Of a DNA stretch of 64,000 nucleotides, positions 1-64,000 are shown piece by piece; position 1 is the first letter of the stretch, and each line of letters opens with the position of its first letter. Below the pieces are notes generated by a model. It did no database searches and was not told the DNA's origin. It was given only the letters and a program-made list of their open reading frames with translations. Source of the stretch: Chelativorans salis (GTDB lineage: Bacteria; Pseudomonadota; Alphaproteobacteria; Rhizobiales; Rhizobiaceae); the NCBI RefSeq assembly GCF_025336525.1, contig NZ_JAOCZP010000005.1:248001-312000 (forward strand), given 5' to 3'. The translations under genes were made by a program, and so were the position numbers.

Positions 1-1
1 T

Positions 2-217
2 CCGACAACACCCGATAACGAACACTATTCGGTTCAGATGTATCGCGAGGCTATCAGCGTGATTGGCAATAGCTCCATGGAGTCGGAAAAGTTCTTCTTT
101 GGCTTCTATCAGAACCGCGAGCATCCAATCCCGTTGGGTTCGGTGGATAAGCTGATTAGTGCTCTAAAACAGGCGGTCGAGTCAGTGACGGGCGTTACCG
201 TGTCACTCGCAAAATGA
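2..217 (+). CDS. C-terminal part of an unknown protein (cut by window edge)
   Basis: Frame 2 is open from the first base to a TGA at 215-217 and encodes 71 residues that look like real protein, mixed polar and aromatic with a KFFFGFYQNRE stretch. No start codon with a ribosome binding site is visible, so the gene begins left of the window. I do not recognise the family. It ends beside a DUF736-like remnant on the other strand, which suggests a scarred island boundary. Confidence 0.5.
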   Translation, partial: PTTPDNEHYSVQMYREAISVIGNSSMESEKFFFGFYQNREHPIPLGSVDKLISALKQAVESVTGVTVSLAK

Positions 218-218
218 C

Positions 219-351
219 TCAGTTAGGGGCGAATTCCGGCGCGGCGATCTTGAGGTTGAGGTAGCTCTCGCCGCTCGACCTGGCGACCTTGCTCCAGCCG
301 GCGCCAACCTCGCAGCGCTCGCGGTTGCCGGCAAAGATACGATAGTCTGCT
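219..351 (-). pseudogene. DUF736-like remnant
   Basis: The minus strand reads ADYRIFAGN, then a GAGWSKVARSSGESYLNLKI stretch, and then a stop. This resembles the middle of DUF736 proteins, small proteins common on rhizobial plasmids and integrative elements, where a DFRIFAGN-type motif is followed by AAW-K and a YLSVKLDDP-type motif. A stop codon precedes ADYR, so the N-terminus is missing, and the C-terminus diverges. The family assignment is from memory of the motif and is moderate at best. Confidence 0.45.
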
Positions 352-645
352 CATCCGCAAGGTTCACTCCGTGTTTGTGCTCCGATCAATTGACTTGCGG
401 AGTTTAAGGTCGGTCGATAGATCGAACACGCAGTAATCCAATGATCGAACGGTCCAACTTCATCCGCCTCAACGAGGACAGCAGACTGAGCGGCAACATC
501 GCAGCCATGGACTTCGACTTCAACGAATGCAGGCCGGCTGTCTGCCGATGAAATCCCGCACCGTCAGTCACGACAAAGGCGCCGGCGCAGAACAACAGCG
601 CCAGTCTGATCCAACCCGACGAGGCTACAATAGGTCCGAGGGCTT
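352..645. other. No supportable gene
   Basis: Only short open frames occur here. One 36-codon frame starting at 441 on the plus strand has no recognisable family. The stretch separates the DUF736-like remnant from the DUF1445 gene and probably consists of decayed accessory DNA. Confidence 0.4.
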
Positions 646-1536
646 CTAGAAAAGCTTGAAGGAACCGATATCCGCTCGCCCGTCGATACTGGTGAGCAGC
701 ATATGTCCGGGCGATTGGGTAATGCAGATCTCCAGCTTCGCCCGTTGCACTGCATGATGCGCGGTCAGGCCGCTGGCCCAGAAGACGGGCACTTCGTCCG
801 GCGCCATGGTGAGCGAATCGCCCGATAAGGGACGATTAAGATCATCGATCCCGATTTCCGCGGGGTCACCGACATGAATCGGTGCGCCGTGCGCCTGGGG
901 AAACCGTGCGGTAATGGCGCGCACCTTGTCGATGTCCTTTGCGCGGATGGTCCGCATGGACACGATCAACTCGCCGCAAAACAGTCCCGCCCGCGATGTT
1001 GGAATGGCTGTTCGGTAAACCGGCACGGCCTTGTATCCCCCCATCCGGCGCAACCGGACGCCGCGCGCTGCAAGCGCGTGCTCGAAAGTGAAGCTCGAGC
1101 CGATGGCGAAAGCCGCAAAATCTTCCCGCCACAAGGCAGTGATGTTCGCCGGCCGCCCGACGAGTGCGCCGAAGCGATAGATGTCGTAGCGAGGAACATC
1201 CGTGCGCAGGTCGATGTCACCCAACTGCGGGATCGCCGGCACGCCGTGCCGGGCGACCCCGATCAGCGGCAGCGGCTTCGGATTGCGCTTGCAATAAAGC
1301 AGGAAATCGTCGGCAAACCTGCGGGTAAGAATGATCAGATTCGCCTGCACCCTGCCCGGCGCAAGGCCTGACGTTCTTCCTTCATAGGCATCCTGCCGGA
1401 TGATCTGCCGCAACCGAGCAGCGTCGCAAGTGCCCAGCGTCGCCTGAAACGAAAATGCTCGATGGTCGGTGATCGGTACCACGGCGCCGCCCCCTTGGCT
1501 TGTCGATGCCCAACCATCTTCAGCAGCGAAGGACAT
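646..1536 (-). CDS. DUF1445 / D-glutamate cyclase-family putative hydro-lyase
   Basis: This 296-residue protein matches the YcsI/DUF1445 family, which includes mammalian D-glutamate cyclase. Motifs seen in order are LAPGRVQANL, LLYCKRNPKPLPL, DLRTDVPRY, FAIGSSFTFEHAL, PVYRTAIPT, ELIVSMR, RFPQAHGAPIHVGDP and PVFWASGLTAHHA. The family is annotated as putative hydro-lyase, and its bacterial substrate is generally unknown. The gene lies just downstream of sctT on the same strand, 65 bases after its stop, but no functional link to secretion is evident. No strong ribosome binding site precedes the ATG at 1536, so the true start could be internal. Confidence 0.85.
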   Translation of the reverse strand: MSFAAEDGWASTSQGGGAVVPITDHRAFSFQATLGTCDAARLRQIIRQDAYEGRTSGLAPGRVQANLIILTRRFADDFLLYCKRNPKPLPLIGVARHGVPAIPQLGDIDLRTDVPRYDIYRFGALVGRPANITALWREDFAAFAIGSSFTFEHALAARGVRLRRMGGYKAVPVYRTAIPTSRAGLFCGELIVSMRTIRAKDIDKVRAITARFPQAHGAPIHVGDPAEIGIDDLNRPLSGDSLTMAPDEVPVFWASGLTAHHAVQRAKLEICITQSPGHMLLTSIDGRADIGSFKLF

Positions 1537-1601
1537 GTCAAATTACGAGATTTTTTGCTTCGCGATAGATTATTTCTTCACCTGCAAGGTTGGAAGCATC
1601 A

Positions 1602-2417
1602 TCAGGGACAGGACGGACATGCAATCAGTTCGAGGTAGCGCGCGGCATCACGCATGAAGCCGAGATTTGTATTCATGTAGTGAACCAGAAATGGGGCGTA
1701 TAACACCAGCACCACACTGAAAACCGCGGTCTTCACCACGAGCGACAGGGCGAAGATGTTGAGATGCGGGGAGGCACGCGCGAGAAATCCCAGCATGACG
1801 TCCGACAACAGAAGCCCCACGATGAGGGGGAACGCCAGGATGAGCGCCATCGCGAAGACACGGTTCAGAACATCGAGGAGGAGATCGGCGGCATCGGCGC
1901 TGAAGGTCGGCGCGAACTGGTCCAGCGGCCAAAGCTCGTAGCTGCGATAATGCACGGTGAGCACGAGTTCGAGCCCGCCCGCGGCCAAAAAGATGGCCAG
2001 CATGACGATTGCAAGCAACGTGCCCGTCGGGCTGGTCTGGTGTGACATCATGGGGTCGAGCAACACGCCCATCGATGCTCCGCGCTGCAGGTCCACGATG
2101 TCGCCCGCCGCTTCCGCGGCCCAGAACGGAATGCCAAGCACAATGCCCAAGACGAGGCCGATCAGAACCTCCTTCAACATGATGACGAGAAGGAAGAACG
2201 TCGGCACCGGCTCCATCTGCGGCAGCATCGAGGCGATTGCCGGAATGACCGGGATGGACAGCGCTATCGCGGCACCGTTGCGCACAAGGCCGGTCAGCCG
2301 CATGCGCGTGAAGAGCGGCATGATGGACATCACGCCGATCATGCGCGCCAAGGAATACGCAACTGCCAGTGCGTAATATTCAAGCCCCTCGATAGTTTCA
2401 AAAAACGCCGTGTCCAT
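1602..2417 (-). CDS. sctT: T3SS export apparatus protein SctT (RhcT)
   Basis: SctT is a polytopic inner-membrane protein of the export gate, forming the SctRST complex inside the SctV ring. The 271 residues contain several hydrophobic segments and the family's features: an early MPLFTRMRLTG loop, a KEVLIGLVLGIVLGIPFWAAE segment near residues 82-103, and a GDIVDLQRGASMG motif followed by the DP dipeptide. It is the last secretion gene of the minus-strand operon, 7 bases after sctS. In classical rhizobial clusters rhcU follows here. In this window sctU is instead about 16 kb away. Confidence 0.95.
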   Translation of the reverse strand: MDTAFFETIEGLEYYALAVAYSLARMIGVMSIMPLFTRMRLTGLVRNGAAIALSIPVIPAIASMLPQMEPVPTFFLLVIMLKEVLIGLVLGIVLGIPFWAAEAAGDIVDLQRGASMGVLLDPMMSHQTSPTGTLLAIVMLAIFLAAGGLELVLTVHYRSYELWPLDQFAPTFSADAADLLLDVLNRVFAMALILAFPLIVGLLLSDVMLGFLARASPHLNIFALSLVVKTAVFSVVLVLYAPFLVHYMNTNLGFMRDAARYLELIACPSCP

Positions 2418-2424
2418 TAGGGCC

Positions 2425-2694
2425 TTAACGCGTCACGCGGGGGAACTGATCGAGCGCCTCGGAAGCCTGTTCCGCGATCTGGTAGGCCATGACCGGCCCG
2501 AACAACAGGATGACCACCAGGACCGCAACGAGCTTGATCGTCTGTGGCAAGCTTTGATCCTGTATTTGTGTAAGGGCCTGCGCCAGCCCGACCAGGAGCC
2601 CGACCGCAAGCGCGGTGATGATCACCGGGGCCGACGCGAAGAGAACGATCACCAGGGCGGTCTGGACCTTCGCGAGAACGAAATCAGTGGTCAT
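2425..2694 (-). CDS. sctS: T3SS export apparatus protein SctS (RhcS)
   Basis: An 89-residue protein with two hydrophobic helices, the expected size and shape of SctS, which forms the export gate with SctR and SctT. The loop between the helices carries GLLVGLAQALTQIQDQSLP, the conserved region linking the first helix to the cytoplasmic hairpin. It sits between sctR and sctT, the invariant R-S-T order. Confidence 0.95.
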   Translation of the reverse strand: MTTDFVLAKVQTALVIVLFASAPVIITALAVGLLVGLAQALTQIQDQSLPQTIKLVAVLVVILLFGPVMAYQIAEQASEALDQFPRVTR

Positions 2695-2706
2695 GCCCTC
2701 CTCCCA

Positions 2707-3360
2707 TCAGACGTAACTCAGGATGAGGCCCTGCATCAGTCGCGACCAACCGTCGATCGCCACGAACAGGAACAGCTTGAGCGGAACGGAGATGAGCACC
2801 GGCGGAACCATGATCATGCCGAGCGTCATCAGAATGCTGGCGACGACGACGTCCACGATCAGAAACGGCAGGTAAATGAGAAAACCGATTTCGAAGGCCC
2901 GGCTCAGCTCCGATGCCACGAAAGCCGGCACGAGAATCGACAGATCATCCACCTGGACGTCCCGGCGCGCTCCGTCCGGCCAGAGCCGTTCGGTCGCCTG
3001 AAGAAAGAATTCCCGCTCGCCCGGCCGCGTGAAGTGAAGGAGATGCTGCCTTAGGGGTGCGCGGACAAGGCGCGCCGCCTCTTGCACGTCCTGGCTGGAC
3101 TCGAACGTGATTCGGTTCTCTTCGAGCCGGCTGGAAATTTCGCTGGCAAGCGGAGCCGTGACATAGGCCGTCAGGACCAGCGCTATCCCATACAGCACCA
3201 GATTTGGAGGCGTGTTCTGTGTCCCTAGCGCGTTGCGGATGAGAAACAGCACGACCGAAATCTTCAGAAAGCCGGTCATTGTGACGACCGCCAGAGGGAC
3301 AAGCCCGACGACGCCAATGGCAACAAGAATGCCCAGAATGTTCGGGGCGTCCTCAAGCAT
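2707..3360 (-). CDS. sctR: T3SS export apparatus protein SctR (RhcR)
   Basis: A 217-residue protein, normal for SctR, the pentameric core of the export gate. A conserved FLKISVVLFLIRNALGTQN segment with PPN after it lies in the N-terminal third. The large periplasmic loop and the C-terminal hydrophobic pair (FLIYLPFLIVDVVVASILMT) follow. I chose ATG 3360 because it overlaps the sctQ stop in an ATGCTTGA arrangement and begins with MLEDAPN. The upstream open frame is a shadow of sctQ. Translational coupling to sctQ is likely. Confidence 0.95.
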   Translation of the reverse strand: MLEDAPNILGILVAIGVVGLVPLAVVTMTGFLKISVVLFLIRNALGTQNTPPNLVLYGIALVLTAYVTAPLASEISSRLEENRITFESSQDVQEAARLVRAPLRQHLLHFTRPGEREFFLQATERLWPDGARRDVQVDDLSILVPAFVASELSRAFEIGFLIYLPFLIVDVVVASILMTLGMIMVPPVLISVPLKLFLFVAIDGWSRLMQGLILSYV

Positions 3361-4444
3361 CGCCGAATATCCGGGTGACTTGCACGCCGACACCGTCGCC
3401 GATGCGGACCATCTCGCCGCGGCCGATGCGTTTGCCATTGGCAAGCAGATCGACCGCCTGGTCGGACACATCGGCGATCTTGACCACGGCCCCCGGCGTC
3501 AACTGGCTGAACTCCTTCAGTGACATGGCTACGCGCCCAATCTCGAACGCAATGGTTAGCGGCAGGTCTTCAAGGTCGGAATCTTCCACGACCGCCGTCG
3601 GCGGCTGTTTCGAATGATCCATGATCCACTCCCATTTTGTCGCAGCGAGCGGGCGCACGCCGGCGGTCAAGAGCCAGCCATCCGAGGTGGCCTGAACAGG
3701 TACCACGAAACGGTCGGCGAAGATGGCGATTGCCGTGTCCTGCGTATGGTTCAATTCCTCCGGCACGATCACATCGCCAGGCCGAAGGCTCCGCAGGTCG
3801 GCAAGGAAAATCGTGGTCACGCCGCGCCAAAGGTTGACGGTGACCGGCACATCCAGACGGAGCCGAGGCGTACCGCGTTGCGCTCCATCAAGCGCTTCGC
3901 CAAGCCGTATTGCCCAGCGGTCCTCCACGGAGAGCGCGCAAATTGCGGCCGCCTCGCCGCGATTGAGCCGCAACTTGAAATCGCCCCCGACGAGATCCGC
4001 CAGCCCGGTTTCGACCGCCTGCACAACGATCGCACAGCCAAGCTGCGCCTCCAGGCGGTTCAAATCCTCGCTCAAGACACATTCGACCAGGAGTGCCGCG
4101 TGTTGGGGAGTCAACTGCGCAAGATCGGCGTTGGGGTCGATCCGGGAAATCCATTCCTCCACCATCGAAAGCGGCAGGTTCAGTTCGCCCGGGGCGCCGT
4201 CGATCGAGAAGTTAACGGCTGCCTGCGAGGCAGTATCGGTCTCAACCGGCCAGGCGGCCGTGACCGAATATGTCTGACCCTCAACCGTGAGCTTTACCGG
4301 TCTGCGCCGGCGATAGAATGCATTGAATGCGTGCAGCCTGGATTGTTCGATTTCATGGAGGAGCACCGGCTTCACGCCGGGTTTGGGCTTCTTTTTCCCC
4401 GGCGCGCGCCGGCTTGTTCTCTTTTCGACCACCGCCTGGGACAC
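3353..4444 (-). CDS. sctQ: T3SS C-ring/sorting platform protein SctQ (RhcQ)
   Basis: This 363-residue protein ends in a SpoA (surface presentation of antigens) domain, about residues 290-360, with LPLTIAFEIGRVAMSL, LTPGAVVKI and VDLLANGKRIGRGEMV. SctQ builds the cytoplasmic pods that bind SctL-SctN and recruit substrates. The N-terminus is basic and lysine/proline-rich. It lies directly after sctO and overlaps sctR by 8 bases. I saw no separate SctP-like gene between sctO and sctQ. Confidence 0.9.
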   Translation of the reverse strand: MSQAVVEKRTSRRAPGKKKPKPGVKPVLLHEIEQSRLHAFNAFYRRRRPVKLTVEGQTYSVTAAWPVETDTASQAAVNFSIDGAPGELNLPLSMVEEWISRIDPNADLAQLTPQHAALLVECVLSEDLNRLEAQLGCAIVVQAVETGLADLVGGDFKLRLNRGEAAAICALSVEDRWAIRLGEALDGAQRGTPRLRLDVPVTVNLWRGVTTIFLADLRSLRPGDVIVPEELNHTQDTAIAIFADRFVVPVQATSDGWLLTAGVRPLAATKWEWIMDHSKQPPTAVVEDSDLEDLPLTIAFEIGRVAMSLKEFSQLTPGAVVKIADVSDQAVDLLANGKRIGRGEMVRIGDGVGVQVTRIFGDA

Positions 4445-4447
4445 AGT

Positions 4448-4945
4448 CTAGAGCCCGCCCTTATGCTTGGAGGGCCTGCGGTCCGCAGCGGTCTCCTCCT
4501 CCTCGAACTCCTCGCATCGTGCCCATCCCCCGATCGACCTGGAAGACAGTCGGTCGAGCAAACCATCGAGTTTCGTCACTGCCCGCATATGCCTGTTATG
4601 ATCTTCGCGCGCCCGTGCAAGTTGATCCTTGCGTTCCCGCGCGGTTGCAGCCGCCTGCAACTCCACGTCGCGTAACCGCGCCAAATCCGCGGTCCCCTTT
4701 TGAAACTGTCCCTCAAGCTGATGCATGCGGCGGACATCCACCGGCTGCCCGACAAGAGATTCGAACTCTGATTGCTCCGCGGCAGCGGCCTCCTGCAAAT
4801 GCCTTTCGGTCGTGTGCGCCGCCTTCTCGACCTCCCATTTTGCTTCATTCAGCGCCGCATGCCTGCGGAAAACGGTCTCGTTCGCCCCCCGCTCGCGCAG
4901 GCGGCGAAGGTCGCGCAGGCGGACGATCGTCTCACGTTCCTTCAT
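4448..4945 (-). CDS. sctO: T3SS stalk protein SctO (Y4yJ-like)
   Basis: The 165-residue product is highly charged and predicted mostly helical coiled coil (an RLRDLRRLRERGANE stretch, many E/R/K/Q, and a C-terminal EEEETAADRR tail). That is the profile of SctO/FliJ proteins, which plug the ATPase and contact SctV. It lies between sctN and sctQ, the standard position. ATG 4945 overlaps the sctN stop by 14 bases. Sequence identity to other SctO proteins is usually low, so the call rests on position, size and coiled-coil character. Confidence 0.8.
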   Translation of the reverse strand: MKERETIVRLRDLRRLRERGANETVFRRHAALNEAKWEVEKAAHTTERHLQEAAAAEQSEFESLVGQPVDVRRMHQLEGQFQKGTADLARLRDVELQAAATARERKDQLARAREDHNRHMRAVTKLDGLLDRLSSRSIGGWARCEEFEEEETAADRRPSKHKGGL

Positions 4946-6290
4946 CGGCGATCTCCTGCAAGAGCTTGCTTGTCGTCTCCACGTTCTCGAGTTTGTTCGG
5001 TGGCTGGCGCAGGAAGGCGTTGATTCGGTCGATCTTGCGCACGGCCTCGTCCGCAACCGGGTCCGACCCCTTTTCATATTCGCCGACGCGCAATAGCAAC
5101 TCGATATCTGCGTAACGGGCCAGCAGGTTCCGCAATTTCCCAGCGGCGGCCCGGTGTTCCGGCGACGCAACGCTCTCCATCAGCCGGCTTCGGCTGCGCA
5201 GCACGTCAATGGCCGGAAAGTGATCGCGGCGGGCAAGGTCGCTCGACAGAAAGACATGCCCGTCCAACAGCGCCTGCAGTTCCTCGGCGACCGGATCGAG
5301 CGTGCCGTCCCCCTCGATGAGCACGCTGTAAAGGCCTGTGATTGAACCACGCTCAGCGGGGCCAGAACGCTCCAGCAGCCTCGGAAGGGCGGCAAACAGT
5401 GAAGACGGAAATCCACGCCGGGTTGGGGGCTCGCCCGAGGCAAGGCCGATTTCCCGCTGGGCGCGGGCGAACCGCGTGATGTTGTCCATGGCCAGTAGGA
5501 CATGCTTGCCCTGATCGCGAAAAAACTCGGCGATCGCCGTGGCGACATATGCAGCCTTGACCCTTTCTATCGCCGGCCGGTCTGAAGTCGCGGCAACGAT
5601 GACGGTCCGCGCCCTCCCTTCCGAGCTGAGCTGGCGTTCGACGAATTCGCGCACCTCACGGCCACGCTCGCCAACGAGCGCTACCACGGCGACGTCGGCA
5701 TCCGTGCCGCGCACGATGTCGGAAACCAGCGCGGATTTGCCCACGCCGGGCTCGCCGAACAGTCCCAAGCGCTGGCCGCGCGCGCAGGTCAGAAATCCAT
5801 CGAGCGCGCGAATGCCGAGCTGGATCGGCTCCGATATGAGCGCGCGCGACATGGGCGGGGGCGGATAGGAGTGCACCGGATAGGTCCCTTCCATGGCCTT
5901 CGGCGGCCATGGCCCACTATCCAGGGGTTCGCCGAGAGCGCTCACGACGCGCCCCAAAAGCCCCGAACCGACCGGCACTTGCAGGTCCCGGCCCGTAGGA
6001 ATGACTTCCGTCAGGCTCGAAAGCCCGGTCATGTCGTCAAGCGGCACCAGAATGGCTTCCTCATCGGCAAGGCCAACAACCTCCGCCCTCGCCCGCCGGC
6101 CGGTCTTCGGATCAACGAGGTCGCAAATCTCGCCGAGCCTCACCTCGTCCACTGCGGCGTGAATGATCACGCCGACAACCTGGCGCACCCGTCCCTTGCG
6201 CGAGCGGCCGGCATCCTCGCGCAACCTTTCCCGCAATCGTGGAACGATGGTCGAGAGGCGGGCATCGACGCCGGAGGCCATGTCGCTCAT
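4932..6290 (-). CDS. sctN: T3SS ATPase SctN (RhcN)
   Basis: SctN is the hexameric cytoplasmic ATPase that releases chaperones and unfolds substrates at the export gate. At 452 residues it has the family length. The Walker A motif GEPGVGKS lies at about residues 180-186, the VVALVGERGREVREF segment follows, and the Walker B region with a DNITRFARAQREI motif lies near residue 270. SRSRLM and a C-terminal EEL/RVGEYEKGSDP region complete the F1-like fold. The ATG overlaps the sctL stop (ATGA), and the 3' end overlaps sctO. Confidence 0.97.
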   Translation of the reverse strand: MSDMASGVDARLSTIVPRLRERLREDAGRSRKGRVRQVVGVIIHAAVDEVRLGEICDLVDPKTGRRARAEVVGLADEEAILVPLDDMTGLSSLTEVIPTGRDLQVPVGSGLLGRVVSALGEPLDSGPWPPKAMEGTYPVHSYPPPPMSRALISEPIQLGIRALDGFLTCARGQRLGLFGEPGVGKSALVSDIVRGTDADVAVVALVGERGREVREFVERQLSSEGRARTVIVAATSDRPAIERVKAAYVATAIAEFFRDQGKHVLLAMDNITRFARAQREIGLASGEPPTRRGFPSSLFAALPRLLERSGPAERGSITGLYSVLIEGDGTLDPVAEELQALLDGHVFLSSDLARRDHFPAIDVLRSRSRLMESVASPEHRAAAGKLRNLLARYADIELLLRVGEYEKGSDPVADEAVRKIDRINAFLRQPPNKLENVETTSKLLQEIADEGT

Positions 6291-6916
6291 CGCTCGGCCT
6301 CCGTGTCCTTGCCGATGGCGTCTTTCAAGACTTCGAGTTGCGCTTCAACGCTGGCATCGAAGACGGCAGCGTCAGTGGCGATGACGCATGCATGAGGCGC
6401 CAGAGCATTATCGGCTTGAACTTCGATGGCACATCCGAGCGCATCTTCGTCGACAATGCCGGAGAGCCTCTCCTTCACCTCTGTGGCGACATCGGGATGA
6501 ACGGTGAGGCGGATATATTTCGCGCGCCTTAGATCTGCGATGGCGTGCTTGGCCGCCTGCGCGACACGTTCGCCGACATCGAAATCTCCAAGCACACGCT
6601 GCACGATCTCGAGCGCCAGCGTCACGACCTCGCCTTCGATCCCCGCCAGATATCGGTCCACCTTGGCCGCGGTCTCGTTGACCAACCGTCCGGCCTCGGC
6701 TTCACCAGCCGCTTTGCCGTCCTCATAGCCTCGCGCATATTCCGTCGCGTAACCTTGGCGCGCCATCTCCCGTATCTTCGAGGCCTCGTTGCGCGCTGTC
6801 TCGAGAAAGGAAAATCCATCTCTCCATGCCGTCGCTTCGGCCGGACGCAGAACATGCGCCAAGGGTCTCCTTGGCAGAGATTCCAGCGACGGTCCGCTTG
6901 CCTGCTTGATGACCAT
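6287..6916 (-). CDS. sctL: T3SS stator protein SctL (RhcL/NolV)
   Basis: A 209-residue protein of the HrpE/YscL/FliH family, which links SctN to SctQ and restrains the ATPase. It has the typical layout: a variable N-terminus, a helical ARGYEDGKAAGEAEAGRLV region in the middle, and a C-terminal domain with RVLGDFDVGERVAQ, LTVHPDVATEVKERL and GCAIEVQADNALA. It overlaps sctN by 4 bases and follows sctK after 21 bases. Confidence 0.9.
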   Translation of the reverse strand: MVIKQASGPSLESLPRRPLAHVLRPAEATAWRDGFSFLETARNEASKIREMARQGYATEYARGYEDGKAAGEAEAGRLVNETAAKVDRYLAGIEGEVVTLALEIVQRVLGDFDVGERVAQAAKHAIADLRRAKYIRLTVHPDVATEVKERLSGIVDEDALGCAIEVQADNALAPHACVIATDAAVFDASVEAQLEVLKDAIGKDTEAER

Positions 6917-6937
6917 TCCCTCTTCCCCTTCAGCAGT

Positions 6938-7573
6938 TCATCGCGCGGCCCGGCGCACGATCTCAGGCCCGGTTTCGACAAAGGGTGGCGCGGGAATCTC
7001 TTCCAATGGCGTGGTGGGAGGCAGCTTGAGACGAAAACGCGCACCGATCGCGGGATCGACGGCATGGCACCATGCGGCAAGACACCGCCACCCGTCGGCT
7101 TCGACACGTTCTTTGAGCGTCTCAATCGGCTCGATTGGCTGCGGCGGACCGGCAAGGTCCTTGTTGGCGACCGCGAAGGTGGTCAATTCCCCATTGAAGA
7201 CGGCCCGCAGAGCGGCAGCCTCGCGGCCCAGGATCGTACTGGCAAGTACGTCCGACCAATAGATCGCCCCGGATTGCAGAATGAGGTTGCTCAAACGGTC
7301 GACGTTCCAAAGCGCAATCCTCCGATCAGCATTGTCTGCGGTATGCGCATCATCGTCCGGCAACCGCGCGAGCGCATAGTATTCCGCAAGAAGCGTTGAG
7401 AGGCGACCATGCAACCTCCCGTTGGCAAGCAGGCGCTCGCAAGCCCTATTGCTTATCTTGCCCATAAAGCACAGCGCCAAACGCTCGGGATCTGCATAAG
7501 CCGCAGGTTCCCGGAGGAACGATTCCCAACCGTACTGTCCGCTATTCCGCTCAGCCTTGCCTTCCGGATTCAT
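6938..7573 (-). CDS. sctK: T3SS sorting platform protein SctK (NolU-like)
   Basis: A 211-residue soluble protein between sctJ and sctL, where rhizobial clusters carry nolU, a protein of about this size. SctK proteins join SctD in the membrane ring to the SctQ pods. The sequence is poorly conserved across systems, so the assignment is mainly positional. Visible features are a WESFLREPAAYADPERLALC N-terminus and a proline-rich tail. Its ATG overlaps the sctJ stop. Confidence 0.75.
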   Translation of the reverse strand: MNPEGKAERNSGQYGWESFLREPAAYADPERLALCFMGKISNRACERLLANGRLHGRLSTLLAEYYALARLPDDDAHTADNADRRIALWNVDRLSNLILQSGAIYWSDVLASTILGREAAALRAVFNGELTTFAVANKDLAGPPQPIEPIETLKERVEADGWRCLAAWCHAVDPAIGARFRLKLPPTTPLEEIPAPPFVETGPEIVRRAAR

Positions 7574-8388
7574 GTCTTTTTCACGGGCACCGGCAGAGAG
7601 TAGACGTCACGGCGCTGACGCCAGTATTCGTATCCGAGCCCCACAGCCAGCCCCAGAACCAAGGCAAGAAGCCCGAAACAGATCCACTTGGCACGTGCTA
7701 CGCTGTCGGGATGAAGCCAGAGCCCGAGAAAGCTGGCAAATGCCGGCTCGGATACGTCCGCAGCCTTGCCCTGTACGGGCACCAGAACCACCGAGATATT
7801 GTCGTAGGCGAGCCCGGAGATGCCATTGGCGACAAGCAGCTTTACTTGCGGAACGAAATCGCTCATCGCCACGGTTGCACGATGGCGGATAAAGACCGAT
7901 GCCGATGAGGGAACGAGTTCCCGGCGAAGCGGGTCGTTATCTGGAAGCACGAGATGGACGCGCGCCGACAAGACGCCGTCTATGTCCGAGATCGTTCGCG
8001 ACAATTCCTGGCTCAGGCCATAGATCATGGCAGCCCGTTCCTCGACCGGAGAAGAAACGAGGCCGTCCCGCTTGAAGACGTCTCCCAGCGTCTGGAATTC
8101 CGTCTTGGGCAGTCCGGCATCGTCCAGAATGGCCATGGCATCGGCGAAGCGGTTTTTGTCCACAGTCACCGTCATCGTGCCGTCATCGCTGGGACGACGC
8201 TGGGCTGGAATGCCCTCGCGCATGAGGGTAGCTACGATCTCATTGGCCTGTCGCTGGTCCAGGCCGGTGTAGAGTTCCGACGAACAGGCTTGTAACAACA
8301 ACAGGCCCAACCCGACGATCCCCAGACGGGCCCTGCCAAGCCACACCATGACGACAGATCGTGACATAGACTCTGTCACCGAGTGCAC
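7570..8388 (-). CDS. sctJ: T3SS inner-membrane ring lipoprotein SctJ (RhcJ/NolT)
   Basis: A YscJ/PrgK-family lipoprotein that forms the inner ring of the basal body. A signal peptide ends in a LLLLQAC lipobox. The two ring-building domains follow, with LYTGLDQRQANEIVATLMREG, DGVLSARVHLVLP and SASVFIRHRA. A C-terminal transmembrane helix (ICFGLLALVLGLAVGLGYEY) ends the protein with a short basic tail. The GTG at 8388 is 2 bases after the sctI stop. An ATG at 8367 is an equally plausible start. It overlaps sctK. Confidence 0.95.
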   Translation of the reverse strand: MHSVTESMSRSVVMVWLGRARLGIVGLGLLLLQACSSELYTGLDQRQANEIVATLMREGIPAQRRPSDDGTMTVTVDKNRFADAMAILDDAGLPKTEFQTLGDVFKRDGLVSSPVEERAAMIYGLSQELSRTISDIDGVLSARVHLVLPDNDPLRRELVPSSASVFIRHRATVAMSDFVPQVKLLVANGISGLAYDNISVVLVPVQGKAADVSEPAFASFLGLWLHPDSVARAKWICFGLLALVLGLAVGLGYEYWRQRRDVYSLPVPVKKT

Positions 8389-8390
8389 CG

Positions 8391-8828
8391 TTAGCTCTGG
8401 TGGATCAGTGATTGGGCCGAGGATGTGGCAGCGACCACACTATTGGTAACCGCTGTAGCACGATAGACTGTCCAAGTAGCCGACCAAAACTGTTCGACGA
8501 TCTGCCCCATGTCTATTTCCTCCAGGCCCGGATCCGAGGTAGTCCCCGCCTTCTGCGCCTGCACCGCGCCCGAGGCATCACCAGAACGTGTGCTTATGCT
8601 TTTGACAACGTCCTGCACCTGCTGACTAATTTCGTCGGCATGGTCCAACACCTTGCTGAAAAGCGCCGCTGGATTGGCAAATTCGCCGGATATTCCAAGC
8701 CCCTTCTCCACATCGATCAGGTATTCGAAGAGGTTTTGCTCTTGTGTGATCGAAACCGGCATTTGGTTCGACTGCATCTCCGACAGCGGAGATGAAAGTG
8801 ACGGGGCCGCGGCGGATGTAGCTTCCAT
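8391..8828 (-). CDS. sctI: Probable T3SS inner rod protein SctI (NolB-like)
   Basis: A 145-residue protein immediately upstream of sctJ, the position of nolB in rhizobial clusters, which is considered the SctI inner rod component. It has a serine/alanine-rich N-terminus and a C-terminal amphipathic region (IVEQFWSATWTVYRATAVTN) of the kind that polymerises in rods. An AGGAG ribosome binding site precedes the ATG. The call is based on position, size and C-terminal helix, since rod proteins diverge strongly. Confidence 0.7.
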   Translation of the reverse strand: MEATSAAAPSLSSPLSEMQSNQMPVSITQEQNLFEYLIDVEKGLGISGEFANPAALFSKVLDHADEISQQVQDVVKSISTRSGDASGAVQAQKAGTTSDPGLEEIDMGQIVEQFWSATWTVYRATAVTNSVVAATSSAQSLIHQS

Positions 8829-8869
8829 AGTCCCACTCCTGATCGCAACGAAGCGTTCGACGAGGGTTG

Positions 8870-9061
8870 CTAGCCTTCGTCCGGCTCGGCCCCTTGAGAT
8901 TCCCTGATCGCGTCGCTGTTCGCCTGCATGGGCTGAGACATTCGGTTCACGGAGCGGTCGGCCAGCGCATTCTCGATATGCGCCTGCATGGTCGTCTGCT
9001 TGGCTTTCAGCTTCATGTCCGCTTGCATCTGAGCGTTGGTGGCCGAGTTGTCGATCCTCAT
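8870..9061 (-). CDS. Small 63-aa T3SS operon protein, unknown (possible needle or chaperone)
   Basis: The 63-residue product starts at ATG 9061 behind a good GGAGAGAGGCG ribosome binding site and lies between sctC1 and sctI. It is hydrophilic and helical, rich in Met, Gln and Ala (QMQADMKLKAKQTTMQAHIE), with no cysteine. Its size and helical character would fit a needle subunit (SctF) or a small chaperone, but no diagnostic motif is visible. The upstream in-frame extension to 9124 overlaps sctC1 and is less likely. Confidence 0.6.
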   Translation of the reverse strand: MRIDNSATNAQMQADMKLKAKQTTMQAHIENALADRSVNRMSQPMQANSDAIRESQGAEPDEG

Positions 9062-9071
9062 CGCCTCTCTC

Positions 9072-9680
9072 CTAATTGCTTGCTGGAACCGCGGTGGCGG
9101 CAACATCCTTGCCGCGAAACACACGAACGCTCCTTACCCCGCCATCTCCTTCCGACAGCAGCCCTAGCGCCTTCTTGACGGCTGCGATATAGGCCGGAGG
9201 CCCGGAAACGGACATGAGGTTGTCATCCTCCATGAGCCGGATCGGGAAGCGCGGATTGCTTATTCCCACCCTTTCCAGGCGCGCGCGCATGGAGCGCATT
9301 TCCTCGGTCGCAAGCTTCACCATTTCGGTACGAAGCTCGCTTTCCGCCGCGATATGGAGGACTGCGCCGTCATAGTACCAGACAAGTCCGTACCGGTCGC
9401 AGATCCACGTCAGAAATTCACGGGCCGTGCCGATCGGCATACCATGGCTCAAGCGCCCCTCGACGCGGTCGCTCACCCTGACCGGCAGGCCGACGTTGCG
9501 CCCGAACTCCTGCAGGGCCTCCGACACCCTCTGGTCGATCGGGATGTATGTATAAATGCCCGCGGGCCACTCCGGCTCCGCCGCGATCGCCTGTATCCCG
9601 GCTACACAAAACCACAGACCCACAAGCAGGCCAATTGCCCTATGGTGACGATGGCGCATCTTGCCGACGGTGAAGTTCAT
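9072..9680 (-). CDS. sctC1: T3SS secretin N-terminal half SctC1 (RhcC1/NolW-like)
   Basis: The product carries only the N0/N1-type periplasmic domains of a T3SS secretin (IYTYIPIDQRVSEALQEFG, LPVRVSDRVEGRL, LTWICDRYGLVWYYDG, LMEDDNLMSVSGPPAYIA) and stops before the pore domain. Rhizobial systems split the secretin in this way into RhcC1 (NolW) and RhcC2. I prefer ATG 9680, which gives a signal peptide (AIGLLVGLWFCVAGIQAIAA). The frame is open to 9770, but that part looks like untranslated leader. It is the first gene of the minus-strand operon. A motif shared with the sctD operon lies 82-127 bases upstream. Confidence 0.88.
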   Translation of the reverse strand: MNFTVGKMRHRHHRAIGLLVGLWFCVAGIQAIAAEPEWPAGIYTYIPIDQRVSEALQEFGRNVGLPVRVSDRVEGRLSHGMPIGTAREFLTWICDRYGLVWYYDGAVLHIAAESELRTEMVKLATEEMRSMRARLERVGISNPRFPIRLMEDDNLMSVSGPPAYIAAVKKALGLLSEGDGGVRSVRVFRGKDVAATAVPASN

Positions 9681-9737
9681 GTGATCTCGCTCGATTGAAC
9701 TGCGGTCGGCCCCTCGGCCCGCGCGAACAGGCTGCAG

Positions 9738-9807
9738 ACTATAGCGCTCCTCGCCAAAAGAAAAGTCCATTTGGACTGCGCAGATTAAATAGGTTCCATT
9801 TGTTGCG
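9738..9807 (-). promoter_or_regulatory. Bipartite T3SS promoter motif, copy A
   Basis: Read on the plus strand, 9762-9775 is AAAGTCCATTTGGA and, after exactly 18 bases, 9794-9807 is TTCCATTTGTTGCG. The same pair with the same 18-base gap occurs at 12511-12556, oriented identically relative to its T3SS operon. TCCATTTGGA is palindromic. On the minus strand a possible -10 (TATAGT, 9738-9743) lies downstream, before sctC1. LysR or RpiR from the same island are the natural candidate binders. Confidence 0.65.
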
Positions 9808-9876
9808 CACGGGCAGTAATTGTGCTGGTAACGACTTCGTTGATTCCGTTGCCCGCGACGATGGGAGCGCCGGCAG

Positions 9877-10584
9877 ATGATATGTGAAGGCCTTCAACAG
9901 ATTGTCGGGGCGTTTGCGCGCAGGCATCGCTCGGGAACGGCAGGAATCGTCCGGCTTTCCCCGTTGGTGACGCTGCTCATAGCCATGTTTGCAGCGTCGC
10001 ATCCCGGCGCGCTTGCCCAGTCGGGCGCCTATGATCCGAGGACCTGGGCCTTCGATTCGGACGCACGGAGCCTCTTGCCGCCCGGTGAGACGAGCGCTCA
10101 AACCGCGTTTTTGCGGCAACCGGACTTGCAGCCGATTGTACGAGAAATCGTCACATTCAGCGAGCCGCAGCCGCCCGGCACGATTGTCATCAGCACGTCA
10201 CAACGGCGACTTTACTATGTGCTTGGAAACGGCAAAGCGCTGAAATATGCCGTCGGTGTCGGCAAAGAGGGCTTCAGTTGGAGCGGCCAGCACCACATCA
10301 CAAACAAGCGAAAGTGGCCGGACTGGCGCCCGCCGGAGGAAATGCGGCGGCGAGAGGCGTGGCACGGTCGCGTTCTTCCCGCTTTTGTCAAGGGCGGACC
10401 GAACAATCCGCTGGGCGCCCGTGCACTTTATATCGGCGACACCCTCTGCCGGATCCACGGCACAAACGCGCCTTGGACTGTCGGGCAAGCGACGTCATCG
10501 GGTTGCATTCGCATGGCCAATGAGGATGTGATCGATCTGTATGAAAGGGTGTCGATGGGCGCTAAGGTGGTCGTCAGACACTGA
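9877..10584 (+). CDS. L,D-transpeptidase (YkuD family), canonical active site
   Basis: A 235-residue exported enzyme with an N-terminal hydrophobic signal (VTLLIAMFAASHPGALAQ) and a C-terminal YkuD domain. L,D-transpeptidases form 3-3 peptidoglycan cross-links or attach proteins to peptidoglycan in the periplasm. The core is complete: IHGTN with the catalytic histidine, then SSGCIRM with the nucleophilic cysteine and arginine. The gene diverges from sctC1 and sits inside the T3SS island, suggesting local cell-wall remodelling during assembly. That role is inference. The ATG follows a GGGAG-like site. Confidence 0.92.
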   Translation: MICEGLQQIVGAFARRHRSGTAGIVRLSPLVTLLIAMFAASHPGALAQSGAYDPRTWAFDSDARSLLPPGETSAQTAFLRQPDLQPIVREIVTFSEPQPPGTIVISTSQRRLYYVLGNGKALKYAVGVGKEGFSWSGQHHITNKRKWPDWRPPEEMRRREAWHGRVLPAFVKGGPNNPLGARALYIGDTLCRIHGTNAPWTVGQATSSGCIRMANEDVIDLYERVSMGAKVVVRH

Positions 10585-10615
10585 CCCAATTATTCTCTTG
10601 CGGTGACAGGTATTT

Positions 10616-11551
10616 GTGGGCGCCGTGATCTCCTTCAACATCAAGCAGCTCGATACTTTTTTGTGGGTGGCCACGCTGGGCAGCTTTCGCAAGGCGGCCG
10701 AGCGGCTGAACACGACCCAGCCGGCCGTTTCGGCACGGATCGCCAGCCTGGAGAATGCGCTGGGCGTGCAGCTTTTCGAGCGCATGAGCAATACCGTTCG
10801 CCTGACGGCAATGGGGCAGCAGCTTCTGCCTCTTGCGCAACGCACGCTGCGCACAGCCGACAAGCTGCAGCGCGCAGCCAACACGCTGGCAACAGTCAAC
10901 GGCGTTCTCCGGCTGGGCGTTGCCGAGACCATCGTCCACACCTGGCTATCCGATTTCCTCCGGGAATTCGACAAAAGCTATCCGCTCGTCGATGTTGATC
11001 TGGTCGTCGATGGCACACTCGCGCTACGCAGCGATCTCCTGTCGCATCGGCTCGACATAGCCGTTCTCATGGGACCGGTGTCGGAATACCGCATCGAAAA
11101 CGTGAACGTGCCGTCTTTCCCGCTGATATGGGTCTGCGCGCCGCACCTCGACCTGCCGGAAACGCGCGTATCCCTCCGCGAATTGCTGCGGTTTCCGGTC
11201 ATCTCCTACGCGCGCGCCACGCGTCCCTATAGCGAGCTCTATCACAAGCTCAGCGCAGACGCGGACGACGCGCCGCGAACGTTCCCGGCCAACTCGCTGG
11301 CGGCCTCGCTGCGCATGACGATGGACGGCATCGGCATCGCCGTCCTGCCCCTGGATGTTGTGCGAGATCATATAGCCAGGGGAGAGCTGCGAAAGATCGA
11401 TTGCGAATGGCAGCCGTCCGACCTGCAGTTCACCGCCTCATTCTTCCTGGAACCGGTCAATCCTATTGCCGAGCATGCGGCGCAGCTGGTGGCCGAAGTT
11501 GCCGAGGCCTATGCAGCGAAACACCATCTGAGGACCGCCGAAACGGCGTAA
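10616..11551 (+). CDS. LysR-family transcriptional regulator in the T3SS island
   Basis: A 311-residue LysR protein. The N-terminal winged helix (FNIKQLDTFLWVATLGSFRK, AAERLNTTQPAVSARIASLE) is followed by a substrate-binding domain beginning GVLRLGVAETIVHTW. It starts at a GTG 5 bases after an ACAGG sequence, 31 bases behind the L,D-transpeptidase, and is likely co-transcribed with it. Lying between the two main T3SS operons it may regulate them, although no TtsI or NodD homologue is seen. It closely resembles the LysR pseudogene at 24.1-24.9 kb. Confidence 0.9.
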   Translation: MGAVISFNIKQLDTFLWVATLGSFRKAAERLNTTQPAVSARIASLENALGVQLFERMSNTVRLTAMGQQLLPLAQRTLRTADKLQRAANTLATVNGVLRLGVAETIVHTWLSDFLREFDKSYPLVDVDLVVDGTLALRSDLLSHRLDIAVLMGPVSEYRIENVNVPSFPLIWVCAPHLDLPETRVSLRELLRFPVISYARATRPYSELYHKLSADADDAPRTFPANSLAASLRMTMDGIGIAVLPLDVVRDHIARGELRKIDCEWQPSDLQFTASFFLEPVNPIAEHAAQLVAEVAEAYAAKHHLRTAETA

Positions 11552-11584
11552 TCCTTCCGTCTGCGAACTCGGCAGTTTGACCCA

Positions 11585-12451
11585 TCAGGAACTCCAATAG
11601 ACATCAAGGGCGGAGAGCCGCGCCTTCGCCTCTTGCAAGGCCTGTTCCACGTCAATGCCCCGCCTTGCTGCAACCAGCGCCGCGAGGATTTCCGCCGCTG
11701 CCATGGCCGATACCAGGCTCTGAAAACCCACGAGCGAATGCGTCGTAACAATGATGCTCTGGCGCGCAATGCGCGCCAGCGGGGAAACCTGACTGTCCGT
11801 GATCGCCACGACGGCGATATCGAACGCGGCCGCCTGCCGGGCGATCTCCACCGTCGCTCGGGTGTAGGGCTCGACTCCGACCGCTAGCATCACGTCCCCC
11901 GAACCGCCTTGCCCAAGGTTGTCGATGCCGGTTCCGCCCACCGCGTCCAGGAGTGTTGCCTGCTCGTCGAAAAGCGAAAGCGTCTGGTTGAAATGGTGCG
12001 CCACCGCATGCTCCGAGCGCAAGCCTAAGCAAAACAGACGGCGCCCACCAGCGAGCACATCCGCAGCGGCCATCAGTTGCCTGGCGGCTCCATAGTCGCC
12101 GAAACGCGCCACCTGCGCGGCCAGTGTGTCGGACATGCGGCCGACCAAGGAAAAGCCGCCCTGCTCCGCATCTTCTCCCTCCGAAAGGCCGGGCACCTCG
12201 AAGTTCCGGTGCGCTTCTCGCAACCCCCTTGCGTAGAGCGCGCGCATTTCCTCGTAGCTGTTAAGACCCAGCGACCGCGCCAACCGCATCATCGTACTGT
12301 GCGATACACCCGCTCGATTTGCCTGCTCGCGCATCGACATCAGCGCCACGTCGTCGGGATGATCGAGCACGAAGCGGCTCGCCATCTGCAACTGTGGTGG
12401 CATCGAATCGAAACGTTCGAGCAGTAGCTCTGCCAAAGGCCCTTGTTTCAT
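11585..12451 (-). CDS. RpiR-family regulator (HTH plus SIS domain)
   Basis: A 288-residue protein with an N-terminal RpiR helix-turn-helix (MPPQLQMASRFVLDHPDDVA, NRAGVSHSTMMRLARSLGL) and a C-terminal SIS sugar-phosphate-binding domain (LFCLGLRSEHAVAHHFNQTL, VVAITDSQVSPLARIA). RpiR proteins sense phosphosugars. ATG 12451 is preferred because AAGGGG lies 9-10 bases upstream. A GTG at 12478 would add 9 residues. It faces away from the needle-candidate/sctD operon and shares its upstream region with it, so it is a candidate binder of the palindromic TCCATTTGGA motif. Confidence 0.9.
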   Translation of the reverse strand: MKQGPLAELLLERFDSMPPQLQMASRFVLDHPDDVALMSMREQANRAGVSHSTMMRLARSLGLNSYEEMRALYARGLREAHRNFEVPGLSEGEDAEQGGFSLVGRMSDTLAAQVARFGDYGAARQLMAAADVLAGGRRLFCLGLRSEHAVAHHFNQTLSLFDEQATLLDAVGGTGIDNLGQGGSGDVMLAVGVEPYTRATVEIARQAAAFDIAVVAITDSQVSPLARIARQSIIVTTHSLVGFQSLVSAMAAAEILAALVAARRGIDVEQALQEAKARLSALDVYWSS

Positions 12452-12510
12452 TTGTCCATACCCCTTGCCCATTCCCACATTACGTCTTGGTCCACGTCAA
12501 TGCAACGGAA

Positions 12511-12582
12511 CGCAGCGAATGGAATTTAGGAAGCGTGAAAGTTCCAAATGGACTTTAACTTTTAACATTGCTGACCTAAGAT
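12511..12582 (+). promoter_or_regulatory. Bipartite T3SS promoter motif, copy B
   Basis: The plus strand carries CGCAGCGAATGGAA at 12511-12524 and, 18 bases later, TCCAAATGGACTTT at 12543-12556, the reverse complement of copy A near sctC1. A possible -10 (TAAGAT, 12577-12582) follows at -35/-10-like distance, 78 bases before the needle-candidate start. The near-identical elements and equal gap indicate one regulator controlling both T3SS operons. The RpiR gene lies immediately on the other side. Confidence 0.65.
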
Positions 12583-12660
12583 CGTTCCGTGCATGGCCAC
12601 CGGCATACCTGCTCGGGCGGTTCGTGCATATGCAGCGCATTTGAATTCAAGGAGCGACTT

Positions 12661-12822
12661 ATGGCCTCAGAAGCAGAATCCATCGCCAACGCTGTTCAGG
12701 ATTACAAGAAATCCTCGAATGAAGTCATGAAATGGCAAACCGAGCTTTCAAAGGCACAACTTGTTGGCCAGTTTGCGATCGGCGCCAAGTCCAAAGAGGG
12801 CGATGTCGCCCAGAAGGTCTAA
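12661..12822 (+). CDS. Small 53-aa protein, candidate T3SS needle subunit (SctF)
   Basis: A 53-residue helical protein starting at ATG 12661, 6-7 bases after AAGGAGCG. Its sequence (ANAVQDYKKSSNEVMKWQTE, LSKAQLVGQFAIGAKSKEGD) contains two short amphipathic helices, like needle subunits, although it is shorter than the usual 70-85 residues. It is the first gene behind a conserved T3SS promoter motif and lies upstream of sctD. I have no diagnostic motif, so SctF is a hypothesis. The 63-aa gene at 8870-9061 is the alternative. Confidence 0.6.
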   Translation: MASEAESIANAVQDYKKSSNEVMKWQTELSKAQLVGQFAIGAKSKEGDVAQKV

Positions 12823-12937
12823 AGGACACGGCCAACAGCGGTCCTCGTGTGTCGCCAGCCCGGAAACGGCGGCACACTCGCTTTATGAACAAATTGCGGC
12901 GAACCATGTGGCCTCATCTTCAAGGGAGTGCTCCTAG

Positions 12938-13939
12938 ATGGCGCAGGAGTTGGCGAGACTGGTTGATCGGGTGCGGGACACGGAGCTTATCCGCCGCATT
13001 TCTCACTGCATGCCGCGTCTGAATCATGGTTCAGACGCGACGGAGGCGCCTGAGCCGCACATCGCGCTCGAGGTGATCGGCGGGCTCCACGCCGGAGCGA
13101 AACTGGACCTCACCGAGACGATTTTCACGGTCGGGTCGAGTGTTGACGCCGACATCGTTCTTAGCGACCCCGAGATTGCGGACACTCATGGCCGGTTTCG
13201 CGTTGTGGGCGGTCGGGGGGAACTGGAGGCACTGGGAGGCGCCATCGGCCTTGCAAATGGTCAAACCGTGCCTGAGGGATATGGGCGCCGCTGCCGGTTA
13301 CCGCTGGAAGTATCAATCGGTGGCGCGACGATACGGCTGACCGACACGAGTCCCGCCTACCCGGCGAAAAAAATCGTCTCGAGCCGTTCCATGATGATCG
13401 CGGCCGGTCTGGTCGCCACGATTTTTGCCGTTCCAGTCGCCTCCAACACGTTGTCGCAGATAAAGCCCGAGGTAAGTAGTGGGACGGCCGTCGAGGTTGC
13501 GGAAGCAGTCGGACCGGATTCAGCCGGCCAGTCGGACATGTTGATTGAAGGGCAGGCGAAAAGTGCGCTTGAGAGCCATTTGGCACAGGCCGGCATCAAC
13601 AGCCTCGATGTGGCGGCGGCACCGGGTCGGCTGGTGGTTTCGGGAAGCATCACCGATCATCAGGTCGGAGCCTGGCGCGCGGCCCAGGCTTGGTTCGATA
13701 AGGAACAACGGGGACGCCCCGTCCTTATCTCCAATGTCGCCGTCGGCAACAGCACCGAGGCGCCACGACTTCCCCTCCGGGCGATCTGGTACGGTGAGGG
13801 CCCCTACATCATAACCGCCGATGGCGCCCGCTATCATGAGGGGGCATTCGTCAGCGGCGGCTGGATCATCAAGGAGATCGGTAAAGAACAGCTCCTTCTG
13901 GCGAAAGGCGAAGCCGTGGTGGCGCTGAAATATCAATGA
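12938..13939 (+). CDS. sctD: T3SS inner-membrane ring protein SctD (FHA type)
   Basis: SctD forms the outer ring of the inner-membrane base. The 333 residues show an N-terminal cytoplasmic FHA-like domain (about 45-130, with GGLHAGAKLDL, FTVGSSVDADIVLSDPEIAD, THGRF), one transmembrane helix near residues 148-168 (MMIAAGLVATIFAVPVAS) and a periplasmic ring-building domain (LDVAAAPGRLVVSGSITDHQ). A GGGAG ribosome binding site precedes the ATG. The ATG of the next gene overlaps its stop. Rhizobial clusters carry the corresponding gene (y4yQ) just upstream of rhcV, as here. Confidence 0.9.
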   Translation: MAQELARLVDRVRDTELIRRISHCMPRLNHGSDATEAPEPHIALEVIGGLHAGAKLDLTETIFTVGSSVDADIVLSDPEIADTHGRFRVVGGRGELEALGGAIGLANGQTVPEGYGRRCRLPLEVSIGGATIRLTDTSPAYPAKKIVSSRSMMIAAGLVATIFAVPVASNTLSQIKPEVSSGTAVEVAEAVGPDSAGQSDMLIEGQAKSALESHLAQAGINSLDVAAAPGRLVVSGSITDHQVGAWRAAQAWFDKEQRGRPVLISNVAVGNSTEAPRLPLRAIWYGEGPYIITADGARYHEGAFVSGGWIIKEIGKEQLLLAKGEAVVALKYQ

Positions 13940-14370
13940 TCAAACGTATTGAAGCGCTGCGCATCGATCCCGCCAGAGTACATTCGACGGGGAATGAAGC
14001 ACAAAATATCGAGGTGCCCGGCACCGATCGTATTCGCTCCCAGCAGGTCGACCAGATTGATTTGCGGACCGGCCGTGCGCAGGAAGCCGACACGCCGGAG
14101 CAGTCAGCGATCGACGGCGTTCAGGAGCCGTTCTCTTCGCGCCGCGCGCAATCGCCAGACGAAATTCTGGCCGAATACGTGGCTCCGGACGCCGATCTGG
14201 CCATCCTGCGCCGTTTGGTTTCGATCCTTCAGCACTGCATCACCGACGTGGTTCCAAATCTCGACGGTGGAGCACAGTTTTCCGAATTTGCGACGGACCT
14301 GTTGAAAGGGGAGATCGACCAATGCCACGCCCTGCAAGAAAGGATGCAGGGGGGATTTGAGCCTGACTGA
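13936..14370 (+). CDS. Unknown 144-aa protein in the sctD-sctV operon
   Basis: The gene overlaps the sctD stop by ATGA and is therefore probably translationally coupled. The first 75 residues are polar and look disordered. The second half (DADLAILRRLVSILQHCITD, FSEFATDLLKGEIDQCHALQ) is helical. No signal peptide or membrane segment is present, so a cytosolic accessory factor or chaperone is plausible. I do not recognise the family. Its location suggests a role with SctD or with the SctG-like protein that follows. Confidence 0.7.
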   Translation: MIKRIEALRIDPARVHSTGNEAQNIEVPGTDRIRSQQVDQIDLRTGRAQEADTPEQSAIDGVQEPFSSRRAQSPDEILAEYVAPDADLAILRRLVSILQHCITDVVPNLDGGAQFSEFATDLLKGEIDQCHALQERMQGGFEPD

Positions 14371-14707
14371 AATGCGCGACGCGGTGCAGTTGCTGCATAC
14401 TCTCGGCTACCTCTATGGCAGCCACGGTCAGGTGAAACGGGGCGTAGCCTACCTGCTGATCGCGGTGCAGTTGTCGCCCGATGATCCCGGCCTCCTGCGC
14501 ACGCTTGCACACTTGCTCGTACGCGATGGCGACGCCGAAAAGGCCCTCGCCACCATCGACCGCTTGGAGACTATGGACGATATGGCAAGCCATCCCGCGC
14601 TCGCACTGCTGAAAAGCCGGGCCCTGCTTCTAAGTGGGCGCATGGAGGAGGCGCGCAGAACTTTCCAAACTTTTCTCGCCGGAAGCAGGAATCATCCCCG
14701 TGCTTGA
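14357..14707 (+). CDS. SctG/Y4yS-like helical-repeat T3SS accessory protein
   Basis: A 116-residue all-helical protein with two TPR-like repeats (LLHTLGYLYGSHGQVKRGVA, LLRTLAHLLVRDGDAEKALA). Rhizobial clusters carry a TPR protein (y4yS) next to rhcV, and YscY/SctG-type chaperones bind SctV-associated partners. A TTG at 14357 overlaps the upstream gene by 14 bases. An ATG at 14372 gives a slightly shorter protein and is a real alternative, because no well-spaced ribosome binding site decides. The stop overlaps the sctV start by 8 bases. Confidence 0.75.
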   Translation: MSLTEMRDAVQLLHTLGYLYGSHGQVKRGVAYLLIAVQLSPDDPGLLRTLAHLLVRDGDAEKALATIDRLETMDDMASHPALALLKSRALLLSGRMEEARRTFQTFLAGSRNHPRA

Positions 14708-16862
14708 CCGCATCACCCCCGTGTTGGCCAATCTGTCGCGCCGTAGCGATCTCGTCATCGCCAGCTTGATGCTCGTCGCTGTGACGATGATGTTGATCCC
14801 GCTACCGACCTGGCTCGTCGATATCCTCATCACCGCCAACATCGCCGTCAGCGTGCTGATCCTTCTTGCAGCATTCTACATCGCACATCCGCTGCAGTTC
14901 TCGTCGCTGCCTTCCGTCATCCTGATCGCCACGCTGTTCCGGCTGTCCATCACGATCACCACAACCCGCCTCATCCTGCTCCAGGCCGACGCCGGACAGG
15001 TCGTGACGGCTTTTGGCGATTTCGTCGTCGGCGGCAGCTTAGCCGTCGGCCTCGTGATTTTCCTCATCATCACCGTGGCGCAGTTCGTGGTGATCGCTAA
15101 AGGCTCCGAGCGCGTGGCGGAAGTGGCCGCGCGCTTCACGCTGGATGCCATGCCCGGCAAGCAGATGAGCATCGATGCCGAACTGCGGAACGGCGACATC
15201 GATCAAGCCGAGGCCCGCCGGCTGCGAAGGCGCCTTGAGCATGAAAGCCAGCTCTACGGCGCCATGGATGGCGCTATGAAGTTCGTCAAGGGCGATGTCA
15301 TTGCCGGCATCGTCATCATCGCGGTCAACCTGATAGGCGGCTTTGCCATCGGTACGCTGCAGCACGGCATGTCGATCGCCCAGGCGATGCACACCTATTC
15401 GCTACTGACGGTAGGCGACGGACTGGTGGCGCAAATCCCTGCCCTTCTGGTGGCCGTTGCGTCGGGGACCATGATCACACGCGTCACCGGCGGCGACGAT
15501 CAAAGTGATCTCGGGCGTCAGATCACGGGCCAGTTGCTGCGGGACGGCCGCACGCTTACTTCGGGCGCGGTTATCCTCATTGCCTTGAGCCTCGTGCCGG
15601 GCTTCCCCTCCGCCGTATTCCTCGTTTTGGGCATCGCCATGGGCGCGGGAGCCTATGGCCTTTACCGCAAATCCCGCAACGAGGAGATCGTCGACCTCAC
15701 GCCCTTGTCCACCTCCGCGCCCGCGCAGGCTCGCGATAACGGAATTGATGCGCTCGAGACACGGGAGCAATTGGCCCTCCCCCTGCTGCATCGCGTGGTT
15801 GTGCGGTTGGGCCGAGATCTTGGTGAGCTTGTCTCATCCACGGATTTCGCAAAGGAAAGTCAGCGCGTTCACCAAGACATTCTCGAGGACCTCGGTATCG
15901 AGACACCGGCGATCGCATTGCATATCGATGACAAACTCGATCCCCAGCGTGTGCGCATGGACCTGGAAGGCGCGCCGATCCTCACCGTCGACATTCCAGC
16001 CGATCGCGTGCTCCTAGAGGCTGATCCTTCCCATCTCGATCTCCTGGATATCGCCTATGAGGAAGGCTCGCCCATCGCAGGCTGGCGCAAGCCAATCTGG
16101 GTGGAGAAGAGCCACACGCCTCAGCTGGACGAGGCGCGTCTGCTTTTCCTTTGGCCGATCGAGATTGTTTGCCGATCCGCCGAGCACGCGCTGCGCTCCT
16201 ATGCCAACCATTTCATTGGAATTCAGGAAACGAGGCGGCTGCTTTCCTCGCTCGAGGGAGACTACGCCGATCTTGTCCGGGAAGCGCAGGAAATGGTGCC
16301 GCTGCAGAAGATCTCCGAGGTTCTGCGCCGGCTCGTCGCCGAGAACATCCCCATAGGCAATCTGCGCATCATTTTGGAGGCGCTTGTGGAATGGGGTCAG
16401 CGCGAAAAGGAACCGGCTCTGCTGACCGAGCACGTGCGGATCGCGCTGAAACGGCAGATCACCTTCCGCCTGGCCGATCGCAACAATATCATCGCCGCCT
16501 ATGTGTTGCAGCCATCGGCCGAGGAAGCATTAAGGGCGGCGGTGAAAAATACACCCGGCGGCGGCTCCGTCAACATGGCCGACAATGGAGTTCAGTTCAT
16601 CGTCGAACAGATCGAGCGTGCGCTCTCAAAGACGGCGGCCGACGCGGCGCCTGTCGTTTTAACGGCGATGGATGTGCGCCGCCACATGCGCAACCTTCTC
16701 ATGCAAAGGCAAATCAATCTGCCGGTCTTATCGTATCAGGAGCTTGCGCACGAATTCCACGTTCAGCCGCTTGCGACGATTACCAGCCGGCAACGCGACG
16801 CCGGGACAAGGCCGCAGCCAAAATCACTGCCGGCAGCGCATACGCCGGCGACACAATCTTAG
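14700..16862 (+). CDS. sctV: T3SS major export apparatus protein SctV (RhcV)
   Basis: SctV (FlhA/LcrD family) forms the nonameric export gate ring. The 720 residues have N-terminal transmembrane helices starting with VIASLMLVAVTMMLIPLPTW, the FHIPEP-family signature RFTLDAMPGKQMSIDAELR, and a soluble cytoplasmic domain from about residue 345 on. GTG 14700 is preferred because it overlaps the preceding stop (GTGCTTGA) with AGCAGGA upstream. The in-frame GTG at 14634 would add 22 residues that belong to the preceding gene's sequence. Confidence 0.96.
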   Translation: MLDRITPVLANLSRRSDLVIASLMLVAVTMMLIPLPTWLVDILITANIAVSVLILLAAFYIAHPLQFSSLPSVILIATLFRLSITITTTRLILLQADAGQVVTAFGDFVVGGSLAVGLVIFLIITVAQFVVIAKGSERVAEVAARFTLDAMPGKQMSIDAELRNGDIDQAEARRLRRRLEHESQLYGAMDGAMKFVKGDVIAGIVIIAVNLIGGFAIGTLQHGMSIAQAMHTYSLLTVGDGLVAQIPALLVAVASGTMITRVTGGDDQSDLGRQITGQLLRDGRTLTSGAVILIALSLVPGFPSAVFLVLGIAMGAGAYGLYRKSRNEEIVDLTPLSTSAPAQARDNGIDALETREQLALPLLHRVVVRLGRDLGELVSSTDFAKESQRVHQDILEDLGIETPAIALHIDDKLDPQRVRMDLEGAPILTVDIPADRVLLEADPSHLDLLDIAYEEGSPIAGWRKPIWVEKSHTPQLDEARLLFLWPIEIVCRSAEHALRSYANHFIGIQETRRLLSSLEGDYADLVREAQEMVPLQKISEVLRRLVAENIPIGNLRIILEALVEWGQREKEPALLTEHVRIALKRQITFRLADRNNIIAAYVLQPSAEEALRAAVKNTPGGGSVNMADNGVQFIVEQIERALSKTAADAAPVVLTAMDVRRHMRNLLMQRQINLPVLSYQELAHEFHVQPLATITSRQRDAGTRPQPKSLPAAHTPATQS

Positions 16863-16880
16863 ATGTTGGGACTCGATTAG

Positions 16881-16976
16881 ATGCCAGACAAACACCTGGA
16901 ACACTTATCCGAAGAAGAGGGTCCGGCTGCATCGGGCAAACGGATCGTCACGACCATCCGCCGCACGGGGACATGA
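16881..16976 (+). CDS. Possible 31-aa peptide between sctV and sctC2
   Basis: An ATG 18 bases after the sctV stop opens a 31-codon frame with charged, soluble composition (HLEHLSEEEGPAASGKR). No clear ribosome binding site precedes it and no family is recognised. It may be a genuine small gene or chance, and is recorded because it would otherwise be missed. Confidence 0.2.
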   Translation: MPDKHLEHLSEEEGPAASGKRIVTTIRRTGT

Positions 16977-17058
16977 CGTCATTTCGGCCGGATGACTAGG
17001 ATCTGAAATTCCGGGGATCGAGATAGCACTCGACGTCGTGCTTGAGAGGGGAATTGGC

Positions 17059-18381
17059 ATGATATTTTCTGGTACCGCGGCAGGCCTTTGCCGCATGGCC
17101 CGGCTCATGGAGTGCTGGAGCCTGCACCGGATTGCGGCCGCTTTGGCGGCCTTGTTCATTGTTGCGTTCGGCGAGGCGGCACAGGCGCAGACGAGCGCAC
17201 CGGGCGGACAGGTCGACCTTCATGTCGGACAGGGCCGCATCTTTCGCTTCGAGCAACCGGTGGAATCGGTTCTTATCGCGGATACGAGCGTGGCCGATCT
17301 GCAGATCGTATCCGCGGATGTGATCTATGTTTTCGGCCTCAAGCCCGGCACCACGAACCTGATCGCCGTCAGCGCGAACCAGCAGGTTGAAGCTTACATG
17401 CAGCTCCAGGTAAGTGCTGACAGCGCTGCCGCGGCGGCGGCGGCCAACAGGCTTCAGCCGACCTCGATGACCGAACTGACCTTCCTCGGCGATCGCATTG
17501 TGGCACTCGGTCGGGTGCGCGACATCGGCGAGGCTGTCGATATCGACAATGTCGCGCGCTCGCATTCGCCCTCCGATCAGCCGCCACTCAACAACACCAT
17601 CATCGACGGGTCCCAACAGGTGAACATCCGCGTTCGTTTTGCGGAGGTCTCGCGATCCGAACTGCAGGCCTACGGCCTTGACTGGAATGTGACAGTGACC
17701 GACGGCAGCTTCAACTTCGGGCTTTTAAACAACGTCGGCGATCCCAATCTTGGTTTCGGCATCGGAGCTGGCAATGTGAACATCGAAGTCCTCCTGGAAG
17801 CCCTCCAGCGCAACGAGATCGTTAAGATTCTCGCCGAACCGAACCTCACGGCCGTCAGCGGTCAAACGGCGAGTTTTCTGGCCGGTGGAGAAGTCCCTGT
17901 TCCAATACCGCAGGGCAACGACACGATCGCGGTCGAATACAAACCCTTCGGTGTGTCGCTCCGCTTCACACCCACATTGATTGGCAATAACCGCATTGCC
18001 CTCAATGTTCGGCCGGAGGTCAGCACGCTTTCCGACAGCGGAGGCGTCTCCATTGACGGCCTTTCGCTTCCTAGCTTCGTTGTCCGCCGCGCCGACACCA
18101 CCGTGGAGGTGGCAAGCGGCCAGACATTTGCGATCGCCGGTTTGTTCCAGCAACGGTTGACGCGCAATCTTCAGAAGGTTCCCGTGCTGGCAGACGTGCC
18201 CGTTCTTGGAGCTCTTTTCCAGTCTCAACGCTATCAGAGGCAAGAGACCGAACTGGTGATTCTGATTACGCCACATCTGGTGAATCCCGTCAGCGGCGGG
18301 CGGCTGGCCACCCCCCTCGACAGGCCCGCGCCACAGCCGCGGGCGAAAAACACCACCGGTATCGGCTTGATTGTGAAATAA
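17059..18381 (+). CDS. sctC2: T3SS secretin C-terminal half SctC2 (RhcC2), CpaC-like
   Basis: A 440-residue outer-membrane secretin. The signal peptide (AAALAALFIVAFGEAAQAQ) is followed by a pilus/CpaC-type N-domain (GQVDLHVGQGRIFRFEQPVE, SVLIADTSVADLQIVSADVI, VFGLKPGTTNLIAV). The secretin pore domain follows (VKILAEPNLTAVSGQTASFL AGGEVPVPIP; VPVLADVPVLGALFQSQRYQ; ETELVILITPHLV). ATG 17059 has a GAGAGGGGAA ribosome binding site. Together with SctC1 it would supply a split secretin. The N-domain and the lipoprotein behind it resemble Tad pilus CpaC and CpaD. Confidence 0.9.
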   Translation: MIFSGTAAGLCRMARLMECWSLHRIAAALAALFIVAFGEAAQAQTSAPGGQVDLHVGQGRIFRFEQPVESVLIADTSVADLQIVSADVIYVFGLKPGTTNLIAVSANQQVEAYMQLQVSADSAAAAAAANRLQPTSMTELTFLGDRIVALGRVRDIGEAVDIDNVARSHSPSDQPPLNNTIIDGSQQVNIRVRFAEVSRSELQAYGLDWNVTVTDGSFNFGLLNNVGDPNLGFGIGAGNVNIEVLLEALQRNEIVKILAEPNLTAVSGQTASFLAGGEVPVPIPQGNDTIAVEYKPFGVSLRFTPTLIGNNRIALNVRPEVSTLSDSGGVSIDGLSLPSFVVRRADTTVEVASGQTFAIAGLFQQRLTRNLQKVPVLADVPVLGALFQSQRYQRQETELVILITPHLVNPVSGGRLATPLDRPAPQPRAKNTTGIGLIVK

Positions 18382-18395
18382 GGGAGGAAGGGCAA

Positions 18396-18848
18396 ATGAC
18401 TTCGCCTATCGATTTTCGTGCCGTCCTGGCGCTTTCTCTTCTAACCATTTCGGGGTGCGCGACCGCGCCGAGGGATCACACTCCCTATTACAGCTTTGTC
18501 CCGACCAACAGCTATGTAGGGATGGAGAAAGGGGTTGGCGGCTCGGTTCTGGTGCCCGAGGCGTGCCTTGGTGAGCCGGCCGATATGTCGCCCGGGTTGG
18601 CGGAAACCGACTTCGTCGTCACCCCGGCATTGGGTCCGCACCTGCCACCGGGCTGCGCCAATGCTTACAATCTTCAGCGCATGGTGGAGAGCGAACGCGA
18701 CCTCATCGAGGGACGGACCCTTGGTCCCGCACGTGCGGCACCCTCCGTCAGAGCCGCTCACCACTACCTTTATGGCGAGGAAGAACTCCTCGGTGGCCCC
18801 AGCCGGTCGCAGGATCTGAATATCACCGCACCCACATCAGTCGAATGA
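18396..18848 (+). CDS. CpaD-like outer-membrane lipoprotein
   Basis: A 150-residue lipoprotein 14 bases after sctC2, with an AVLALSLLTISGCAT lipobox. The segment LPPGCANAYNLQRMVESERD followed by LIEGRTLGPARAA resembles the GCANxxNLxxMVxxPxDL pattern of CpaD/RcpB lipoproteins that accompany the CpaC secretin in Tad pili. A pilotin or secretin-stabilising role is inferred from this and from the adjacency. The similarity is by motif only. Confidence 0.7.
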   Translation: MTSPIDFRAVLALSLLTISGCATAPRDHTPYYSFVPTNSYVGMEKGVGGSVLVPEACLGEPADMSPGLAETDFVVTPALGPHLPPGCANAYNLQRMVESERDLIEGRTLGPARAAPSVRAAHHYLYGEEELLGGPSRSQDLNITAPTSVE

Positions 18849-18890
18849 AACGGGAATGATGCCGGCCATCGCCATTCCTGCGCCGCTCCG

Positions 18891-19934
18891 TCACACGAGC
18901 TTCAAGCGGACGAGATGCTGAGCGACGAATGGAAACACGTCGGTTTCGATATCGTAACCGACACGTGCTTTCGCAAACATCCTGCTCACAAGCTCCCCGT
19001 CCTCAACAACCGGGCAATTTTGTCGTCGCGCCTGCGCCAGCAGGGTAGCAACCTCGCCTCCCTCCTCCTTAGCGACGATGATTGGCACCGGCGTGTCATC
19101 CGACACATACCGCAGCGCCACCAGACGGCTTCCACCATAGAGGACGAGCGATGCTTCGTGCAGGCCGCGTTTTGTGGACCTCGTGACCGCTTCACGCCGG
19201 AGCCGGCGCAACTCCTGGCGGAACTGCGGATCGCCCTCCAGGTCCTTTCGCTCCCGCTTGAACTCCGTTCGCGTCATGCGCATGTCGCGCCGAAAGAGCC
19301 AGCTCTGAACGGGCATGTCGAACAGGCCGATCAACACGAAGGCAAGCCCCACGGCAACGGTGAGCGGCGTCAGGATGCCGATCACCGTGCCTCTGACACA
19401 CCCGGCGCCGCAACCAGGCACTTCGAAGAGCGATTGCAGCCAGACAAGCAGAACGGCGGCCAGCAGCGCGGAAAGGAACACGACCTTGATCAGGCTCTTG
19501 ACGAATTCCACGACATTGCGCATCGACATGACCCGCTTGAAGCCCTTTGCGGGACTGATTTTTTCGAAACGGGGCTTGATTGGGTCGGAGGAAAATACGG
19601 GGCCGCGGGTGGCGATGATGCTAAAAAGAATGACGGTGGCGACCGTCAGCGCCACAACGGGACCGAGCAGTGCAAGAAGGGTTCTGATCGCCTGATGAAT
19701 GGCGAAGTGGCTGGCGTCGGCGAACACGTCATCCTGGCGGCTACCGATCGTGTTCACCAGTTCAAGAAGCCTGTCCGACATGGTCGGCCAAGCGTAGAGC
19801 AAATACATCAGGACAACAAAAATAGAAAAACCGGCCGCGAGGTCCTTGCTCTGCGGCACCTGCCCCTTGCGCCGCGCCTCCCGAAATTTCTTCTGGGTTG
19901 CGGGAAGTTCTTTTTGTTCACTTTCCTCGGCCAT
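18891..19934 (-). CDS. sctU: T3SS autoprotease/switch protein SctU, NPTH motif missing
   Basis: A 347-residue FlhB/YscU-family protein. EKELP-type start (QKELPATQKKFREARRKGQV) and four transmembrane helices precede a cytoplasmic domain (RMTRTEFKRERKDLEGDPQF). The domain continues RYVSDDTPVPIIVAKEEGGE and QNCPVVEDGELV. Aligning back from TPVP, the place of the autocleavage NPTH is occupied by YGGS (19128-19139). Normal SctU cleaves itself between N and P to switch substrates, so this one probably does not. It lies alone on the minus strand, convergent with the sctC2 operon, rather than after sctT. The gene has a good AGGCGAG site before ATG 19934. Confidence 0.93.
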   Translation of the reverse strand: MAEESEQKELPATQKKFREARRKGQVPQSKDLAAGFSIFVVLMYLLYAWPTMSDRLLELVNTIGSRQDDVFADASHFAIHQAIRTLLALLGPVVALTVATVILFSIIATRGPVFSSDPIKPRFEKISPAKGFKRVMSMRNVVEFVKSLIKVVFLSALLAAVLLVWLQSLFEVPGCGAGCVRGTVIGILTPLTVAVGLAFVLIGLFDMPVQSWLFRRDMRMTRTEFKRERKDLEGDPQFRQELRRLRREAVTRSTKRGLHEASLVLYGGSRLVALRYVSDDTPVPIIVAKEEGGEVATLLAQARRQNCPVVEDGELVSRMFAKARVGYDIETDVFPFVAQHLVRLKLV

Positions 19935-20020
19935 CGGACTCGCCTATGGGTTTTTGGCTTTTTTTGCGCGATGGACATTCCGCGAGGTGCCCCATCGAGC
20001 TGCACGGAAGGAAGCCTGAC

Positions 20021-20818
20021 ATGCGACGACACATGGTTTGTGTGGCTTTGTCGACAACATTAGCGGCTTCAGGCTGCGCCACAACACAAAATGAACAAGC
20101 GCTGGAGGTGGAGCCGACAAGCCAAAACTCTCGTCTCATGCGGCTGGCGGCAGATCTGGAGAAGCAAGGTGCCACCGGCACAGCGATCGCGCTCTATGAG
20201 CAAGCCGCCTCCGCACCGGGAGCGCCTGCCAGCGCCTTCGTCGGATTGGGCGACATCTATATGCGCGCCGGCTACATCGAACAGGCCATAAAGTCCTATC
20301 AGGCCGCCCTCTCCCGCTCTCCGAGCTATGGTCCCGCCCTTGTCGGCCTTGGCTGGGCGATGGTCCGGTCCGGCGACGCGGAAGCCGGCATCCGCACGCT
20401 TGCCGAGGGGGCCCAGAGTGTCAATACGAGCCAGGCCTACAACCGGCTCGGCGTCGCTCAAACCTTCGCCGGGCAGATCCAACCTGCGATGGATACGTTT
20501 TCTCGCGCCCGTTCGCTGGCGCCAGACGATCCCGACATCAGCTTGAATATCGCCCTGGCCGCCGCCCTCGCGGATGATTCGGCAACGGCCCTGACAAGCG
20601 TACAAGAGCTTGCTACCAGTCCGAACATCAGCCTGCATCACAAGCGCAACATCATCATGGTCTACGGTCTGCTTGGACGCGCGGATGAAACCCGCGCACT
20701 TCAACTCACGGGTCTGTCGACCGAAGAGGTCAACAAGCTGCTCGCGACGGCGAGATCGATTCGCGCCAGGCCGACGGTGGCTGCTCGCGCGGAGGCGCTG
20801 GGGTCCATGAACGGATAG
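20021..20818 (+). CDS. TadD-like TPR lipoprotein
   Basis: A 265-residue lipoprotein (VALSTTLAASGCATT lipobox) followed by five or six tetratricopeptide repeats (ASAFVGLGDIYMRAGYIEQA, GPALVGLGWAMVRSGDAEAG, AYNRLGVAQTFAGQIQPAMD). TadD-type lipoproteins help assemble the Tad secretin, and similar TPR proteins pilot other secretins. ATG 20021 has a GGAAGGA site 8 bases upstream. It diverges from sctU and completes a secretin-lipoprotein-TPR lipoprotein set of Tad character. Confidence 0.8.
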   Translation: MRRHMVCVALSTTLAASGCATTQNEQALEVEPTSQNSRLMRLAADLEKQGATGTAIALYEQAASAPGAPASAFVGLGDIYMRAGYIEQAIKSYQAALSRSPSYGPALVGLGWAMVRSGDAEAGIRTLAEGAQSVNTSQAYNRLGVAQTFAGQIQPAMDTFSRARSLAPDDPDISLNIALAAALADDSATALTSVQELATSPNISLHHKRNIIMVYGLLGRADETRALQLTGLSTEEVNKLLATARSIRARPTVAARAEALGSMNG

Positions 20819-20957
20819 AGAGTCAGCTCCACGGCAGTTGCCCTGTCAGGGTACTGCGACGTGAATTTCACAAAACTGCAACACAACCTTTAATTCAGCG
20901 CCGGGTTTGACCATTACATGAGTTGCCCATCTTCTTGCCGCGGATGGGTACTCTGAA

Positions 20958-23909
20958 ATGGCATTTCGCATCGATACAGAAGCACTTCGTCGATACGGCG
21001 AGAACGGATGGACCGGCCTGTCGCAGGCGCAGCAGCAGGCTTTCCGCGAAGCCATTGACGAGGCGCTCCGCGCAAGGGAGGACGCTGGCGGCTCGGGCGA
21101 AATCGACGAAACCGAGGAACGCGCGGTTATCGTCGAGAGCGGCGACAGCCTGTGGGCGATAGCGGACGAGTTCGATGTTTCCCTTGAGGAGATTCAAGAC
21201 CTCAACTTCATCGAGGGATCGAATATCGACCCGGGCGAGGCCATTATCATCCCCCATACCTCCCCCGAGGAGGCCGCCGCGACGCCCCTCAATGCTGAAG
21301 GCATTCCGGAAGGCGAGGAAGGCTTCGCCCAAAATCTCTGGGAGCGTGGTCATTATCTCGAAGATCCCGACAACCCTTCAACCATCGATTTTGATGCGGA
21401 AATCGGTGAGATCGCAACGGACGTCCAGGCTTACATGGAAGCCCTGCCGCCCGGGGATAGGAAAGCCGCGTTGCAGCGCCTCTACGACCGAAGTTGGGGG
21501 AATGCCGGACCGACGAAAATGGCCATCGAGCAGGTCGCGGAGTCGACGGGCATAATACTTGCCGAGAGCAGCCATGCGGGCTCGGAAACGGAAACCGCTG
21601 CACGTGAAATCATTGCGCAGGCACAGGCGGAGTCGGATCCGAATGAAGCCCTACGGGTGCTGGAGGATGGTTACGCCAATGCTTCGTCGGAGGTACAACG
21701 CGCGCTCGACGATTACGACGCAACGGACGAGATCGCCAATCGCGCCGCCGAGGATCTCGTCTCGCAGATCGACCAGGACAATCCGGCCCAGGCACTGCAG
21801 GATCTTGAAGCCGTCTACGAGAATGCCCCCTCCGACCGCGTTCGCGACGCCCTCGACGAGTCGGACACGGTCCAAAGCATCATCGATAATGCGGCCGATT
21901 GGGCCGAAGAGCCGCTAAACGGGGATCTGGACGAGGAGTTGCCTGGCGCCCTGACGCGCCAGACAATGGAACGGCTGGAGACGCTGACGGCGGATCTCGA
22001 CCCTGAAATCGCCGCCGAAGTGATCGATGCGATGACCTCCCGCTTCGCCGAGGCGGAGCAACGGTTCCGGGACGAAGGCTATGCCGGTCTGGAGTTGCAT
22101 TACAACGGGACAATCTCCCTGCTGACCGTTCTCGACCGCGTCGAGGGAACGACGAAGGGCGATGCGGCGGCGCAACAATTCGCCCAGATGGGCCTGTTCA
22201 ATATGGACGCCGTGCGGTCGACGCTGAATCAGGCTCTCGATGAAGGCAAAGATATTCCCGGCTATGCGCTGACCATCGCCTCCATGGAAGGTGTCGATTT
22301 CCTTGATGAAATCCTCTCCACAGTTGAGAGCGAGCGCGATCACGACGTCGTCGATCTTGTCCAGGATTACAGCGAACACCTGGAGGAACTGGGCTACCTC
22401 ATCACCAATGGCGGCACGGCGATGACGGAAGAGCAGCTCGAGGCGGCCATCCAGGATTATATCGATGAAAAGGGACCGGAATGGCAGGAGCGACTCGAAG
22501 AACTGGAACAGCAACTGGCCGAAAGAGGGGAGGATCTGCTGGGCTATGCTCAGCAATTCCAAGACCTTCCCGATGATGTACGAAGCGATTACCAGGAGCG
22601 TATTCTAAACCTGCTCGGCGACCCGAATGCGCAAGTCGCCATTTCCATTGCCTTGCGCAACGTTCCCGATCTCACGAAGGGCGAGTCCGGTCAGGAGTTG
22701 ATACAGCTCTTCGACGAGTTGGGAATCAGCGGCAGCGACAATCCGCTCGCGAACAACCTCATCAGCGCCTATATGCGCGAAAACATCATGATCCCGGCCG
22801 GCGATATCGATCCCAGCGATCCGTCGTCGCTGCAGCAGGCCCGCGAGCAGATTGAGGAGGCTTTGGACAACAATCCGGAGCTTGCCTCCTTGCTTGGCAT
22901 CACGAACAGTGAACTTGGCGAGCTTTCCGACGCATTTCTCGACCTCGTGCCGGAATACTCGGACGAATTCAACGCGGAGCGATATGGCATCGATGTGGCG
23001 CGCAACTTCAATAACGCGTTGGACAAATTCGATGACCTCGTGCGCGACGCGCCGTTCAACCGCCTCTTCCGTACGACCGCGCTGGCCATTGTAGGCTCCG
23101 GACTTTCCAATGCCATTGAGCAGTATGGCGAAGACCCATCGCTCCGTAATGCCCTGCAGGTCGCGGTTGATTCGGCGCGTGTAGGGATCGATGGCGCACA
23201 GTTTGTCACTGCCTTGCTCACGTCAAACGACTCTGCCTTCACGAACGGCCTGAAGATGGGCGGCAAGTTTGTCCATCTCCTTGGCGCCGGTCTCGCCACC
23301 ATCGACGGACTTGGACGGCTAGCAAACGGCGATATACCCGGCGCCGTCCTGAACGGAGGCGTGGCCTTCGGCGTAAGCTGGGCTGCGCTCGGCTCATCCA
23401 GCCTTGCGGGGCCGATCGGTTTCACCATAGCCGGGCTGTCCACAGTCGGCCTCTTCGTCTGGGATGGCATCCAGAACGTCCAGCACAATAACCGCTTCCA
23501 GACAGATACCACAGCCGCCTTCCTGGAGCAGGCTGGCTTCAACGAGGAAGCAGCCCAAGCGTTAAAGGACCAGAGCGGCGAAGGATACAGCCCGGTGCCG
23601 ATCTTAATGCGCTACGGAGAGCTGAAGGGGCTGACACCAGAGCAGACGGTGAACTGGGTCAACTCGATTGCCAACAGCGAAGACGGCCCGACCAAGCTTG
23701 CAAAGTTGCGGGACAATCTCCACCATACGCTCGATGACATCGACGGCGATCTGAGTCAGTTCAACGCCACGGCTGATAATGACACCTTGAGCGTCTCCGA
23801 TATCGAGCAGCGCCCGTGGTTTGCCAATGGCGGTGACGCGACCCCGGATTCTGCAGCGCAAGTCGATGCTGTTCTGGCAGCGCTCGAAATTGCTCAGCCC
23901 GTGGCTTAG
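20958..23909 (+). CDS. 983-aa LysM protein, candidate T3SS translocator or effector
   Basis: A very acidic 983-residue protein without a Sec signal. Residues about 55-100 form a LysM peptidoglycan-binding domain (VIVESGDSLWAIADEFDVSL, then NIDPGEAIIIP). Residues 110-700 are predicted helical and repeat-like. Around residues 700-730 and 760-850 lie hydrophobic, glycine/alanine-rich stretches (LKMGGKFVHLLGAGLATIDG, GVAFGVSWAALGSSSLAGPI). The soluble C-terminal tail contains LEQAGFNEEAAQALKD and RYGELKGLTPEQTVNWVNS. The layout recalls HrpK/HrpF/NopX-type translocators, but the homology is unproven. It follows the TadD-like gene within the island. The ATG at 20958 has only a weak upstream purine tract. 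Confidence 0.75.
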   Translation: MAFRIDTEALRRYGENGWTGLSQAQQQAFREAIDEALRAREDAGGSGEIDETEERAVIVESGDSLWAIADEFDVSLEEIQDLNFIEGSNIDPGEAIIIPHTSPEEAAATPLNAEGIPEGEEGFAQNLWERGHYLEDPDNPSTIDFDAEIGEIATDVQAYMEALPPGDRKAALQRLYDRSWGNAGPTKMAIEQVAESTGIILAESSHAGSETETAAREIIAQAQAESDPNEALRVLEDGYANASSEVQRALDDYDATDEIANRAAEDLVSQIDQDNPAQALQDLEAVYENAPSDRVRDALDESDTVQSIIDNAADWAEEPLNGDLDEELPGALTRQTMERLETLTADLDPEIAAEVIDAMTSRFAEAEQRFRDEGYAGLELHYNGTISLLTVLDRVEGTTKGDAAAQQFAQMGLFNMDAVRSTLNQALDEGKDIPGYALTIASMEGVDFLDEILSTVESERDHDVVDLVQDYSEHLEELGYLITNGGTAMTEEQLEAAIQDYIDEKGPEWQERLEELEQQLAERGEDLLGYAQQFQDLPDDVRSDYQERILNLLGDPNAQVAISIALRNVPDLTKGESGQELIQLFDELGISGSDNPLANNLISAYMRENIMIPAGDIDPSDPSSLQQAREQIEEALDNNPELASLLGITNSELGELSDAFLDLVPEYSDEFNAERYGIDVARNFNNALDKFDDLVRDAPFNRLFRTTALAIVGSGLSNAIEQYGEDPSLRNALQVAVDSARVGIDGAQFVTALLTSNDSAFTNGLKMGGKFVHLLGAGLATIDGLGRLANGDIPGAVLNGGVAFGVSWAALGSSSLAGPIGFTIAGLSTVGLFVWDGIQNVQHNNRFQTDTTAAFLEQAGFNEEAAQALKDQSGEGYSPVPILMRYGELKGLTPEQTVNWVNSIANSEDGPTKLAKLRDNLHHTLDDIDGDLSQFNATADNDTLSVSDIEQRPWFANGGDATPDSAAQVDAVLAALEIAQPVA

Positions 23910-23934
23910 GCGGTATCTATCGCGAGCAATTCTT

Positions 23935-23960
23935 CGCGCTTGCCGCCCAGCGCAAGCGCG
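23935..23960. terminator. Hairpin after the LysM gene
   Basis: CGCGCTTGC at 23935-23943 pairs with GCAAGCGCG at 23952-23960 across an 8-base loop, 26 bases after the stop of the 983-aa gene. No U-tract follows, so it may be a Rho-assisted or weak terminator. Confidence 0.35.
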
Positions 23961-24088
23961 GCACCGCCGAGATTGGTCTGATCACGGCTGCGAAACAAGA
24001 AAAATAGCCTATTCCTGCTGATCGGCTGGAAGGCAGATAGACGGTCTCTTTCGCACACTGCCCCTTTTACCACCGGCCACGCGCGCAG

Positions 24089-24940
24089 CTATGTCGACGG
24101 CCAGTTCGACAGCCAGACTATCGGGTGATTCCAGCCAACTCGCACAGTGAGAGGGGGCATGACGACATCGGACTGAATGCGTACCAGCGTCCGGCTCTTC
24201 AGCTCCATCTCCACCAGCTCATCCGGGATGACGGCAATGCCCAACCCTTCCACGGCGAGGTGAACGGCGGTCGCCATCGACGCGCTGGCATGAAGCTTGA
24301 TCGGCGGCAGGTCGGGCTGGTTAAAGAGAGATTTGACAAGCTCATAGGGCTGCGTCTTGCGCGCAAGGTGATGAGGGGGAAGGCTGCGAGATCATGCACC
24401 GTCGCGGGATTGGACACACCAAGAGACGGGGTTGCAATGAAGCGGACTGGATATTCGCAAAGCAGCCGGTTGCGCAGAAGCGGCGCCGAAAGGGGGCCAA
24501 GCAGGAAGGCGATATCGATCTCCTGCGCCAGCAGCCGTGCGCGCAGCGAGGGTGAAATATCGACGTCGAACTCCACCGAGATATCCGGATAAATGCGGTT
24601 TACTTCCTTGATGAAATCGGGAAGCCAAGTGTGCACGATGGTTTCGGACACGCCAAGCCGGATCACCCCGCGCACCGCCGAAGTATCGCGCAAGGCCGAG
24701 AGCATCTGCGAACGCACCGCCAGCATCTTTTCGGCATAGACCAGCAACTGTCGCCCGCGCTGTGTAGGACGTCACATTGCGCGTCTCACGGGTGAGCAGC
24801 CTTGCGCCGAATTCTTCCTCAAGCTAAGCGATCCGGTGGGAGATGGCCGGCTGGGTGGTGTTAAGTTTCCGGGCGGCACCGCGGAAGCTACCGAGGGCAA
24901 CCACCCAGACGAAGTTTTCCAAGCCTCTGAAGTCGACCAT
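24089..24940 (-). pseudogene. Broken LysR-family regulator
   Basis: On the minus strand ATG 24940 begins a good LysR helix-turn-helix (FRGLENFVWVVALGSFRGAA, RKLNTTQPAISHRIA), interrupted by an in-frame TAG. A frameshift near 24770 and another near 24330 follow. The ligand-binding domain continues in other frames (GVIRLGVSETIVHTWLPDFI, and at the end AVHLAVEGLGIAVIPDELVE) to a stop at 24089. Three lesions make it a clear pseudogene. It is closely related to the intact LysR at 10616-11551, mostly in the GVIRLGVSETIVHTW region. Confidence 0.88.
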
Positions 24941-24973
24941 TTGAAGCCTATTGCGGCACATTTGCGCGCTGCA

Positions 24974-25045
24974 CAGCGCGATTCCGAACGCATGTGGCTA
25001 TGCCTCAACAAATGAATTCGGTTGCAGGACTGTATTGGCGGCAGC
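24974..25045. repeat. Dispersed repeat family 1, copy 1
   Basis: These 72 bases, beginning CAGCGCGATTCCGAACGCAT, recur at 49583-49654 with one mismatch. The repeat lies directly upstream of the broken LysR gene, while the other copy follows a serine-recombinase remnant. Confidence 0.85.
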
Positions 25046-25174
25046 GCTCCCTAGATTCGATACCCTCTCGTTTTATCTCCTACGCTGGAGCACGCCAGAG
25101 CAACATCATCGCCCCCGGCCGAGTTGTCCCAAACTCAACTTCCGCAGACGGACCCGCGGATGCCGCTTCGCGCC
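25029..25174. repeat. Dispersed repeat family 2, copy 1
   Basis: About 146 bases, including CTCGTTTTATCTCCTACGCT and GAGCACGCCAGAGCAACATC, recur in the same orientation at 62151-62297 at roughly 90% identity. It overlaps family 1 by 17 bases. The 460 bases between the LysR pseudogene and the next gene contain nothing else supportable. Confidence 0.85.
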
Positions 25175-25403
25175 GCCGAAGGGCGCCATTCGTTCCACCG
25201 CGACAAATCCCGAAAACTGCCGTTTGCCAATCGACGGCTATATTGGCAATGCACCGGGCGGCATGACAGCCATCCCGACGCCCGACGCACCGCATTAACG
25301 GGAGACCTTGCCAACCGTCGCCTTTGAGACCAAGCTCCGCGCAGCCAGGCATCCCGAGGCTGAATGCCATGTGGTCTCTGGTCGGGGACGGGAGATTGGA
25401 AAC

Positions 25404-26108
25404 ATGTATGATGAGATGTCGGATGCGCGTGAGACTGACGCGGTAGCGCGTCCCGACCGCTCCTTAGGCATTCTCAACCGCCGGTCGTTTCTGATCGGCT
25501 CCGCCGTCAGTCTCACCGCGTTTGGCTTTGCGGGTTGCGCAACGTCCGGCGGTATGAGTCTTGCTGAAGCGGAGAAAGTCTACGGGCCAGTCCCCGACGA
25601 GCGCTTTCCGATCCCCGCTGTCGATGTCAGCAAGATCAATCCGAAGTATCTTCGCCGGACGGTGCGTTACGACACAAAGGAAGCAGCCGGCACGATCATT
25701 GTCGATCCCCGCAACTACTACGTATACCGGATCGAAGGCGACGGATATGCCACCCGATATGGCGCCAATGTCGGCCGCGCCGGGTTCCTGTGGAGCGGTG
25801 ACGCCTATGTCGGACGAAAAGCCGAATGGCCGATCTGGACGCCGCCCAGGGAGATGATCCTGCGCCAGCCAGAGGTCGCCCAATATGCCGGTGGTATGGC
25901 GCCTGGACTAAACAATCCACTCGGGGCACGAACACTGTATCTTTACCAGAATGGCGTCTACACGCTCTACACGATCTACAGCACGAGCGTGCCTGAGACG
26001 ATCGGAAAAGGCGTTTCAAGCGGCTGCATCGGCCTGCTCAGCCAAGATATGATGGACCTCTATTCCAAGACGCCAGTGAACACCAAGGTGGTGGTCCTGC
26101 CGGCATAG
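25404..26108 (+). CDS. Exported YkuD-family L,D-transpeptidase with altered active site
   Basis: The 234-residue product has a Tat-like/lipoprotein signal (NRRSFLIGSAVSLTAFGFAG, then CAT) and a YkuD domain. It shares architecture with the island's other L,D-transpeptidase (the SWSG/LWSGDAYVGRKAEWPIWTPP and LNNPLGARTLYLY regions). The HGTN motif reads YSTS, replacing the catalytic histidine with tyrosine, and SSGCIRM reads SSGCIGL, losing the arginine, while the cysteine is kept. It may be inactive, altered or a binding protein. ATG 25404 has GGGAGA upstream. The longer frame from 25308 adds an improbable N-terminus. Confidence 0.85.
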   Translation: MYDEMSDARETDAVARPDRSLGILNRRSFLIGSAVSLTAFGFAGCATSGGMSLAEAEKVYGPVPDERFPIPAVDVSKINPKYLRRTVRYDTKEAAGTIIVDPRNYYVYRIEGDGYATRYGANVGRAGFLWSGDAYVGRKAEWPIWTPPREMILRQPEVAQYAGGMAPGLNNPLGARTLYLYQNGVYTLYTIYSTSVPETIGKGVSSGCIGLLSQDMMDLYSKTPVNTKVVVLPA

Positions 26109-26488
26109 GGTCTACTGCCGTTAACTTGCGTGTTGACTATGCAACTCTGAAAGGTCGCTCGCTAGGCAAAAGCCACGACGATCTTGCGCACCATGTCGGC
26201 CGTCGAGGCCAACTTTGCCACTTCCCGTAAGCAGACATTGCCTGCGACGACGCTGGAACCGCTGACCATGCGGCGCCCTGCCGTCTCCCTCAAGCTTCCG
26301 CTGCCTCGCGCCTTTCTGATGTCGACCACGTTCCCCTCTCCGTTGATTCATCCTCTATATGACCACTGGTTCCCCCGATCTGGATTTCGGTCCGGTCGAG
26401 GGATCCACAAAGGGAATCCTGCATGGGGATTGCGCCTAGACATCGCGGCAAGGCGTTTGCCTTGGCACTCGGCGCGACGGCACCTACG
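26109..26488. other. Gene-free stretch with a family-4 repeat
   Basis: No open frame here looks like protein. The stretch contains TTCCCGTAAGCAGACATTGC at about 26222-26241, which resembles repeats at 44.7 and 62.3 kb. It appears to be decayed mobile-element DNA between the L,D-transpeptidase and a LysR gene. Confidence 0.4.
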
Positions 26489-27400
26489 TCAGGCGATAGT
26501 GTCCACCCATCGGCGATGTTCGGCAAACCGCTCGACCAGGAGGTCGATGAAGGCTCTCACCTTTGCCGAGAGATGATGGCGGTGCGGATAGATCGCATTG
26601 ATGGAGAATTCGAGCCCGGAATAGCGTTCGAGCACGCGCACAAGGCGCCCAGCGCGAAGGTCGTCTGCCACGAGAAAGGTCGGTGGTATGAATAGACCGC
26701 GGCCGTCCAGGGCGAGGCGCCTGAGCGTCTCTTGGCTGTTGGTAACTAGGTTGCCGTTGACGCGAACGGTAACGGGCTCGCCGCCGGGGCCCTCGAAACG
26801 CCACTCGTCGCCGAAAGGATAGGAGGGGTGGTGCATGCAGTTGTGGCGTACGAGGTCACCTGGTTCATCCGGGGTTCCGTAGCGTTCGAAATAGCCGGGC
26901 GAACCGCAGACGATGTTGCGCCACGACGTCAGCCGCCGCACGATCAGGCTCGAATCGGGAAGCGGCAGCGAGCGCACGGCAAGGTCGAAGCCCTCCCCCA
27001 CCATGTCGACCATTCTTTGACCAACGGTGAGATCGACCGACACGGCTGGATGAAGAGCGACGAATTCGGATATGACCGGCGCCAGGAAGCGGGCGGTCGT
27101 CATGCTCGAGTAGAGGCGCAGCGTGCCTTGCGGCGTGGACTGCAGGGCTCCGGCGACCCGGTCCGCCTCCTCCAGGTCGGCGAGGATCCGGGAGGAACGT
27201 TCGTAGTAGGCCTCGCCGATCTCGGTCAGGCTCACCTTCCGGGTTGTGCGGTTGAGGAGCCGGACGCCGAGCCTGTCCTCCAGAGCCTGGATATGATTGC
27301 TGACCATCGTCGTCGACATGTTGAGACTGCGGGCGGCGGCGGAGAACCCGCCGCATTCCACGACACGACCGAAGACCGTTAGGCTCGTGAGTCTGTCCAT
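26489..27400 (-). CDS. LysR-family regulator
   Basis: A 303-residue LysR protein with a typical helix-turn-helix (MDRLTSLTVFGRVVECGGFS, AAARSLNMSTTMVSNHIQAL, EDRLGVRLLNRTTRKVSLTE) and ligand domain. It belongs to the subgroup that begins MDRLTS, which often controls neighbouring oxidoreductase or transporter genes. Its nearest intact neighbour on the other strand is a DUF1127 gene, so the target is unclear. Confidence 0.93.
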   Translation of the reverse strand: MDRLTSLTVFGRVVECGGFSAAARSLNMSTTMVSNHIQALEDRLGVRLLNRTTRKVSLTEIGEAYYERSSRILADLEEADRVAGALQSTPQGTLRLYSSMTTARFLAPVISEFVALHPAVSVDLTVGQRMVDMVGEGFDLAVRSLPLPDSSLIVRRLTSWRNIVCGSPGYFERYGTPDEPGDLVRHNCMHHPSYPFGDEWRFEGPGGEPVTVRVNGNLVTNSQETLRRLALDGRGLFIPPTFLVADDLRAGRLVRVLERYSGLEFSINAIYPHRHHLSAKVRAFIDLLVERFAEHRRWVDTIA

Positions 27401-27530
27401 CGTGCTCGATTATCCGCTCTCGGTGGATGATCCTTGCGCATTTTCACTGATTATCACCTCAAGATTGATATCGCATCCTAGCAGTTAGCAGGAAACGCTT
27501 CACCTGCGAAAAACACCCTGGAGGTTGAAG

Positions 27531-27815
27531 ATGGCGCACATTCCGCTGAATTCCCCAAGCTCGACCGTCTTCGGCATCAAAGACCCTTCGCAGCGCACAT
27601 TAGCTGCGCTCAGACTACTGGCGGACTTGTTGGCCTTGCCTAACCGGTGGCGGCAGCGCGCATTGGAGCGGCGACATCTCTGCGATCTCAGCGATCGCCT
27701 CCTCGCCGATATCGGCCTTACGCGGGCCGATGTCGATCGGAAAGCATCAAAGCCGTTTTGGCAACCCGTCGATCCATCCCAAGGCGATTCGCCTTTGTCT
27801 CAATCCAGCAAATGA
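27531..27815 (+). CDS. DUF1127 protein
   Basis: A 94-residue protein with the arginine-rich DUF1127 core (WRQRALERRHLCDLSDRLLA DIGLTRADV), known from rhizobia as small regulators of phosphate, carbon or RNA metabolism. ATG 27531 is placed by GGAGG 6-7 bases upstream. It is divergent from the LysR gene. Confidence 0.88.
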   Translation: MAHIPLNSPSSTVFGIKDPSQRTLAALRLLADLLALPNRWRQRALERRHLCDLSDRLLADIGLTRADVDRKASKPFWQPVDPSQGDSPLSQSSK

Positions 27816-27833
27816 CCACCGAAAGGAACCACC

Positions 27834-28208
27834 ATGCACAAGTCACTGATCATTCTCGCCGGCCTCTGCCTCCTCGGTGCCGGCACGGCCGCAGCCCAGG
27901 ACTTCAAGCCGAGTAATGCCAATGCCCTTCCCGGCGATCCTGGGCAGCAGGCCGTCTATACCGGCGAGACCGTCACCATCGCGACCATCCATCGTGGTTT
28001 CAATGCCTCGGATGCGTTCGGGCCCAACGAGCAAAATTCTGTTCCGCGGCACTCGGTGAGGCCACCAGACATAGAGAAGGCTGAAGGCGCACTCGTGACC
28101 TCCAGCACCACCGTGGCGTCCAGACATTCCGGCTACAGCGCCGCCGATCACTTTGGCCCGAGCGCACGGAATGACTGCTGCGGCGTAGCCTTCCCCGCAC
28201 GGAAGTAG
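27834..28208 (+). CDS. Small exported protein of unknown function
   Basis: The 124-residue product begins with a signal peptide (SLIILAGLCLLGAGTAAAQ). It contains two similar segments (TIHRGFNASDAFGPNEQN and RHSGYSAADHFGPSARND), suggesting an internal duplication around xGxxAxDxFGPxxxN. I do not recognise the family. It is 18 bases after the DUF1127 gene, and a strong hairpin follows, so the two genes form a unit. Confidence 0.7.
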   Translation: MHKSLIILAGLCLLGAGTAAAQDFKPSNANALPGDPGQQAVYTGETVTIATIHRGFNASDAFGPNEQNSVPRHSVRPPDIEKAEGALVTSSTTVASRHSGYSAADHFGPSARNDCCGVAFPARK

Positions 28209-28225
28209 CCCCGACCTCCGGAACA

Positions 28226-28261
28226 GCGAAAGGCGGTCCCACCTCCCAGGCCGCCTTTCGC
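28226..28261. terminator. Strong hairpin, transcription terminator candidate
   Basis: GCGAAAGGCGG at 28226-28236 pairs perfectly with CCGCCTTTCGC at 28251-28261 (11-bp stem, 14-base loop), 17 bases after the stop of the exported-protein gene. There is no long T-run, but the stem is the strongest such structure I noticed in the window. Confidence 0.6.
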
Positions 28262-28456
28262 TCCGGCGGAAGCATCGAATCACCATTCACTACTGGTGAA
28301 TAGTATACAGAAAAATTCAAATATTATCGTCGCAAAAGACGCCAATTACCTTCAGCCCTGCGTCGGCGGAACTGCTCCCCCTGCCGCGCGAGGAGCCGAA
28401 AGGAGGCGCGTGATGAGGGTGCCCGAGATGAAAGGCGTGAAGGGCTGCACACGGGA

Positions 28457-28580
28457 ATGCTTCTGTGGGCGCTGATCGTGGGGCTGTCCTTCCCGGCCGT
28501 TGCGCTGATGAGCGAAGGGCTGCCACCGCTGTTCCTGACGGCGCTCCGCTTCGCCATCGCCGCACTCGCCCTCGGGGACC
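28457..28580 (+). pseudogene. Truncated EamA-type transporter fragment
   Basis: About 40 codons (LLWALIVGLSFPAVALMSEG, LPPLFLTALRFAIAALAL) match the first two helices of an EamA/DMT-family exporter, then the sequence changes abruptly to unrelated DNA that leads into the FMN-reductase gene. The remaining eight helices are gone. Confidence 0.6.
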
Positions 28581-28679
28581 CTCGTCTGGCGGGGGCGGCC
28601 AAACACACCGAAATGAAGTCATCCGCGCTCGCCGGCATGGCGGACCAATCATTGAATCGAAAAACAGGAGATATCAGCA

Positions 28680-29264
28680 ATGACCAAAATAGCAGTTCTC
28701 GTCGGAAGCCTTCGGAAAGAGTCGTTTAGCCGAAAGGTTGCTGCTGCAATCACTGGACTTGAAAAGAACCTGTCCTTCGATTTCGTCGACATCGGCAAAA
28801 TCTCCTACTTCAATGAAGACCTGGAAGCGAATCCACCGGCGGACTGGACCGATTACCGCAACCGGATCATCGCGGCCGACGCGGTGCTGTTTGTCACTCC
28901 CGAGTATGTCCGGTCAGTGCCCGCCGTGCTCAAGAACGCGGTCGATGTCGGCTCCCGGCCGTATGGACAAGGTGTCCTGATGGGGAAGCCTGCCGCAATC
29001 GTCTCCACCTCGCTCGGTGCAATCGGCGCCTTTGGAGCCAATCATCACCTTCGACAGTCTTTGGCCTCCCTCGACATGCCGACGCTCGGCCAGCCTGAGT
29101 GTTATATCGGCAATACGGGGCGCCTGTTCGATGATGACGGTGAATTGGTCGATGAAGGCACGCGAGAATTTCTTGCGACCTTCGCCAAGTCCTTCAAGGA
29201 ATTCGTCGAGAAGATGGTGCGGCCCGGGTCAGAGTTACACCTCTTAGAGCGCACCATTGCATGA
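28680..29264 (+). CDS. NADPH-dependent FMN reductase / quinone reductase family
   Basis: A 194-residue flavodoxin-like reductase (ChrR/YieF type). The N-terminal phosphate-binding loop GSLRKESFSRKV, the TPEYVRSVPAVLKNAVD motif (normally PEYN-S-P--LKNA-DW) and GKPAAIVSTSLGAIG are all in place. These enzymes reduce quinones, chromate or azo compounds using NAD(P)H and bound FMN in the cytoplasm. It is preceded by a broken EamA gene and followed by another EamA gene. Confidence 0.92.
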   Translation: MTKIAVLVGSLRKESFSRKVAAAITGLEKNLSFDFVDIGKISYFNEDLEANPPADWTDYRNRIIAADAVLFVTPEYVRSVPAVLKNAVDVGSRPYGQGVLMGKPAAIVSTSLGAIGAFGANHHLRQSLASLDMPTLGQPECYIGNTGRLFDDDGELVDEGTREFLATFAKSFKEFVEKMVRPGSELHLLERTIA

Positions 29265-29369
29265 CATGGGGCCGGCTCAAATGGCACCGCCTAGCCCCGC
29301 CCGTGATGCGGTCTCTGGAAACCGAGTTCTGACGCTGAACGCGGCCCACCATCTTCAAATGGAAATCCG

Positions 29370-30164
29370 ATGAGACATATCTGGGACTCGGCCTTCGGCC
29401 TCCTCCTCGTGACGGGAGCCTTGCTAGGCGCGACGCCGCCTCTCGGCAAACTGGCGACGGAGGCCGGGATTCCGGCCATGGCCTGGTCCTTCGTCATTTC
29501 CTTCGGCGCGGGCGGCGTTCTTCTTTGCGTTCTGCTCGCGCGGCGGAGTTCCGTCGGGTTTGCCGCGCCTAAGCTGCGCTACTTCATCATCACGGCCGCT
29601 ATCTCCTACGCAATTCCCAACATCGTGATGTTCTCGGCGATCCCGCATCTCGGCGCCGGTTACACCGCAATCATGTTCACGTTGTCTCCGGTGATCACGC
29701 TGGGGCTTTCGATGCTAATGGGCGTGCGCCGCCCCAACCTCCTGGGCATCGCCGGCATTTCGGTGGGCTTCGTCGGAGCTGTCATGGTGGCAACGACGCG
29801 CGGGGAGGTGGGACAGCCCGCTGAACTGTCCTGGGTCTTTATCGGGCTGCTCATTCCGGTCAGTCTCGCCGCCGGCAACATCTACCGGACCATGGATTGG
29901 CCGGATGCCTCTACGCCGCTCGAGCTCGCTGCCGGAAGCCACCTCGCTGCAGCGGCGATGCTGCTTCTCGGGATCATTCTTGTCGGTGACGCAGGAGCGT
30001 TCAAGCTGCTTTCCGGCTTCCAGATTCTCGTCCTCGCGCAGGTCGCCGCGGCATCGATAATGTTCGCCTTCTTCTTCCGCCTGCAGGCGGTTGGCGGGCC
30101 CGTCTATCTCAGTCAGATCGGCTATGTCGGAGCGGCGGTCGGCCTTGCCGCCGGTGTTCTGTAG
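29370..30164 (+). CDS. EamA/DMT-family transporter, C-terminally truncated
   Basis: A 264-residue membrane protein with about nine hydrophobic helices of the drug/metabolite transporter superfamily, a cytoplasmic-membrane exporter of small molecules. The family normally has ten helices in about 290-300 residues. Here the sequence stops at AAVGLAAGVL, just where the conserved last helix (usually introduced by GE) should begin. The TAG probably arose at a rearrangement junction near 30164. Function is doubtful. Confidence 0.75.
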   Translation: MRHIWDSAFGLLLVTGALLGATPPLGKLATEAGIPAMAWSFVISFGAGGVLLCVLLARRSSVGFAAPKLRYFIITAAISYAIPNIVMFSAIPHLGAGYTAIMFTLSPVITLGLSMLMGVRRPNLLGIAGISVGFVGAVMVATTRGEVGQPAELSWVFIGLLIPVSLAAGNIYRTMDWPDASTPLELAAGSHLAAAAMLLLGIILVGDAGAFKLLSGFQILVLAQVAAASIMFAFFFRLQAVGGPVYLSQIGYVGAAVGLAAGVL

Positions 30165-30250
30165 TCGCCGGAAAGCCTGGCTCGCGTGTCATGACGTGCC
30201 CCATTGCCTTATCATTCAAAGGACGTTGAAGACCACGCGCATCATCGTGT

Positions 30251-30925
30251 TTGGAGTGTTGGGTACGGGCGCATACAGAGGTCATCCCTACCGAGCACGT
30301 TGACCATGAGCAGGCCGACGAGCTCGAAGAGTTCTTCTCAGGCTCCAGCTTCGACACCGCTGCGACCGCCGCGGCGACGAACATGCCGACCATCATCGAA
30401 GATCGCCGGCTTCGGGGGTTCGCGACCATCATCGGCGCCCAGCGGGTCTCTTGGACCCAACCGCTTCTCATGCTGCTTCTGGACCGAAAGCAGCTGTCGC
30501 ACGGCGACTATGTCGACTTGATTGCCAACCTCGGCAGCAAGCGGATTGGCTTCGTGTCTGCCGGCTCCGGGGACTTGTTCGCCGCAGCGCAGCTCGGCTT
30601 CGACTCCCCTCAGTTCAAGTCGCTCGTAGAGGTCATTTCCCGGAAGACCGTCGAAGCGCCCTCACTTGCGAGGGTCGCTGTAGAGTTCTTCGTCCAGTTG
30701 TGGAACGCGGAAATTCCAGGAGCGCGTCACAGGCTTGTCAGCTCGGTACTGGAGGCAATCCTGACCCGGCCGGATGCTATAAGGTTGCTCAGGGTCATCA
30801 TCGTGGCAGTCGACAAGAATCTGCGTGAACGGCGATTCCCCGAGAATCTGATTTCTAGATCCTGGAGCGACTACGTGGAGCGGTTCGTCGCGGGGCATTT
30901 CATTAGGGACGCCGTTATTGGCTGA
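30251..30925 (+). CDS. PIN-like domain protein, N-terminus missing
   Basis: The frame from a TTG at 30251 encodes a C-terminal region that reads EDRRLRGFATIIGAQRVSWT, then LLDRKQLSHGDYVDLIANLG and GFVSAGSGDLFAA. This D-R-x-hydrophobic core and following helices resemble PIN-domain ribonuclease regions that end larger proteins. The natural start is not visible and the first residues look like junction sequence, so it is probably a fragment. Treat the PIN call as tentative. Confidence 0.5.
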   Translation: MECWVRAHTEVIPTEHVDHEQADELEEFFSGSSFDTAATAAATNMPTIIEDRRLRGFATIIGAQRVSWTQPLLMLLLDRKQLSHGDYVDLIANLGSKRIGFVSAGSGDLFAAAQLGFDSPQFKSLVEVISRKTVEAPSLARVAVEFFVQLWNAEIPGARHRLVSSVLEAILTRPDAIRLLRVIIVAVDKNLRERRFPENLISRSWSDYVERFVAGHFIRDAVIG

Positions 30926-31049
30926 TAAGAGTCCGAATTTCAATTGTGGTTGTTCTTGCGCGTCCCGTGTCGCAAGATTCAAAGCGCGTAACGAACATCG
31001 CAAGTCTGAAAATCAGACAGCCGGAGCCAAGCCGGTCAGTCCGCTTCCG

Positions 31050-31392
31050 GCCCGAACTGCACCGTAACAACGGCTCATTCTCGAACGCGGAATTTGGCTG
31101 AAAAGGTGCGTCAGGCAGACATCGTGGTGGCAGCAACGGGACAGGCCGGAATGATCAAGGGAGATTGGATCAAGCCCGGCGCAACCGTGATCGATGTAGG
31201 AACCACGAAAGTGATTGTGGACGGCAAGAAGCGGCTTCTCGGCGATGTGGACTTTGCCGCCGTCATCGAAACAGCGGGGCCACAACACCCGTGCCAGGTG
31301 GCGTTGGGCCGATGACGATCATGATGCTGATGCACAACACGGTCCTGGCGGCTTACCACCGCGAGGGGCTGCCGCATCTACAGCTCTGGTAG
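31050..31392 (+). pseudogene. folD: folD remnant, frameshifted
   Basis: The C-terminal half of methylenetetrahydrofolate dehydrogenase/cyclohydrolase is recognisable. [40 protein letters not shown] and [11 protein letters not shown] are read in one frame. After a shift near 31285, [20 protein letters not shown] continues in another frame to a TAG at 31390. The N-terminal half, with the catalytic lysine region, is absent. Confidence 0.88.
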
Positions 31393-31505
31393 ATCGAAGC
31401 AATCTTTGAAGGGACTTATCTTCGACGACAGCAACGGGTCGTCAGCTGGCGAGCGCCCGTAAACCGGCAGTCTCTTTCCGATCCACTGAAAACGGCCATA
31501 AATGG

Positions 31506-32090
31506 TTATATGAAAGGCTTAGCCGCATCATAATAGTTGTTCTTTTCCTCATCGACATGACAGCCGACCAGGCACAATCCCGACGCTTCCAGGAGTCGTT
31601 CATACACTTCTTCGCCAAGCGATCTCGAGCGTCGTCCGGTCAGCATGTCTTGCCAGTCGCACGTCTCTCGAGGTGCGCTGAACAGAAAGCGCCCCCCTGG
31701 CCTGAGAGCCTTTGCTACCCCATGAAGTACTTCAAGCTGATCTTTCGGCGAGAGCAGGAACAGCAGACCGATCGAAACAGCCGCATCGAAGGTGCGCTGA
31801 AAGAATACACTGTCCTGCACGGCTTCACAGGCGCTTTGCGCTTCCGGAAGTCTACGACGGAACGCATCTATCATTGTAGGCGATGCGTCGATCCCGAAGA
31901 CCGTGAAGCCATCCTCGATTAGAGCTTGCGCGATCGGCACTCCGGAACCGCAGCCGACGTCCACGATGGAGCTCGACGGCGGCAGATTGTTTCGTGCCCA
32001 GGACCGCACGAGGGTCGCACCGATGGCGGAGCGAGCGGCCATGAATTGCCGGGCAACGCCGTCCCAACCTTCAGAGCGGTCGATGTGCAT
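31506..32090 (-). CDS. Class I SAM-dependent methyltransferase
   Basis: A 194-residue methyltransferase. The SAM-binding motif I is VDVGCGSGVPIAQALIEDGF, followed by VFGIDASPTMIDAFR and the acidic loop region FDAAVSIGLLFLL, with LRPGGRFLFSAP as motif III. ATG 32090 has GGAGGTT 6 bases upstream, so I prefer it over 32120. The substrate is unknown. No pathway neighbours. Confidence 0.85.
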   Translation of the reverse strand: MHIDRSEGWDGVARQFMAARSAIGATLVRSWARNNLPPSSSIVDVGCGSGVPIAQALIEDGFTVFGIDASPTMIDAFRRRLPEAQSACEAVQDSVFFQRTFDAAVSIGLLFLLSPKDQLEVLHGVAKALRPGGRFLFSAPRETCDWQDMLTGRRSRSLGEEVYERLLEASGLCLVGCHVDEEKNNYYDAAKPFI

Positions 32091-32255
32091 GCGGCGAACC
32101 TCCAAGGCTGGCAATTGCAACGGACTCTACTCGCTGGTGCCCAGTAGGAAAGTCAAATATCCATAACCGGGTCGGGAGCGGAATGGCAGCACATTAGTAC
32201 TTCGTCGTTCCGATAGCAGTCAGTCCGCAGACGGCCCCTCGAAGTCTATAATGGG

Positions 32256-32580
32256 CTACCAGATCAAGGGCGGGAGTTCGTCGACGCGCTTTGCCGAGTA
32301 GCCGACGATGCGGACGAGGACGTCGGCGAGGTAAGCCGGAGGGCTCAGGCCGCTGAGGATGGCGGTGTCGATCAGCGAGTAGATCAGGGTGGCGCGCTCG
32401 CCTCTGTCATCGGATCCGGCGAACAGGCAGTTCTTGCGGAGCGCCCGCTCGGCTGGATTGTTTTCGATCGCCAGATGGCCATCGTCAAGGTAGCGGGTCA
32501 GCCCGTCACCATAAGCAAGCGCCTACCGGATTGCGGCCGCGACGCCGGCGCGTCCGGCAACCTCGCTGGCGCGCATCCCA
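32256..32580 (-). pseudogene. IS66-family transposase C-terminal remnant
   Basis: The minus strand reads GDGLTRYLDDGHLAIENNPA, ERALRKNCLFAGSDDRGERA and ends RVDELPPLIW with a stop, the conserved C-terminus of IS66 TnpC transposases. Everything N-terminal of about residue 400 is missing. Confidence 0.85.
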
Positions 32581-32587
32581 GATCCAC

Positions 32588-33250
32588 TCAACTCTCCAGC
32601 ATGTAATCCGCCAAGCTGTAGCAGTGGCTCGCCTGGTAGGCGTTCCGCCCCCGATTCATGTGCGTCAAATTGAATGTCCGGATGGCGCGCAACACGCGGC
32701 GGGCCGCGAGGAATTTGTGGATCGAGGCGGTGCCCCGCACATTGATGCCGAAAATGTCCTCGCCGCGCGGGAAGAAATAGCCCACATCTTCCGGCGTCGT
32801 GACGCAGTGCTCAAGAAAAGGTTCGTCCACATCACTCTGCGCGAGCGAGTGGTCCCCGGTGAAGTCCGAAAGATGCACCAGGAATCTTGCACGGATGCCC
32901 TCGCCGTCCGCATACAGCGTGAAAAGCTCCATCCAGCTCGCATTGACGCGGACAAGCGGCTTATCGGATGTCGACGGCAGACAAGAAACCGACCAGTAGT
33001 GACGCTCGGTCTTGCGCGGGATGGGGATGCAGTTCCGGCCGTAGAGCCTGAGAACCTCTAGAACCTCCTGTGCCTGCGGGCGAAGAAGCAGCTTTTGAAA
33101 TCGCGCGGCGTACTTGAACCGCAGTTCCATGGACTCCGAGCGTTCGTCGGCGTCACGCAAGTTCGTCTTGCCTTCCATCCATTTGCGCTGCTGCTCGGGA
33201 TTCAGAAATTGGCGCAGTCCGGTGGTGCTGCGGCGAGGAGTTGTGCTCAT
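32588..33250 (-). CDS. Unknown 220-aa protein
   Basis: A soluble, charged protein with normal codon use. It has an N-terminal RQFLNPEQQRKWMEGKTNLR region and conserved-looking aromatic stretches (HYWSVSCLPSTSDKP, GEDIFGINVRGTASIHKFL). No motif, signal peptide or membrane segment is recognised. It lies just beside the IS66 remnant, so it may have moved with mobile DNA. Confidence 0.6.
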   Translation of the reverse strand: MSTTPRRSTTGLRQFLNPEQQRKWMEGKTNLRDADERSESMELRFKYAARFQKLLLRPQAQEVLEVLRLYGRNCIPIPRKTERHYWSVSCLPSTSDKPLVRVNASWMELFTLYADGEGIRARFLVHLSDFTGDHSLAQSDVDEPFLEHCVTTPEDVGYFFPRGEDIFGINVRGTASIHKFLAARRVLRAIRTFNLTHMNRGRNAYQASHCYSLADYMLES

Positions 33251-33295
33251 GTCTGGTGCCCTCCGGGCGCGAGGTCGCGAGTGGCAGGCATCCCC

Positions 33296-33657
33296 CTATC
33301 CCTTTACGTATCCGAGACCTTCAACGATCTTTCCGCCCCGAACGCGCATGATGTTTACCCTCGAACCCGCTCCGTCTCGTTCTCTCCCCAGCGGAGTTTC
33401 CAACGGATGATCCCGCGGTCCTCGCTGGCCCAGATCTCCTCTGCCTCGAAGAGAAGGTTCGCCGAAGATGCGATGCCCTTCCAGAAATCGAGGCATGCCT
33501 CACGCCCGTCATATCGCGCGCCGTCCGGGGCTGGCGCCGTATTTTCGAGAACGCAATCTTCGCCAACTAGATCGTCGAGGTCTTCGGGACGGTGCGCCTC
33601 AAACGCGGCATGGAAACGTTCAATGATTTCACGGGTAACTTCGCTGTTGGTATTCAT
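33296..33657 (-). pseudogene. NTF2/SnoaL-like protein, frameshifted
   Basis: ATG 33657 begins a SnoaL-like domain (EIIERFHAAFEAHRPEDLDD, LENTAPAPDGARYDG, ACLDFWKGI). Near 33360 a one-base loss moves the last strand (VNIMRVRGGKIVEGLGYVKG) into another frame. The unshifted frame ends early at ERVRG. These proteins bind small ligands or act as isomerases. It is the first of two similar damaged genes. Confidence 0.78.
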
Positions 33658-33776
33658 CCTCTCACCTCATTGAGTCATGCAGCCATTGGCTGGTGTCCGC
33701 TGACCGCCGGTCCGAACGCTGAGGGCGCTACGAACTGGGTGTGGGGTCGATGCGGTAGGTCCGCGGCGTCCCGTCC

Positions 33777-34064
33777 TTAGAACGGCTTTTCGGCCTTGTC
33801 GGCGCGATAGAGGCTCACCACGACCTCCCGGGGTTTCCCCCGCGGCCCTTTCGCGACCTTGCGCCAGGCGTCCAGTGCGGTCTGGTCGCGCCAGCATTCG
33901 AAGAGATTGACGCGCTCCGGATCGACCGCGTCAGCGCTTATGGAGAAGTCGAGACAGCCATCGTACGACCTCGCGCGTTTGACCATGTCCCTGAAGGCTT
34001 CCACTGCGCGGTCCCGCTTCTCGGCGTCGGTGCGGGTGTAGCCGGCTATGATGATCATGAACAT
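33777..34064 (-). CDS. Antibiotic biosynthesis monooxygenase (ABM)-family protein
   Basis: A 95-residue ferredoxin-fold protein (MIIIAGYTRTDAEKRDRAVE, SYDGCLDFSISADAVDPERV, FECWRDQTALDAW). ABM proteins act on quinones or haem-like compounds, or simply bind them. An AAGGAAGGAG site lies just before two close ATGs (34064 and 34058). I report the upstream one. It sits between the two NTF2-like genes. Confidence 0.85.
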   Translation of the reverse strand: MFMIIIAGYTRTDAEKRDRAVEAFRDMVKRARSYDGCLDFSISADAVDPERVNLFECWRDQTALDAWRKVAKGPRGKPREVVVSLYRADKAEKPF

Positions 34065-34136
34065 TACTCCTTCCTTTAAAGCACAAGGGGTCGACCATCG
34101 CCCTCGCCGAGGCCGCACGGCATTGGACCGGTTCAC

Positions 34137-34478
34137 TCAGGCAACGGTGCCGATTGACCCGGTGTCTTCACGGACACGGATCAGGCTGACGCCGCGGAGC
34201 GAGCCGCCGTCACCGAAATGGAAGCGTCAGCGAACATTGGCGCGGTCGCCCATCACGAAGGTGTCCTCCACCTCGAAACGGTTGACGCGGTCCGCCGCCA
34301 TGCTCTGCCAGAACGTCAGGTTCACCTCATAACCTTCGTAGCGCGTGCCATCGGGCGCGGGCTGGATCGACTCCATGACGCAGTCCGGGGCGATGAGGCC
34401 TTCGAAGATTGCCGGATCGTGATCGAGGAACGCCTGGTTGAACCGGTGGACGATTGCTGAAGTTTCGTTCGCTTGCAT
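34137..34478 (-). pseudogene. NTF2/SnoaL-like protein with premature stop
   Basis: A second SnoaL-like gene (SAIVHRFNQAFLDHDPAIFE, SIQPAPDGTRYEGYEVNLTF). After GDRANVR a TGA at 34227 interrupts the frame, which otherwise continues RFHFGDGGSLRGVSLIRVRE to a stop at 34137. The position is usually tryptophan (NVRWRFHFG), so one G-to-A-type change explains it. It is divergent from a TetR gene and its start is preceded by that gene's operators. Confidence 0.82.
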
Positions 34479-34488
34479 GGTGTCCTAT

Positions 34489-34532
34489 ACAGAAAGATCT
34501 GTCTAAGTGTTGAACACTACAGACCTGTCTGT
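34489..34532. promoter_or_regulatory. Twin TetR-type operators
   Basis: ACAGAAAGATCTGT (34489-34502) and ACAGACCTGTCTGT (34519-34532) are two copies of ACAGA-N4-TCTGT, with centres 30 bp apart. They fill the gap between the NTF2-like gene and the TetR gene and would control both. Confidence 0.75.
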
Positions 34533-34544
34533 TAGAGTCAACCC

Positions 34545-35123
34545 ATGAAAAGAAAAGACTCAGATGCCGGCGCTGCCGTCACTCCAGCACGCCGCCGCTT
34601 GTTCGATACTGCGACGAGGCTCTTCTACACGGAGGGTATCCATGCAGTGGGAATCGACCGCATCATTGCGGAAGCGGGCGTCGCCAAGGCGACGTTCTAT
34701 AACCACTTCCCGTCGAAGGATGATCTCGTCCTTGCGTATATCGAAGAGCAGGATCGGCTCGGGCGGGAAGCCGTCGCAGCGCTCCCGAAGCAGCCTCCAC
34801 GCAAAATGATCGCGGCGATCATGGGGCGCATCAGCAAGGCCGTGGTCGCGGGGGATTGGCGGGGATGTCCGTTCCTCAACGCGGCGGCCGAGTACCCCAG
34901 CCCGACCAGCCCCGTTCGGCAAGCCATTGATGCGCGGCGCGCGTGGTATCACGGCGTCCTCCGGCAGCTTCTTGCAGAGGATGGCGATCCAGCCCCTTCC
35001 GTCACCGCCTCGCTCCTCGTCGCCCTGTCAGACGGCCTGCTGGAAACCGCATACCTGGACAAGACCGAGGATGTCCCTTCCCTTGTCAGGGAAGCGGTAG
35101 CCAGACTGCTGGCCCGTCGTTGA
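34545..35123 (+). CDS. TetR-family repressor
   Basis: A 192-residue TetR protein. The helix-turn-helix is [32 protein letters not shown] at about residues 30-60. The C-terminal domain includes [15 protein letters not shown], of the subgroup similar to YcdC/LfrR-like quinone or drug sensors. It very probably represses itself and the divergent NTF2-ABM-NTF2 genes through the ACAGA-N4-TCTGT sites. Confidence 0.93.
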
Positions 35124-35211
35124 TTCACTGTTTGACCGCGAAGAACTCCAAATCGCAAAACTACAGTCGAGCCGTTCATTTGGTCCGCGCCGACGACTGA
35201 AATGGGGTCGC

Positions 35212-35259
35212 TCAGCTGAACGGCCGCTTGCTGCTACTTCGCCCCGATTGCGGACCGAC
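35212..35259. repeat. Dispersed repeat family 3, copy 1
   Basis: TCAGCTGAACGGCCGCTT, then a variable spacer, then GATTGCGGACCG. Copies in the same orientation lie at 37964-38010 and, more diverged, at 44609-44654, with a partial copy at about 49420-49455. All are between modules. Confidence 0.7.
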
Positions 35260-35301
35260 GGCTTCCGGCCACTGCAGCCATTCCGGAACACATCCGAATA
35301 G

Positions 35302-35474
35302 CCGTTGCGCTGGGCCGTGCGCAGCGGGTTCTTCTCGCCATAGCCAGCGCCGGTGGCAGCGCCAACCTCCATCTCCATCAGCCGTTCGGCGGCAAAGCCG
35401 ATCATCTCGCGCAGGATATCGGCGTCAGGGGTCTTCTCTACGAGCGTGCGCAGGTTCATCATGTCGTTGGTCAT
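35302..35474 (-). pseudogene. IS256-family transposase N-terminal fragment
   Basis: ATG 35474 starts [14 protein letters not shown], followed by [20 protein letters not shown] and RTAQRNGY, the N-terminus of an IS256 (Mutator-type) transposase. After this the similarity ends and the frame runs into repeat DNA. A second, even shorter fragment of the same kind is at about 49475-49500. Confidence 0.85.
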
Positions 35475-35916
35475 CGGTGGTTCCTTCGAATCAGGTTGGC
35501 GTGAGCAACCCAACCCTACCGGAGAACATCGATGACCACTGCTCGCCGCTCGCTCGCTACAGCGCTGTTGAGGGCGCTCGCGAGCGGCTTCGTCACCGCC
35601 GAGCTACACCACTCAGCGGGGCACGACCCGAGATCGAGCTAGTGATGCCGTCTGATACTTAGACATCAGCCAAATGACGGCCTGCGGTTAGAAGATGTTC
35701 ACAGGCTGACAAATGGTCTGGAAGGGGCTGAAGGACGTCTGCTTCCGAAGCTTTCCTCGCCAGAAGCAGTCCGTCAACTTCCGGCCCCGTCGTCGGCTAA
35801 AAGCACGAGGAGGGTCTCGACTGGCCTGACCGAGACCTTAACCGTTTGACGGCAAAGATTGGGGCGGAAACCGGCCCATTGCATCGGAGCACTCGAACTG
35901 AAGTGCGTATGATCGG
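35475..35916. other. No supportable gene; transposon-derived debris
   Basis: The sequence after the IS256 fragment contains only short frames. CAGCGCTGTTGAGGGCGCTC with inverted segments resembles a transposon end. No ribosome binding sites or families are visible up to the quinone oxidoreductase stop at 35917. Confidence 0.35.
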
Positions 35917-36906
35917 TCAAACCGTCACGACGATTTTGCCGAACTGTTCATTCGACTCCAAAAAGCGATGCGCCTCGACGACCTGGTCAAACTTGAATGT
36001 CTTGGCGATAGTGGGTTTAAGAGCGCCCGATTCCAGGCCTTCGAGGATGAATGCCTTGGCCGCCTCCAGCCGCGCCGGATCGCAGATGACCTCATGGACG
36101 AGGTAGCCCCGGACCGTGAGTGTTTTGCTCAAGACGGCGAACAGCGGGAAGGGAGTTTCTTCGGGGCTCAAGCCACCATATTCGATGAGTATGCCACCCC
36201 GTGACATCGCGGCCGTCAATGGCTCGAAGATCGGGCCGCCTACGGGATCGAATACGACTCGTACGCCCTCCGGGCCAGCGATGTCCTTCAGCCGGACTTC
36301 CAGATCTTCCTCCGCTGAGGCGATAACATGGTCAGCGCCGGCTTCGAGCAAGACCTCTTTTTTGGCAGACGTCCGCGTAACCGCGATGCGGGTCGCGCCG
36401 ACCATATTTGCAATTTGGATCGCAGCAAGCCCGACACTGCTTGATGCTGCAGTGATAACCACAAAATCCTTCCTGCGGAGCTGGGCGATGTCGATCAGTG
36501 CGCCGTAAGCAGTGAGATACTGCATCCATATGGCAGCCGCCTCCTCCCAGCCGAGCGACGACGGGTGCTTGACGACCAGTTCGGCGGGAAACGTCGCGAG
36601 TTCGCCGTATGCCGGCCAGCGAACCATAGATGTCGGCGGCACCACACTGACGGCGTCTCCCGGCGCGAAACCGTCCACGCCCTCGCCGACGGTTTCGATG
36701 ATACCAGCGGCCTCGAGACCGAGACCAGAAGGCAACGTCGGTGTCTCGATATAGGTGCCGTTGCGCAGAAGGACCTCGGCCCGATTGAGGCCCAGCGCCT
36801 TGACACGGATTTGGACCTCGCCCCGACCGGGCCCCGGAACATCGACATGCTCGATGCGCAGAACTTCGGGACCACCATGCTCATGAATGCGAACAACGCG
36901 CGCCAT
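35917..36906 (-). CDS. Zinc-less quinone oxidoreductase (MDR family)
   Basis: A 329-residue medium-chain reductase. It begins MARVVRIHEHGGPEVLRIEH, has the GLNRAEVLLRNGTY substrate-side motif, the NADPH-binding ASSSVGLAAIQIANMVGATR near residues 153-172 and VFDPVGGPIFEPL. These enzymes reduce quinones or enones with NADPH and lack the catalytic zinc. It is divergent from a LysR gene that probably regulates it. Confidence 0.95.
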   Translation of the reverse strand: MARVVRIHEHGGPEVLRIEHVDVPGPGRGEVQIRVKALGLNRAEVLLRNGTYIETPTLPSGLGLEAAGIIETVGEGVDGFAPGDAVSVVPPTSMVRWPAYGELATFPAELVVKHPSSLGWEEAAAIWMQYLTAYGALIDIAQLRRKDFVVITAASSSVGLAAIQIANMVGATRIAVTRTSAKKEVLLEAGADHVIASAEEDLEVRLKDIAGPEGVRVVFDPVGGPIFEPLTAAMSRGGILIEYGGLSPEETPFPLFAVLSKTLTVRGYLVHEVICDPARLEAAKAFILEGLESGALKPTIAKTFKFDQVVEAHRFLESNEQFGKIVVTV

Positions 36907-37011
36907 CCGGCTGTAACTCCAAAATGCTTGAACTGAATGAGCTATGCCAGCGCGCTAAATGCCGATAAAGAGGCGCAAGAGCAGCACAGCCGAAACCAAA
37001 AGTTTTTAATC

Positions 37012-37911
37012 ATGGATCGCCTGACCAGCATGGCCGTGTTCGTTAAGGCCGCCGACCTGGGATCGTTCGCGGCAGCCGCGGCGGCGCTCGATCTGTCCGG
37101 ACCGATGGTCGGCAAGCATGTCCGGTCTCTCGAAGAGCGTCTGGGGGTGCGCCTCATCAACCGCACCACGCGTCGCCATAGCCTGACGGAGTTTGGGCGC
37201 GCCTACTACGAACGTTGCCGGGTGGTGCTGGCCGAATCCGAAGCGGCCGATGCACTCGCGGCTGACCAGATTGCCGAGCCGCGCGGGAAGCTGCGTGTCA
37301 CGATGCCCGTGCATTTCGGCCGGCGCTGCGTTGCCCCCGTGCTGTTGGACCTCGCGCAGCAATATCCTGCGCTAGAGCTCGATCTGTCGTTCAATGATCG
37401 TATCATCGACCTTTCGGACGGCGGCTACGATCTCGCCGTTCGGACCGGCAGTCTGGAGGACAAAGGCGGGGTGATTGCGCGCTGCATCGCGCACCAGCGC
37501 ATGGTGGTCTGCGCGTCGCCGGCCTATATCGAGAGGCACGGCCAGCCGCGGCAGATCGAGGATCTGAGCAAGCACCATGCCGTGGTCTACCGCAGGTCAG
37601 GTCCCGTTCCGCCGTGGCTGTTTCCGCGCAGCGGCCAGCCTGAGGTGGCGGTCACGCCGCCCAACCGGTTGCGGCTCGATGACCTCAACGCAATCGCCGA
37701 TGTGGCAGCTGCCGGCATGGGACTGGCCTGGCTGCCCTACTGGTTGGTTCGCGAACGCATTCTGGCCGGCGTGCTGGTCGAACTCCTGCCCGATGGGCCA
37801 GGATTCCTTTATAACGCCTATGCGCTATGGCTGGAGACATCTCACCTGCCGCTGAAAATCCGTCTAGCCATCGACGCGCTGGCGGCGGCATTGCCCAAGT
37901 ACATGACATGA
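37012..37911 (+). CDS. LysR-family regulator of the quinone oxidoreductase
   Basis: A 299-residue LysR protein beginning MDRLTSMAVFVKAADLGSFA, with AAAAALDLSGPMVGKHVRSL and RLINRTTRRHSLTEFGRAYY. The ligand domain ends with a variable acidic tail. ATG 37012 corresponds to the family start, while the frame from 36937 adds 25 non-conserved residues. It shares a divergent promoter region with the quinone oxidoreductase gene. Confidence 0.93.
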   Translation: MDRLTSMAVFVKAADLGSFAAAAAALDLSGPMVGKHVRSLEERLGVRLINRTTRRHSLTEFGRAYYERCRVVLAESEAADALAADQIAEPRGKLRVTMPVHFGRRCVAPVLLDLAQQYPALELDLSFNDRIIDLSDGGYDLAVRTGSLEDKGGVIARCIAHQRMVVCASPAYIERHGQPRQIEDLSKHHAVVYRRSGPVPPWLFPRSGQPEVAVTPPNRLRLDDLNAIADVAAAGMGLAWLPYWLVRERILAGVLVELLPDGPGFLYNAYALWLETSHLPLKIRLAIDALAAALPKYMT

Positions 37912-37963
37912 AAAAATGGGCGGCCTTCGACACGAAGAGACTTGAATGGCGGCTCAGGGTCCG

Positions 37964-38010
37964 TCAGCTGAACGGCCGCTTATCGGCATTTCGTTCTGAT
38001 TGCGGACCGG
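37964..38010. repeat. Dispersed repeat family 3, copy 2
   Basis: This copy keeps TCAGCTGAACGGCCGCTT exactly and ends GATTGCGGACCG, with differences only in the spacer relative to 35212-35259. It precedes a plasmid-replication fragment. Confidence 0.75.
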
Positions 38011-38026
38011 CGGTTAGCGGCGCCGC

Positions 38027-38190
38027 TCACGCCGAAAAGTAGCCCGACCGCTTCCCGTTGGGACTGTCCCTGCGGATGATCAGGCCGCATTCGACCAGCG
38101 CGGCGAGATGCCGGCGCAGCGCCGGCATGCCGTTGGCGCGGGCCATCAACTGCTCGTTTGACTCAGCAAGACGCAGCCCCCTACTGTTCA
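38027..38190 (-). pseudogene. RepC-like plasmid replication fragment
   Basis: The minus strand reads SNEQLMARANGMPALRRHLA, then ALVECGLIIRRDSPNGKR and ends in a stop. This matches the helix-turn-helix-containing N-terminal region of alphaproteobacterial RepC initiators (typically SN--LA-R-NGMP---LRRH-A-LV--GLI-R-DSPNGKR). No rest of RepC or RepAB is present. It implies past integration of, or recombination with, a repABC plasmid. Confidence 0.5.
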
Positions 38191-38347
38191 ACCATAGTTT
38201 GAGGCACTGAACGGCGGGAGGGGTCAGTATCAGATGCCCGGCACTTTGGAAGGGCCGTTGGGGATTCTGCGGCGGTGTTGTTCTGCCTTGGGCAGCCGCA
38301 ACGCTGCGTATCGCTCCTTCGACGTCAGGGCCAAGTTAAGAGTTCAT

Positions 38348-38803
38348 ATGAATAGAGCGGGTGCTTGTTGTGCCACTCTTTTGCTTGCATGTGCGATACT
38401 GGTAGTTGCATCGGAAACCCCACATTCATTTACTGGCCCCGATCATTTCGCATGTAGTTCTCCGAGCGAACTTCGAAAGGCCATTCGCAATCTGAGCGAC
38501 GAGCAATTCATAAAACAGAGCAAGCTCTGCAGAAATTCTGAGTCAACTTGGAAAGACTTTCTTGTTAGATCTGGCGGAAAGCCATTCCGAGGGTCTGACT
38601 CCATGTATGTTTTCCGATTTTCCTTCTCAGAGCATTTCGCGTCGGGCCGCTTGTCGCGGTATCCTCAGTGTCAATCGATGACATTTTCGTGTTGGGTTCA
38701 TGCACAGATCAATTTTTTACTTCCTGATATTATTGTGAGTATCGGTAGTTCAGCCGACAGTTCATATCCGTACATCTCCAAAGAACTTACCAGTGGGCCA
38801 TAG
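38348..38803 (+). CDS. Small exported protein, unknown, AT-richer codon use
   Basis: A 151-residue protein with a signal peptide (GACCATLLLACAILVVAS) followed by a cysteine-containing mature part (FACSSPSELRKAIRNLSDEQ). Codon use is clearly more AT-rich than the flanking genes, which suggests recent transfer. I do not recognise it. It is followed after 8 bases by another unknown gene. Confidence 0.5.
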   Translation: MNRAGACCATLLLACAILVVASETPHSFTGPDHFACSSPSELRKAIRNLSDEQFIKQSKLCRNSESTWKDFLVRSGGKPFRGSDSMYVFRFSFSEHFASGRLSRYPQCQSMTFSCWVHAQINFLLPDIIVSIGSSADSSYPYISKELTSGP

Positions 38804-38811
38804 GAGCCGTC

Positions 38812-39114
38812 ATGGGAATCGTTACTATCGAAAGAAATCCAGTACACACTGCCCGATATCCCGTTGGTTGGCATCTGTACCTCGTCTATCGTCCGAGTGA
38901 CGGTGCGCCCATGGATACATGGAAGGTAATACGTGCGGGACGTAGAGAAGACAGCAACTCTCCATCGGGTCTCACTCTCGATATAACAATTGGAAACCTG
39001 CAAGCCTCCCCGGATCGGTATGACATTGAAGACACTGGAGTAAGGCGGGGGGGGCCGCGTGCTGGGTACCGGGGATTGATGTGTGCATCCATAGTTTTTT
39101 TGATGCACACTTGA
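38812..39114 (+). CDS. Unknown protein, probably truncated
   Basis: A 100-codon frame with a TAGGAG ribosome binding site begins MGIVTIERNPVHTARYPVGW and reads like protein up to DRYDIEDTGVRR. It then passes a run of eight Gs at about 39051 and continues as unlikely sequence to 39114. A frameshift at the G-run or a truncation is likely. It appears to pair with the exported protein just upstream. Confidence 0.4.
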   Translation: MGIVTIERNPVHTARYPVGWHLYLVYRPSDGAPMDTWKVIRAGRREDSNSPSGLTLDITIGNLQASPDRYDIEDTGVRRGGPRAGYRGLMCASIVFLMHT

Positions 39115-39148
39115 AGCTGGGTGCATCAATATATAATTTGATGCACAC
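39081..39148. promoter_or_regulatory. Two tandem inverted-repeat operators
   Basis: GTGTGCATC (39081-39089) and GATGCACAC (39102-39110) are 12 bases apart. GTGCATC (39121-39127) and GATGCAC (39140-39146) are again 12 bases apart. The spacers are AT-rich, the second (AATATATAATTT) could be a -10 region, and the centres are 38 bp apart. They lie 21 bases before the nucleotidyltransferase gene and look like binding sites of an unidentified repressor. Confidence 0.7.
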
Positions 39149-39168
39149 GCAGCGAGAAATGAAGAGAC

Positions 39169-40188
39169 ATGGCAATCATTACTCACAGTCGTCCGGCCGT
39201 AGTGGCCTACCAGGACCTGCTGCGGCTTCACCTCGACGAAAAGGCCTCCAGCCTGGTTGGCACCATCGAAGAGCGACAGCGCAACGGACGAACCTATCTC
39301 TATGAGCGCTTCCGGATCGGGACCGAGATGATGAGCCGGTATCTCGGCGAAGACAAACCGGAGTTGCGTGCGCGTCTGGAACGCGCGGAAGCGCTGAAAG
39401 CCGACGCGGACGCGCGCCGGAAGCAGATGGCGAGGCTTACCAGGACGCTCCGGGCCGAAGGCTTCATCACGACCGATCGCGAGACCGGTTCGTTACTTCT
39501 CGCTTTTTCTCGGGCAGGGGTGTTCCGGCTTGGTGGCACACTCGTGGGGACATCGGCCTACAGCTTTTACCAGGGCGACCTCGGCGTGCGCATGGATTAC
39601 GAGGAACTGGCCCAAACCGGCGACATTGATTTCGCCAGTTTCGAGCGCCTCTCGGTTGTTCTGGAAGATGAGGTTGAAGAGAACCCAGCCGATATTCTCA
39701 AGTTTCTCAAGTTCGACCCGGTTCCGGGTATAAACGATCGGCAGGTTTGGAAATGGCGGCAGAGCCATTCGGAAGCAATGGTAGAGTTCCTGACACCGGC
39801 CTTCGGCGAGGAAACGGTCAAGCCGCTGCCAGCATTGGGGGTGAGTGCCCAAGCCCTGAACTACCTGAACTTTCTGATCGCGGACCCGATTCACGCGGTC
39901 GCTCTCTACCGCTCCGGCATTCTGGTCCAAGTCCCGAGGCCCGAGCGGTTCGCCATTCATAAGCTGATCGTGGCCGATCGGCGCCATGGTGGGCCCGATC
40001 AGTTGAAGGCTCGAAAGGACCGGACCCAGGCCGAGTTCCTGATTGCGATTCTTTCCGAGGACCGTCCAGACGAGCTCGCAGAAGCCTATGAGGACGCGCT
40101 ATCGCGTGGTCCTCGCTGGCGTGACCGGATCAAGGCAAGTTTGAAACGCATGCCCGAGACGGCAGAACGGCTTTCGGCCCTGGTTTGA
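39169..40188 (+). CDS. GSU2403-family nucleotidyltransferase-fold protein
   Basis: A 339-residue protein resembling the NTP_transf_8 (GSU2403-type) family. Indications are the helical N-terminus (ASSLVGTIEERQRNGRTYLY), the LGGTLVGTSAYSFYQGDLGV segment, the acidic residue-rich DIDFASFERLSV motif of nucleotidyltransferases and the C-terminal PERFAIHKLIVADRR region. Relatives of this fold include MNT/AbiEii-type toxins, but a specific function is not known. Regular operator-like repeats precede the gene. Confidence 0.75.
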   Translation: MAIITHSRPAVVAYQDLLRLHLDEKASSLVGTIEERQRNGRTYLYERFRIGTEMMSRYLGEDKPELRARLERAEALKADADARRKQMARLTRTLRAEGFITTDRETGSLLLAFSRAGVFRLGGTLVGTSAYSFYQGDLGVRMDYEELAQTGDIDFASFERLSVVLEDEVEENPADILKFLKFDPVPGINDRQVWKWRQSHSEAMVEFLTPAFGEETVKPLPALGVSAQALNYLNFLIADPIHAVALYRSGILVQVPRPERFAIHKLIVADRRHGGPDQLKARKDRTQAEFLIAILSEDRPDELAEAYEDALSRGPRWRDRIKASLKRMPETAERLSALV

Positions 40189-40459
40189 TACACTGAGAAG
40201 GCTCCTGTCTGGCGCCGCGCCCCTCCCGCGCGCGCGAGTTCGTTCTCTGACCCAAGAGACCTTGCTCTCCTTAAGGTTAATGGCCGCTTCGCGCCTCCTT
40301 TGTCGGTCATTCCAACGCGCCCGTCCGTGAACCAAAAGCCGACATCGCATGTGCCGAGGTCATAGGCGAGTTTTGCGTACTTTCCAGACTTTCGCCGTGT
40401 GGCGACATTCCTTTCTGCTGGAGCTTGTTGCGTTCATTCGATGGCAGCACCGATCAGCG

Positions 40460-40897
40460 CTACTGTTTGAGTTCGGCTCGGCAGATGGCATAGAACTGTT
40501 CCGCCAACTCGGCGAGTGTGATCTCACCCAAACTACCGATCAGCAGCCGTTCGGCTCGATCCAGCGCATCCGCGACTGCGCTGTTGACGACCCGTTCGAC
40601 CGCGCAGGATGGATTGTCGTTGTCTAGGCCAATCGCGAAGATATGGCGACCGCCGACCGCCCGGTGAATGTCCAGCAAAGTCGTTTTGTTAAGGTCGCAG
40701 GCAATCGTCCAGCCGCCCCCCTGTCCAGTGACAGATTGAACATAGCCGTGGGCGCGCAAGCCAGCCATGGTCCGACGAACGACAACAGCGTTCGTCTGAA
40801 GCATTCCGGCGATTTGCTCGGATGTATACGGGCGATCATGGCGGGCCATGTGCAGCAGGACGTGGAGCATGCGGGATAAGCGGCTATCGGTTCTCAT
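40460..40897 (-). CDS. Rrf2-family regulator
   Basis: A 145-residue Rrf2-type protein (LSRMLHVLLHMARHDRPYTS EQIAGMLQTNAVVVRRTMAGL, then GYVQSVTGQGGGW). No CX5CX5C iron-sulfur cluster is evident: only two cysteines are downstream (CDLNKT and SCAVERVV), so it may sense thiol or redox state differently. Its ATG overlaps the stop of the thioredoxin-reductase-like gene, indicating co-transcription. Confidence 0.88.
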   Translation of the reverse strand: MRTDSRLSRMLHVLLHMARHDRPYTSEQIAGMLQTNAVVVRRTMAGLRAHGYVQSVTGQGGGWTIACDLNKTTLLDIHRAVGGRHIFAIGLDNDNPSCAVERVVNSAVADALDRAERLLIGSLGEITLAELAEQFYAICRAELKQ

Positions 40898-41844
40898 GAC
40901 ACCCTTTGTGAAATGTCAGCCGAATCGGCGTTCTTCTGATTGGCGGTTCGCCGCTCTATCTCTCTCTCCAGCAGATACATGACGACGTGCGGGCCAACAT
41001 TGGTGCCAGCAGCAGATGCGTGAGCGAGATGAGCGGCGGGATCGGCAGCGTTTCCGACGGCAAAAATCCCTGGTCTGCTTGTCCGTCCGGCGCTGTCGAC
41101 CCGCGCCAATCCCATTTCGTCGACATCGCACAAGCTTGCGGCGAGATCTGAGGCCGCTACCATATCAGCGGCAATCCACGCGGCGTCGCAGGCGATCGAG
41201 TTCCCCTTGCGTGTTATGAGCGCTTCAAGGCGCTCGCCGCTGTGAACCAGTCCCGTCACCTCGTCGGCTATCACGTCGATATCCAGAAGCCGCAAGCGAT
41301 CGAGCTCGACGTCGGTGAACGCATGCTCCGAAACCACTGTCACATCGCGAGACCACATCCAAACCCATGATGCCATGTGGACCAGCCTCTTCGGCACTCC
41401 GAAGACCACGAAGCGCTTTCCTTGCACCTCATAGCCATCAAAGCAAGGACAGACGCGAAGATCTCGACCCCAGGACATGGGTAATCCCGAAAGCGGAGGC
41501 AGCTTGTCGATCAGCCCGGTTGCAAGAACAACGGTGCGAGCAAGCGTTACCGAATGGCCGTGATAAACCTCGAAAAGGCCGTCGGCGCGTGGCGTCACGG
41601 ACGCTACCCGCTGGCGTTTGATCTCGATCCCATATTTGTGAACCTCGGCGCGCGCTCGAGAAAGAACCTCCTGGGGCGGCAACCCATCGAAGCCGGGATA
41701 TTCACGGACTTCCTCAACGCTTTCGATTCGAGTTTTTCCGCCATCGAATACGATCGTCGACCGGCCTGCTCTGCCGAGAAACAAAGCGGCGCTTAGGCCC
41801 CCAACACCCGCGCCGACGATCGCCGCGTCCACAATACGCTCCAT
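40894..41844 (-). CDS. Thioredoxin reductase-like FAD/NAD(P) oxidoreductase
   Basis: A 316-residue flavoprotein. The FAD loop is IVGAGVGGLSAALFLGRAGR and the second nucleotide-binding region is FVVFGVPKRLVHMASW, which lacks the canonical GxGxxA pattern. The C-terminal GIFAVGNAAD motif is complete. The redox site reads VCPCFDGYE, where thioredoxin reductases have CxxC (ACPYCHG-E), so the disulfide geometry is changed (CPC). ATG 41844 begins MERIVDAAIVGAG. It overlaps the Rrf2 gene by 4 bases. Confidence 0.88.
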   Translation of the reverse strand: MERIVDAAIVGAGVGGLSAALFLGRAGRSTIVFDGGKTRIESVEEVREYPGFDGLPPQEVLSRARAEVHKYGIEIKRQRVASVTPRADGLFEVYHGHSVTLARTVVLATGLIDKLPPLSGLPMSWGRDLRVCPCFDGYEVQGKRFVVFGVPKRLVHMASWVWMWSRDVTVVSEHAFTDVELDRLRLLDIDVIADEVTGLVHSGERLEALITRKGNSIACDAAWIAADMVAASDLAASLCDVDEMGLARVDSAGRTSRPGIFAVGNAADPAAHLAHASAAGTNVGPHVVMYLLEREIERRTANQKNADSADISQRVS

Positions 41845-41972
41845 ACCACTGTCTCGCTCTAGATTTCGTTCGGGCCGCGAGCATAGAGCGTACAGCGAAA
41901 TTCGCAACATCAAATGTTACAAATCGATGCGAAAAACTACGATTGCTCCGGATGACTGCTTCGTCGACCCAG

Positions 41973-42875
41973 TTAAGGCCCTTTCTTCCGCAGGTCCTTT
42001 ACGACATCGAGAAAAGCCCGCAGTGCCGGCGGCACGGCTCGATGTCCGGGATAGTAGACCGCAACCCCTTCCGGAGCGGGCATCCACGCGGTCAGGACCT
42101 TGCGCAGCCGGCCATCGGACAGGGCCGTTTCTGCAGCCCAATCCGCTACATAGGCGATGCCCAGACCCTCCATAGCGGCTTCGACCATCAGTTCCTCGTC
42201 ATCGAGGACGATGGGGCCGCTTGCGTCTATCACGAGTTCCTGGCCGGCGCGTTCGAACTCCCATCGATAGAATTTGCCGCTGGGCATGCGGTGGCCGATG
42301 CAATGGTGGCGCTGCAATTCCTCAGGCGTTCCCGGGTCGCCGAAGCGATCGAGATAGGCGGGCGAGGCGACGCAGATGAACGCCAACGGGCGTGCAAACG
42401 GCACGGCGATCATGTCCTTGGGGACCGATCCGAGAAGGCGCACGCCGGCATCGAACCCGCTGGACACGATATCAATGAGCCGCCCCTCGACGACGATATC
42501 CACCGTCACGTCCGGATGGCGCTCCGCCATCTGCGGAAGAACCCCGCGAACGAGAAACGCGGCCACCAATCGCGGTGCGTTGATGCGGACAGTGCCCGCG
42601 ACATTGCCCCGGAATCCCACGACGCTGTCGAGCGCCTCGTCCAGCGAGGCGAGCGCCGGCTGAAGGCGGCCGAGCAACTGGAAACCGGCTTCCGTCGGCG
42701 AGACGCTGCGCGTGGTGCGGTTCAGAAGGCGCACGCCCATGCGCTCTTCGAGCGCACGCATCGCATGGCTCAATGTGGAAGGTGCCGTGCCGATCTCATC
42801 CGCTGCACGGCGGAAGCTGCGGTGCGTGGCAACGGCCACGAAGGCGGTGAGATCGTTGAGCGACGGGCGGGACAT
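41973..42875 (-). CDS. LysR-family regulator
   Basis: A 300-residue LysR protein (MSRPSLNDLTAFVAVATHRS, FRRAADEIGTAPSTLSHAMR, RLLNRTTRSVSPTEAG) of the subgroup that usually controls a neighbouring short-chain dehydrogenase or reductase. The divergent SDR at 42974 is the likely target. Confidence 0.93.
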   Translation of the reverse strand: MSRPSLNDLTAFVAVATHRSFRRAADEIGTAPSTLSHAMRALEERMGVRLLNRTTRSVSPTEAGFQLLGRLQPALASLDEALDSVVGFRGNVAGTVRINAPRLVAAFLVRGVLPQMAERHPDVTVDIVVEGRLIDIVSSGFDAGVRLLGSVPKDMIAVPFARPLAFICVASPAYLDRFGDPGTPEELQRHHCIGHRMPSGKFYRWEFERAGQELVIDASGPIVLDDEELMVEAAMEGLGIAYVADWAAETALSDGRLRKVLTAWMPAPEGVAVYYPGHRAVPPALRAFLDVVKDLRKKGP

Positions 42876-42973
42876 TGATGGGGATTTTGCATCATCTCAT
42901 GCCGATTTCAACGTCTAATGCACGCAATACGATTGCCCTATCTCCTCCCTGGAACAACTTGGAGATATGAGAA

Positions 42974-43822
42974 ATGGAAAAGACCTGGCTCATAACGGGT
43001 GTGTCGTCCGGTCTAGGCCGGCTGCTGGCGGAGAAGGCCCTGATCAGGGGGGACCGCGTCGTCGGTACCAGCCGCAGCGAGGATGCGCTTGTCGACCTGC
43101 GGGCACGTTACCCCCAACAGCTTCGCATCATCGCAATGGACCTCAGGGACCAGAGCTCGGTCCGTGCGGCAGTCGACCACGCCTTCGCTGCGTCCGCTCG
43201 GATCGACATCATGGTCAGCAATGCCGGCTACGGCCTGCTCGGCGCTGCGGAAGAGGCCGGCGATGTGCAGGTCCGGGACATCATCGAGACCAATCTCATC
43301 GGCTCGATCACACTCATCCAGGCGGCGCTGCCGCATCTGCGCGGCCAGGGTGGTGGCCGGATTCAGCAGGTGTCGAGCGAGGGAGGCCAGATCGCCTACC
43401 CGGCTTTCAGCCTCTATCACGCGACCAAGTGGGGCATCGAGGGGTTCGTGGAATCCGTGGCGCAGGAGGCCGCTCCCTTCGGAATCGAATTCACCCTGGT
43501 TGAACCCGGGCCGGCGCGAACCGGGTTCGGCGGCAATCTCGCGCGGGCCGAGCCGCTCGCGGCCTATGCGGGAACCCCCGCCGATCAAGTCCGCGAGGCG
43601 CTCCGTGGCTCCTGGGTGATCAAGGGCGACCCCAACCGCATGACAGACGCGATGATCGGGCTGGCCGACCGGGATCGGCCGCTTCCGAAGCGGCTGGTGC
43701 TCGGTGCCGAGGCCTATGCGGGCATCCGCAGGGCACTTAGCGGGCGCATCGAGGAACTCGACAGGCAGAAGGACATCGCGGTCGCGGCGGATTTCACCGA
43801 CGAGGAGCTGGCGCGGCTGTGA
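42974..43822 (+). CDS. Short-chain dehydrogenase/reductase
   Basis: A 282-residue SDR. The N-terminal TGVSSGLGRLLAEKAL nucleotide loop, MVSNAGYGLLGA, and the catalytic YHATKWGIEGFVESV (Y-x-x-x-K) are intact. It is divergent from the LysR gene and followed by a RidA-family gene. Confidence 0.94.
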   Translation: MEKTWLITGVSSGLGRLLAEKALIRGDRVVGTSRSEDALVDLRARYPQQLRIIAMDLRDQSSVRAAVDHAFAASARIDIMVSNAGYGLLGAAEEAGDVQVRDIIETNLIGSITLIQAALPHLRGQGGGRIQQVSSEGGQIAYPAFSLYHATKWGIEGFVESVAQEAAPFGIEFTLVEPGPARTGFGGNLARAEPLAAYAGTPADQVREALRGSWVIKGDPNRMTDAMIGLADRDRPLPKRLVLGAEAYAGIRRALSGRIEELDRQKDIAVAADFTDEELARL

Positions 43823-43943
43823 TCCAGTCTTTCCCGCCGATCCAGAGCTGCACGCCGCCGTCGTGCAGCTCTCCGCCCTTTGAAACCCGATAGATCACCC
43901 CGGCTCCAACCGGCCCTCTTTTCATGAAAGCAAGGAACACGAA

Positions 43944-44366
43944 ATGCCTACACGTGACGCCATCTATCCGGCCAACCGCCACGCGTTGTACGATATTCAC
44001 CGATATTCCGCGGCCATTCGGTCCGGCGATCTTCTCTTCGTGTCGGGTCAGGTCGGGAGCCGTGAGGACGGCTCGCCCGAGCCCGTATTCGAGGATCAGG
44101 TTCGGCGGGCCTTCGCCAATCTGCGCGAGGTCCTGGCCGCCGCCGATTGCAGCTTCGACGATGTTGTCGACGTCACCACCTTCCACACCAACCCGGACGA
44201 ACAGATCGAAACGGTGCTGGCCGTCCGGGCAGAAGAAATCGGCGAGCCTCCCTATCCGAACTGGACGGCGGTAGGCGTCAACTGGCTTGCGGGCTTCGAC
44301 TTCGAGATCAAGGTCATCGCCCGCATCCCCTCGACCACCAGCAGTCAGCCAGCGGACAAGCGCTGA
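43944..44366 (+). CDS. RidA-family protein
   Basis: A 140-residue RidA/YjgF/UK114 protein (LLFVSGQVGSREDGSPEPVF, AFANLREVLAAADCSFDDVV, FEIKVIARIP). RidA hydrolyses reactive enamine/imine intermediates. The conserved active-site arginine region, normally near VR--VEV-A, reads NWLAGFDFEIKVIA here, with tryptophan before the usual position, so catalysis is not certain. The start at 43944 follows AGGAA. Confidence 0.88.
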   Translation: MPTRDAIYPANRHALYDIHRYSAAIRSGDLLFVSGQVGSREDGSPEPVFEDQVRRAFANLREVLAAADCSFDDVVDVTTFHTNPDEQIETVLAVRAEEIGEPPYPNWTAVGVNWLAGFDFEIKVIARIPSTTSSQPADKR

Positions 44367-44608
44367 TCGCTCACCCCGGCAGTTTCGCGATTGTTCCCGA
44401 CGACGGCAGGGGAGCTTTCAGGCTTCCCTGCAAGCAGCATAGAACGCCAATAGCCAATACGCTGCTCAAACTGGGCAAGTTGAGGCCCAATCCGATTGAA
44501 TGTGCGGGTAAAGCAGCTGGAACGTTGAGTTATCGCGGGGGCGCAGAGCCGCCGCGCTAACCCAACTTCGCTAGTGCGGAAGCAAACCAGATGACCACAA
44601 GGAGGTCG

Positions 44609-44654
44609 TCAGCTGAACGGCGGCTTATTCATTTTTCGGCCAGAACCGGACAGG
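44609..44654. repeat. Dispersed repeat family 3, copy 3 (diverged)
   Basis: It begins TCAGCTGAACGGCGGCTT like the copies at 35.2 and 38.0 kb, but its second half differs (GGCCAGAACCGGACAGG). It lies between the RidA gene and the MDR reductase gene. Confidence 0.55.
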
Positions 44655-44720
44655 CAGCAAACGGCCCCGGTTGAACCCTTGGAGCGGTCGGACTGGATCG
44701 CGCCCTCATTTCGGCGCCCT

Positions 44721-44757
44721 TTCCTGAAAGCAGACATTGCAGGCGACCGAGCTGGAG
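44721..44757. repeat. Dispersed repeat family 4, copy
   Basis: CCTGAAAGCAGACATTGC followed by GGCGA and a GCTGGAG-like end. The same core is at about 26221-26257 (TAAGCAGACATTGCCTGCGA) and 62329-62370. Confidence 0.6.
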
Positions 44758-44823
44758 ATCTCGGCCGCGCATGAGCGGAAATTACGCGAGGTGGTCTTTG
44801 GTTTTCTTACAACGCAAGCGTTG

Positions 44824-45825
44824 CTATCTGACCTTGATGACAACCTTGCCCTTGGCCCGTCCTGTTTCAACGTATGCCAGGGCCTCATTGGTTTTTTCGA
44901 AGGGAAAGACCCGATCCATGACCGGGCGGATCGTTCCGGATTCGATAAGGCTCGTGATTTTGCTTAACTGATCACCCTGCGCCCACATGAAAAGGAACGA
45001 ATAGCTGACACCTGCGCGTTTGGCTTTGGTCCGAATACCGCGGCTCAGCAGACGCAGAATCAGCTTGAGCACCAGATTCAGCCCCTTCTTCTTGGCAAAT
45101 TCGGTATCCGGCGGGCCGGAGATGGAGATGAGCTTGCCGCCCGGTTTCAGCACCCGCAGCGATTTTTCGAGCGTTTTGGCGTCCTGACTGTTTACGACGA
45201 CGTCGTAGCCGGAGAGAACTTTCTTGAAGTCGTCCCTCCTGTAACCGATGACGATATCGGCGCCGAGACTTTTGACCAGATCGGCGCTCGCCGCGCCCGC
45301 CGTCGTCGCAACGGTTGCGCCGAGGTGCTTGGCAAGCTGGATGGCGAACGTCCCAACGCCGCCGGAGCCAGCCTGGATGAAGATTTTCTGGCCTTTCTTC
45401 AGATTGGCCCTGTCGACCATCACTTGCCAAGCGGTAAGTCCGACCAGAGGGATAGAGGCGGCTTCCTCCATGCTGAGGTTTTTCGGCTTCAGCGCTACGT
45501 CTGCTTCATTGATGGCGATGTATTCGGCGAACGTTCCTATGCGGCCGTCGCGCGGCCGCGAATAGACTTCGTCGCCGGGTTTGAACTTGCGCACTTTCGA
45601 TCCAACCCGGACTATCGTCCCGGCCACGTCATGGCCGAGGATGAACGGCGAACGATAGGGCAGGATGGGTTTGAGCTCTCCGGCTCTGACCTTGGAATCC
45701 AGCAGATTCACTCCTGCAGCATGGATCTCGACCAGGACATCGCTGTCCTGGAGAACCGGCACCGGCATCTCGGCCAACCGCAGAATGCCCTTCTTATTAT
45801 ACTTGTCGACAACGAATGCCTTCAT
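44824..45825 (-). CDS. NADP-dependent medium-chain oxidoreductase
   Basis: A 333-residue zinc-less MDR reductase (MKAFVVDKYNKKGILRLAEM, GVNLLDSKVRAGEL, FILGHDVAGTIVRVG, FIQAGSGGVGTFAIQLAKHL). Members reduce quinones or enones with NADPH. It lies before, and on the same strand as, an SDR gene regulated by HxlR and may share regulation. Confidence 0.94.
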   Translation of the reverse strand: MKAFVVDKYNKKGILRLAEMPVPVLQDSDVLVEIHAAGVNLLDSKVRAGELKPILPYRSPFILGHDVAGTIVRVGSKVRKFKPGDEVYSRPRDGRIGTFAEYIAINEADVALKPKNLSMEEAASIPLVGLTAWQVMVDRANLKKGQKIFIQAGSGGVGTFAIQLAKHLGATVATTAGAASADLVKSLGADIVIGYRRDDFKKVLSGYDVVVNSQDAKTLEKSLRVLKPGGKLISISGPPDTEFAKKKGLNLVLKLILRLLSRGIRTKAKRAGVSYSFLFMWAQGDQLSKITSLIESGTIRPVMDRVFPFEKTNEALAYVETGRAKGKVVIKVR

Positions 45826-45917
45826 GGCAGTTGCTTTCCAAAGAGGATGTTGGGCGATCCGGCAAGGAACACCCAGCTAATCGCCGGACAGCCGCCCCAC
45901 GGAGAGGCGTGTTGTGT

Positions 45918-46733
45918 TCAGACCGGCAAGCGGAACTGCTTACGCAGGCTTTTGTCGAACATCTCTGAGGGGGCGAAGCGGCGCAGAATGCTGACCTGCC
46001 GCGCTGCCTTGCCGGCGGTGTAGCGCCGTTGCGGACTAACATCGGTCGCGGCCCTGACGACCACATCCGCCACCACTTCCGGCCGGTCGGCCTTAGGCAT
46101 CACATCGCGAAGGAGTGCGTCGACCTCGGCCCGAGCGCGATCGTATTCCTTCAATACCGAATCCGGCTCGATCCCGTTCTGATCGAAGATGGTGCGGACA
46201 TATGCCGGCTCGATGACCGAGACACGAATATTGAAGGCACGAACCTCGTGATCGAGCGATTCGGAATAGCCTTCAAGCGCGTGCTTGGCGGCGGAATAGT
46301 GAGCCGAGTACGGCGCGGGGACCAATCCCAGGATCGAGCCTATGTTGATGATGCGCCCTTCGCCGTGCCTTCGCATCAAAGGCAACACCGCATTGGTCAT
46401 CCGCATGACGCCGAACAGATTGACGTCGAACAGAGCTTGAACCTGGGCGACCGAGGATTCCTCGGCGCCTCCAAGCATACCGATGCCGGCATTGTTGACC
46501 AAGAGGTCGATCCGGCCGGCCTGCGAGAGCACCGTCGAAACGAGCGCATCGACGGAGGCGCCGTCCGTCACGTCGCAAACCAGCATGGTTACCCCATTCG
46601 GGCCGCTGCCGACCGTGCGGCGACTTGTCCCAAATACAGTGAATCCCGCTCGCGCCAAGGCCTCGGCGCTGGCGCGGCCGATGCCCGAGGAGGCTCCTGT
46701 GACGAGTGCAACGCCACGATCGGTTCTGGTCAT
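45918..46733 (-). CDS. Short-chain dehydrogenase/reductase
   Basis: A 271-residue SDR with TGASSGIGRASAEALARAGF, LVNNAGIGMLGG and the catalytic HYSAAKHALEGYSESL. It is divergent from an HxlR-type regulator that has two inverted repeats in the shared region, so HxlR control is very likely. The start is ATG 46733. Confidence 0.95.
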   Translation of the reverse strand: MTRTDRGVALVTGASSGIGRASAEALARAGFTVFGTSRRTVGSGPNGVTMLVCDVTDGASVDALVSTVLSQAGRIDLLVNNAGIGMLGGAEESSVAQVQALFDVNLFGVMRMTNAVLPLMRRHGEGRIINIGSILGLVPAPYSAHYSAAKHALEGYSESLDHEVRAFNIRVSVIEPAYVRTIFDQNGIEPDSVLKEYDRARAEVDALLRDVMPKADRPEVVADVVVRAATDVSPQRRYTAGKAARQVSILRRFAPSEMFDKSLRKQFRLPV

Positions 46734-46781
46734 TTTCGTTTTTCCTTCTCTTCAGGGTGGAACGCTACCAAGAGCCGTGTT

Positions 46782-46820
46782 ACTATCATTTTGATACGAA
46801 GTCACTATCAAAATGGTATC
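46782..46820. promoter_or_regulatory. Paired HxlR-type operators
   Basis: ACTATCATTTTGATAC (46782-46797) and ACTATCAAAATGGTATC (46804-46820) are two related ATC-rich inverted repeats filling the gap between the SDR and the HxlR gene. The second ends 3 bases before the HxlR ATG. Confidence 0.7.
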
Positions 46821-46823
46821 GAC

Positions 46824-47255
46824 ATGAAAAATGTTGCCGAAGCCACCTGTCCCATCGCGCGCAGCGTCGCCTTTGTTGGCGACGCATGGAGCTTGTTGAT
46901 CCTTAGGGACGCGAGTCTCGGGCTCACCCGCTTCGATGATTTCCGCAAAAGCCTGGGCATAGCGCCGACTATGCTGACCCGGCGGCTGGCGACGCTGACG
47001 GAGGAGGGATTGCTGGAAAAACGGCGCTATTCCGAGCGCCCGCCAAGGGATGAATATTTGCTGACCGGCGCCGGACGGGATTTCCTGCCGGTGCTGTTCA
47101 TGATCGGCGATTGGGGACGAAAGCATCGCGGCAAGGGCAAACTGACGCGTTTCGTGGACGCCGAGACCGGAGAAGAAATCCAGCCGATTGCCGTGGACAC
47201 TGCGACAGGGGCCAGAATCGGCACCCGTCCCATCAGGGTTGTCGCGGCGGAATAG
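46824..47255 (+). CDS. HxlR-family regulator
   Basis: A 143-residue HxlR winged-helix protein. CPIARSVAFVGDAWSLLILR contains the N-terminal cysteine used for redox or electrophile sensing in this family, followed by RFDDFRKSLGIAPTMLTRRL, TLTEEGLLEKRRY and the C-terminal wing. It starts at ATG 46824. A much longer frame beginning at 46029 is an artefact antisense to the SDR. Confidence 0.94.
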   Translation: MKNVAEATCPIARSVAFVGDAWSLLILRDASLGLTRFDDFRKSLGIAPTMLTRRLATLTEEGLLEKRRYSERPPRDEYLLTGAGRDFLPVLFMIGDWGRKHRGKGKLTRFVDAETGEEIQPIAVDTATGARIGTRPIRVVAAE

Positions 47256-47553
47256 CCTAAGCGCCTTTGGTCGAACTTTCCCTTTGGCGTCCGGACGCTG
47301 GCGCGGCCGATGCCCGAGGTTGGCATCCTGAGCGGCGGAAAAAGCTGCAGTTGTGGCAACGCCAAAGGGCTCGCAACATTCGCAAGTGCATGGTGGGGAA
47401 AGGTCTGCGCCGGGTCAGATTGGAACGGCACCTAAACTTGTCAAAAGTCTGCTAACGTGCTCTGGATGCCAGAAACTGACGGTCAGCGTCCGGCCCCCCA
47501 AGTCGCCCTCGACGACCTCCGAATGTGTCAAGATGACGTGCGGGCTATGACGG

Positions 47554-47877
47554 TTACTTCAGCGGCCACACCTCAACAACACCGTGTGCAACGGCGCAGG
47601 GAGTTCGTGACGCCATATCCACGGCCTCAGCCAAATTGGCGGCTTCGATGATAGAAAACCCAGCCACCGGCAGCGACGACTTCATAAACGGGCCATCTGC
47701 CGTTTCAACCTGAGCGGAGTTGGGGTTTCTCACTTGCACAGGAGCGCCCGCGATACCCATCAACGCTCCGTCTTTCTGCAACTTCGCGTCGTGCGCATGG
47801 GTTGCGTCTCGAACGGCCACTGCGGTGCGGTCGTATCCCTCACGGTCTCCATATCCAATCATCACGAATTTTTGCAC
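47554..47877 (-). CDS. YciI-family protein
   Basis: A 107-residue YciI/YCII-domain protein (MQKFVMIGYGDREGYDR, DGPFMKSSLPVAGFSIIEAA, VEVWPL). The DGPFxExKE-like motif is altered to DGPFMKSS. YciI-like proteins are often encoded near ECF sigma factors. None is present here. Confidence 0.9.
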   Translation of the reverse strand: MQKFVMIGYGDREGYDRTAVAVRDATHAHDAKLQKDGALMGIAGAPVQVRNPNSAQVETADGPFMKSSLPVAGFSIIEAANLAEAVDMASRTPCAVAHGVVEVWPLK

Positions 47878-48155
47878 AGTCGCTCCCTTCAGGTTCTTGG
47901 TGAACTGCCGAGCCTTGCTCGCAAGGCGTGCATTTTGGTCGCCAATTGAAGCGCAACTTAGATCGGCTCTCTCCGGGCCTTCACTTGGCCCTGAGAGAGC
48001 AGCTTTCCACCCGTCTTTGCAGCTTGCGACGACGCGTTTGAAACAGAACTACCAATTGGGTTTCAGCAGCGTCCGCGGTAGCGAATGGCCGATTTTCTCG
48101 TCCTCGATCTGAAACCGGACCGACTGCAACCGGCCCCTTACCCGGCGACGCGGTC

Positions 48156-48623
48156 TTAACCGCCAGATCTCGAAAGGAGGTTCAATTCGGAGCGCAGATG
48201 ATTCGGGTCGGACAGCGCCGTTTCGATCGCCGCATGGAGATGCCGCCAGATCGGCACCGCCTCGGCCAGAACCGCCCGACCGGCTGGCGTCAGCCGCAGC
48301 AGTCGGGCTCGCCTGTCCGTCGGATCGGGCGCCGTCTCGACGAGGGCACGACGCTCCAGCGGCTTGAGATTGGCAGTCAAGGTCGTCCTGTCCATCGCCA
48401 GCAGCGCCGCCACGCTGCCGAGGTTCGGTGGTTTCGGCCGATTGAGCGACATGAGGAGAGAGAACTGCCCGCTGGTTATGCCGGCGGGCTTTAACGCGAC
48501 ATCGAAACGGCGTGCCAGCGCACGCGCTGCCCTCTGCGTATGCAGGCACAGGCAGGTGTCACGTACCAGGAGGGTGGTTTCGAAGGCAGGGTTGGCAGGA
48601 GCGTGCATCTGAAAGGTTGACAT
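48156..48623 (-). CDS. MarR-family regulator
   Basis: A 155-residue MarR protein (TQRAARALARRFDVALKPAG, SGQFSLLMSLNRPKPPNLGS, LLAMDRTTLTANLKPLERRA, DPTDRRARLLRLTPAGRAVL). I start it at ATG 48623 (MSTFQMHAP). The frame from 48890 adds a long stretch that is antisense to VOC sequence. It is divergent from the VOC genes. Confidence 0.93.
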   Translation of the reverse strand: MSTFQMHAPANPAFETTLLVRDTCLCLHTQRAARALARRFDVALKPAGITSGQFSLLMSLNRPKPPNLGSVAALLAMDRTTLTANLKPLERRALVETAPDPTDRRARLLRLTPAGRAVLAEAVPIWRHLHAAIETALSDPNHLRSELNLLSRSGG

Positions 48624-48713
48624 CCATAAACTTGTTACGTTGATATCAACATAGATGAAGGAAGGCAATCGACGGCTGCTTTCCCAAAGATCTAACCTAG
48701 AAGGAAGCGGACC

Positions 48714-48872
48714 ATGCCCGCGGTGCAGCCATTCCTCATATTCCAGGGCGGCCATCCCGAAAGGGCGATGAACTTCCATGTCTCGCTGTTCGACGGCAGC
48801 GAGGTTCTCGATGTCACGCGCTGGCGGAAGGGCGAGCAGGGCGGAGTGCAGTCCTGGCAGCTCAATCACTGA
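48714..48872 (+). pseudogene. Truncated VOC (PhnB-like) protein
   Basis: The 52-codon frame (VQPFLIFQGGHPERAMNFHV SLFDGSEVLDVTRWRKGEQG) is the N-terminus of a PhnB-like VOC domain that ends at QSWQLNH. Two thirds are missing. An intact VOC gene follows within 40 bases. Confidence 0.75.
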
Positions 48873-48906
48873 CGCGCGCCGAAGCACCAACCAAAAGGAG
48901 ACGATA

Positions 48907-49353
48907 ATGAAGATCGTGACCAGCCTGAGTTTCCAAGGCCAGTGCCGCGAGGCATTCGAGTTCTACGCCAAGGTCCTGGGCGGAAAGATCACCGCCGCCA
49001 TGCCTTATGGCGATGGCCCCCCCGACATGCCGATTACCGACGAGAAGTACAAGACCTGGCTGATGCACTGTTGGCTCGATGTAGGGGACCAGGCGCTGAT
49101 GGGCGCCGACATGGACACCGGATGGGCACCCAACGTCGACAAACCCAAAAATGGCTTCGACGTTACCCTCCATACCGAGGACAAGGCCGAAGCCCAACGC
49201 TGGTTCGATCAACTGTCCGAAGGCGGCAAAGCTGTCATGCCTTTCGGCGAGACCTTCTGGTCTCCCGGCTTCGGCTCTCTGATCGACAGGTTCGGGGTCC
49301 CGTGGATGGTCAACGTCATTCCATCGGCTGACTGGAGGCCATCGCAGGGCTGA
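48907..49353 (+). CDS. VOC-family (PhnB-like) protein
   Basis: A 148-residue protein with the VOC βαβββ fold (FQGQCREAFEFYAKVLGGKI, MPITDEKYKTWLMHCWLDVG, GGKAVMPFGETFWSPGFGSL). AAAAGGAGACGATA precedes ATG 48907. Members act as glyoxalase-, dioxygenase- or resistance-type metal-binding proteins. No specific substrate can be named. Confidence 0.9.
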   Translation: MKIVTSLSFQGQCREAFEFYAKVLGGKITAAMPYGDGPPDMPITDEKYKTWLMHCWLDVGDQALMGADMDTGWAPNVDKPKNGFDVTLHTEDKAEAQRWFDQLSEGGKAVMPFGETFWSPGFGSLIDRFGVPWMVNVIPSADWRPSQG

Positions 49354-49582
49354 TCCCATCCCAAGCCGATAGAAGAATGCAACCGGATGTCCGCGGCGCC
49401 GGTGGCGCCGCGCGCCGGCTGCTTTTGGCAACTTCGTTCCGATAGCGGACGGGCAAGTTTCGGCCCCACTGCAGCCATTCCGGAACACGTCCGCATAGCC
49501 GCTCCTGGCGCTGCCTACGGTTCGATAGCTTAGCTGGAAGTCCAGATCATCTTTGGGTACTCGATCGCGCGAGAGCGTGTTG

Positions 49583-49654
49583 CAGCGCGATTCCGAACGC
49601 ATGTGGATATGCCTCAACAAATGAATTCGGTTGCAGGACTGTATTGGCGGCAGC
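49583..49654. repeat. Dispersed repeat family 1, copy 2
   Basis: This is the second 72-base copy, identical to 24974-25045 except for one base (CATGTGGATA instead of CATGTGGCTA). Confidence 0.9.
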
Positions 49655-49925
49655 TCCTCCGCTACCATCAATACAGTCTTAGGCGCCTCACCCGATTTGC
49701 GATTTGGCAGGTTGATAAGCTCTGCGAGCGCGCCATGCACTCTTACCCCCAACCTGTCCCCTGCCCTCCTTTGGCACGATCTCAATACCGGTGACCAGCG
49801 AGCGGATGATGTTCGCCGCTTCACGGCGCTCGCTATACAGAACAGCGGTTTCTTGTTGCTCACCAAAGACTGGTCTATTGATGAGCGTCAGGCATTCGCC
49901 AAAGCGGCAGAGCGACTGCTTGAAC
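49655..49925 (-). pseudogene. Serine recombinase C-terminal remnant
   Basis: The minus strand reads SERREAANIIRSLVTGIEIV PKEGRGQ and, after a frameshift near 49760, VRVHGALAELINLPNRK. This fits the C-terminal end of large serine recombinases (EAAEIIRSLI--I-L-P, then HG-LA-LL-L). It adjoins repeat family 1, which may have travelled with it. Confidence 0.5.
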
Positions 49926-50078
49926 GGTCGAGAGCAACCCATTTGGCACCACAGTAGCGCTCAGTTGGCCCAGTTTCATGTTGCACGCCGTGCAAGGTGC
50001 AGAACTTCTGAATTTTGCACCGAACTCTGCTCCTGCTTATGAGTAAGCGAACAGAATAAGCGATCAAGGGACACCTTA

Positions 50079-50465
50079 ATGGCTCGACATGACTTTGACC
50101 CCGCAACCGTCATGCCGGACGAGCGCCAGGCGGCAAAAGAACGACTTTTCGATCCCTTACTTCCTGGTCCGTGGCGCGGTCACATTGCCGGAGAATTGCT
50201 GGGCGCATCAAACACGGTCTTGGCGTACGGCAATGGCACGCCTGGGGAAGGACCAAGGTTGCATGTTCACCCCTATGATGAGATTTTCATCATTGTACAG
50301 GGGCACGCGCGCTTCTTCGTGGGAGACAAGGTGATAGATGCGGAAGCCGGCGATGTTGTGCTCGGCCCGAAAGGTGTACCGCATCGATTTGAGAACCTCG
50401 GTCCTGGTCGGCTCCAGACAATCGACGTCCATCTGTCTCCCCGATGGCTCCAGGCCGATATTTAG
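50079..50465 (+). CDS. Cupin-domain protein
   Basis: A 128-residue single-cupin protein. The first cupin motif is GPRLHVHPYDEIFIIVQG (G-x5-H-x-H-x3-E-x6-G), so metal-binding residues are kept, and the second motif contains HRFENLGPGRLQTIDVHLSP. No substrate is inferred. It stands alone between mobile-element debris and a large unknown gene. Confidence 0.9.
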   Translation: MARHDFDPATVMPDERQAAKERLFDPLLPGPWRGHIAGELLGASNTVLAYGNGTPGEGPRLHVHPYDEIFIIVQGHARFFVGDKVIDAEAGDVVLGPKGVPHRFENLGPGRLQTIDVHLSPRWLQADI

Positions 50466-50694
50466 GGCGATGGAAATGAGATTGGAGGGTCATCTTGATG
50501 AAATCGCAGCGGGTCAAATTGACTGACGTTATTGGTGTTGGTCCGAACTCATTGGCCGCGACGGGAGTATCGACTGTGGGGCGCACAGCGACCCACGCAT
50601 CGCCACTAGCCTGACTGCGTCCAGGATAGGGATAGGCTGATCTCAACGGCCGATTTTGGGCGCATATTGGTCTAAATGTTGGGTATCTAGGCGG

Positions 50695-52224
50695 TCAATC
50701 TCGGTAGGTCCAATCGGTAACGACGGCGACCTGCTTGAAGACACCATCGACTCCATTGGCTGTCGGATCGGCCCGCTGGAGCCACTCCTCTGCCCATGCG
50801 ATCCACTCTTCAACGCTGCGTCCATCGATCTCGGCGGCGGACTCGGTGTCCATTGATCGCAATGCCGTCAGGAAATCGCGCACGGCGGCGAGTTCGTGCC
50901 AATCCTGTGCCAGCTCCCTGAATTTTCGCCAGCGGTTAGCGTCTCGCTTGCGTCGTTGCTGCTCCTCATAGCGGCGCTGCTCGGCGAGTTGGCGCTCGCG
51001 CTCTGCCGCCTCTCGATCCTTGCGTTGTTGAACGAGCAATGGCCCGGCTGCCACGAAAGTGGCCAGGATGTCCGGCAGCATACTCTCCATTGGCTGCTTT
51101 TCGGATTCAAGCCATTGGCGTGGAAGGCCTGCCGGCCATTGCCAGGTCTTGATCTCAAAAACCAGCCATCCCGTCGGCACCAGTTCCTTCCTCCAGCCGT
51201 TGTCGCCGGGTGAGCGCCATCGCTTCTCGTCGTCGGTCAGAGGCCGCCGTTCCTGCCTTTGCTTCTCGCGAACCTGGAACTCCACCTTTTCGCCCACGAC
51301 TTCGGCATACAGGACGCCTCGCTCTCCCTGCGCGACCTTTCCGCCTTGGCGCTCAATCGCCTTGAAAAGCGCATCCAGAATGCGATGCTTGCGACGGTCC
51401 GTTTCGGTGAACTCGCTCGGACGGTACAGATTGCGCATCCATGGATCGCGTTCGTTGCGGGCCTGCCGCTTCTTTTCCTCATACTCAGCAAGCCATGACG
51501 CGATCACCGTGTGTGGTCTCAGAAGACGCTCGGGTACTACAAGGGCGGATGCGCTCGCGCGGGCTCTGTCCGCCTGTTGCTTCACCTCCGGTGGCAACTC
51601 GATGAGAGGCGGCGGCAAAGGTGTCGGACGGATAGTGATGGAGCGTGCGCTGCTCGATTTCGGCAATGGCGTCTGTTTCGGCGCTTTGCCCACGGCATGC
51701 TTCGCCCAATATCCACGCGGCGGATACGGGATATCCTCCCGATCGCAAATCTTGGCGAGACCATTGCCGCTGATCCCATATTCCTGAGCCAATCGCGACA
51801 TCGGCGTCGTCCACACCGCGCTATGGAGCTCCTCTCGTGTCATTGTGGTCGGTTGTGTTGGACGTGGCTTTGGCGTGGTCTGCACAGGATTCTCAGGCGC
51901 GTCCATTGGAGTCTTCTGTGCCATGCCGAGGGCGCTCGCCGGATCCGCTGTGACATGTTTAGGTTTGCGCCTAACCCCCTGCTTCTCGGTATCCAGCACT
52001 AGCGGCTCAACACATCCAGATGGTGTTGGCGGTAAAGGGGGCTGTTCTATGGGCTTTCCGAACTCTTTCCGCACCCAGTGCCCGGACGACGGCGTTGGGA
52101 TATCGGCACGTCGCAGCAATGTGCTGAGGATCGCCGTGGTGGTCCCGAGTTCGGTGACCAGGTGCGACATCGGCCTTGACCAGACGCGGTCATAGAGTTC
52201 TTGACGGGTAAAGCGGTGTTCCAT
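50695..52224 (-). CDS. Unknown 509-aa protein with duplicated N-terminal domain
   Basis: The protein contains two related segments: TRQELYDRVWSRPMSHLVTE... GHWVRKEFGKP at residues 5-57 and TREELHSAVWTTPMSRLAQE... GYWAKHAVGKAP at about 128-185. Both carry a W-x-x-P-M-S core and end in G-x-W, suggesting tandem DNA-binding helix-turn-helix domains. Proline-rich linkers follow, then a helical, charged C-terminal half (EREAAERERQLAEQRRYEEQ). No enzyme motif is visible. It may be an element-encoded regulator. Confidence 0.65.
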   Translation of the reverse strand: MEHRFTRQELYDRVWSRPMSHLVTELGTTTAILSTLLRRADIPTPSSGHWVRKEFGKPIEQPPLPPTPSGCVEPLVLDTEKQGVRRKPKHVTADPASALGMAQKTPMDAPENPVQTTPKPRPTQPTTMTREELHSAVWTTPMSRLAQEYGISGNGLAKICDREDIPYPPRGYWAKHAVGKAPKQTPLPKSSSARSITIRPTPLPPPLIELPPEVKQQADRARASASALVVPERLLRPHTVIASWLAEYEEKKRQARNERDPWMRNLYRPSEFTETDRRKHRILDALFKAIERQGGKVAQGERGVLYAEVVGEKVEFQVREKQRQERRPLTDDEKRWRSPGDNGWRKELVPTGWLVFEIKTWQWPAGLPRQWLESEKQPMESMLPDILATFVAAGPLLVQQRKDREAAERERQLAEQRRYEEQQRRKRDANRWRKFRELAQDWHELAAVRDFLTALRSMDTESAAEIDGRSVEEWIAWAEEWLQRADPTANGVDGVFKQVAVVTDWTYRD

Positions 52225-53041
52225 GGAGATCAGGCGGAGCGGCTATCGTGTGTGCTCGACAAACGGATGCAAGCAATATTCCATAGAACATAATAAGAAC
52301 AAGTGATAGCCTGAAAAAGGTCAAAATTCGCCATACGACCGTATGCGATTCGAACTTTTTCACCGCCGAACGCCGCCGTTTCTACGCTTTTTCACACACA
52401 TGCTATTTCCCGCTCTTTGCACGAGCGTAGTCTCGATAGCGTATTTTGGCGCGCCAGACGAGATTCGAACTGCCTTTCAGGTCAGTGTCCGGTACGAGCA
52501 GGCCCATGGGTTTCCAGATTTCAATGTCTGCGTTATATCGCATCATTCGGCCGTTGGGCTCTGCAGAATGCGAAGCCTTGGCAGTGCGGAACAAGCTCGC
52601 AAGTGCGGTGATGCGCCTCCCCGAGGGCGGGAAGCGGCGCTAAGCCATTTGTTATATCTTGATATGTAGTGATTTATGACGAAAGTGGTTGCGGGGGCGC
52701 GCAACCGTCGATATCAGAAAGGGCTTTTCGAGGTGGCGGCATGATGGGCCAAGATAGTCCAATTATGCTCTCAATAGTTCGTCCCAGAGTGCGGCTTGGT
52801 TTGCCCACTCCCTACCGCTCAGTGTGCCATCGTGACTGCCGGATCCGAGATGAGGGTTGGAAGGCGCTGACGCCGGGGCGCGGAAGTCGACCACGCGATC
52901 CGATGCCGGCGCATTTTTGCTCGACGCTGATGCGCTATTGATGAGTGACCCCTCTTGACCGCATCGACAATGCAACTGACGCCGCAGCCATAATCGGTCA
53001 GTCGTTCATCATACCGGATGCTTCTGCGAAGCGAACAACCC
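52225..53041. other. Intergenic stretch, no supportable gene
   Basis: About 800 bases without a convincing gene. Two GATTCGAAC sequences (near 52347 and 52465) recall tRNA T-loops but lack the rest of a tRNA. Open frames are short and without ribosome binding sites. Confidence 0.4.
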
Positions 53042-53779
53042 TCACTGCCAGATGTTGATCGTGGCCAGTGTCCGCATCAAGTGATCGGAGAGAAGGCTCT
53101 CGGCAAGTTTCGCGTCTCGCGCGGCGATTGCCTCGACAATCGCCGAAAGGTCCTTGTGTGTCTGCGTGCGCACCGGCTGCGGCGCAGGTTTTTCGGTTTC
53201 CCTGCCATCGAAGGCAACGGCCCGCCGGTCGGCTAGGATGCTCTCCATGATCTGCATGAGAAACCGGTTTTTGGTCGCCGCGAACATCTGCTCGTGGAGC
53301 GCATAGATGCTTTCCTTGAAGTCGGCCCAGGTCGTCGCATCGAGGACGTTTTCGAGCATCTGCCGCATGGCTGCTACATCGCCTTCATCGGCACGGCTGA
53401 CCACTAAATGCATCATGGCGGGCTCGAAAAGGAGCCGCCCCTCGACGATTTCCACGAAGGAGGGTACGGCGTCATGCGTGCCAGCGTCGGTCTGGTCCAT
53501 GCGCTCGAAGACCTGGTCGGCATCTTCGGTAAGGAAGGTCCCTGCCCCGACGCGGCGGCGCACCAGCCCTTCGCGCTCCATCATCGAAAGCGCGCTGCGC
53601 ACGGCGGTGCGGCTCGTCCTCAGCTGGCTCGCCAGCTCGCGCTCGTTGGGCAGCTTGGAGCCCGGTATCATGATGCCATCGCGGATCGCCCGCAGAAGCG
53701 CGCGATAGACGAGCGAAGGCGTAGCCCTCTCCTGTGAGGTCACGACATTGAGTTCGATGGGGCGGGCGCTGGTGTCCAT
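53042..53779 (-). CDS. GntR/FadR-family regulator of the catabolic cluster
   Basis: A 245-residue protein. The N-terminal GntR helix-turn-helix (YRALLRAIRDGIMIPGSKLP NERELASQLRTSRTAVRSAL) is followed by a FadR/FCD ligand domain (MHLVVSRADEGDVAAMRQML, FHE-like ALHEQMFAATKN and SEHxxLxxA-like DHLMRT). It is the last gene of the minus-strand group and probably controls the divergent uptake and oxidation operons. Confidence 0.93.
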   Translation of the reverse strand: MDTSARPIELNVVTSQERATPSLVYRALLRAIRDGIMIPGSKLPNERELASQLRTSRTAVRSALSMMEREGLVRRRVGAGTFLTEDADQVFERMDQTDAGTHDAVPSFVEIVEGRLLFEPAMMHLVVSRADEGDVAAMRQMLENVLDATTWADFKESIYALHEQMFAATKNRFLMQIMESILADRRAVAFDGRETEKPAPQPVRTQTHKDLSAIVEAIAARDAKLAESLLSDHLMRTLATINIWQ

Positions 53780-53862
53780 TTTCTCTTCTGAACGAGTCGA
53801 ATGCGCTTGAGAAACCCTGTCTTATGCGTGAAGTCAACCATTCCGGTTCAATCCGGATCGTT

Positions 53863-54861
53863 CTACCTCTGGACCGTCACTGGTTCCCCGCTCGCCGCTG
53901 AATGCGCAAGCGCATCCAGCACCGGGATCGCGTCGAAGGCTTCCTGCCATGGCTGAAGATAGGGCGTTCCGTTGCGGGTCGCGGTGACGAAATGGTCTAT
54001 TTCATCGGCAAGGTCGCCGGTGATCCGGCCGTTGATCTCCGGCCACAGATGTGTGTCCCCGCCAGTCGTGCCGGCATCGGAGACGGCATAAAAGCCCTGG
54101 TCGGTAACATCGAGATAGGTGGCGGCCCTGGTGCCGACGACTTCCAGGGCGGCGCGGAACCCGTTCATCAGCCCGTCCGGCCAGGCCCAACTGTAATCGA
54201 TGCTGCCGATAGCGCCGTTCTCGAAATTGACGACGGCGTAAAGCGCATCCTCATTTCCGGTACCCAGCACCTCGCGCTTCTGGGCATAGACCCGCGAGAT
54301 CCGCGAGCGGGCGATCCACTGCATGGCGTCGATGTCGTGAACGCCAATGTAGAAGAGAATGGAACTCGCCGGCCCCAGCCGCCGGGCCGTGGAGCGGATG
54401 CCGTTGCGCTTGGCGCGCAAATGGATCACCTCACCCAGGCGCTCGGGCGCAGCCGCCTCGTAAACCTGCACGTAGCGCGGGTCGAAACGCAATATGTGCC
54501 CGACCATCAGCTTGGCGCCGCTCTCTTCGACCGCCGCCGCGATCCTGCCGGCGGTGGCCGTGTTATGGGCCATGGGCTTTTCCAGTAGGATCGCCTTGCC
54601 TGCACGGACCGCGGCGACTGCCGCCTCCTCGTGCAGGCGGTCCGGCAGGCAGATGCTCACCGCCTCGATATCGGCACGCGCCAGAAGTTCCGTGAATTCC
54701 GCATGGGCCTCAGCGCCGGTGGCGCTTGCCACTGCCGCGGCTGCGTCCGGGTCCTTGTCGCAGACAGCGACGAGCTTCGCCGCCGGGTGCCGGGCATAAA
54801 GGCGTGCGTGCCGCGCCCCGAAATAGCCGAGCCCGATGACGCCGACGCCAAGCTCTTTCAT
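53863..54861 (-). CDS. Gfo/Idh/MocA-family oxidoreductase
   Basis: A 332-residue NAD(P)-dependent dehydrogenase. The Rossmann motif GVIGLGYFGARHARLYARH lies at the start, followed by SICLPDRLHEEAAVAAVRAG and the conserved EKPMAHN. The substrate would be a sugar or polyol-like compound, unidentified. ATG 54861 overlaps the creatininase stop (ATGA). The frame from 54888 is a read-through artefact. Confidence 0.93.
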   Translation of the reverse strand: MKELGVGVIGLGYFGARHARLYARHPAAKLVAVCDKDPDAAAAVASATGAEAHAEFTELLARADIEAVSICLPDRLHEEAAVAAVRAGKAILLEKPMAHNTATAGRIAAAVEESGAKLMVGHILRFDPRYVQVYEAAAPERLGEVIHLRAKRNGIRSTARRLGPASSILFYIGVHDIDAMQWIARSRISRVYAQKREVLGTGNEDALYAVVNFENGAIGSIDYSWAWPDGLMNGFRAALEVVGTRAATYLDVTDQGFYAVSDAGTTGGDTHLWPEINGRITGDLADEIDHFVTATRNGTPYLQPWQEAFDAIPVLDALAHSAASGEPVTVQR

Positions 54862-55643
54862 GCCTGTTTGCCCCCTTCGATCGGCCACTGCGCGAAATCC
54901 TTCAGGAATTGCACCAGCGTTTCGGTGCAGGCGGCGAAGAACCGTTCCCCTTGTTCGGCGCTGGCGAGCGACGGGTCGCCCAATGTGCCGGTGGGCGAGA
55001 GGTCGGCGAAGTCGAGATAGGTGCTGACCCGGCTTCCTTCCACGAGATCCGTGGAGAGATAGGGTGTTCCGGTCTCCGGATAGATCGAAGCCGCCTCGTC
55101 GATGCGCACGAGGCCCGGCCGCAGGTGCTGCATCATTGCCGTCTCGAACTCGCCGGCATGGCCCATTCCTCCCTTGCGCGATTTGCGCAGGGAGGCGATC
55201 TCGGCGGCGGCGAGCTGGAAATAGGTGAGACCGGCGATGCGCGCCTTACCACGGTGCTTATGACCGAGGGACGTGGCCATCATGCCGATGAGATCGGCAT
55301 TGCCGCCATGGCCGTTGACAAGGGCGATACGGCGGAAGCCGTGCTTCACGACGCTTCCCACGATGTCGGCGCCGAGCGCCATCAGCGTTTCCGCCCTGAG
55401 CGTGACGCTGCCGGCAAACTGCATATGGTGCGGGGAATAACCGTACCAGGGTGGCGGCAGCACGAGAACATGCGGCGCCAGCCGCTCGGCGGCGGCAAGG
55501 CACAGGCCCTCGGAGAGCATCGTGTCCGTACCGAGCGGCATGTGGTTGCCGTGCTGCTCCACCGACCCGATCGGCAGGACGAGCACGGTCCTGTCCCTGT
55601 CGAGCGCGTCGATTTGGGGTGAGGTCATCTCCTCGAAGCGCAC
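54858..55643 (-). CDS. Creatininase-family amidohydrolase
   Basis: A 261-residue creatininase/formamide hydrolase-like metalloprotein. The metal ligands are visible: LPIGSVEQHGNHMPLGTDT (E/H/D), LVNGHGGNADL and GHAGEFETAM. Such enzymes open cyclic amides or formamide groups, so with the dehydrogenases this operon likely handles a nitrogen-containing compound. It is overlapped by the Gfo/Idh/MocA gene. Confidence 0.93.
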   Translation of the reverse strand: MRFEEMTSPQIDALDRDRTVLVLPIGSVEQHGNHMPLGTDTMLSEGLCLAAAERLAPHVLVLPPPWYGYSPHHMQFAGSVTLRAETLMALGADIVGSVVKHGFRRIALVNGHGGNADLIGMMATSLGHKHRGKARIAGLTYFQLAAAEIASLRKSRKGGMGHAGEFETAMMQHLRPGLVRIDEAASIYPETGTPYLSTDLVEGSRVSTYLDFADLSPTGTLGDPSLASAEQGERFFAACTETLVQFLKDFAQWPIEGGKQA

Positions 55644-55654
55644 CTGCGGCCCTC

Positions 55655-57106
55655 CTATCCGATGGTGAAGGTTGCGGTTCTCAGGTCGGACATGGCTTCC
55701 AGCGAATAGCGCCCACCGATGCGGCCAACCCCGCTTTCCTTACCGGATGCGCCACCGAAGGGAATATGCAGCTCCCAGTAATTGCTGGTGTCGTTGACAT
55801 TCACGATCCCCGCCTGCACCTCTTCGACGAAGCGGAACGCGCGGTCTATGTCGCGCGTAAAGACGGAGGCGACGAGCCCGAACCGGTTGTCGTGAGCCGC
55901 GGCGAGCGCTTCCTCATCGCTCTCCACCCGGATGAGCGGTGCGACAGGACCGAACGTTTCCTCTTGGTTCAGGAGGCTGTCGCGGCCAACATTGCCGAGC
56001 ACCGTGGGCTGGAAATAGAGGTCGCTTGGCAAGCCCTGGGCGGGGCCGCCGCCTGCCAATGCCTGCGCCCCGCGCTTCAGCGCATCGTCGACATGCTCGG
56101 CCACCTTTGCCGCGACGGCTGGGTTGTTGAGCGGCCCCATGGTCACATCCTCCCGGCGGGGATCGCCGAGCACGACCTTTCCCGCTTCCTCCACCATGCG
56201 TTCGGCGAAGGCGTCATAAATGGCGGTGTGAACGAGGACGCGCTCGGAGGAGGAGCAGACCTGGCCGGCATTCACGAAGCAGCCGGAGGCGGTCGCGCGC
56301 ACGGCCTTGTCGAGATCGGCATCGTCGAGCACGATCACCGGGCCGTTGCCGCCCAGCTCCAGAAGCTGCGCCTTACCTGCGGCGCGCGCGGCGATCTTCC
56401 GGCCGGTCGGCACGCTGCCGGTGAAGCCCACAGCTTCGGTGCCCGGGTTGGAGACGATCTCGTCGCCCACTTCCGGGCCGGCGCCCGTGACGAGGTTGAG
56501 AATGCCGGCGGGCGGATCGGCCTCGGCGATCACCTCCGTCAGGGCGGTTGCAATCAGGGCGGTGGTGGGCGCTGGATTCCAGATGATGGCATTGCCCGCC
56601 GCCAGGCCGGGCGCCAGATACTCCACGGGAATGTTGACCGGAAAATTCCAGGGCGTGATGACGGCGTAGACGCCGCGCGGGCGATAGAATGTCATCACCC
56701 TCTTCGAGGGGTCCTCGGTCGGGATGGTGTGCCCTTCGAGATATTTGACCAGGTCGGCGGCGAGGTTGAACCCGTCGGCCGCTTTGCCGATTTCGAAGCG
56801 CGCTTCGGCGATGGGCTTGCCCTGCTCCAGCGTCAGCAAGGCCGAAAGCGGCTCGGCGCTCTTCTCGATGCGGTCTGCCATGCGGCGCAGCAGCGCCGCG
56901 CGGTCCCAAAGCGACGTGCGCCCCCACGCGGCTTGCGCGTTTCGCGCTGCCGCGATCGCCTGCCGTGCCGTCTCGCGGCTGCTCCACGCCATGCGGCCAA
57001 TCGGCCTACGGTCGATGGGGCTTAGCGCTTCCTTGGTGGCGCCCGACGCTTCGCCCTGCCACTGCCCGGCGATGAAGTTCGTCCTGCCGTCGAATGTGAA
57101 ACTCAT
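55655..57106 (-). CDS. NAD(P)-dependent aldehyde dehydrogenase
   Basis: A 483-residue ALDH. The catalytic elements are present: the PWNFPVN nucleotide-side motif, LELGGNGPVIVLDDADLDKA with the general-base glutamate, and the nucleophile in GCFVNAGQVCSSSERVLV, plus EETFGPVAPL. The substrate is probably a semialdehyde or glycolaldehyde-type compound, as in related families. It is the first gene of the minus-strand operon. Confidence 0.95.
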   Translation of the reverse strand: MSFTFDGRTNFIAGQWQGEASGATKEALSPIDRRPIGRMAWSSRETARQAIAAARNAQAAWGRTSLWDRAALLRRMADRIEKSAEPLSALLTLEQGKPIAEARFEIGKAADGFNLAADLVKYLEGHTIPTEDPSKRVMTFYRPRGVYAVITPWNFPVNIPVEYLAPGLAAGNAIIWNPAPTTALIATALTEVIAEADPPAGILNLVTGAGPEVGDEIVSNPGTEAVGFTGSVPTGRKIAARAAGKAQLLELGGNGPVIVLDDADLDKAVRATASGCFVNAGQVCSSSERVLVHTAIYDAFAERMVEEAGKVVLGDPRREDVTMGPLNNPAVAAKVAEHVDDALKRGAQALAGGGPAQGLPSDLYFQPTVLGNVGRDSLLNQEETFGPVAPLIRVESDEEALAAAHDNRFGLVASVFTRDIDRAFRFVEEVQAGIVNVNDTSNYWELHIPFGGASGKESGVGRIGGRYSLEAMSDLRTATFTIG

Positions 57107-57252
57107 GGGCGCACTCCAAAGCTCGCAGTAAAGGTTGCAATTGATTTGGAATGGTCTCTATAGTGCAGCCGATGGGTAAACTGTCAATGATCTTTGGCCG
57201 CGATTGCGGCCGGCACGCCATGCCCAATGGGGTGAGCCAAGGGAGGACTAGA

Positions 57253-58533
57253 ATGTCACTGAAGAAGCTTTCCGCAGCGGCCATGTTGGTAGGCGCGACC
57301 CTCGCGGCCCAGCCCTCCTCCGCGCAGGATATCACGTTGGAATTCGTCGTCTGGAATTATGCGCTGGACACGATCCAGGACAATGTTCGCCGCTTCGAGG
57401 AGGCCAATCCGGGCATCAAGGTCAACGTTACCGACTATACCTGGCCCGACTATCAGGACAGTCTAGTGCTGCGCTTCCGTGGCGGCACGCAGACAGACCT
57501 GCTCTATGGCGGTCAGGATTGGTTGCCGGCCTGGGCCTCGGCCGGATGGATCGCGCCGCTCGACAAGATCGCGCCGGAAGGCATGATCGACACGCTGAGT
57601 GGCGAGATGGCCGGTTTCGCCCTCTCCGATGTCACTTATGAGGACCAGGTCTACGGCCTGCCCTACTACGCCGACACGATCTCTTTCCTCTACAATTCCG
57701 AGATTCTCGAGGAGCACGGCATCGAGGTGCCGGAGACCTGGGAGGACGCGACGGCGGCAGCCGAGAAGCTCAAGGCGGCCGGCATGAATCGCCCCATCGT
57801 CTACGAATACAATCAGGAACTGCCCAATTTCTTCGATGCATTCGTGGCGCAGGTCTATGGGCGCGGCGGCGATCTCTTCGATGAGGATCTGAACGCGGTG
57901 TTCAACCAACCGGACAATGCCGCCTACCAGCACCTCGAATGGCTGCGCGATGCCTTCGAGAAGGAGTTGGTGCAGCCGGAGAACCACGAATCCAACATCA
58001 TCACGACGATGAACACCGGCCAGCATGCCTTCACCATCGTCTACAATTACGTGCTGGCGGCCATGAACAACAAGGCAGAGCAACCGCTTGCCGGCCAGTT
58101 CTCGCTGGCCCCGATGCCGGGCGAGGCACACTCGACGCTGGGCTTCGCCAAGTTCTACGCCGTCACGGCCACGACGGCCGACGATCCCGAAAGGGCAGAG
58201 GCTGCCTGGAAGTTCATCGAGTTCATGGCAGGCCAGCCCTACGATGTCGCCAAGCGCTGGGCAGTCGAGCACGGGCTGGGCTTCGGACAACTGCCGCTCC
58301 TGGAGGACCAGGAGGTCAGAGAAGCGTGGGGCGAGTGGGTCGACATGGACGTGCTTTCCAATCAGATAGAGAACGCAAGAGCCGGCACCTGGACCGAGTG
58401 GACGGCCGTCTGGTCGGCCTTTTTCCGGCCGCTGCTGGCGAGCGCCATGGTGGGCGAGATCAGCGTCGAGCAGGCCATGAACGACGGCGCCGAGCGCTGG
58501 AACACGCTGCGCGAGCAGTTTGCCAACCGCTAG
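57253..58533 (+). CDS. ABC transporter substrate-binding protein (carbohydrate type)
   Basis: A 426-residue periplasmic binding protein with a signal peptide (SAAAMLVGATLAAQPSSAQ). The mature protein resembles family 1 sugar-binding proteins (RRFEEANPGIKVNVTDYTWP DYQDSLVLRFRGGTQTDLLY; YGLPYYADTISFLYNSEILE; PETWEDATAAAEKLKAAG). ATG 57253 is preferred for its GGGAGGA site. It is the first gene of the importer operon, divergent from the ALDH operon. Confidence 0.95.
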   Translation: MSLKKLSAAAMLVGATLAAQPSSAQDITLEFVVWNYALDTIQDNVRRFEEANPGIKVNVTDYTWPDYQDSLVLRFRGGTQTDLLYGGQDWLPAWASAGWIAPLDKIAPEGMIDTLSGEMAGFALSDVTYEDQVYGLPYYADTISFLYNSEILEEHGIEVPETWEDATAAAEKLKAAGMNRPIVYEYNQELPNFFDAFVAQVYGRGGDLFDEDLNAVFNQPDNAAYQHLEWLRDAFEKELVQPENHESNIITTMNTGQHAFTIVYNYVLAAMNNKAEQPLAGQFSLAPMPGEAHSTLGFAKFYAVTATTADDPERAEAAWKFIEFMAGQPYDVAKRWAVEHGLGFGQLPLLEDQEVREAWGEWVDMDVLSNQIENARAGTWTEWTAVWSAFFRPLLASAMVGEISVEQAMNDGAERWNTLREQFANR

Positions 58534-58609
58534 CGGTTAGCTCACGGGCGGCTTGTTCACAGGCCCTCCATACCCGCTCAGTCTCCACTTCCAGGATGCC
58601 ATCCCGCCG

Positions 58610-59491
58610 ATGTGGGCCATCAAACGTTATCCGCTGCTCTGGCTGCTGCCCGCGCTCCTGCCGGTCGCGGCCTTCATCGTCTACCCGGTGGCTTACGCGT
58701 TCTGGACCAGCCTGCATCAGGTGATGCTCCTGTTTCCGGGCGAGCCTTTCGTCGGCTTCGACAACTACGCCCGGGTGCTCACCTCCAGCTACTTCAGGAC
58801 CGCATTTCTCAATTCCGTCGTCTTCATGCTCCTGGCCGCGCCCCTTGTGGTGATCCTGGGGGTCTCTGCGGCCTTGTTCCTGCAGCGGCGCTTCGCCGGC
58901 TCGATGTTGGTCCGCTCCGTCGTGTTGCTGCCATGGGTGCTGCCGGGCGCGATCAGTGCGGTCCTTTGGATCTGGGTTTTCCACCCCAGCTTCGGCATCA
59001 TAAACGGCGTACTTCTGGGGGTCGGCGCCGTGGATACGCCGATCCAATGGCTGAACACGCCGCGGCTGGCCTTCGCCTGTGTCCTGGTCGCCCATGTCTG
59101 GACGCAAATTCCCTTCGCGGTGGTGCTCACCATGGCCGCACTTTCCGCCATAAATTCCGAGACGTTGGAGGCGGCAACGATCGACTGCCGCAACGGCTGG
59201 AAGCGCTTCTGGTATGTCGTCTTCCCGGAGGTCAAGGCGATGATCGTCGTGCTTCTGATCTATAACGCCCTCATCGCCTTCACCACTTACGATCTCGTCT
59301 ATGCGATGACCGGCGGCGGGCCGGGCACGGCCACGACGCTGCTCGCCTTCCAGATCTGGCGCGAGAGCTTCGCGATGTATGATTTCGGCGCGGGTTCGGC
59401 GCTCGCCTTCGTCATGGTGGCCGTGGCGGCCCTGCTGATCGTCCTCATCACCCGCGCCCTGCCGTCGGATCTGTTCGGGGAGCGTCCATGA
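58610..59491 (+). CDS. ABC transporter permease (MalF/UgpA type)
   Basis: A 293-residue permease with six hydrophobic helices. The EAA loop that docks the ATPase lies at EAATIDCRNGWKRFWYVVFP EVKAMIVV. ATG 58610 gives a normal N-terminal length (MWAIKRYPLLWLLPALLPVA), while 58553 adds 19 unlikely residues. It overlaps the next gene by ATGA. Confidence 0.93.
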   Translation: MWAIKRYPLLWLLPALLPVAAFIVYPVAYAFWTSLHQVMLLFPGEPFVGFDNYARVLTSSYFRTAFLNSVVFMLLAAPLVVILGVSAALFLQRRFAGSMLVRSVVLLPWVLPGAISAVLWIWVFHPSFGIINGVLLGVGAVDTPIQWLNTPRLAFACVLVAHVWTQIPFAVVLTMAALSAINSETLEAATIDCRNGWKRFWYVVFPEVKAMIVVLLIYNALIAFTTYDLVYAMTGGGPGTATTLLAFQIWRESFAMYDFGAGSALAFVMVAVAALLIVLITRALPSDLFGERP

Positions 59492-60378
59492 TGGCCGGCC
59501 GCGGCAACCGCCTTTCCACCTTCCTCATCGCCACGCTGATCCTGATGTTCACGGGCGGGCCAGTGCTTCTGGCGCTCTATGGGAGCCTTGTTCCCGACCG
59601 GGTCCTGCTCAGCCGGGAGACTTCCGTTTTCGACTACGGGCTTTCGCTCGAGAGCTATCGTTATGTCTTCTTCGGCGAGCTACCGCCCTCCTATCTGGTG
59701 GAGGGCGCCAACCGGTCGATGATCTCTGATGCCGCCCGGCAGGTGCCGCAGAGCCTGTGGAACAGCGCGCGCATCGCGCTTTCGGCCATGGCGCTCAACA
59801 TCCTGCTTGGCGCGCCGGCAGCCTATGTCTTCGCCCGCTACGCCTTTCCGGCCAAGAAGCTGAGCTTCATGTTCATCATCCTCTCGCCGCTGGTGCCAAC
59901 GACGGCGCTCGTGGTGCCGATCTACATGCTGATGCAGTCGCTGGGGCTGATCGGCTCCATCTACGGTATCATCCTCGTGCATACCGCGCAGGCGCTACCT
60001 TTCACGGTGCTTATCTTGTCAGTTTTCTTCCGCAAGCTGCCGACGGAACTGTTCGAGGCGGCGATGCTCGACCGCTGCACCGGCTTCCAGGGCTTCATCC
60101 GCATCGCCGTGCCGCTGGCCCTGCCCTCCATAGGGGCGACGGGCCTCTTTGCCTTCATGCTCTCCTACTCTGAGTACATCTTCTCCCTGGTATTGTCCGG
60201 CGAGGCGCGATCGCGCCCCGTCTCAGTGGTCATGGCCGCGCTTGCGCGCAACACGGACGTGTCGTGGAGCCTGCTCAACACCAGCATCTTCATCGCTATC
60301 ATCCCCACGCTCGTGCTTGTGGTCCTGGTCTGGCGCTTCGTCGTCGAGGGTCTGCTCTCGGGCTCGGTCAAAGGATAG
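59488..60378 (+). CDS. ABC transporter permease (MalG/UgpE type)
   Basis: A 296-residue permease. The EAA loop reads FEAAMLDRCTGFQGFIRIAV PLALPSI, where EAAxxDGxxxxxxFxxIxxPL is typical. Six helices and a short C-terminus complete it. Overlaps the upstream permease and is 6 bases before RidA. Confidence 0.94.
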   Translation: MMAGRGNRLSTFLIATLILMFTGGPVLLALYGSLVPDRVLLSRETSVFDYGLSLESYRYVFFGELPPSYLVEGANRSMISDAARQVPQSLWNSARIALSAMALNILLGAPAAYVFARYAFPAKKLSFMFIILSPLVPTTALVVPIYMLMQSLGLIGSIYGIILVHTAQALPFTVLILSVFFRKLPTELFEAAMLDRCTGFQGFIRIAVPLALPSIGATGLFAFMLSYSEYIFSLVLSGEARSRPVSVVMAALARNTDVSWSLLNTSIFIAIIPTLVLVVLVWRFVVEGLLSGSVKG

Positions 60379-60384
60379 GAGACA

Positions 60385-60804
60385 ATGGAGTCAGGAAACC
60401 AGAACCGTCCCCACCCGCTCAAGCATCTGCCGGCAGGGGCTGCGCAGCACAAGACCGCCGGTCCCTACTCACCGGTTCTTGAAGTCGATGCCCGCCGGCT
60501 GGTGGTGATCTCGGGCCAGGTGGCGGTGGACAAGGACGGCCATGTGATCGGCGCGAATATAGAGGAGCAGACGCGTACTACGCTCGACAATTGCGCGCGG
60601 CAGCTGGCCACGGTCGGCTGCGGTTTGGCGGATGTGTTCAAGGCCAACATCTACCTTCTGAACCTTGCCGATTGGGATCGTTTCAACATGGTCTACGAAG
60701 CGATTCTGCCCGAACCCCGCCCCGTCAGGACGGCGGTTCAGGCGGTGCTTCTTCCAGGCTTCCTGGTGGAAATCGAGATGTGGGCCGTAAAGGCCGGGAA
60801 ATAG
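60385..60804 (+). CDS. RidA-family protein within the importer operon
   Basis: A 139-residue RidA/YjgF protein (HKTAGPYSPVLEVDARRLVV ISGQVAVDKDGHVIGANIEE, NIYLLNLADWDRFN, EPRPVRTAVQAVLLPGFLVE IEMWAV). PVRTAVQ keeps the active-site arginine region. RidA inside a transport operon with amidohydrolase and dehydrogenases suggests a reactive imine/enamine intermediate in the same pathway. Confidence 0.93.
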   Translation: MESGNQNRPHPLKHLPAGAAQHKTAGPYSPVLEVDARRLVVISGQVAVDKDGHVIGANIEEQTRTTLDNCARQLATVGCGLADVFKANIYLLNLADWDRFNMVYEAILPEPRPVRTAVQAVLLPGFLVEIEMWAVKAGK

Positions 60805-60812
60805 GATCGTTC

Positions 60813-61901
60813 ATGGCATCCGTCGAATTGAAATCGGTCAGCAAGAGCTTCGGCAATGTGAAAGCCGTACGGGACGTCTCTCTGACGATCCCGGACCGCG
60901 AGTTCGTGGTCTTCGTCGGGCCCTCGGGATGCGGCAAGTCCACCCTGCTCCGGATGATCGCCGGACTGGAAGAAATAAGCGCGGGCGAGATTAGCATCGG
61001 CGGCAGGCGCGTGAATGACATACCGGCGGCCGATCGTGGCATCGCTATGGTGTTCCAGTCCTATGCACTCTATCCGCATATGACGGTGGGTGAAAACATG
61101 GGTTTCGGCCTGAAGATGTCCGGTGTGCCAAGGGAAGAGGTGAAGGCCAAGGTCGCACAAGCAGCTTCCATATTGCAGATCGGGGAATTGCTGGAGCGCA
61201 AGCCGAGGGCGCTTTCCGGTGGCCAGCGCCAGCGTGTCGCCATCGGCCGGGCGATCACCCGCAACCCGGATGTTTTCTTGTTCGACGAGCCTTTGTCCAA
61301 CCTGGATGCCGGCCTGCGCGCACAGATGCGCGTCGAGCTTGCCCGCCTGCACGCCGAATTCAACGCCACCATGATCTATGTAACGCATGATCAGGTGGAG
61401 GCGATGACTCTTGCCGATCGGATCGTCGTCCTGAACAAGGGTCGCATCGAGCAGCAAGGCGCGCCCCTCGATCTTTATGAGCGCCCCGACAGCATGTTCG
61501 TGGCGAGTTTCCTCGGACAGCCCAAGATCAACTTCCTCGACGTCACAATGCAAGCGAAGCAGGGTGCGACCGTTCTCCGCCTTTCCGACGGACACGAGGT
61601 GACACTTCCAAGTGGCCTGTCCGGCAAAGTCACGCCGGACGCGGCGGCGGTGCTCGGCATACGGCCCGACGCAATAACCGTTTCGAGCAGAGCAACGGCA
61701 GGCGCCATCCCCGGCAAACTTGAATTGGTCGAGCATCTGGGAAGCGAAACGTTGATGCATATCCGCCTGCCGGAAATTTCCGAGCTGGTCACCGTCGCCG
61801 CGCCAGGAAGCAAGCGCTTCAAAAAGGGAGCAAACTGCTGGATCACCTTCGATCTGAAACGGGTTCTCTTATTCGACCACAGGGGATTACGGATTCGCTA
61901 G
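60813..61901 (+). CDS. ABC transporter ATPase (UgpC/MalK type)
   Basis: A 362-residue ATPase. Walker A GPSGCGKSTLLRMIAG, Q-loop FQSYALYPHMTV, signature LSGGQRQRVAIGRAI and Walker B FLFDEPLSNLD are followed by an OB-type regulatory domain (LGIRPDAITV, ELVEHLGSETLMHIRLPE). It completes the importer. The in-frame extension from 60591 belongs to the RidA gene in another frame. Confidence 0.96.
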   Translation: MASVELKSVSKSFGNVKAVRDVSLTIPDREFVVFVGPSGCGKSTLLRMIAGLEEISAGEISIGGRRVNDIPAADRGIAMVFQSYALYPHMTVGENMGFGLKMSGVPREEVKAKVAQAASILQIGELLERKPRALSGGQRQRVAIGRAITRNPDVFLFDEPLSNLDAGLRAQMRVELARLHAEFNATMIYVTHDQVEAMTLADRIVVLNKGRIEQQGAPLDLYERPDSMFVASFLGQPKINFLDVTMQAKQGATVLRLSDGHEVTLPSGLSGKVTPDAAAVLGIRPDAITVSSRATAGAIPGKLELVEHLGSETLMHIRLPEISELVTVAAPGSKRFKKGANCWITFDLKRVLLFDHRGLRIR

Positions 61902-62541
61902 CCTGCTTCCAGTGACGAAGGATGAATGCGTCTGCCCTGCTGGCGCCGAGGATGCCAACCTTCAGACCGAAGCTACGCGACAGCCCGCGGATACCGTTCT
62001 CGACGACGATGGATTGCTGCGAAGCAAGGGGCAGCGAAGGTCGACTGCGGCCGCAGCGCGAGCTGGAATTGGGGGCAGGATTTGGACCTGTAGATATCAC
62101 TGCAGCAGCGAGACATTTGATGCACCTCAGCACGCAAATTCAGTCGTCGCACTGTATTGGTGGATGCGCTCCCTAGACTCAATACCCTCTCGTTTTATCT
62201 CCTACGCTGGAGCACGCCAGAGCAACATCATCGCCCCCGGCCGAATTGACCCAAACTCGACTTCCGCAGACGGGCCCGCGGATGACCGCTTCGCGCCTCC
62301 ATCTCGGCCGTAGAGATCAGCTTTGCCGTTCCCTGAAAGCAGACATTGCCGGCGAAGACGTTGGAGGTCGCAGTTGCAGACGAACGGTCACCTAGGGCTG
62401 GCACGCGGAACGCCTGATTTGCGGACAATCACGTCACACTTGTCACTCCCATGGATTTGCCATGCTGCGCTAAGTTTATCCTGCAACGCACCAACTGCTT
62501 CGAACGGCGAAATGAAGATCCGAAGGAAGGAGACAGAAGCG
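61902..62541. other. Gene-free stretch with repeat families 2 and 4
   Basis: No convincing gene. The region contains family-2 copy 2 (62151-62297) and a family-4 repeat (about 62329-62370), both also seen near module junctions elsewhere in the window. Confidence 0.5.
62151..62297. repeat. Dispersed repeat family 2, copy 2
   Basis: Same orientation as 25029-25174 and roughly 90% identical over 147 bases. The upstream part, where family 1 would be expected, is diverged. Confidence 0.85.
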
Positions 62542-63255
62542 ATGAAGACACATAAGACCGGAACACGTGAAGAGTGGCTTGCAGCCCGGCTCCAACTTCT
62601 TGAGGCTGAGAAGCAGCATATGCGCCGCGGTGACGAAGTGGCACGGCAGCGGCAGGACCTGCCGTGGGTGCGGATCGACAAGGAGTACCGCTTCGAGACC
62701 GAAGATGGAAGCGCCTCGCTGGCAGATCTCTTCCAAGGGCGCTCGCAGCTCCTCGTCTATCACTTCATGTTCGGCTACGGATTCCGGCTCACTGACGAGC
62801 GCCGGGGATGCACCGGATGCTCCCTGATCGCCGATCATTTCGACAGTGTCATCCCCCATTTGAACGGCCGCGACATCACCCTCGTTTGCGAGTCGATCGC
62901 CCCGTTGCAGGAACTCCAGGACTACAAGCTGCAAATGGGCTGGCGATTCCCGTGGGTTTCCTCGCTCGGGAGCGACTTCAAGTACGACTTTGGCGCGGCC
63001 TTCACCGATGAGCAGCAGAGGAATGGCGCCGAATATAACTACCAGCATGTCGACAAAGCCGAGCCGCAAAAGGAGGGCATAAGCGTCTTTGCTCTCCAGG
63101 ACGGTGCTGTCCACCACACTTACTCCACCTACGCCCGTGGCACCGAGCCCTTCATGGGGACTTACCGGTTCCTCGACCTTGCCCCGTGGGGCAGGAACGA
63201 GGACGGACTCGAAGAAAACTGGTGGCGCCGCCACGACGAGTACGACATGCGCTAA
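62542..63255 (+). CDS. DUF899 (thioredoxin-like) family protein
   Basis: A 237-residue protein of the DUF899 family, related to thioredoxin/AhpC-like folds. EEWLAARLQLLEAEKQHMRR, FQGRSQLLVYHFMFGYGFRL and GCTGCSLIADHFDS (a CxxC pair) match, as does the C-terminal FMGTYRFLDLAPWGRNEDGL. AAGGAGACAGAAGCG precedes ATG 62542. Its reaction is not established. Confidence 0.92.
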   Translation: MKTHKTGTREEWLAARLQLLEAEKQHMRRGDEVARQRQDLPWVRIDKEYRFETEDGSASLADLFQGRSQLLVYHFMFGYGFRLTDERRGCTGCSLIADHFDSVIPHLNGRDITLVCESIAPLQELQDYKLQMGWRFPWVSSLGSDFKYDFGAAFTDEQQRNGAEYNYQHVDKAEPQKEGISVFALQDGAVHHTYSTYARGTEPFMGTYRFLDLAPWGRNEDGLEENWWRRHDEYDMR

Positions 63256-63602
63256 GCAGCCAGGATTCAAAAGGCGCAGCTCCAGAACACTCAGCGTTCA
63301 CTCTCGTTACGGCCTGCATGCTCGCGCGGCCACCAAACTGTGACCCCTATCCGGGGGCTTCGGGCATTTTGTCACCTCAATGCCCGCCCGGTTGCTTCCG
63401 GCTGGAGCGTTTGCCGGCTGGGACTTGCACCCACTGGGAAGCGCCGCCTTGGCGCGGCGCACGTGGAACATCGCCGTTCGGCGTGGATCGGCCGAACGGC
63501 TTAGTAGCGGAAGAAGATGGCATTGGAACAGTTGCCGACACGAGGGGGCCAGCGGCCTTAAAGAGCACAAATACAACCGTTCAAATTATCCGAAATTCCA
63601 AT
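63256..63602. other. No supportable gene
   Basis: Short frames only, between the DUF899 gene and the minus-strand membrane-protein gene. Confidence 0.4.
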
Positions 63603-64000
63603 CTACAAGCTTGCCGCTGATTGGCAATTCGCGCGCCGAAACGCCAGTGCAAAGAAGGCCTCATCCGGGATTGACCGCAGGAGGTGCGCAGTCAGAGCAG
63701 TTGCTGCGACCGCGAATACAAGCCGCCCGGCGAGCACGCCGAGGGCGTCCGCGCCCAAAGCCATCACGATTAGAGTGTCCTCAATAATGCTATGTGCAAA
63801 TCCCATGAAGACGCATGAAATGAAGACCTGGCGGGGCGGCAGGTTGCCTGATCGCGCTTCGCGGATCAGCAATCCGCCACCATAGGATATGCCAAGAAAC
63901 AAACCGACGGCGGTAAACTGACCCGTTTCGCTCTTTATTCCGGCGAGGCGCAGTGCCGGGGCGAGGATCTTCATCAACAGCGCCATGATGCCTGTCTGCT
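63603..64000 (-). CDS. Nucleoside-recognition-type membrane protein, cut by window edge
   Basis: The minus strand frame is open from the window end to 63603. The product shows gate/nucleoside-recognition-domain features ([55 protein letters not shown]). The HSIIEDT motif is typical. The N-terminus lies right of the window. ATG 63986 is internal. Confidence 0.8.

Follow-up and report, generated by a model that had tools for sequence, protein, structure and literature searches.

In the window, the 64,000-nucleotide stretch of Chelativorans salis DNA analysed here, the two main T3SS operons are each preceded by a copy of one element that, when compared with relatives, consists of two sites, O1 and O2. 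Interspecies comparison gives good support to the conservation of this double site, to the positions of the two sites and to their tie to the RpiR-family gene lying between the copies. We consider it probable that each copy is a double operator of this RpiR (11585-12451), which would activate both T3SS operons and repress its own gene. The features concerned are as follows.

9072..9680, minus strand: sctC1, N-terminal half of a split secretin; its Pfam N0-domain match falls under the cut-off
9738..9743, minus strand: predicted -10 of the sctC1 operon, TATAGT
9762..9807, plus strand: element 1, between sctC1 and the L,D-transpeptidase-lysR unit
9766-9775, plus strand: O1 core of element 1, TCCATTTGGA, followed by N18
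9794-9807, plus strand: O2 of element 1, TTCCATTTGTTGCG
9877..10584, plus strand: L,D-transpeptidase (YkuD), divergent from sctC1
10616..11551, plus strand: lysR, regulator with HTH_1 and LysR_substrate domains, the disfavoured candidate
11585..12451, minus strand: rpiR, regulator with HTH_6 and SIS domains; its ATG at 12451 agrees with relatives
12477..12505, minus strand: predicted rpiR promoter, TTGCAT (12505-12500), 17 bp, TAATGT (12482-12477)
12511..12556, minus strand: element 2, between rpiR and the needle-sctD-sctV operon
12511-12524, minus strand: O2 of element 2, right half decayed (CGCTGCG)
12543-12552, minus strand: O1 core of element 2
12577..12582, plus strand: TAAGAT, the predicted needle-operon -10, at 34 bp from the O1 start
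12661..12822, plus strand: needle candidate of 53 aa, first gene of the rightward operon, without a Pfam match
12938..13939, plus strand: sctD, YscD family with a Y4YQ_C domain
14634..16862, plus strand: sctV

The original prediction held that both loci carry an identical bipartite element with an 18-base gap, and both copies were found on re-reading: element 1 comprises AAAGTCCATTTGGA (9762-9775), 18 bases and TTCCATTTGTTGCG (9794-9807) on the plus strand, and element 2 comprises AAAGTCCATTTGGA (12556-12543), 18 bases and TTCCATTCGCTGCG (12524-12511) on the minus strand, the second halves being equal at 12 of 14 bases. The copies also share their orientation, one toward sctC1 (leftwards) and the other toward the needle candidate-sctD-sctV genes (rightwards), and each is followed by a -10-like hexamer, TATAGT (9743-9738, minus strand) or TAAGAT (12577-12582, plus strand). 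O1 reads TTCCA-NN-TGGAC/A (also written GTCCA-NN-TGGAC/A), with its centre at about -41.5 as counted from a conserved -10, and O2 reads TTCCA-NN-TGTTGC. Among 44 rpiR-side elements, the O2 centre lies 29 bp upstream of the O1 centre in 40, 28 bp in three and 30 bp in one; the N18 gap thus stands for both window copies but not as a fixed rule, and a strict N18 gap was rejected on these centre distances of 28-30 bp.

Chance was ruled out by a scan of the genome, a scan of 397 genomes and simulations of recurring composites. The window alone contains two matches to TCCATT-N22-TTCCATT at up to two mismatches, both exact, a count that is not significant by itself because 31 of 100 shuffled windows reach two (mean 1.0). 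Within the window, 115 k-mers are exact recurrences of 14+7-base composites. They fall at five places, namely the inverted pair of the elements and three direct repeats (24974/49583, 25060/62182 and 35214/37966), two of these repeats being entered in both orders. Simulations from the window's dinucleotide frequencies yielded no such composite in 18 of 20 runs and one in the other two. The whole genome (5.66 Mb, up to three mismatches) holds three sites against none for the reversed control, namely the two elements and one further site outside the window. The exact form occurs in seven of 397 genomes of the order, with all nine sites at this T3SS and none for the reversed control. A 39-base pattern matched five of 61 relatives (own genome included), two of them, G039 and G042, at three mismatches, and its reversed control matched once (G050). 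O1 alone (RAAGTCCANNTGGA) gives 24 sites in nine genomes (reversed control 16), of which 17 are at the two T3SS elements, one is at the third site of the window genome and six are elsewhere.

The element is present 5' of rpiR at all 41 loci where rpiR diverges from this T3SS, with 92-96 bp from the O1 start to the rpiR ATG in 39 and 123 bp in two, and all 11 genomes read have O1 5' of sctC1. This conservation supports the proposal that a single island regulator serves both operons. The genera found in the lineage are Chelativorans, Mesorhizobium, Nitratireductor, Aquamicrobium and Labrys, and the element and RpiR co-occur in genomes of two GTDB families. Outside O1 and O2, conservation is seen in the CTTTCATTT stretch and in the -10 at constant distance. 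The aligned rows were selected with a pattern in which the TCC of O2 and the majority of O1 letters are fixed, so that these letters are invariant by design; apart from ACTT(T/C), the pattern does not include the remainder of O2, CTTTCATTT or the -10. Plain repeats or mobile-element ends were rejected because only O1, O2 and the promoter columns are kept between species and the remainder varies. Pattern matches off the promoters of this system were excluded (L073:6497, L082:3045, L123:10973, L126:12974, L036:8006 and L170:28974).

Eighteen of the 59 loci were set aside to leave these 41. Five Mesorhizobium loci (L074-L078) encode an RpiR (56-58%), but the T3SS close by is of another type (SctV 42-43%) and no intact element is present. 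With no T3SS in reach, three loci combine rpiR with partial sites (L094, L096 and L106) and three combine it with a similar element (L108, L115 and L124); six more hold rpiR relatives with this T3SS not in reach (L112, L119, L120, L122, L123 and L125). The last, L126, has this type of T3SS and a 38% RpiR sited elsewhere, and there TCCAATTGGA is kept, with a TAACGT at the same distance as in the others, and an O1-like site lies at the needle gene.

Chromosomal RpiR paralogues offer a comparison. The palindrome TGCAACA-NN-TGTTGCA is found in 11 of 16 genomes of the genus, as a single site in each and with none for the reversed control, and all 11 sites lie directly 5' of the chromosomal rpiR paralogue; the exact palindrome is missing in G006, G013 and G014 despite their RpiR paralogues. 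The paralogues are about 42-44% identical to the island RpiR, share the TGTTGCA half-site with a 2-bp spacer, and have a similar promoter of their own (TTGCA(T/C), 17 bp, TAGGAT-like, judged by eye), but they differ in their recognition helix, (Q/R)PWTMTR versus SHSTMMR, and in having the full TGCAACA palindrome. The CTCC conserved next to TGTTGCA may serve the divergent gene as its ribosome-binding site, and safe comparison is therefore limited to the TGTTGCA half with its NN spacer. In the island RpiR, Pfam places HTH_6 (N-terminal) and SIS (C-terminal) above cut-off, and R56 and R70, invariant in eight of eight sequences, align to arginines of 4ivn; by helix position rather than direct alignment, they would correspond to Arg56 and Arg67 of NanR. 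The site cannot be predicted from the recognition helix alone: at L074-L078, L094, L112, L120, L123, L125 and L126, the RpiR relatives carry SHSTM or SHTTM helices but lack an O1 in the 250 bp upstream.

The transcription start sites of the T3SS operons are predicted from their putative -10 hexamers. On the sctC1 side, the -10 in relatives is (T/G)ATAG, with GATAAT at about the same place in Labrys and GGTAGG in L095; on the needle side, 44 elements have T at +34 in 43, A at +35 in 38 and T at +39 in 38. The best -35 match of the T3SS promoters (spacer 16-18) reaches only 3/6 in 38 and 4/6 in four (n = 42). In most relatives the right half of O2 is also the predicted -35 of the divergent rpiR (TTGC(A/G)T, 17 bp, TAxxxT), and the TGTTGC half can in part be explained as an rpiR -35; in the window, TTGCAT lies 10 bp further on.

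We infer direct binding by RpiR, bridging as a tetramer, activation, a ligand and the start sites as parts of one model. O1 would abut the poor -35 of the T3SS operon. RpiR dimers, linked into a tetramer by their SIS domains, would bridge O1 and O2, bring RNA polymerase to the T3SS operons and turn off rpiR as well as, at element 1, the L,D-transpeptidase-lysR unit. A phosphosugar or similar SIS-domain ligand would set the state of RpiR. Given that the sctC1-side O2 is degenerate in Labrys and that the O2 of element 2 is decayed in the window, this form of O2 would not be strictly necessary. Of the two parts of the claim, activation is the less secure, because the NanR preprint states that all reported RpiR regulators other than NanR are repressors (PMC12713135). 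This history favours a less likely reading that still deserves some weight, in which RpiR, bound to the double site, keeps the T3SS operons repressed and is itself released by a sugar phosphate; the position of O2 over the rpiR -35 in most relatives, and of the paralogue palindrome over its own -35, is likewise an autorepressor layout. The O1 centre at about -41.5, however, flanks the promoter instead of spanning it; this position and the poor -35s are better suited to an activator.

The original prediction named RpiR or LysR as the candidate; the evidence favours RpiR, for which the paralogue palindromes speak, over LysR as the predicted binder of both elements. LysR promoters have sites near -70 and -40, usually with the full palindrome distal rather than proximal. 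Binding by the LysR-type regulator, with O2 as recognition site and O1 as activation site, would fit the spacing of O2 and O1, the presence of LysR orthologues (64-75%) with the T3SS in six of nine genomes searched, and the degenerate O2 in Labrys, but it is improbable: here it is the proximal site that is the full palindrome, rpiR paralogues carry the right half-site too, and all three Labrys genomes, where no LysR orthologue was found (best-scoring matches 32-35%, partial), retain RpiR, both O1 sites and an exact needle-side element. LysR was dropped as first choice on this account. A regulator encoded outside the island, conceivable insofar as binding by RpiR itself is deduced, is very improbable, since the element and RpiR occur together in two GTDB families and the element is missing from three of three related T3SS loci without RpiR, although joint inheritance explains part of this co-occurrence because rpiR and the element adjoin.

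The predicted RpiR operator has its closest known counterpart in Streptococcus pneumoniae NanR, an RpiR-type activator, tetrameric with ligand, that is proposed to bridge its 18-bp palindrome to a half site at a distance of 23 bp (PMC12713135). Both proteins join a helix-turn-helix to a sugar isomerase domain, both sites pair an even-centred near-palindrome with a weaker second site tens of base pairs off, and activation through tetramer bridging is proposed for both. NanR differs in serving Gram-positive sialic-acid catabolism, in its half-site sequence, in the lack of a secretion system and in a second site 23 bp downstream, as opposed to 28-30 bp upstream here. Other activators of the family are Salmonella AsiR, which activates flhDC (PMC7808427), and GlaR, by its paper's title (PMC6528599). 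IolR, of the RpiR family in Caulobacter and relatives, shares GGAA/TTCC half-sites (PMC2597717), but its operator, GGAA-N6-TTCC, has the inverse half-site order and a 6-bp gap and was rejected as the wrong arrangement for TTCCA-N2-TGGA.

The T3SS itself shows the split secretin of the Rhc family (sctC1, 9072-9680, and sctC2, 17095-18381), and its SctV is 48.5% identical to that of NGR234 pNGR234b and 45.6% to that of R. etli IE4803; a search of titles and abstract starts returned nothing on it. Like the TtsI/tts box of Rhc-I systems, the element would give one activator a common promoter motif at separate operons, but sctC1 has the element here, whereas rhcC1 of the Rhc-I clusters named in a 2014 review is without a tts box (PMC3973906). 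The candidate regulator here is RpiR rather than TtsI, as predicted, and a tts-box-like pattern has no match in the window at up to three mismatches. For Rhc-II and Rhc-III, the same review reports that no tts boxes or ttsI were detected and considers other regulation likely, T3SS-II of S. fredii NGR234 (Rhc-II) being independent of flavonoids and TtsI and controlled via other elements (PMC3973906). That system shares the split secretin and similar genes including an L,D-transpeptidase, but both RpiR and the element are absent from the 34 kb read.

Among the titles and abstract starts searched, which cover few subscription-journal papers, no RpiR protein is reported as a dedicated T3SS regulator. 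If RpiR activates, the role would be uncommon for a family known chiefly as repressors. Since both a protein and a DNA site are named and nature supplies a LysR-less control, the regulation question can be put directly to the test in this lineage. More speculatively, a metabolic RpiR may have been taken over as master regulator by a T3SS that has no TtsI, its tetramer on O1-O2 turning the T3SS operon on and its own gene or the L,D-transpeptidase-lysR unit off as it reads a sugar phosphate derived from cell wall or host. If true, and with the LysM gene behind the third site, injection would be tied to sugar or cell-wall state across several Hyphomicrobiales genera. That third site is on the same contig, 24.6 kb left of the window and before a 17-kb gene bearing LysM; because O1 alone gives 16 control matches, it rests on the full pattern (three mismatches, reversed control 0), on the giant gene that follows it and on a TACAAT at 33 bp from the O1 start.

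Both copies of the bipartite element could be read in the window sequence exactly as the original prediction had described them, namely as two 14-base parts separated by 18 bases, one between sctC1 and the LDT-lysR unit and the other between rpiR and the needle-sctD-sctV operon. We find that this element is a real, conserved and T3SS-specific double site. A 39-base pattern allowing up to three mismatches has only three sites in the 5.66-Mb genome (19 contigs), all on contig C15, where a third site at C15:223351-223389 joins the two copies. The same search over 61 genomes, including this one, gave matches in five (G000, the genome of the window, and G001, G007, G039, and G042), against one match for the reversed control. 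G001 and G007 carry a close copy of the window T3SS, with SctV identities of 73% and 70%, respectively, and G039 and G042 have one match each, with three mismatches. Across a 397-genome sample of the order, an exact search for TCCANNTGGA-N18/19-TCCANNTGTTG returned nine sites in seven genomes, three of them Labrys (including G234, in which the region nearly matches that of Labrys sp. KNU-23), and its reversed control returned none. All nine sites belong to this T3SS: they lie either upstream of sctC1 or in the interval separating rpiR from the needle operon.

On comparison across relatives, the two 14-base parts resolve into two operators, O1 (TCCA-NN-TGGA inside GTCCA..TGGAC/A) and O2 (TTCCA-NN-TGTTGC). 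We aligned the rpiR-side elements of the window and 43 other loci, 44 in all, selected with a pattern in which most letters of O1 and the O2 TCC are fixed; among the freely varying columns, the remainder of O2 is kept and CTTTCATTT follows O1. Counting from the O1 start, T occurs at +34 in 43/44 elements, A at +35 in 38/44, and T at +39 in 38/44. Taken as a −10, these positions would place the center of O1 at about −41.5 and that of O2 at about −70.5. Matches to a −35 are poor, the best having three of six bases in 38/42 elements and four of six in the other four. Most sctC1-side elements have (T/G)ATAG approximately two bases closer than the rpiR-side −10. Beyond O2 on the other side, most rows contain TTGC(A/G)T - 17 bp - TAxxxT, likely the rpiR promoter, with the right half of O2 as its −35. 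The window differs from its relatives in that TTGCAT lies 10 bp farther off and the right half of O2 has decayed.

A search of named genomes with eight RpiR sequences yielded 59 loci. Of these, 41 have rpiR oriented divergently from the sctD/sctV genes of this T3SS, some in the same genomes as G001, G007, G157, G186, G284, G301, and G345, and the element is present in 41/41 (with one G within O1 in L079). O1 lies 5' of sctC1 in all 11 genomes read (the window, G001, G007, G284, G301, G345, L095, L069, and three Labrys), where the accompanying O2 is clear in seven, deviates by one base in L069, and is degenerate in all three Labrys. In a 68-row protein tree, the 42 T3SS-linked RpiR rows need one change versus the 7 chromosomal rows (100/100), and 19 ungrouped rows may fall inside.

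Several loci depart from this arrangement. Nitratireductor pacificus (L126:887-1330) has the same T3SS type without an orthologous RpiR, a 38% RpiR nearby, and, ahead of a small gene located upstream of sctD, TCCAATTGGA with its usual spacing from a TAACGT. Mesorhizobium strains (L074-L078) encode an RpiR (56-58%) soon after sctV of a different T3SS, and the intact element is absent. At L124:10001-10865, rpiR is split over two frames and an element-like site is still there; no T3SS gene was found within that locus.

Both regulators encoded between the operons, RpiR and LysR, had been put forward as candidates. Of nine genomes, six have an orthologue of LysR (64-75%). The top-scoring LysR matches in the three Labrys genomes reach 32-35% and cover part of the protein, and our reading of the interval from LDT to the giant gene turned up no lysR; these genomes retain rpiR, both O1 sites, and a full element on the needle side. 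The genus also has a chromosomal RpiR paralogue, about 42-44% identical, whose own −35 is covered by TGCAACA-NN-TGTTGCA. Genome-wide, this palindrome has one site each in 11 of 16 genomes, and all 11, assigned by comparison with RpiR gene positions, are directly 5' of the rpiR paralogue. TCCANNTGTTGCA is rarer than its reversed control (17 versus 34 sites in 16 genomes), with 3 sites in T3SS elements, 4 beside the rpiR paralogue, and 10 elsewhere. Because the CTCC half at the paralogue may serve the divergent gene as its ribosome-binding site, we counted only the TGTTGCA half and spacer. The element is absent from the 34 kb read at each of three related T3SS loci without RpiR (NGR234 pNGR234b, Phyllobacterium zundukense, and Rhizobium johnstonii; SctV 48-51%). 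Several RpiR relatives with a similar recognition helix lack O1 upstream, which speaks against a simple code. On balance, these comparisons make a strong case for linking the element to RpiR, the predicted binder; its physical binding, sign (activation or repression), and ligand are proposals from sequence. At L040-L048 and G000:C9:437091-437995, the paralogue gene with the palindrome over its −35 is divergent from a neighbor that we presume to be a BKACE-type enzyme.

The window RpiR combines HTH_6 and SIS domains; among solved full-length structures, the nearest to it in sequence is 4ivn, a NanR. A preprint (PMC12713135) reports that Streptococcus pneumoniae NanR is a ligand-stabilised tetramer and proposes that it activates transcription by bridging a palindrome of 18 bp to a half site located 23 bp off. 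Similarly, O1 here is a full palindrome and O2 a weaker partner 28-30 bp off, so the pair would fit NanR-type tetramer bridging by analogy. Repression of both sides by RpiR is possible. We favor activation of the T3SS operons by RpiR on O1, because O1 adjoins a poor −35, and autorepression by RpiR on O2, because O2 spans the rpiR −35.

At the third site, O1 is exact, O2 is weak, and TACAAT lies 33 bp from the O1 start. Behind it, left of the window, is one feature:

C15:223643-240892, giant open frame of 17 kb whose ATG at C15:223643 is well placed (about 5,749 aa)

The giant protein has a LysM domain in its N-terminal part and a C-terminal SH3 match under the Pfam cut-off, and both its ends are related to giant proteins after rpiR in G001 and G007; it may be a T3SS substrate or surface partner. 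Also left of the window, three features share one direction at G000:C15:215001-221591: the N-terminal part of a second giant gene, a gene with DUF4172 + Fic domains, and a 41% RpiR paralogue. A further paralogue, 45% identical to the island RpiR, lies at G000:C15:243579-244391, about 1.6 kb from the palindrome AAATCCATATGGATTT (C15:242002-242017). Within the window, the direct repeats 24974/49583, 25060/62182, and 35214/37966, the first two sharing one place around 25 kb, are possibly parts of mobile elements.
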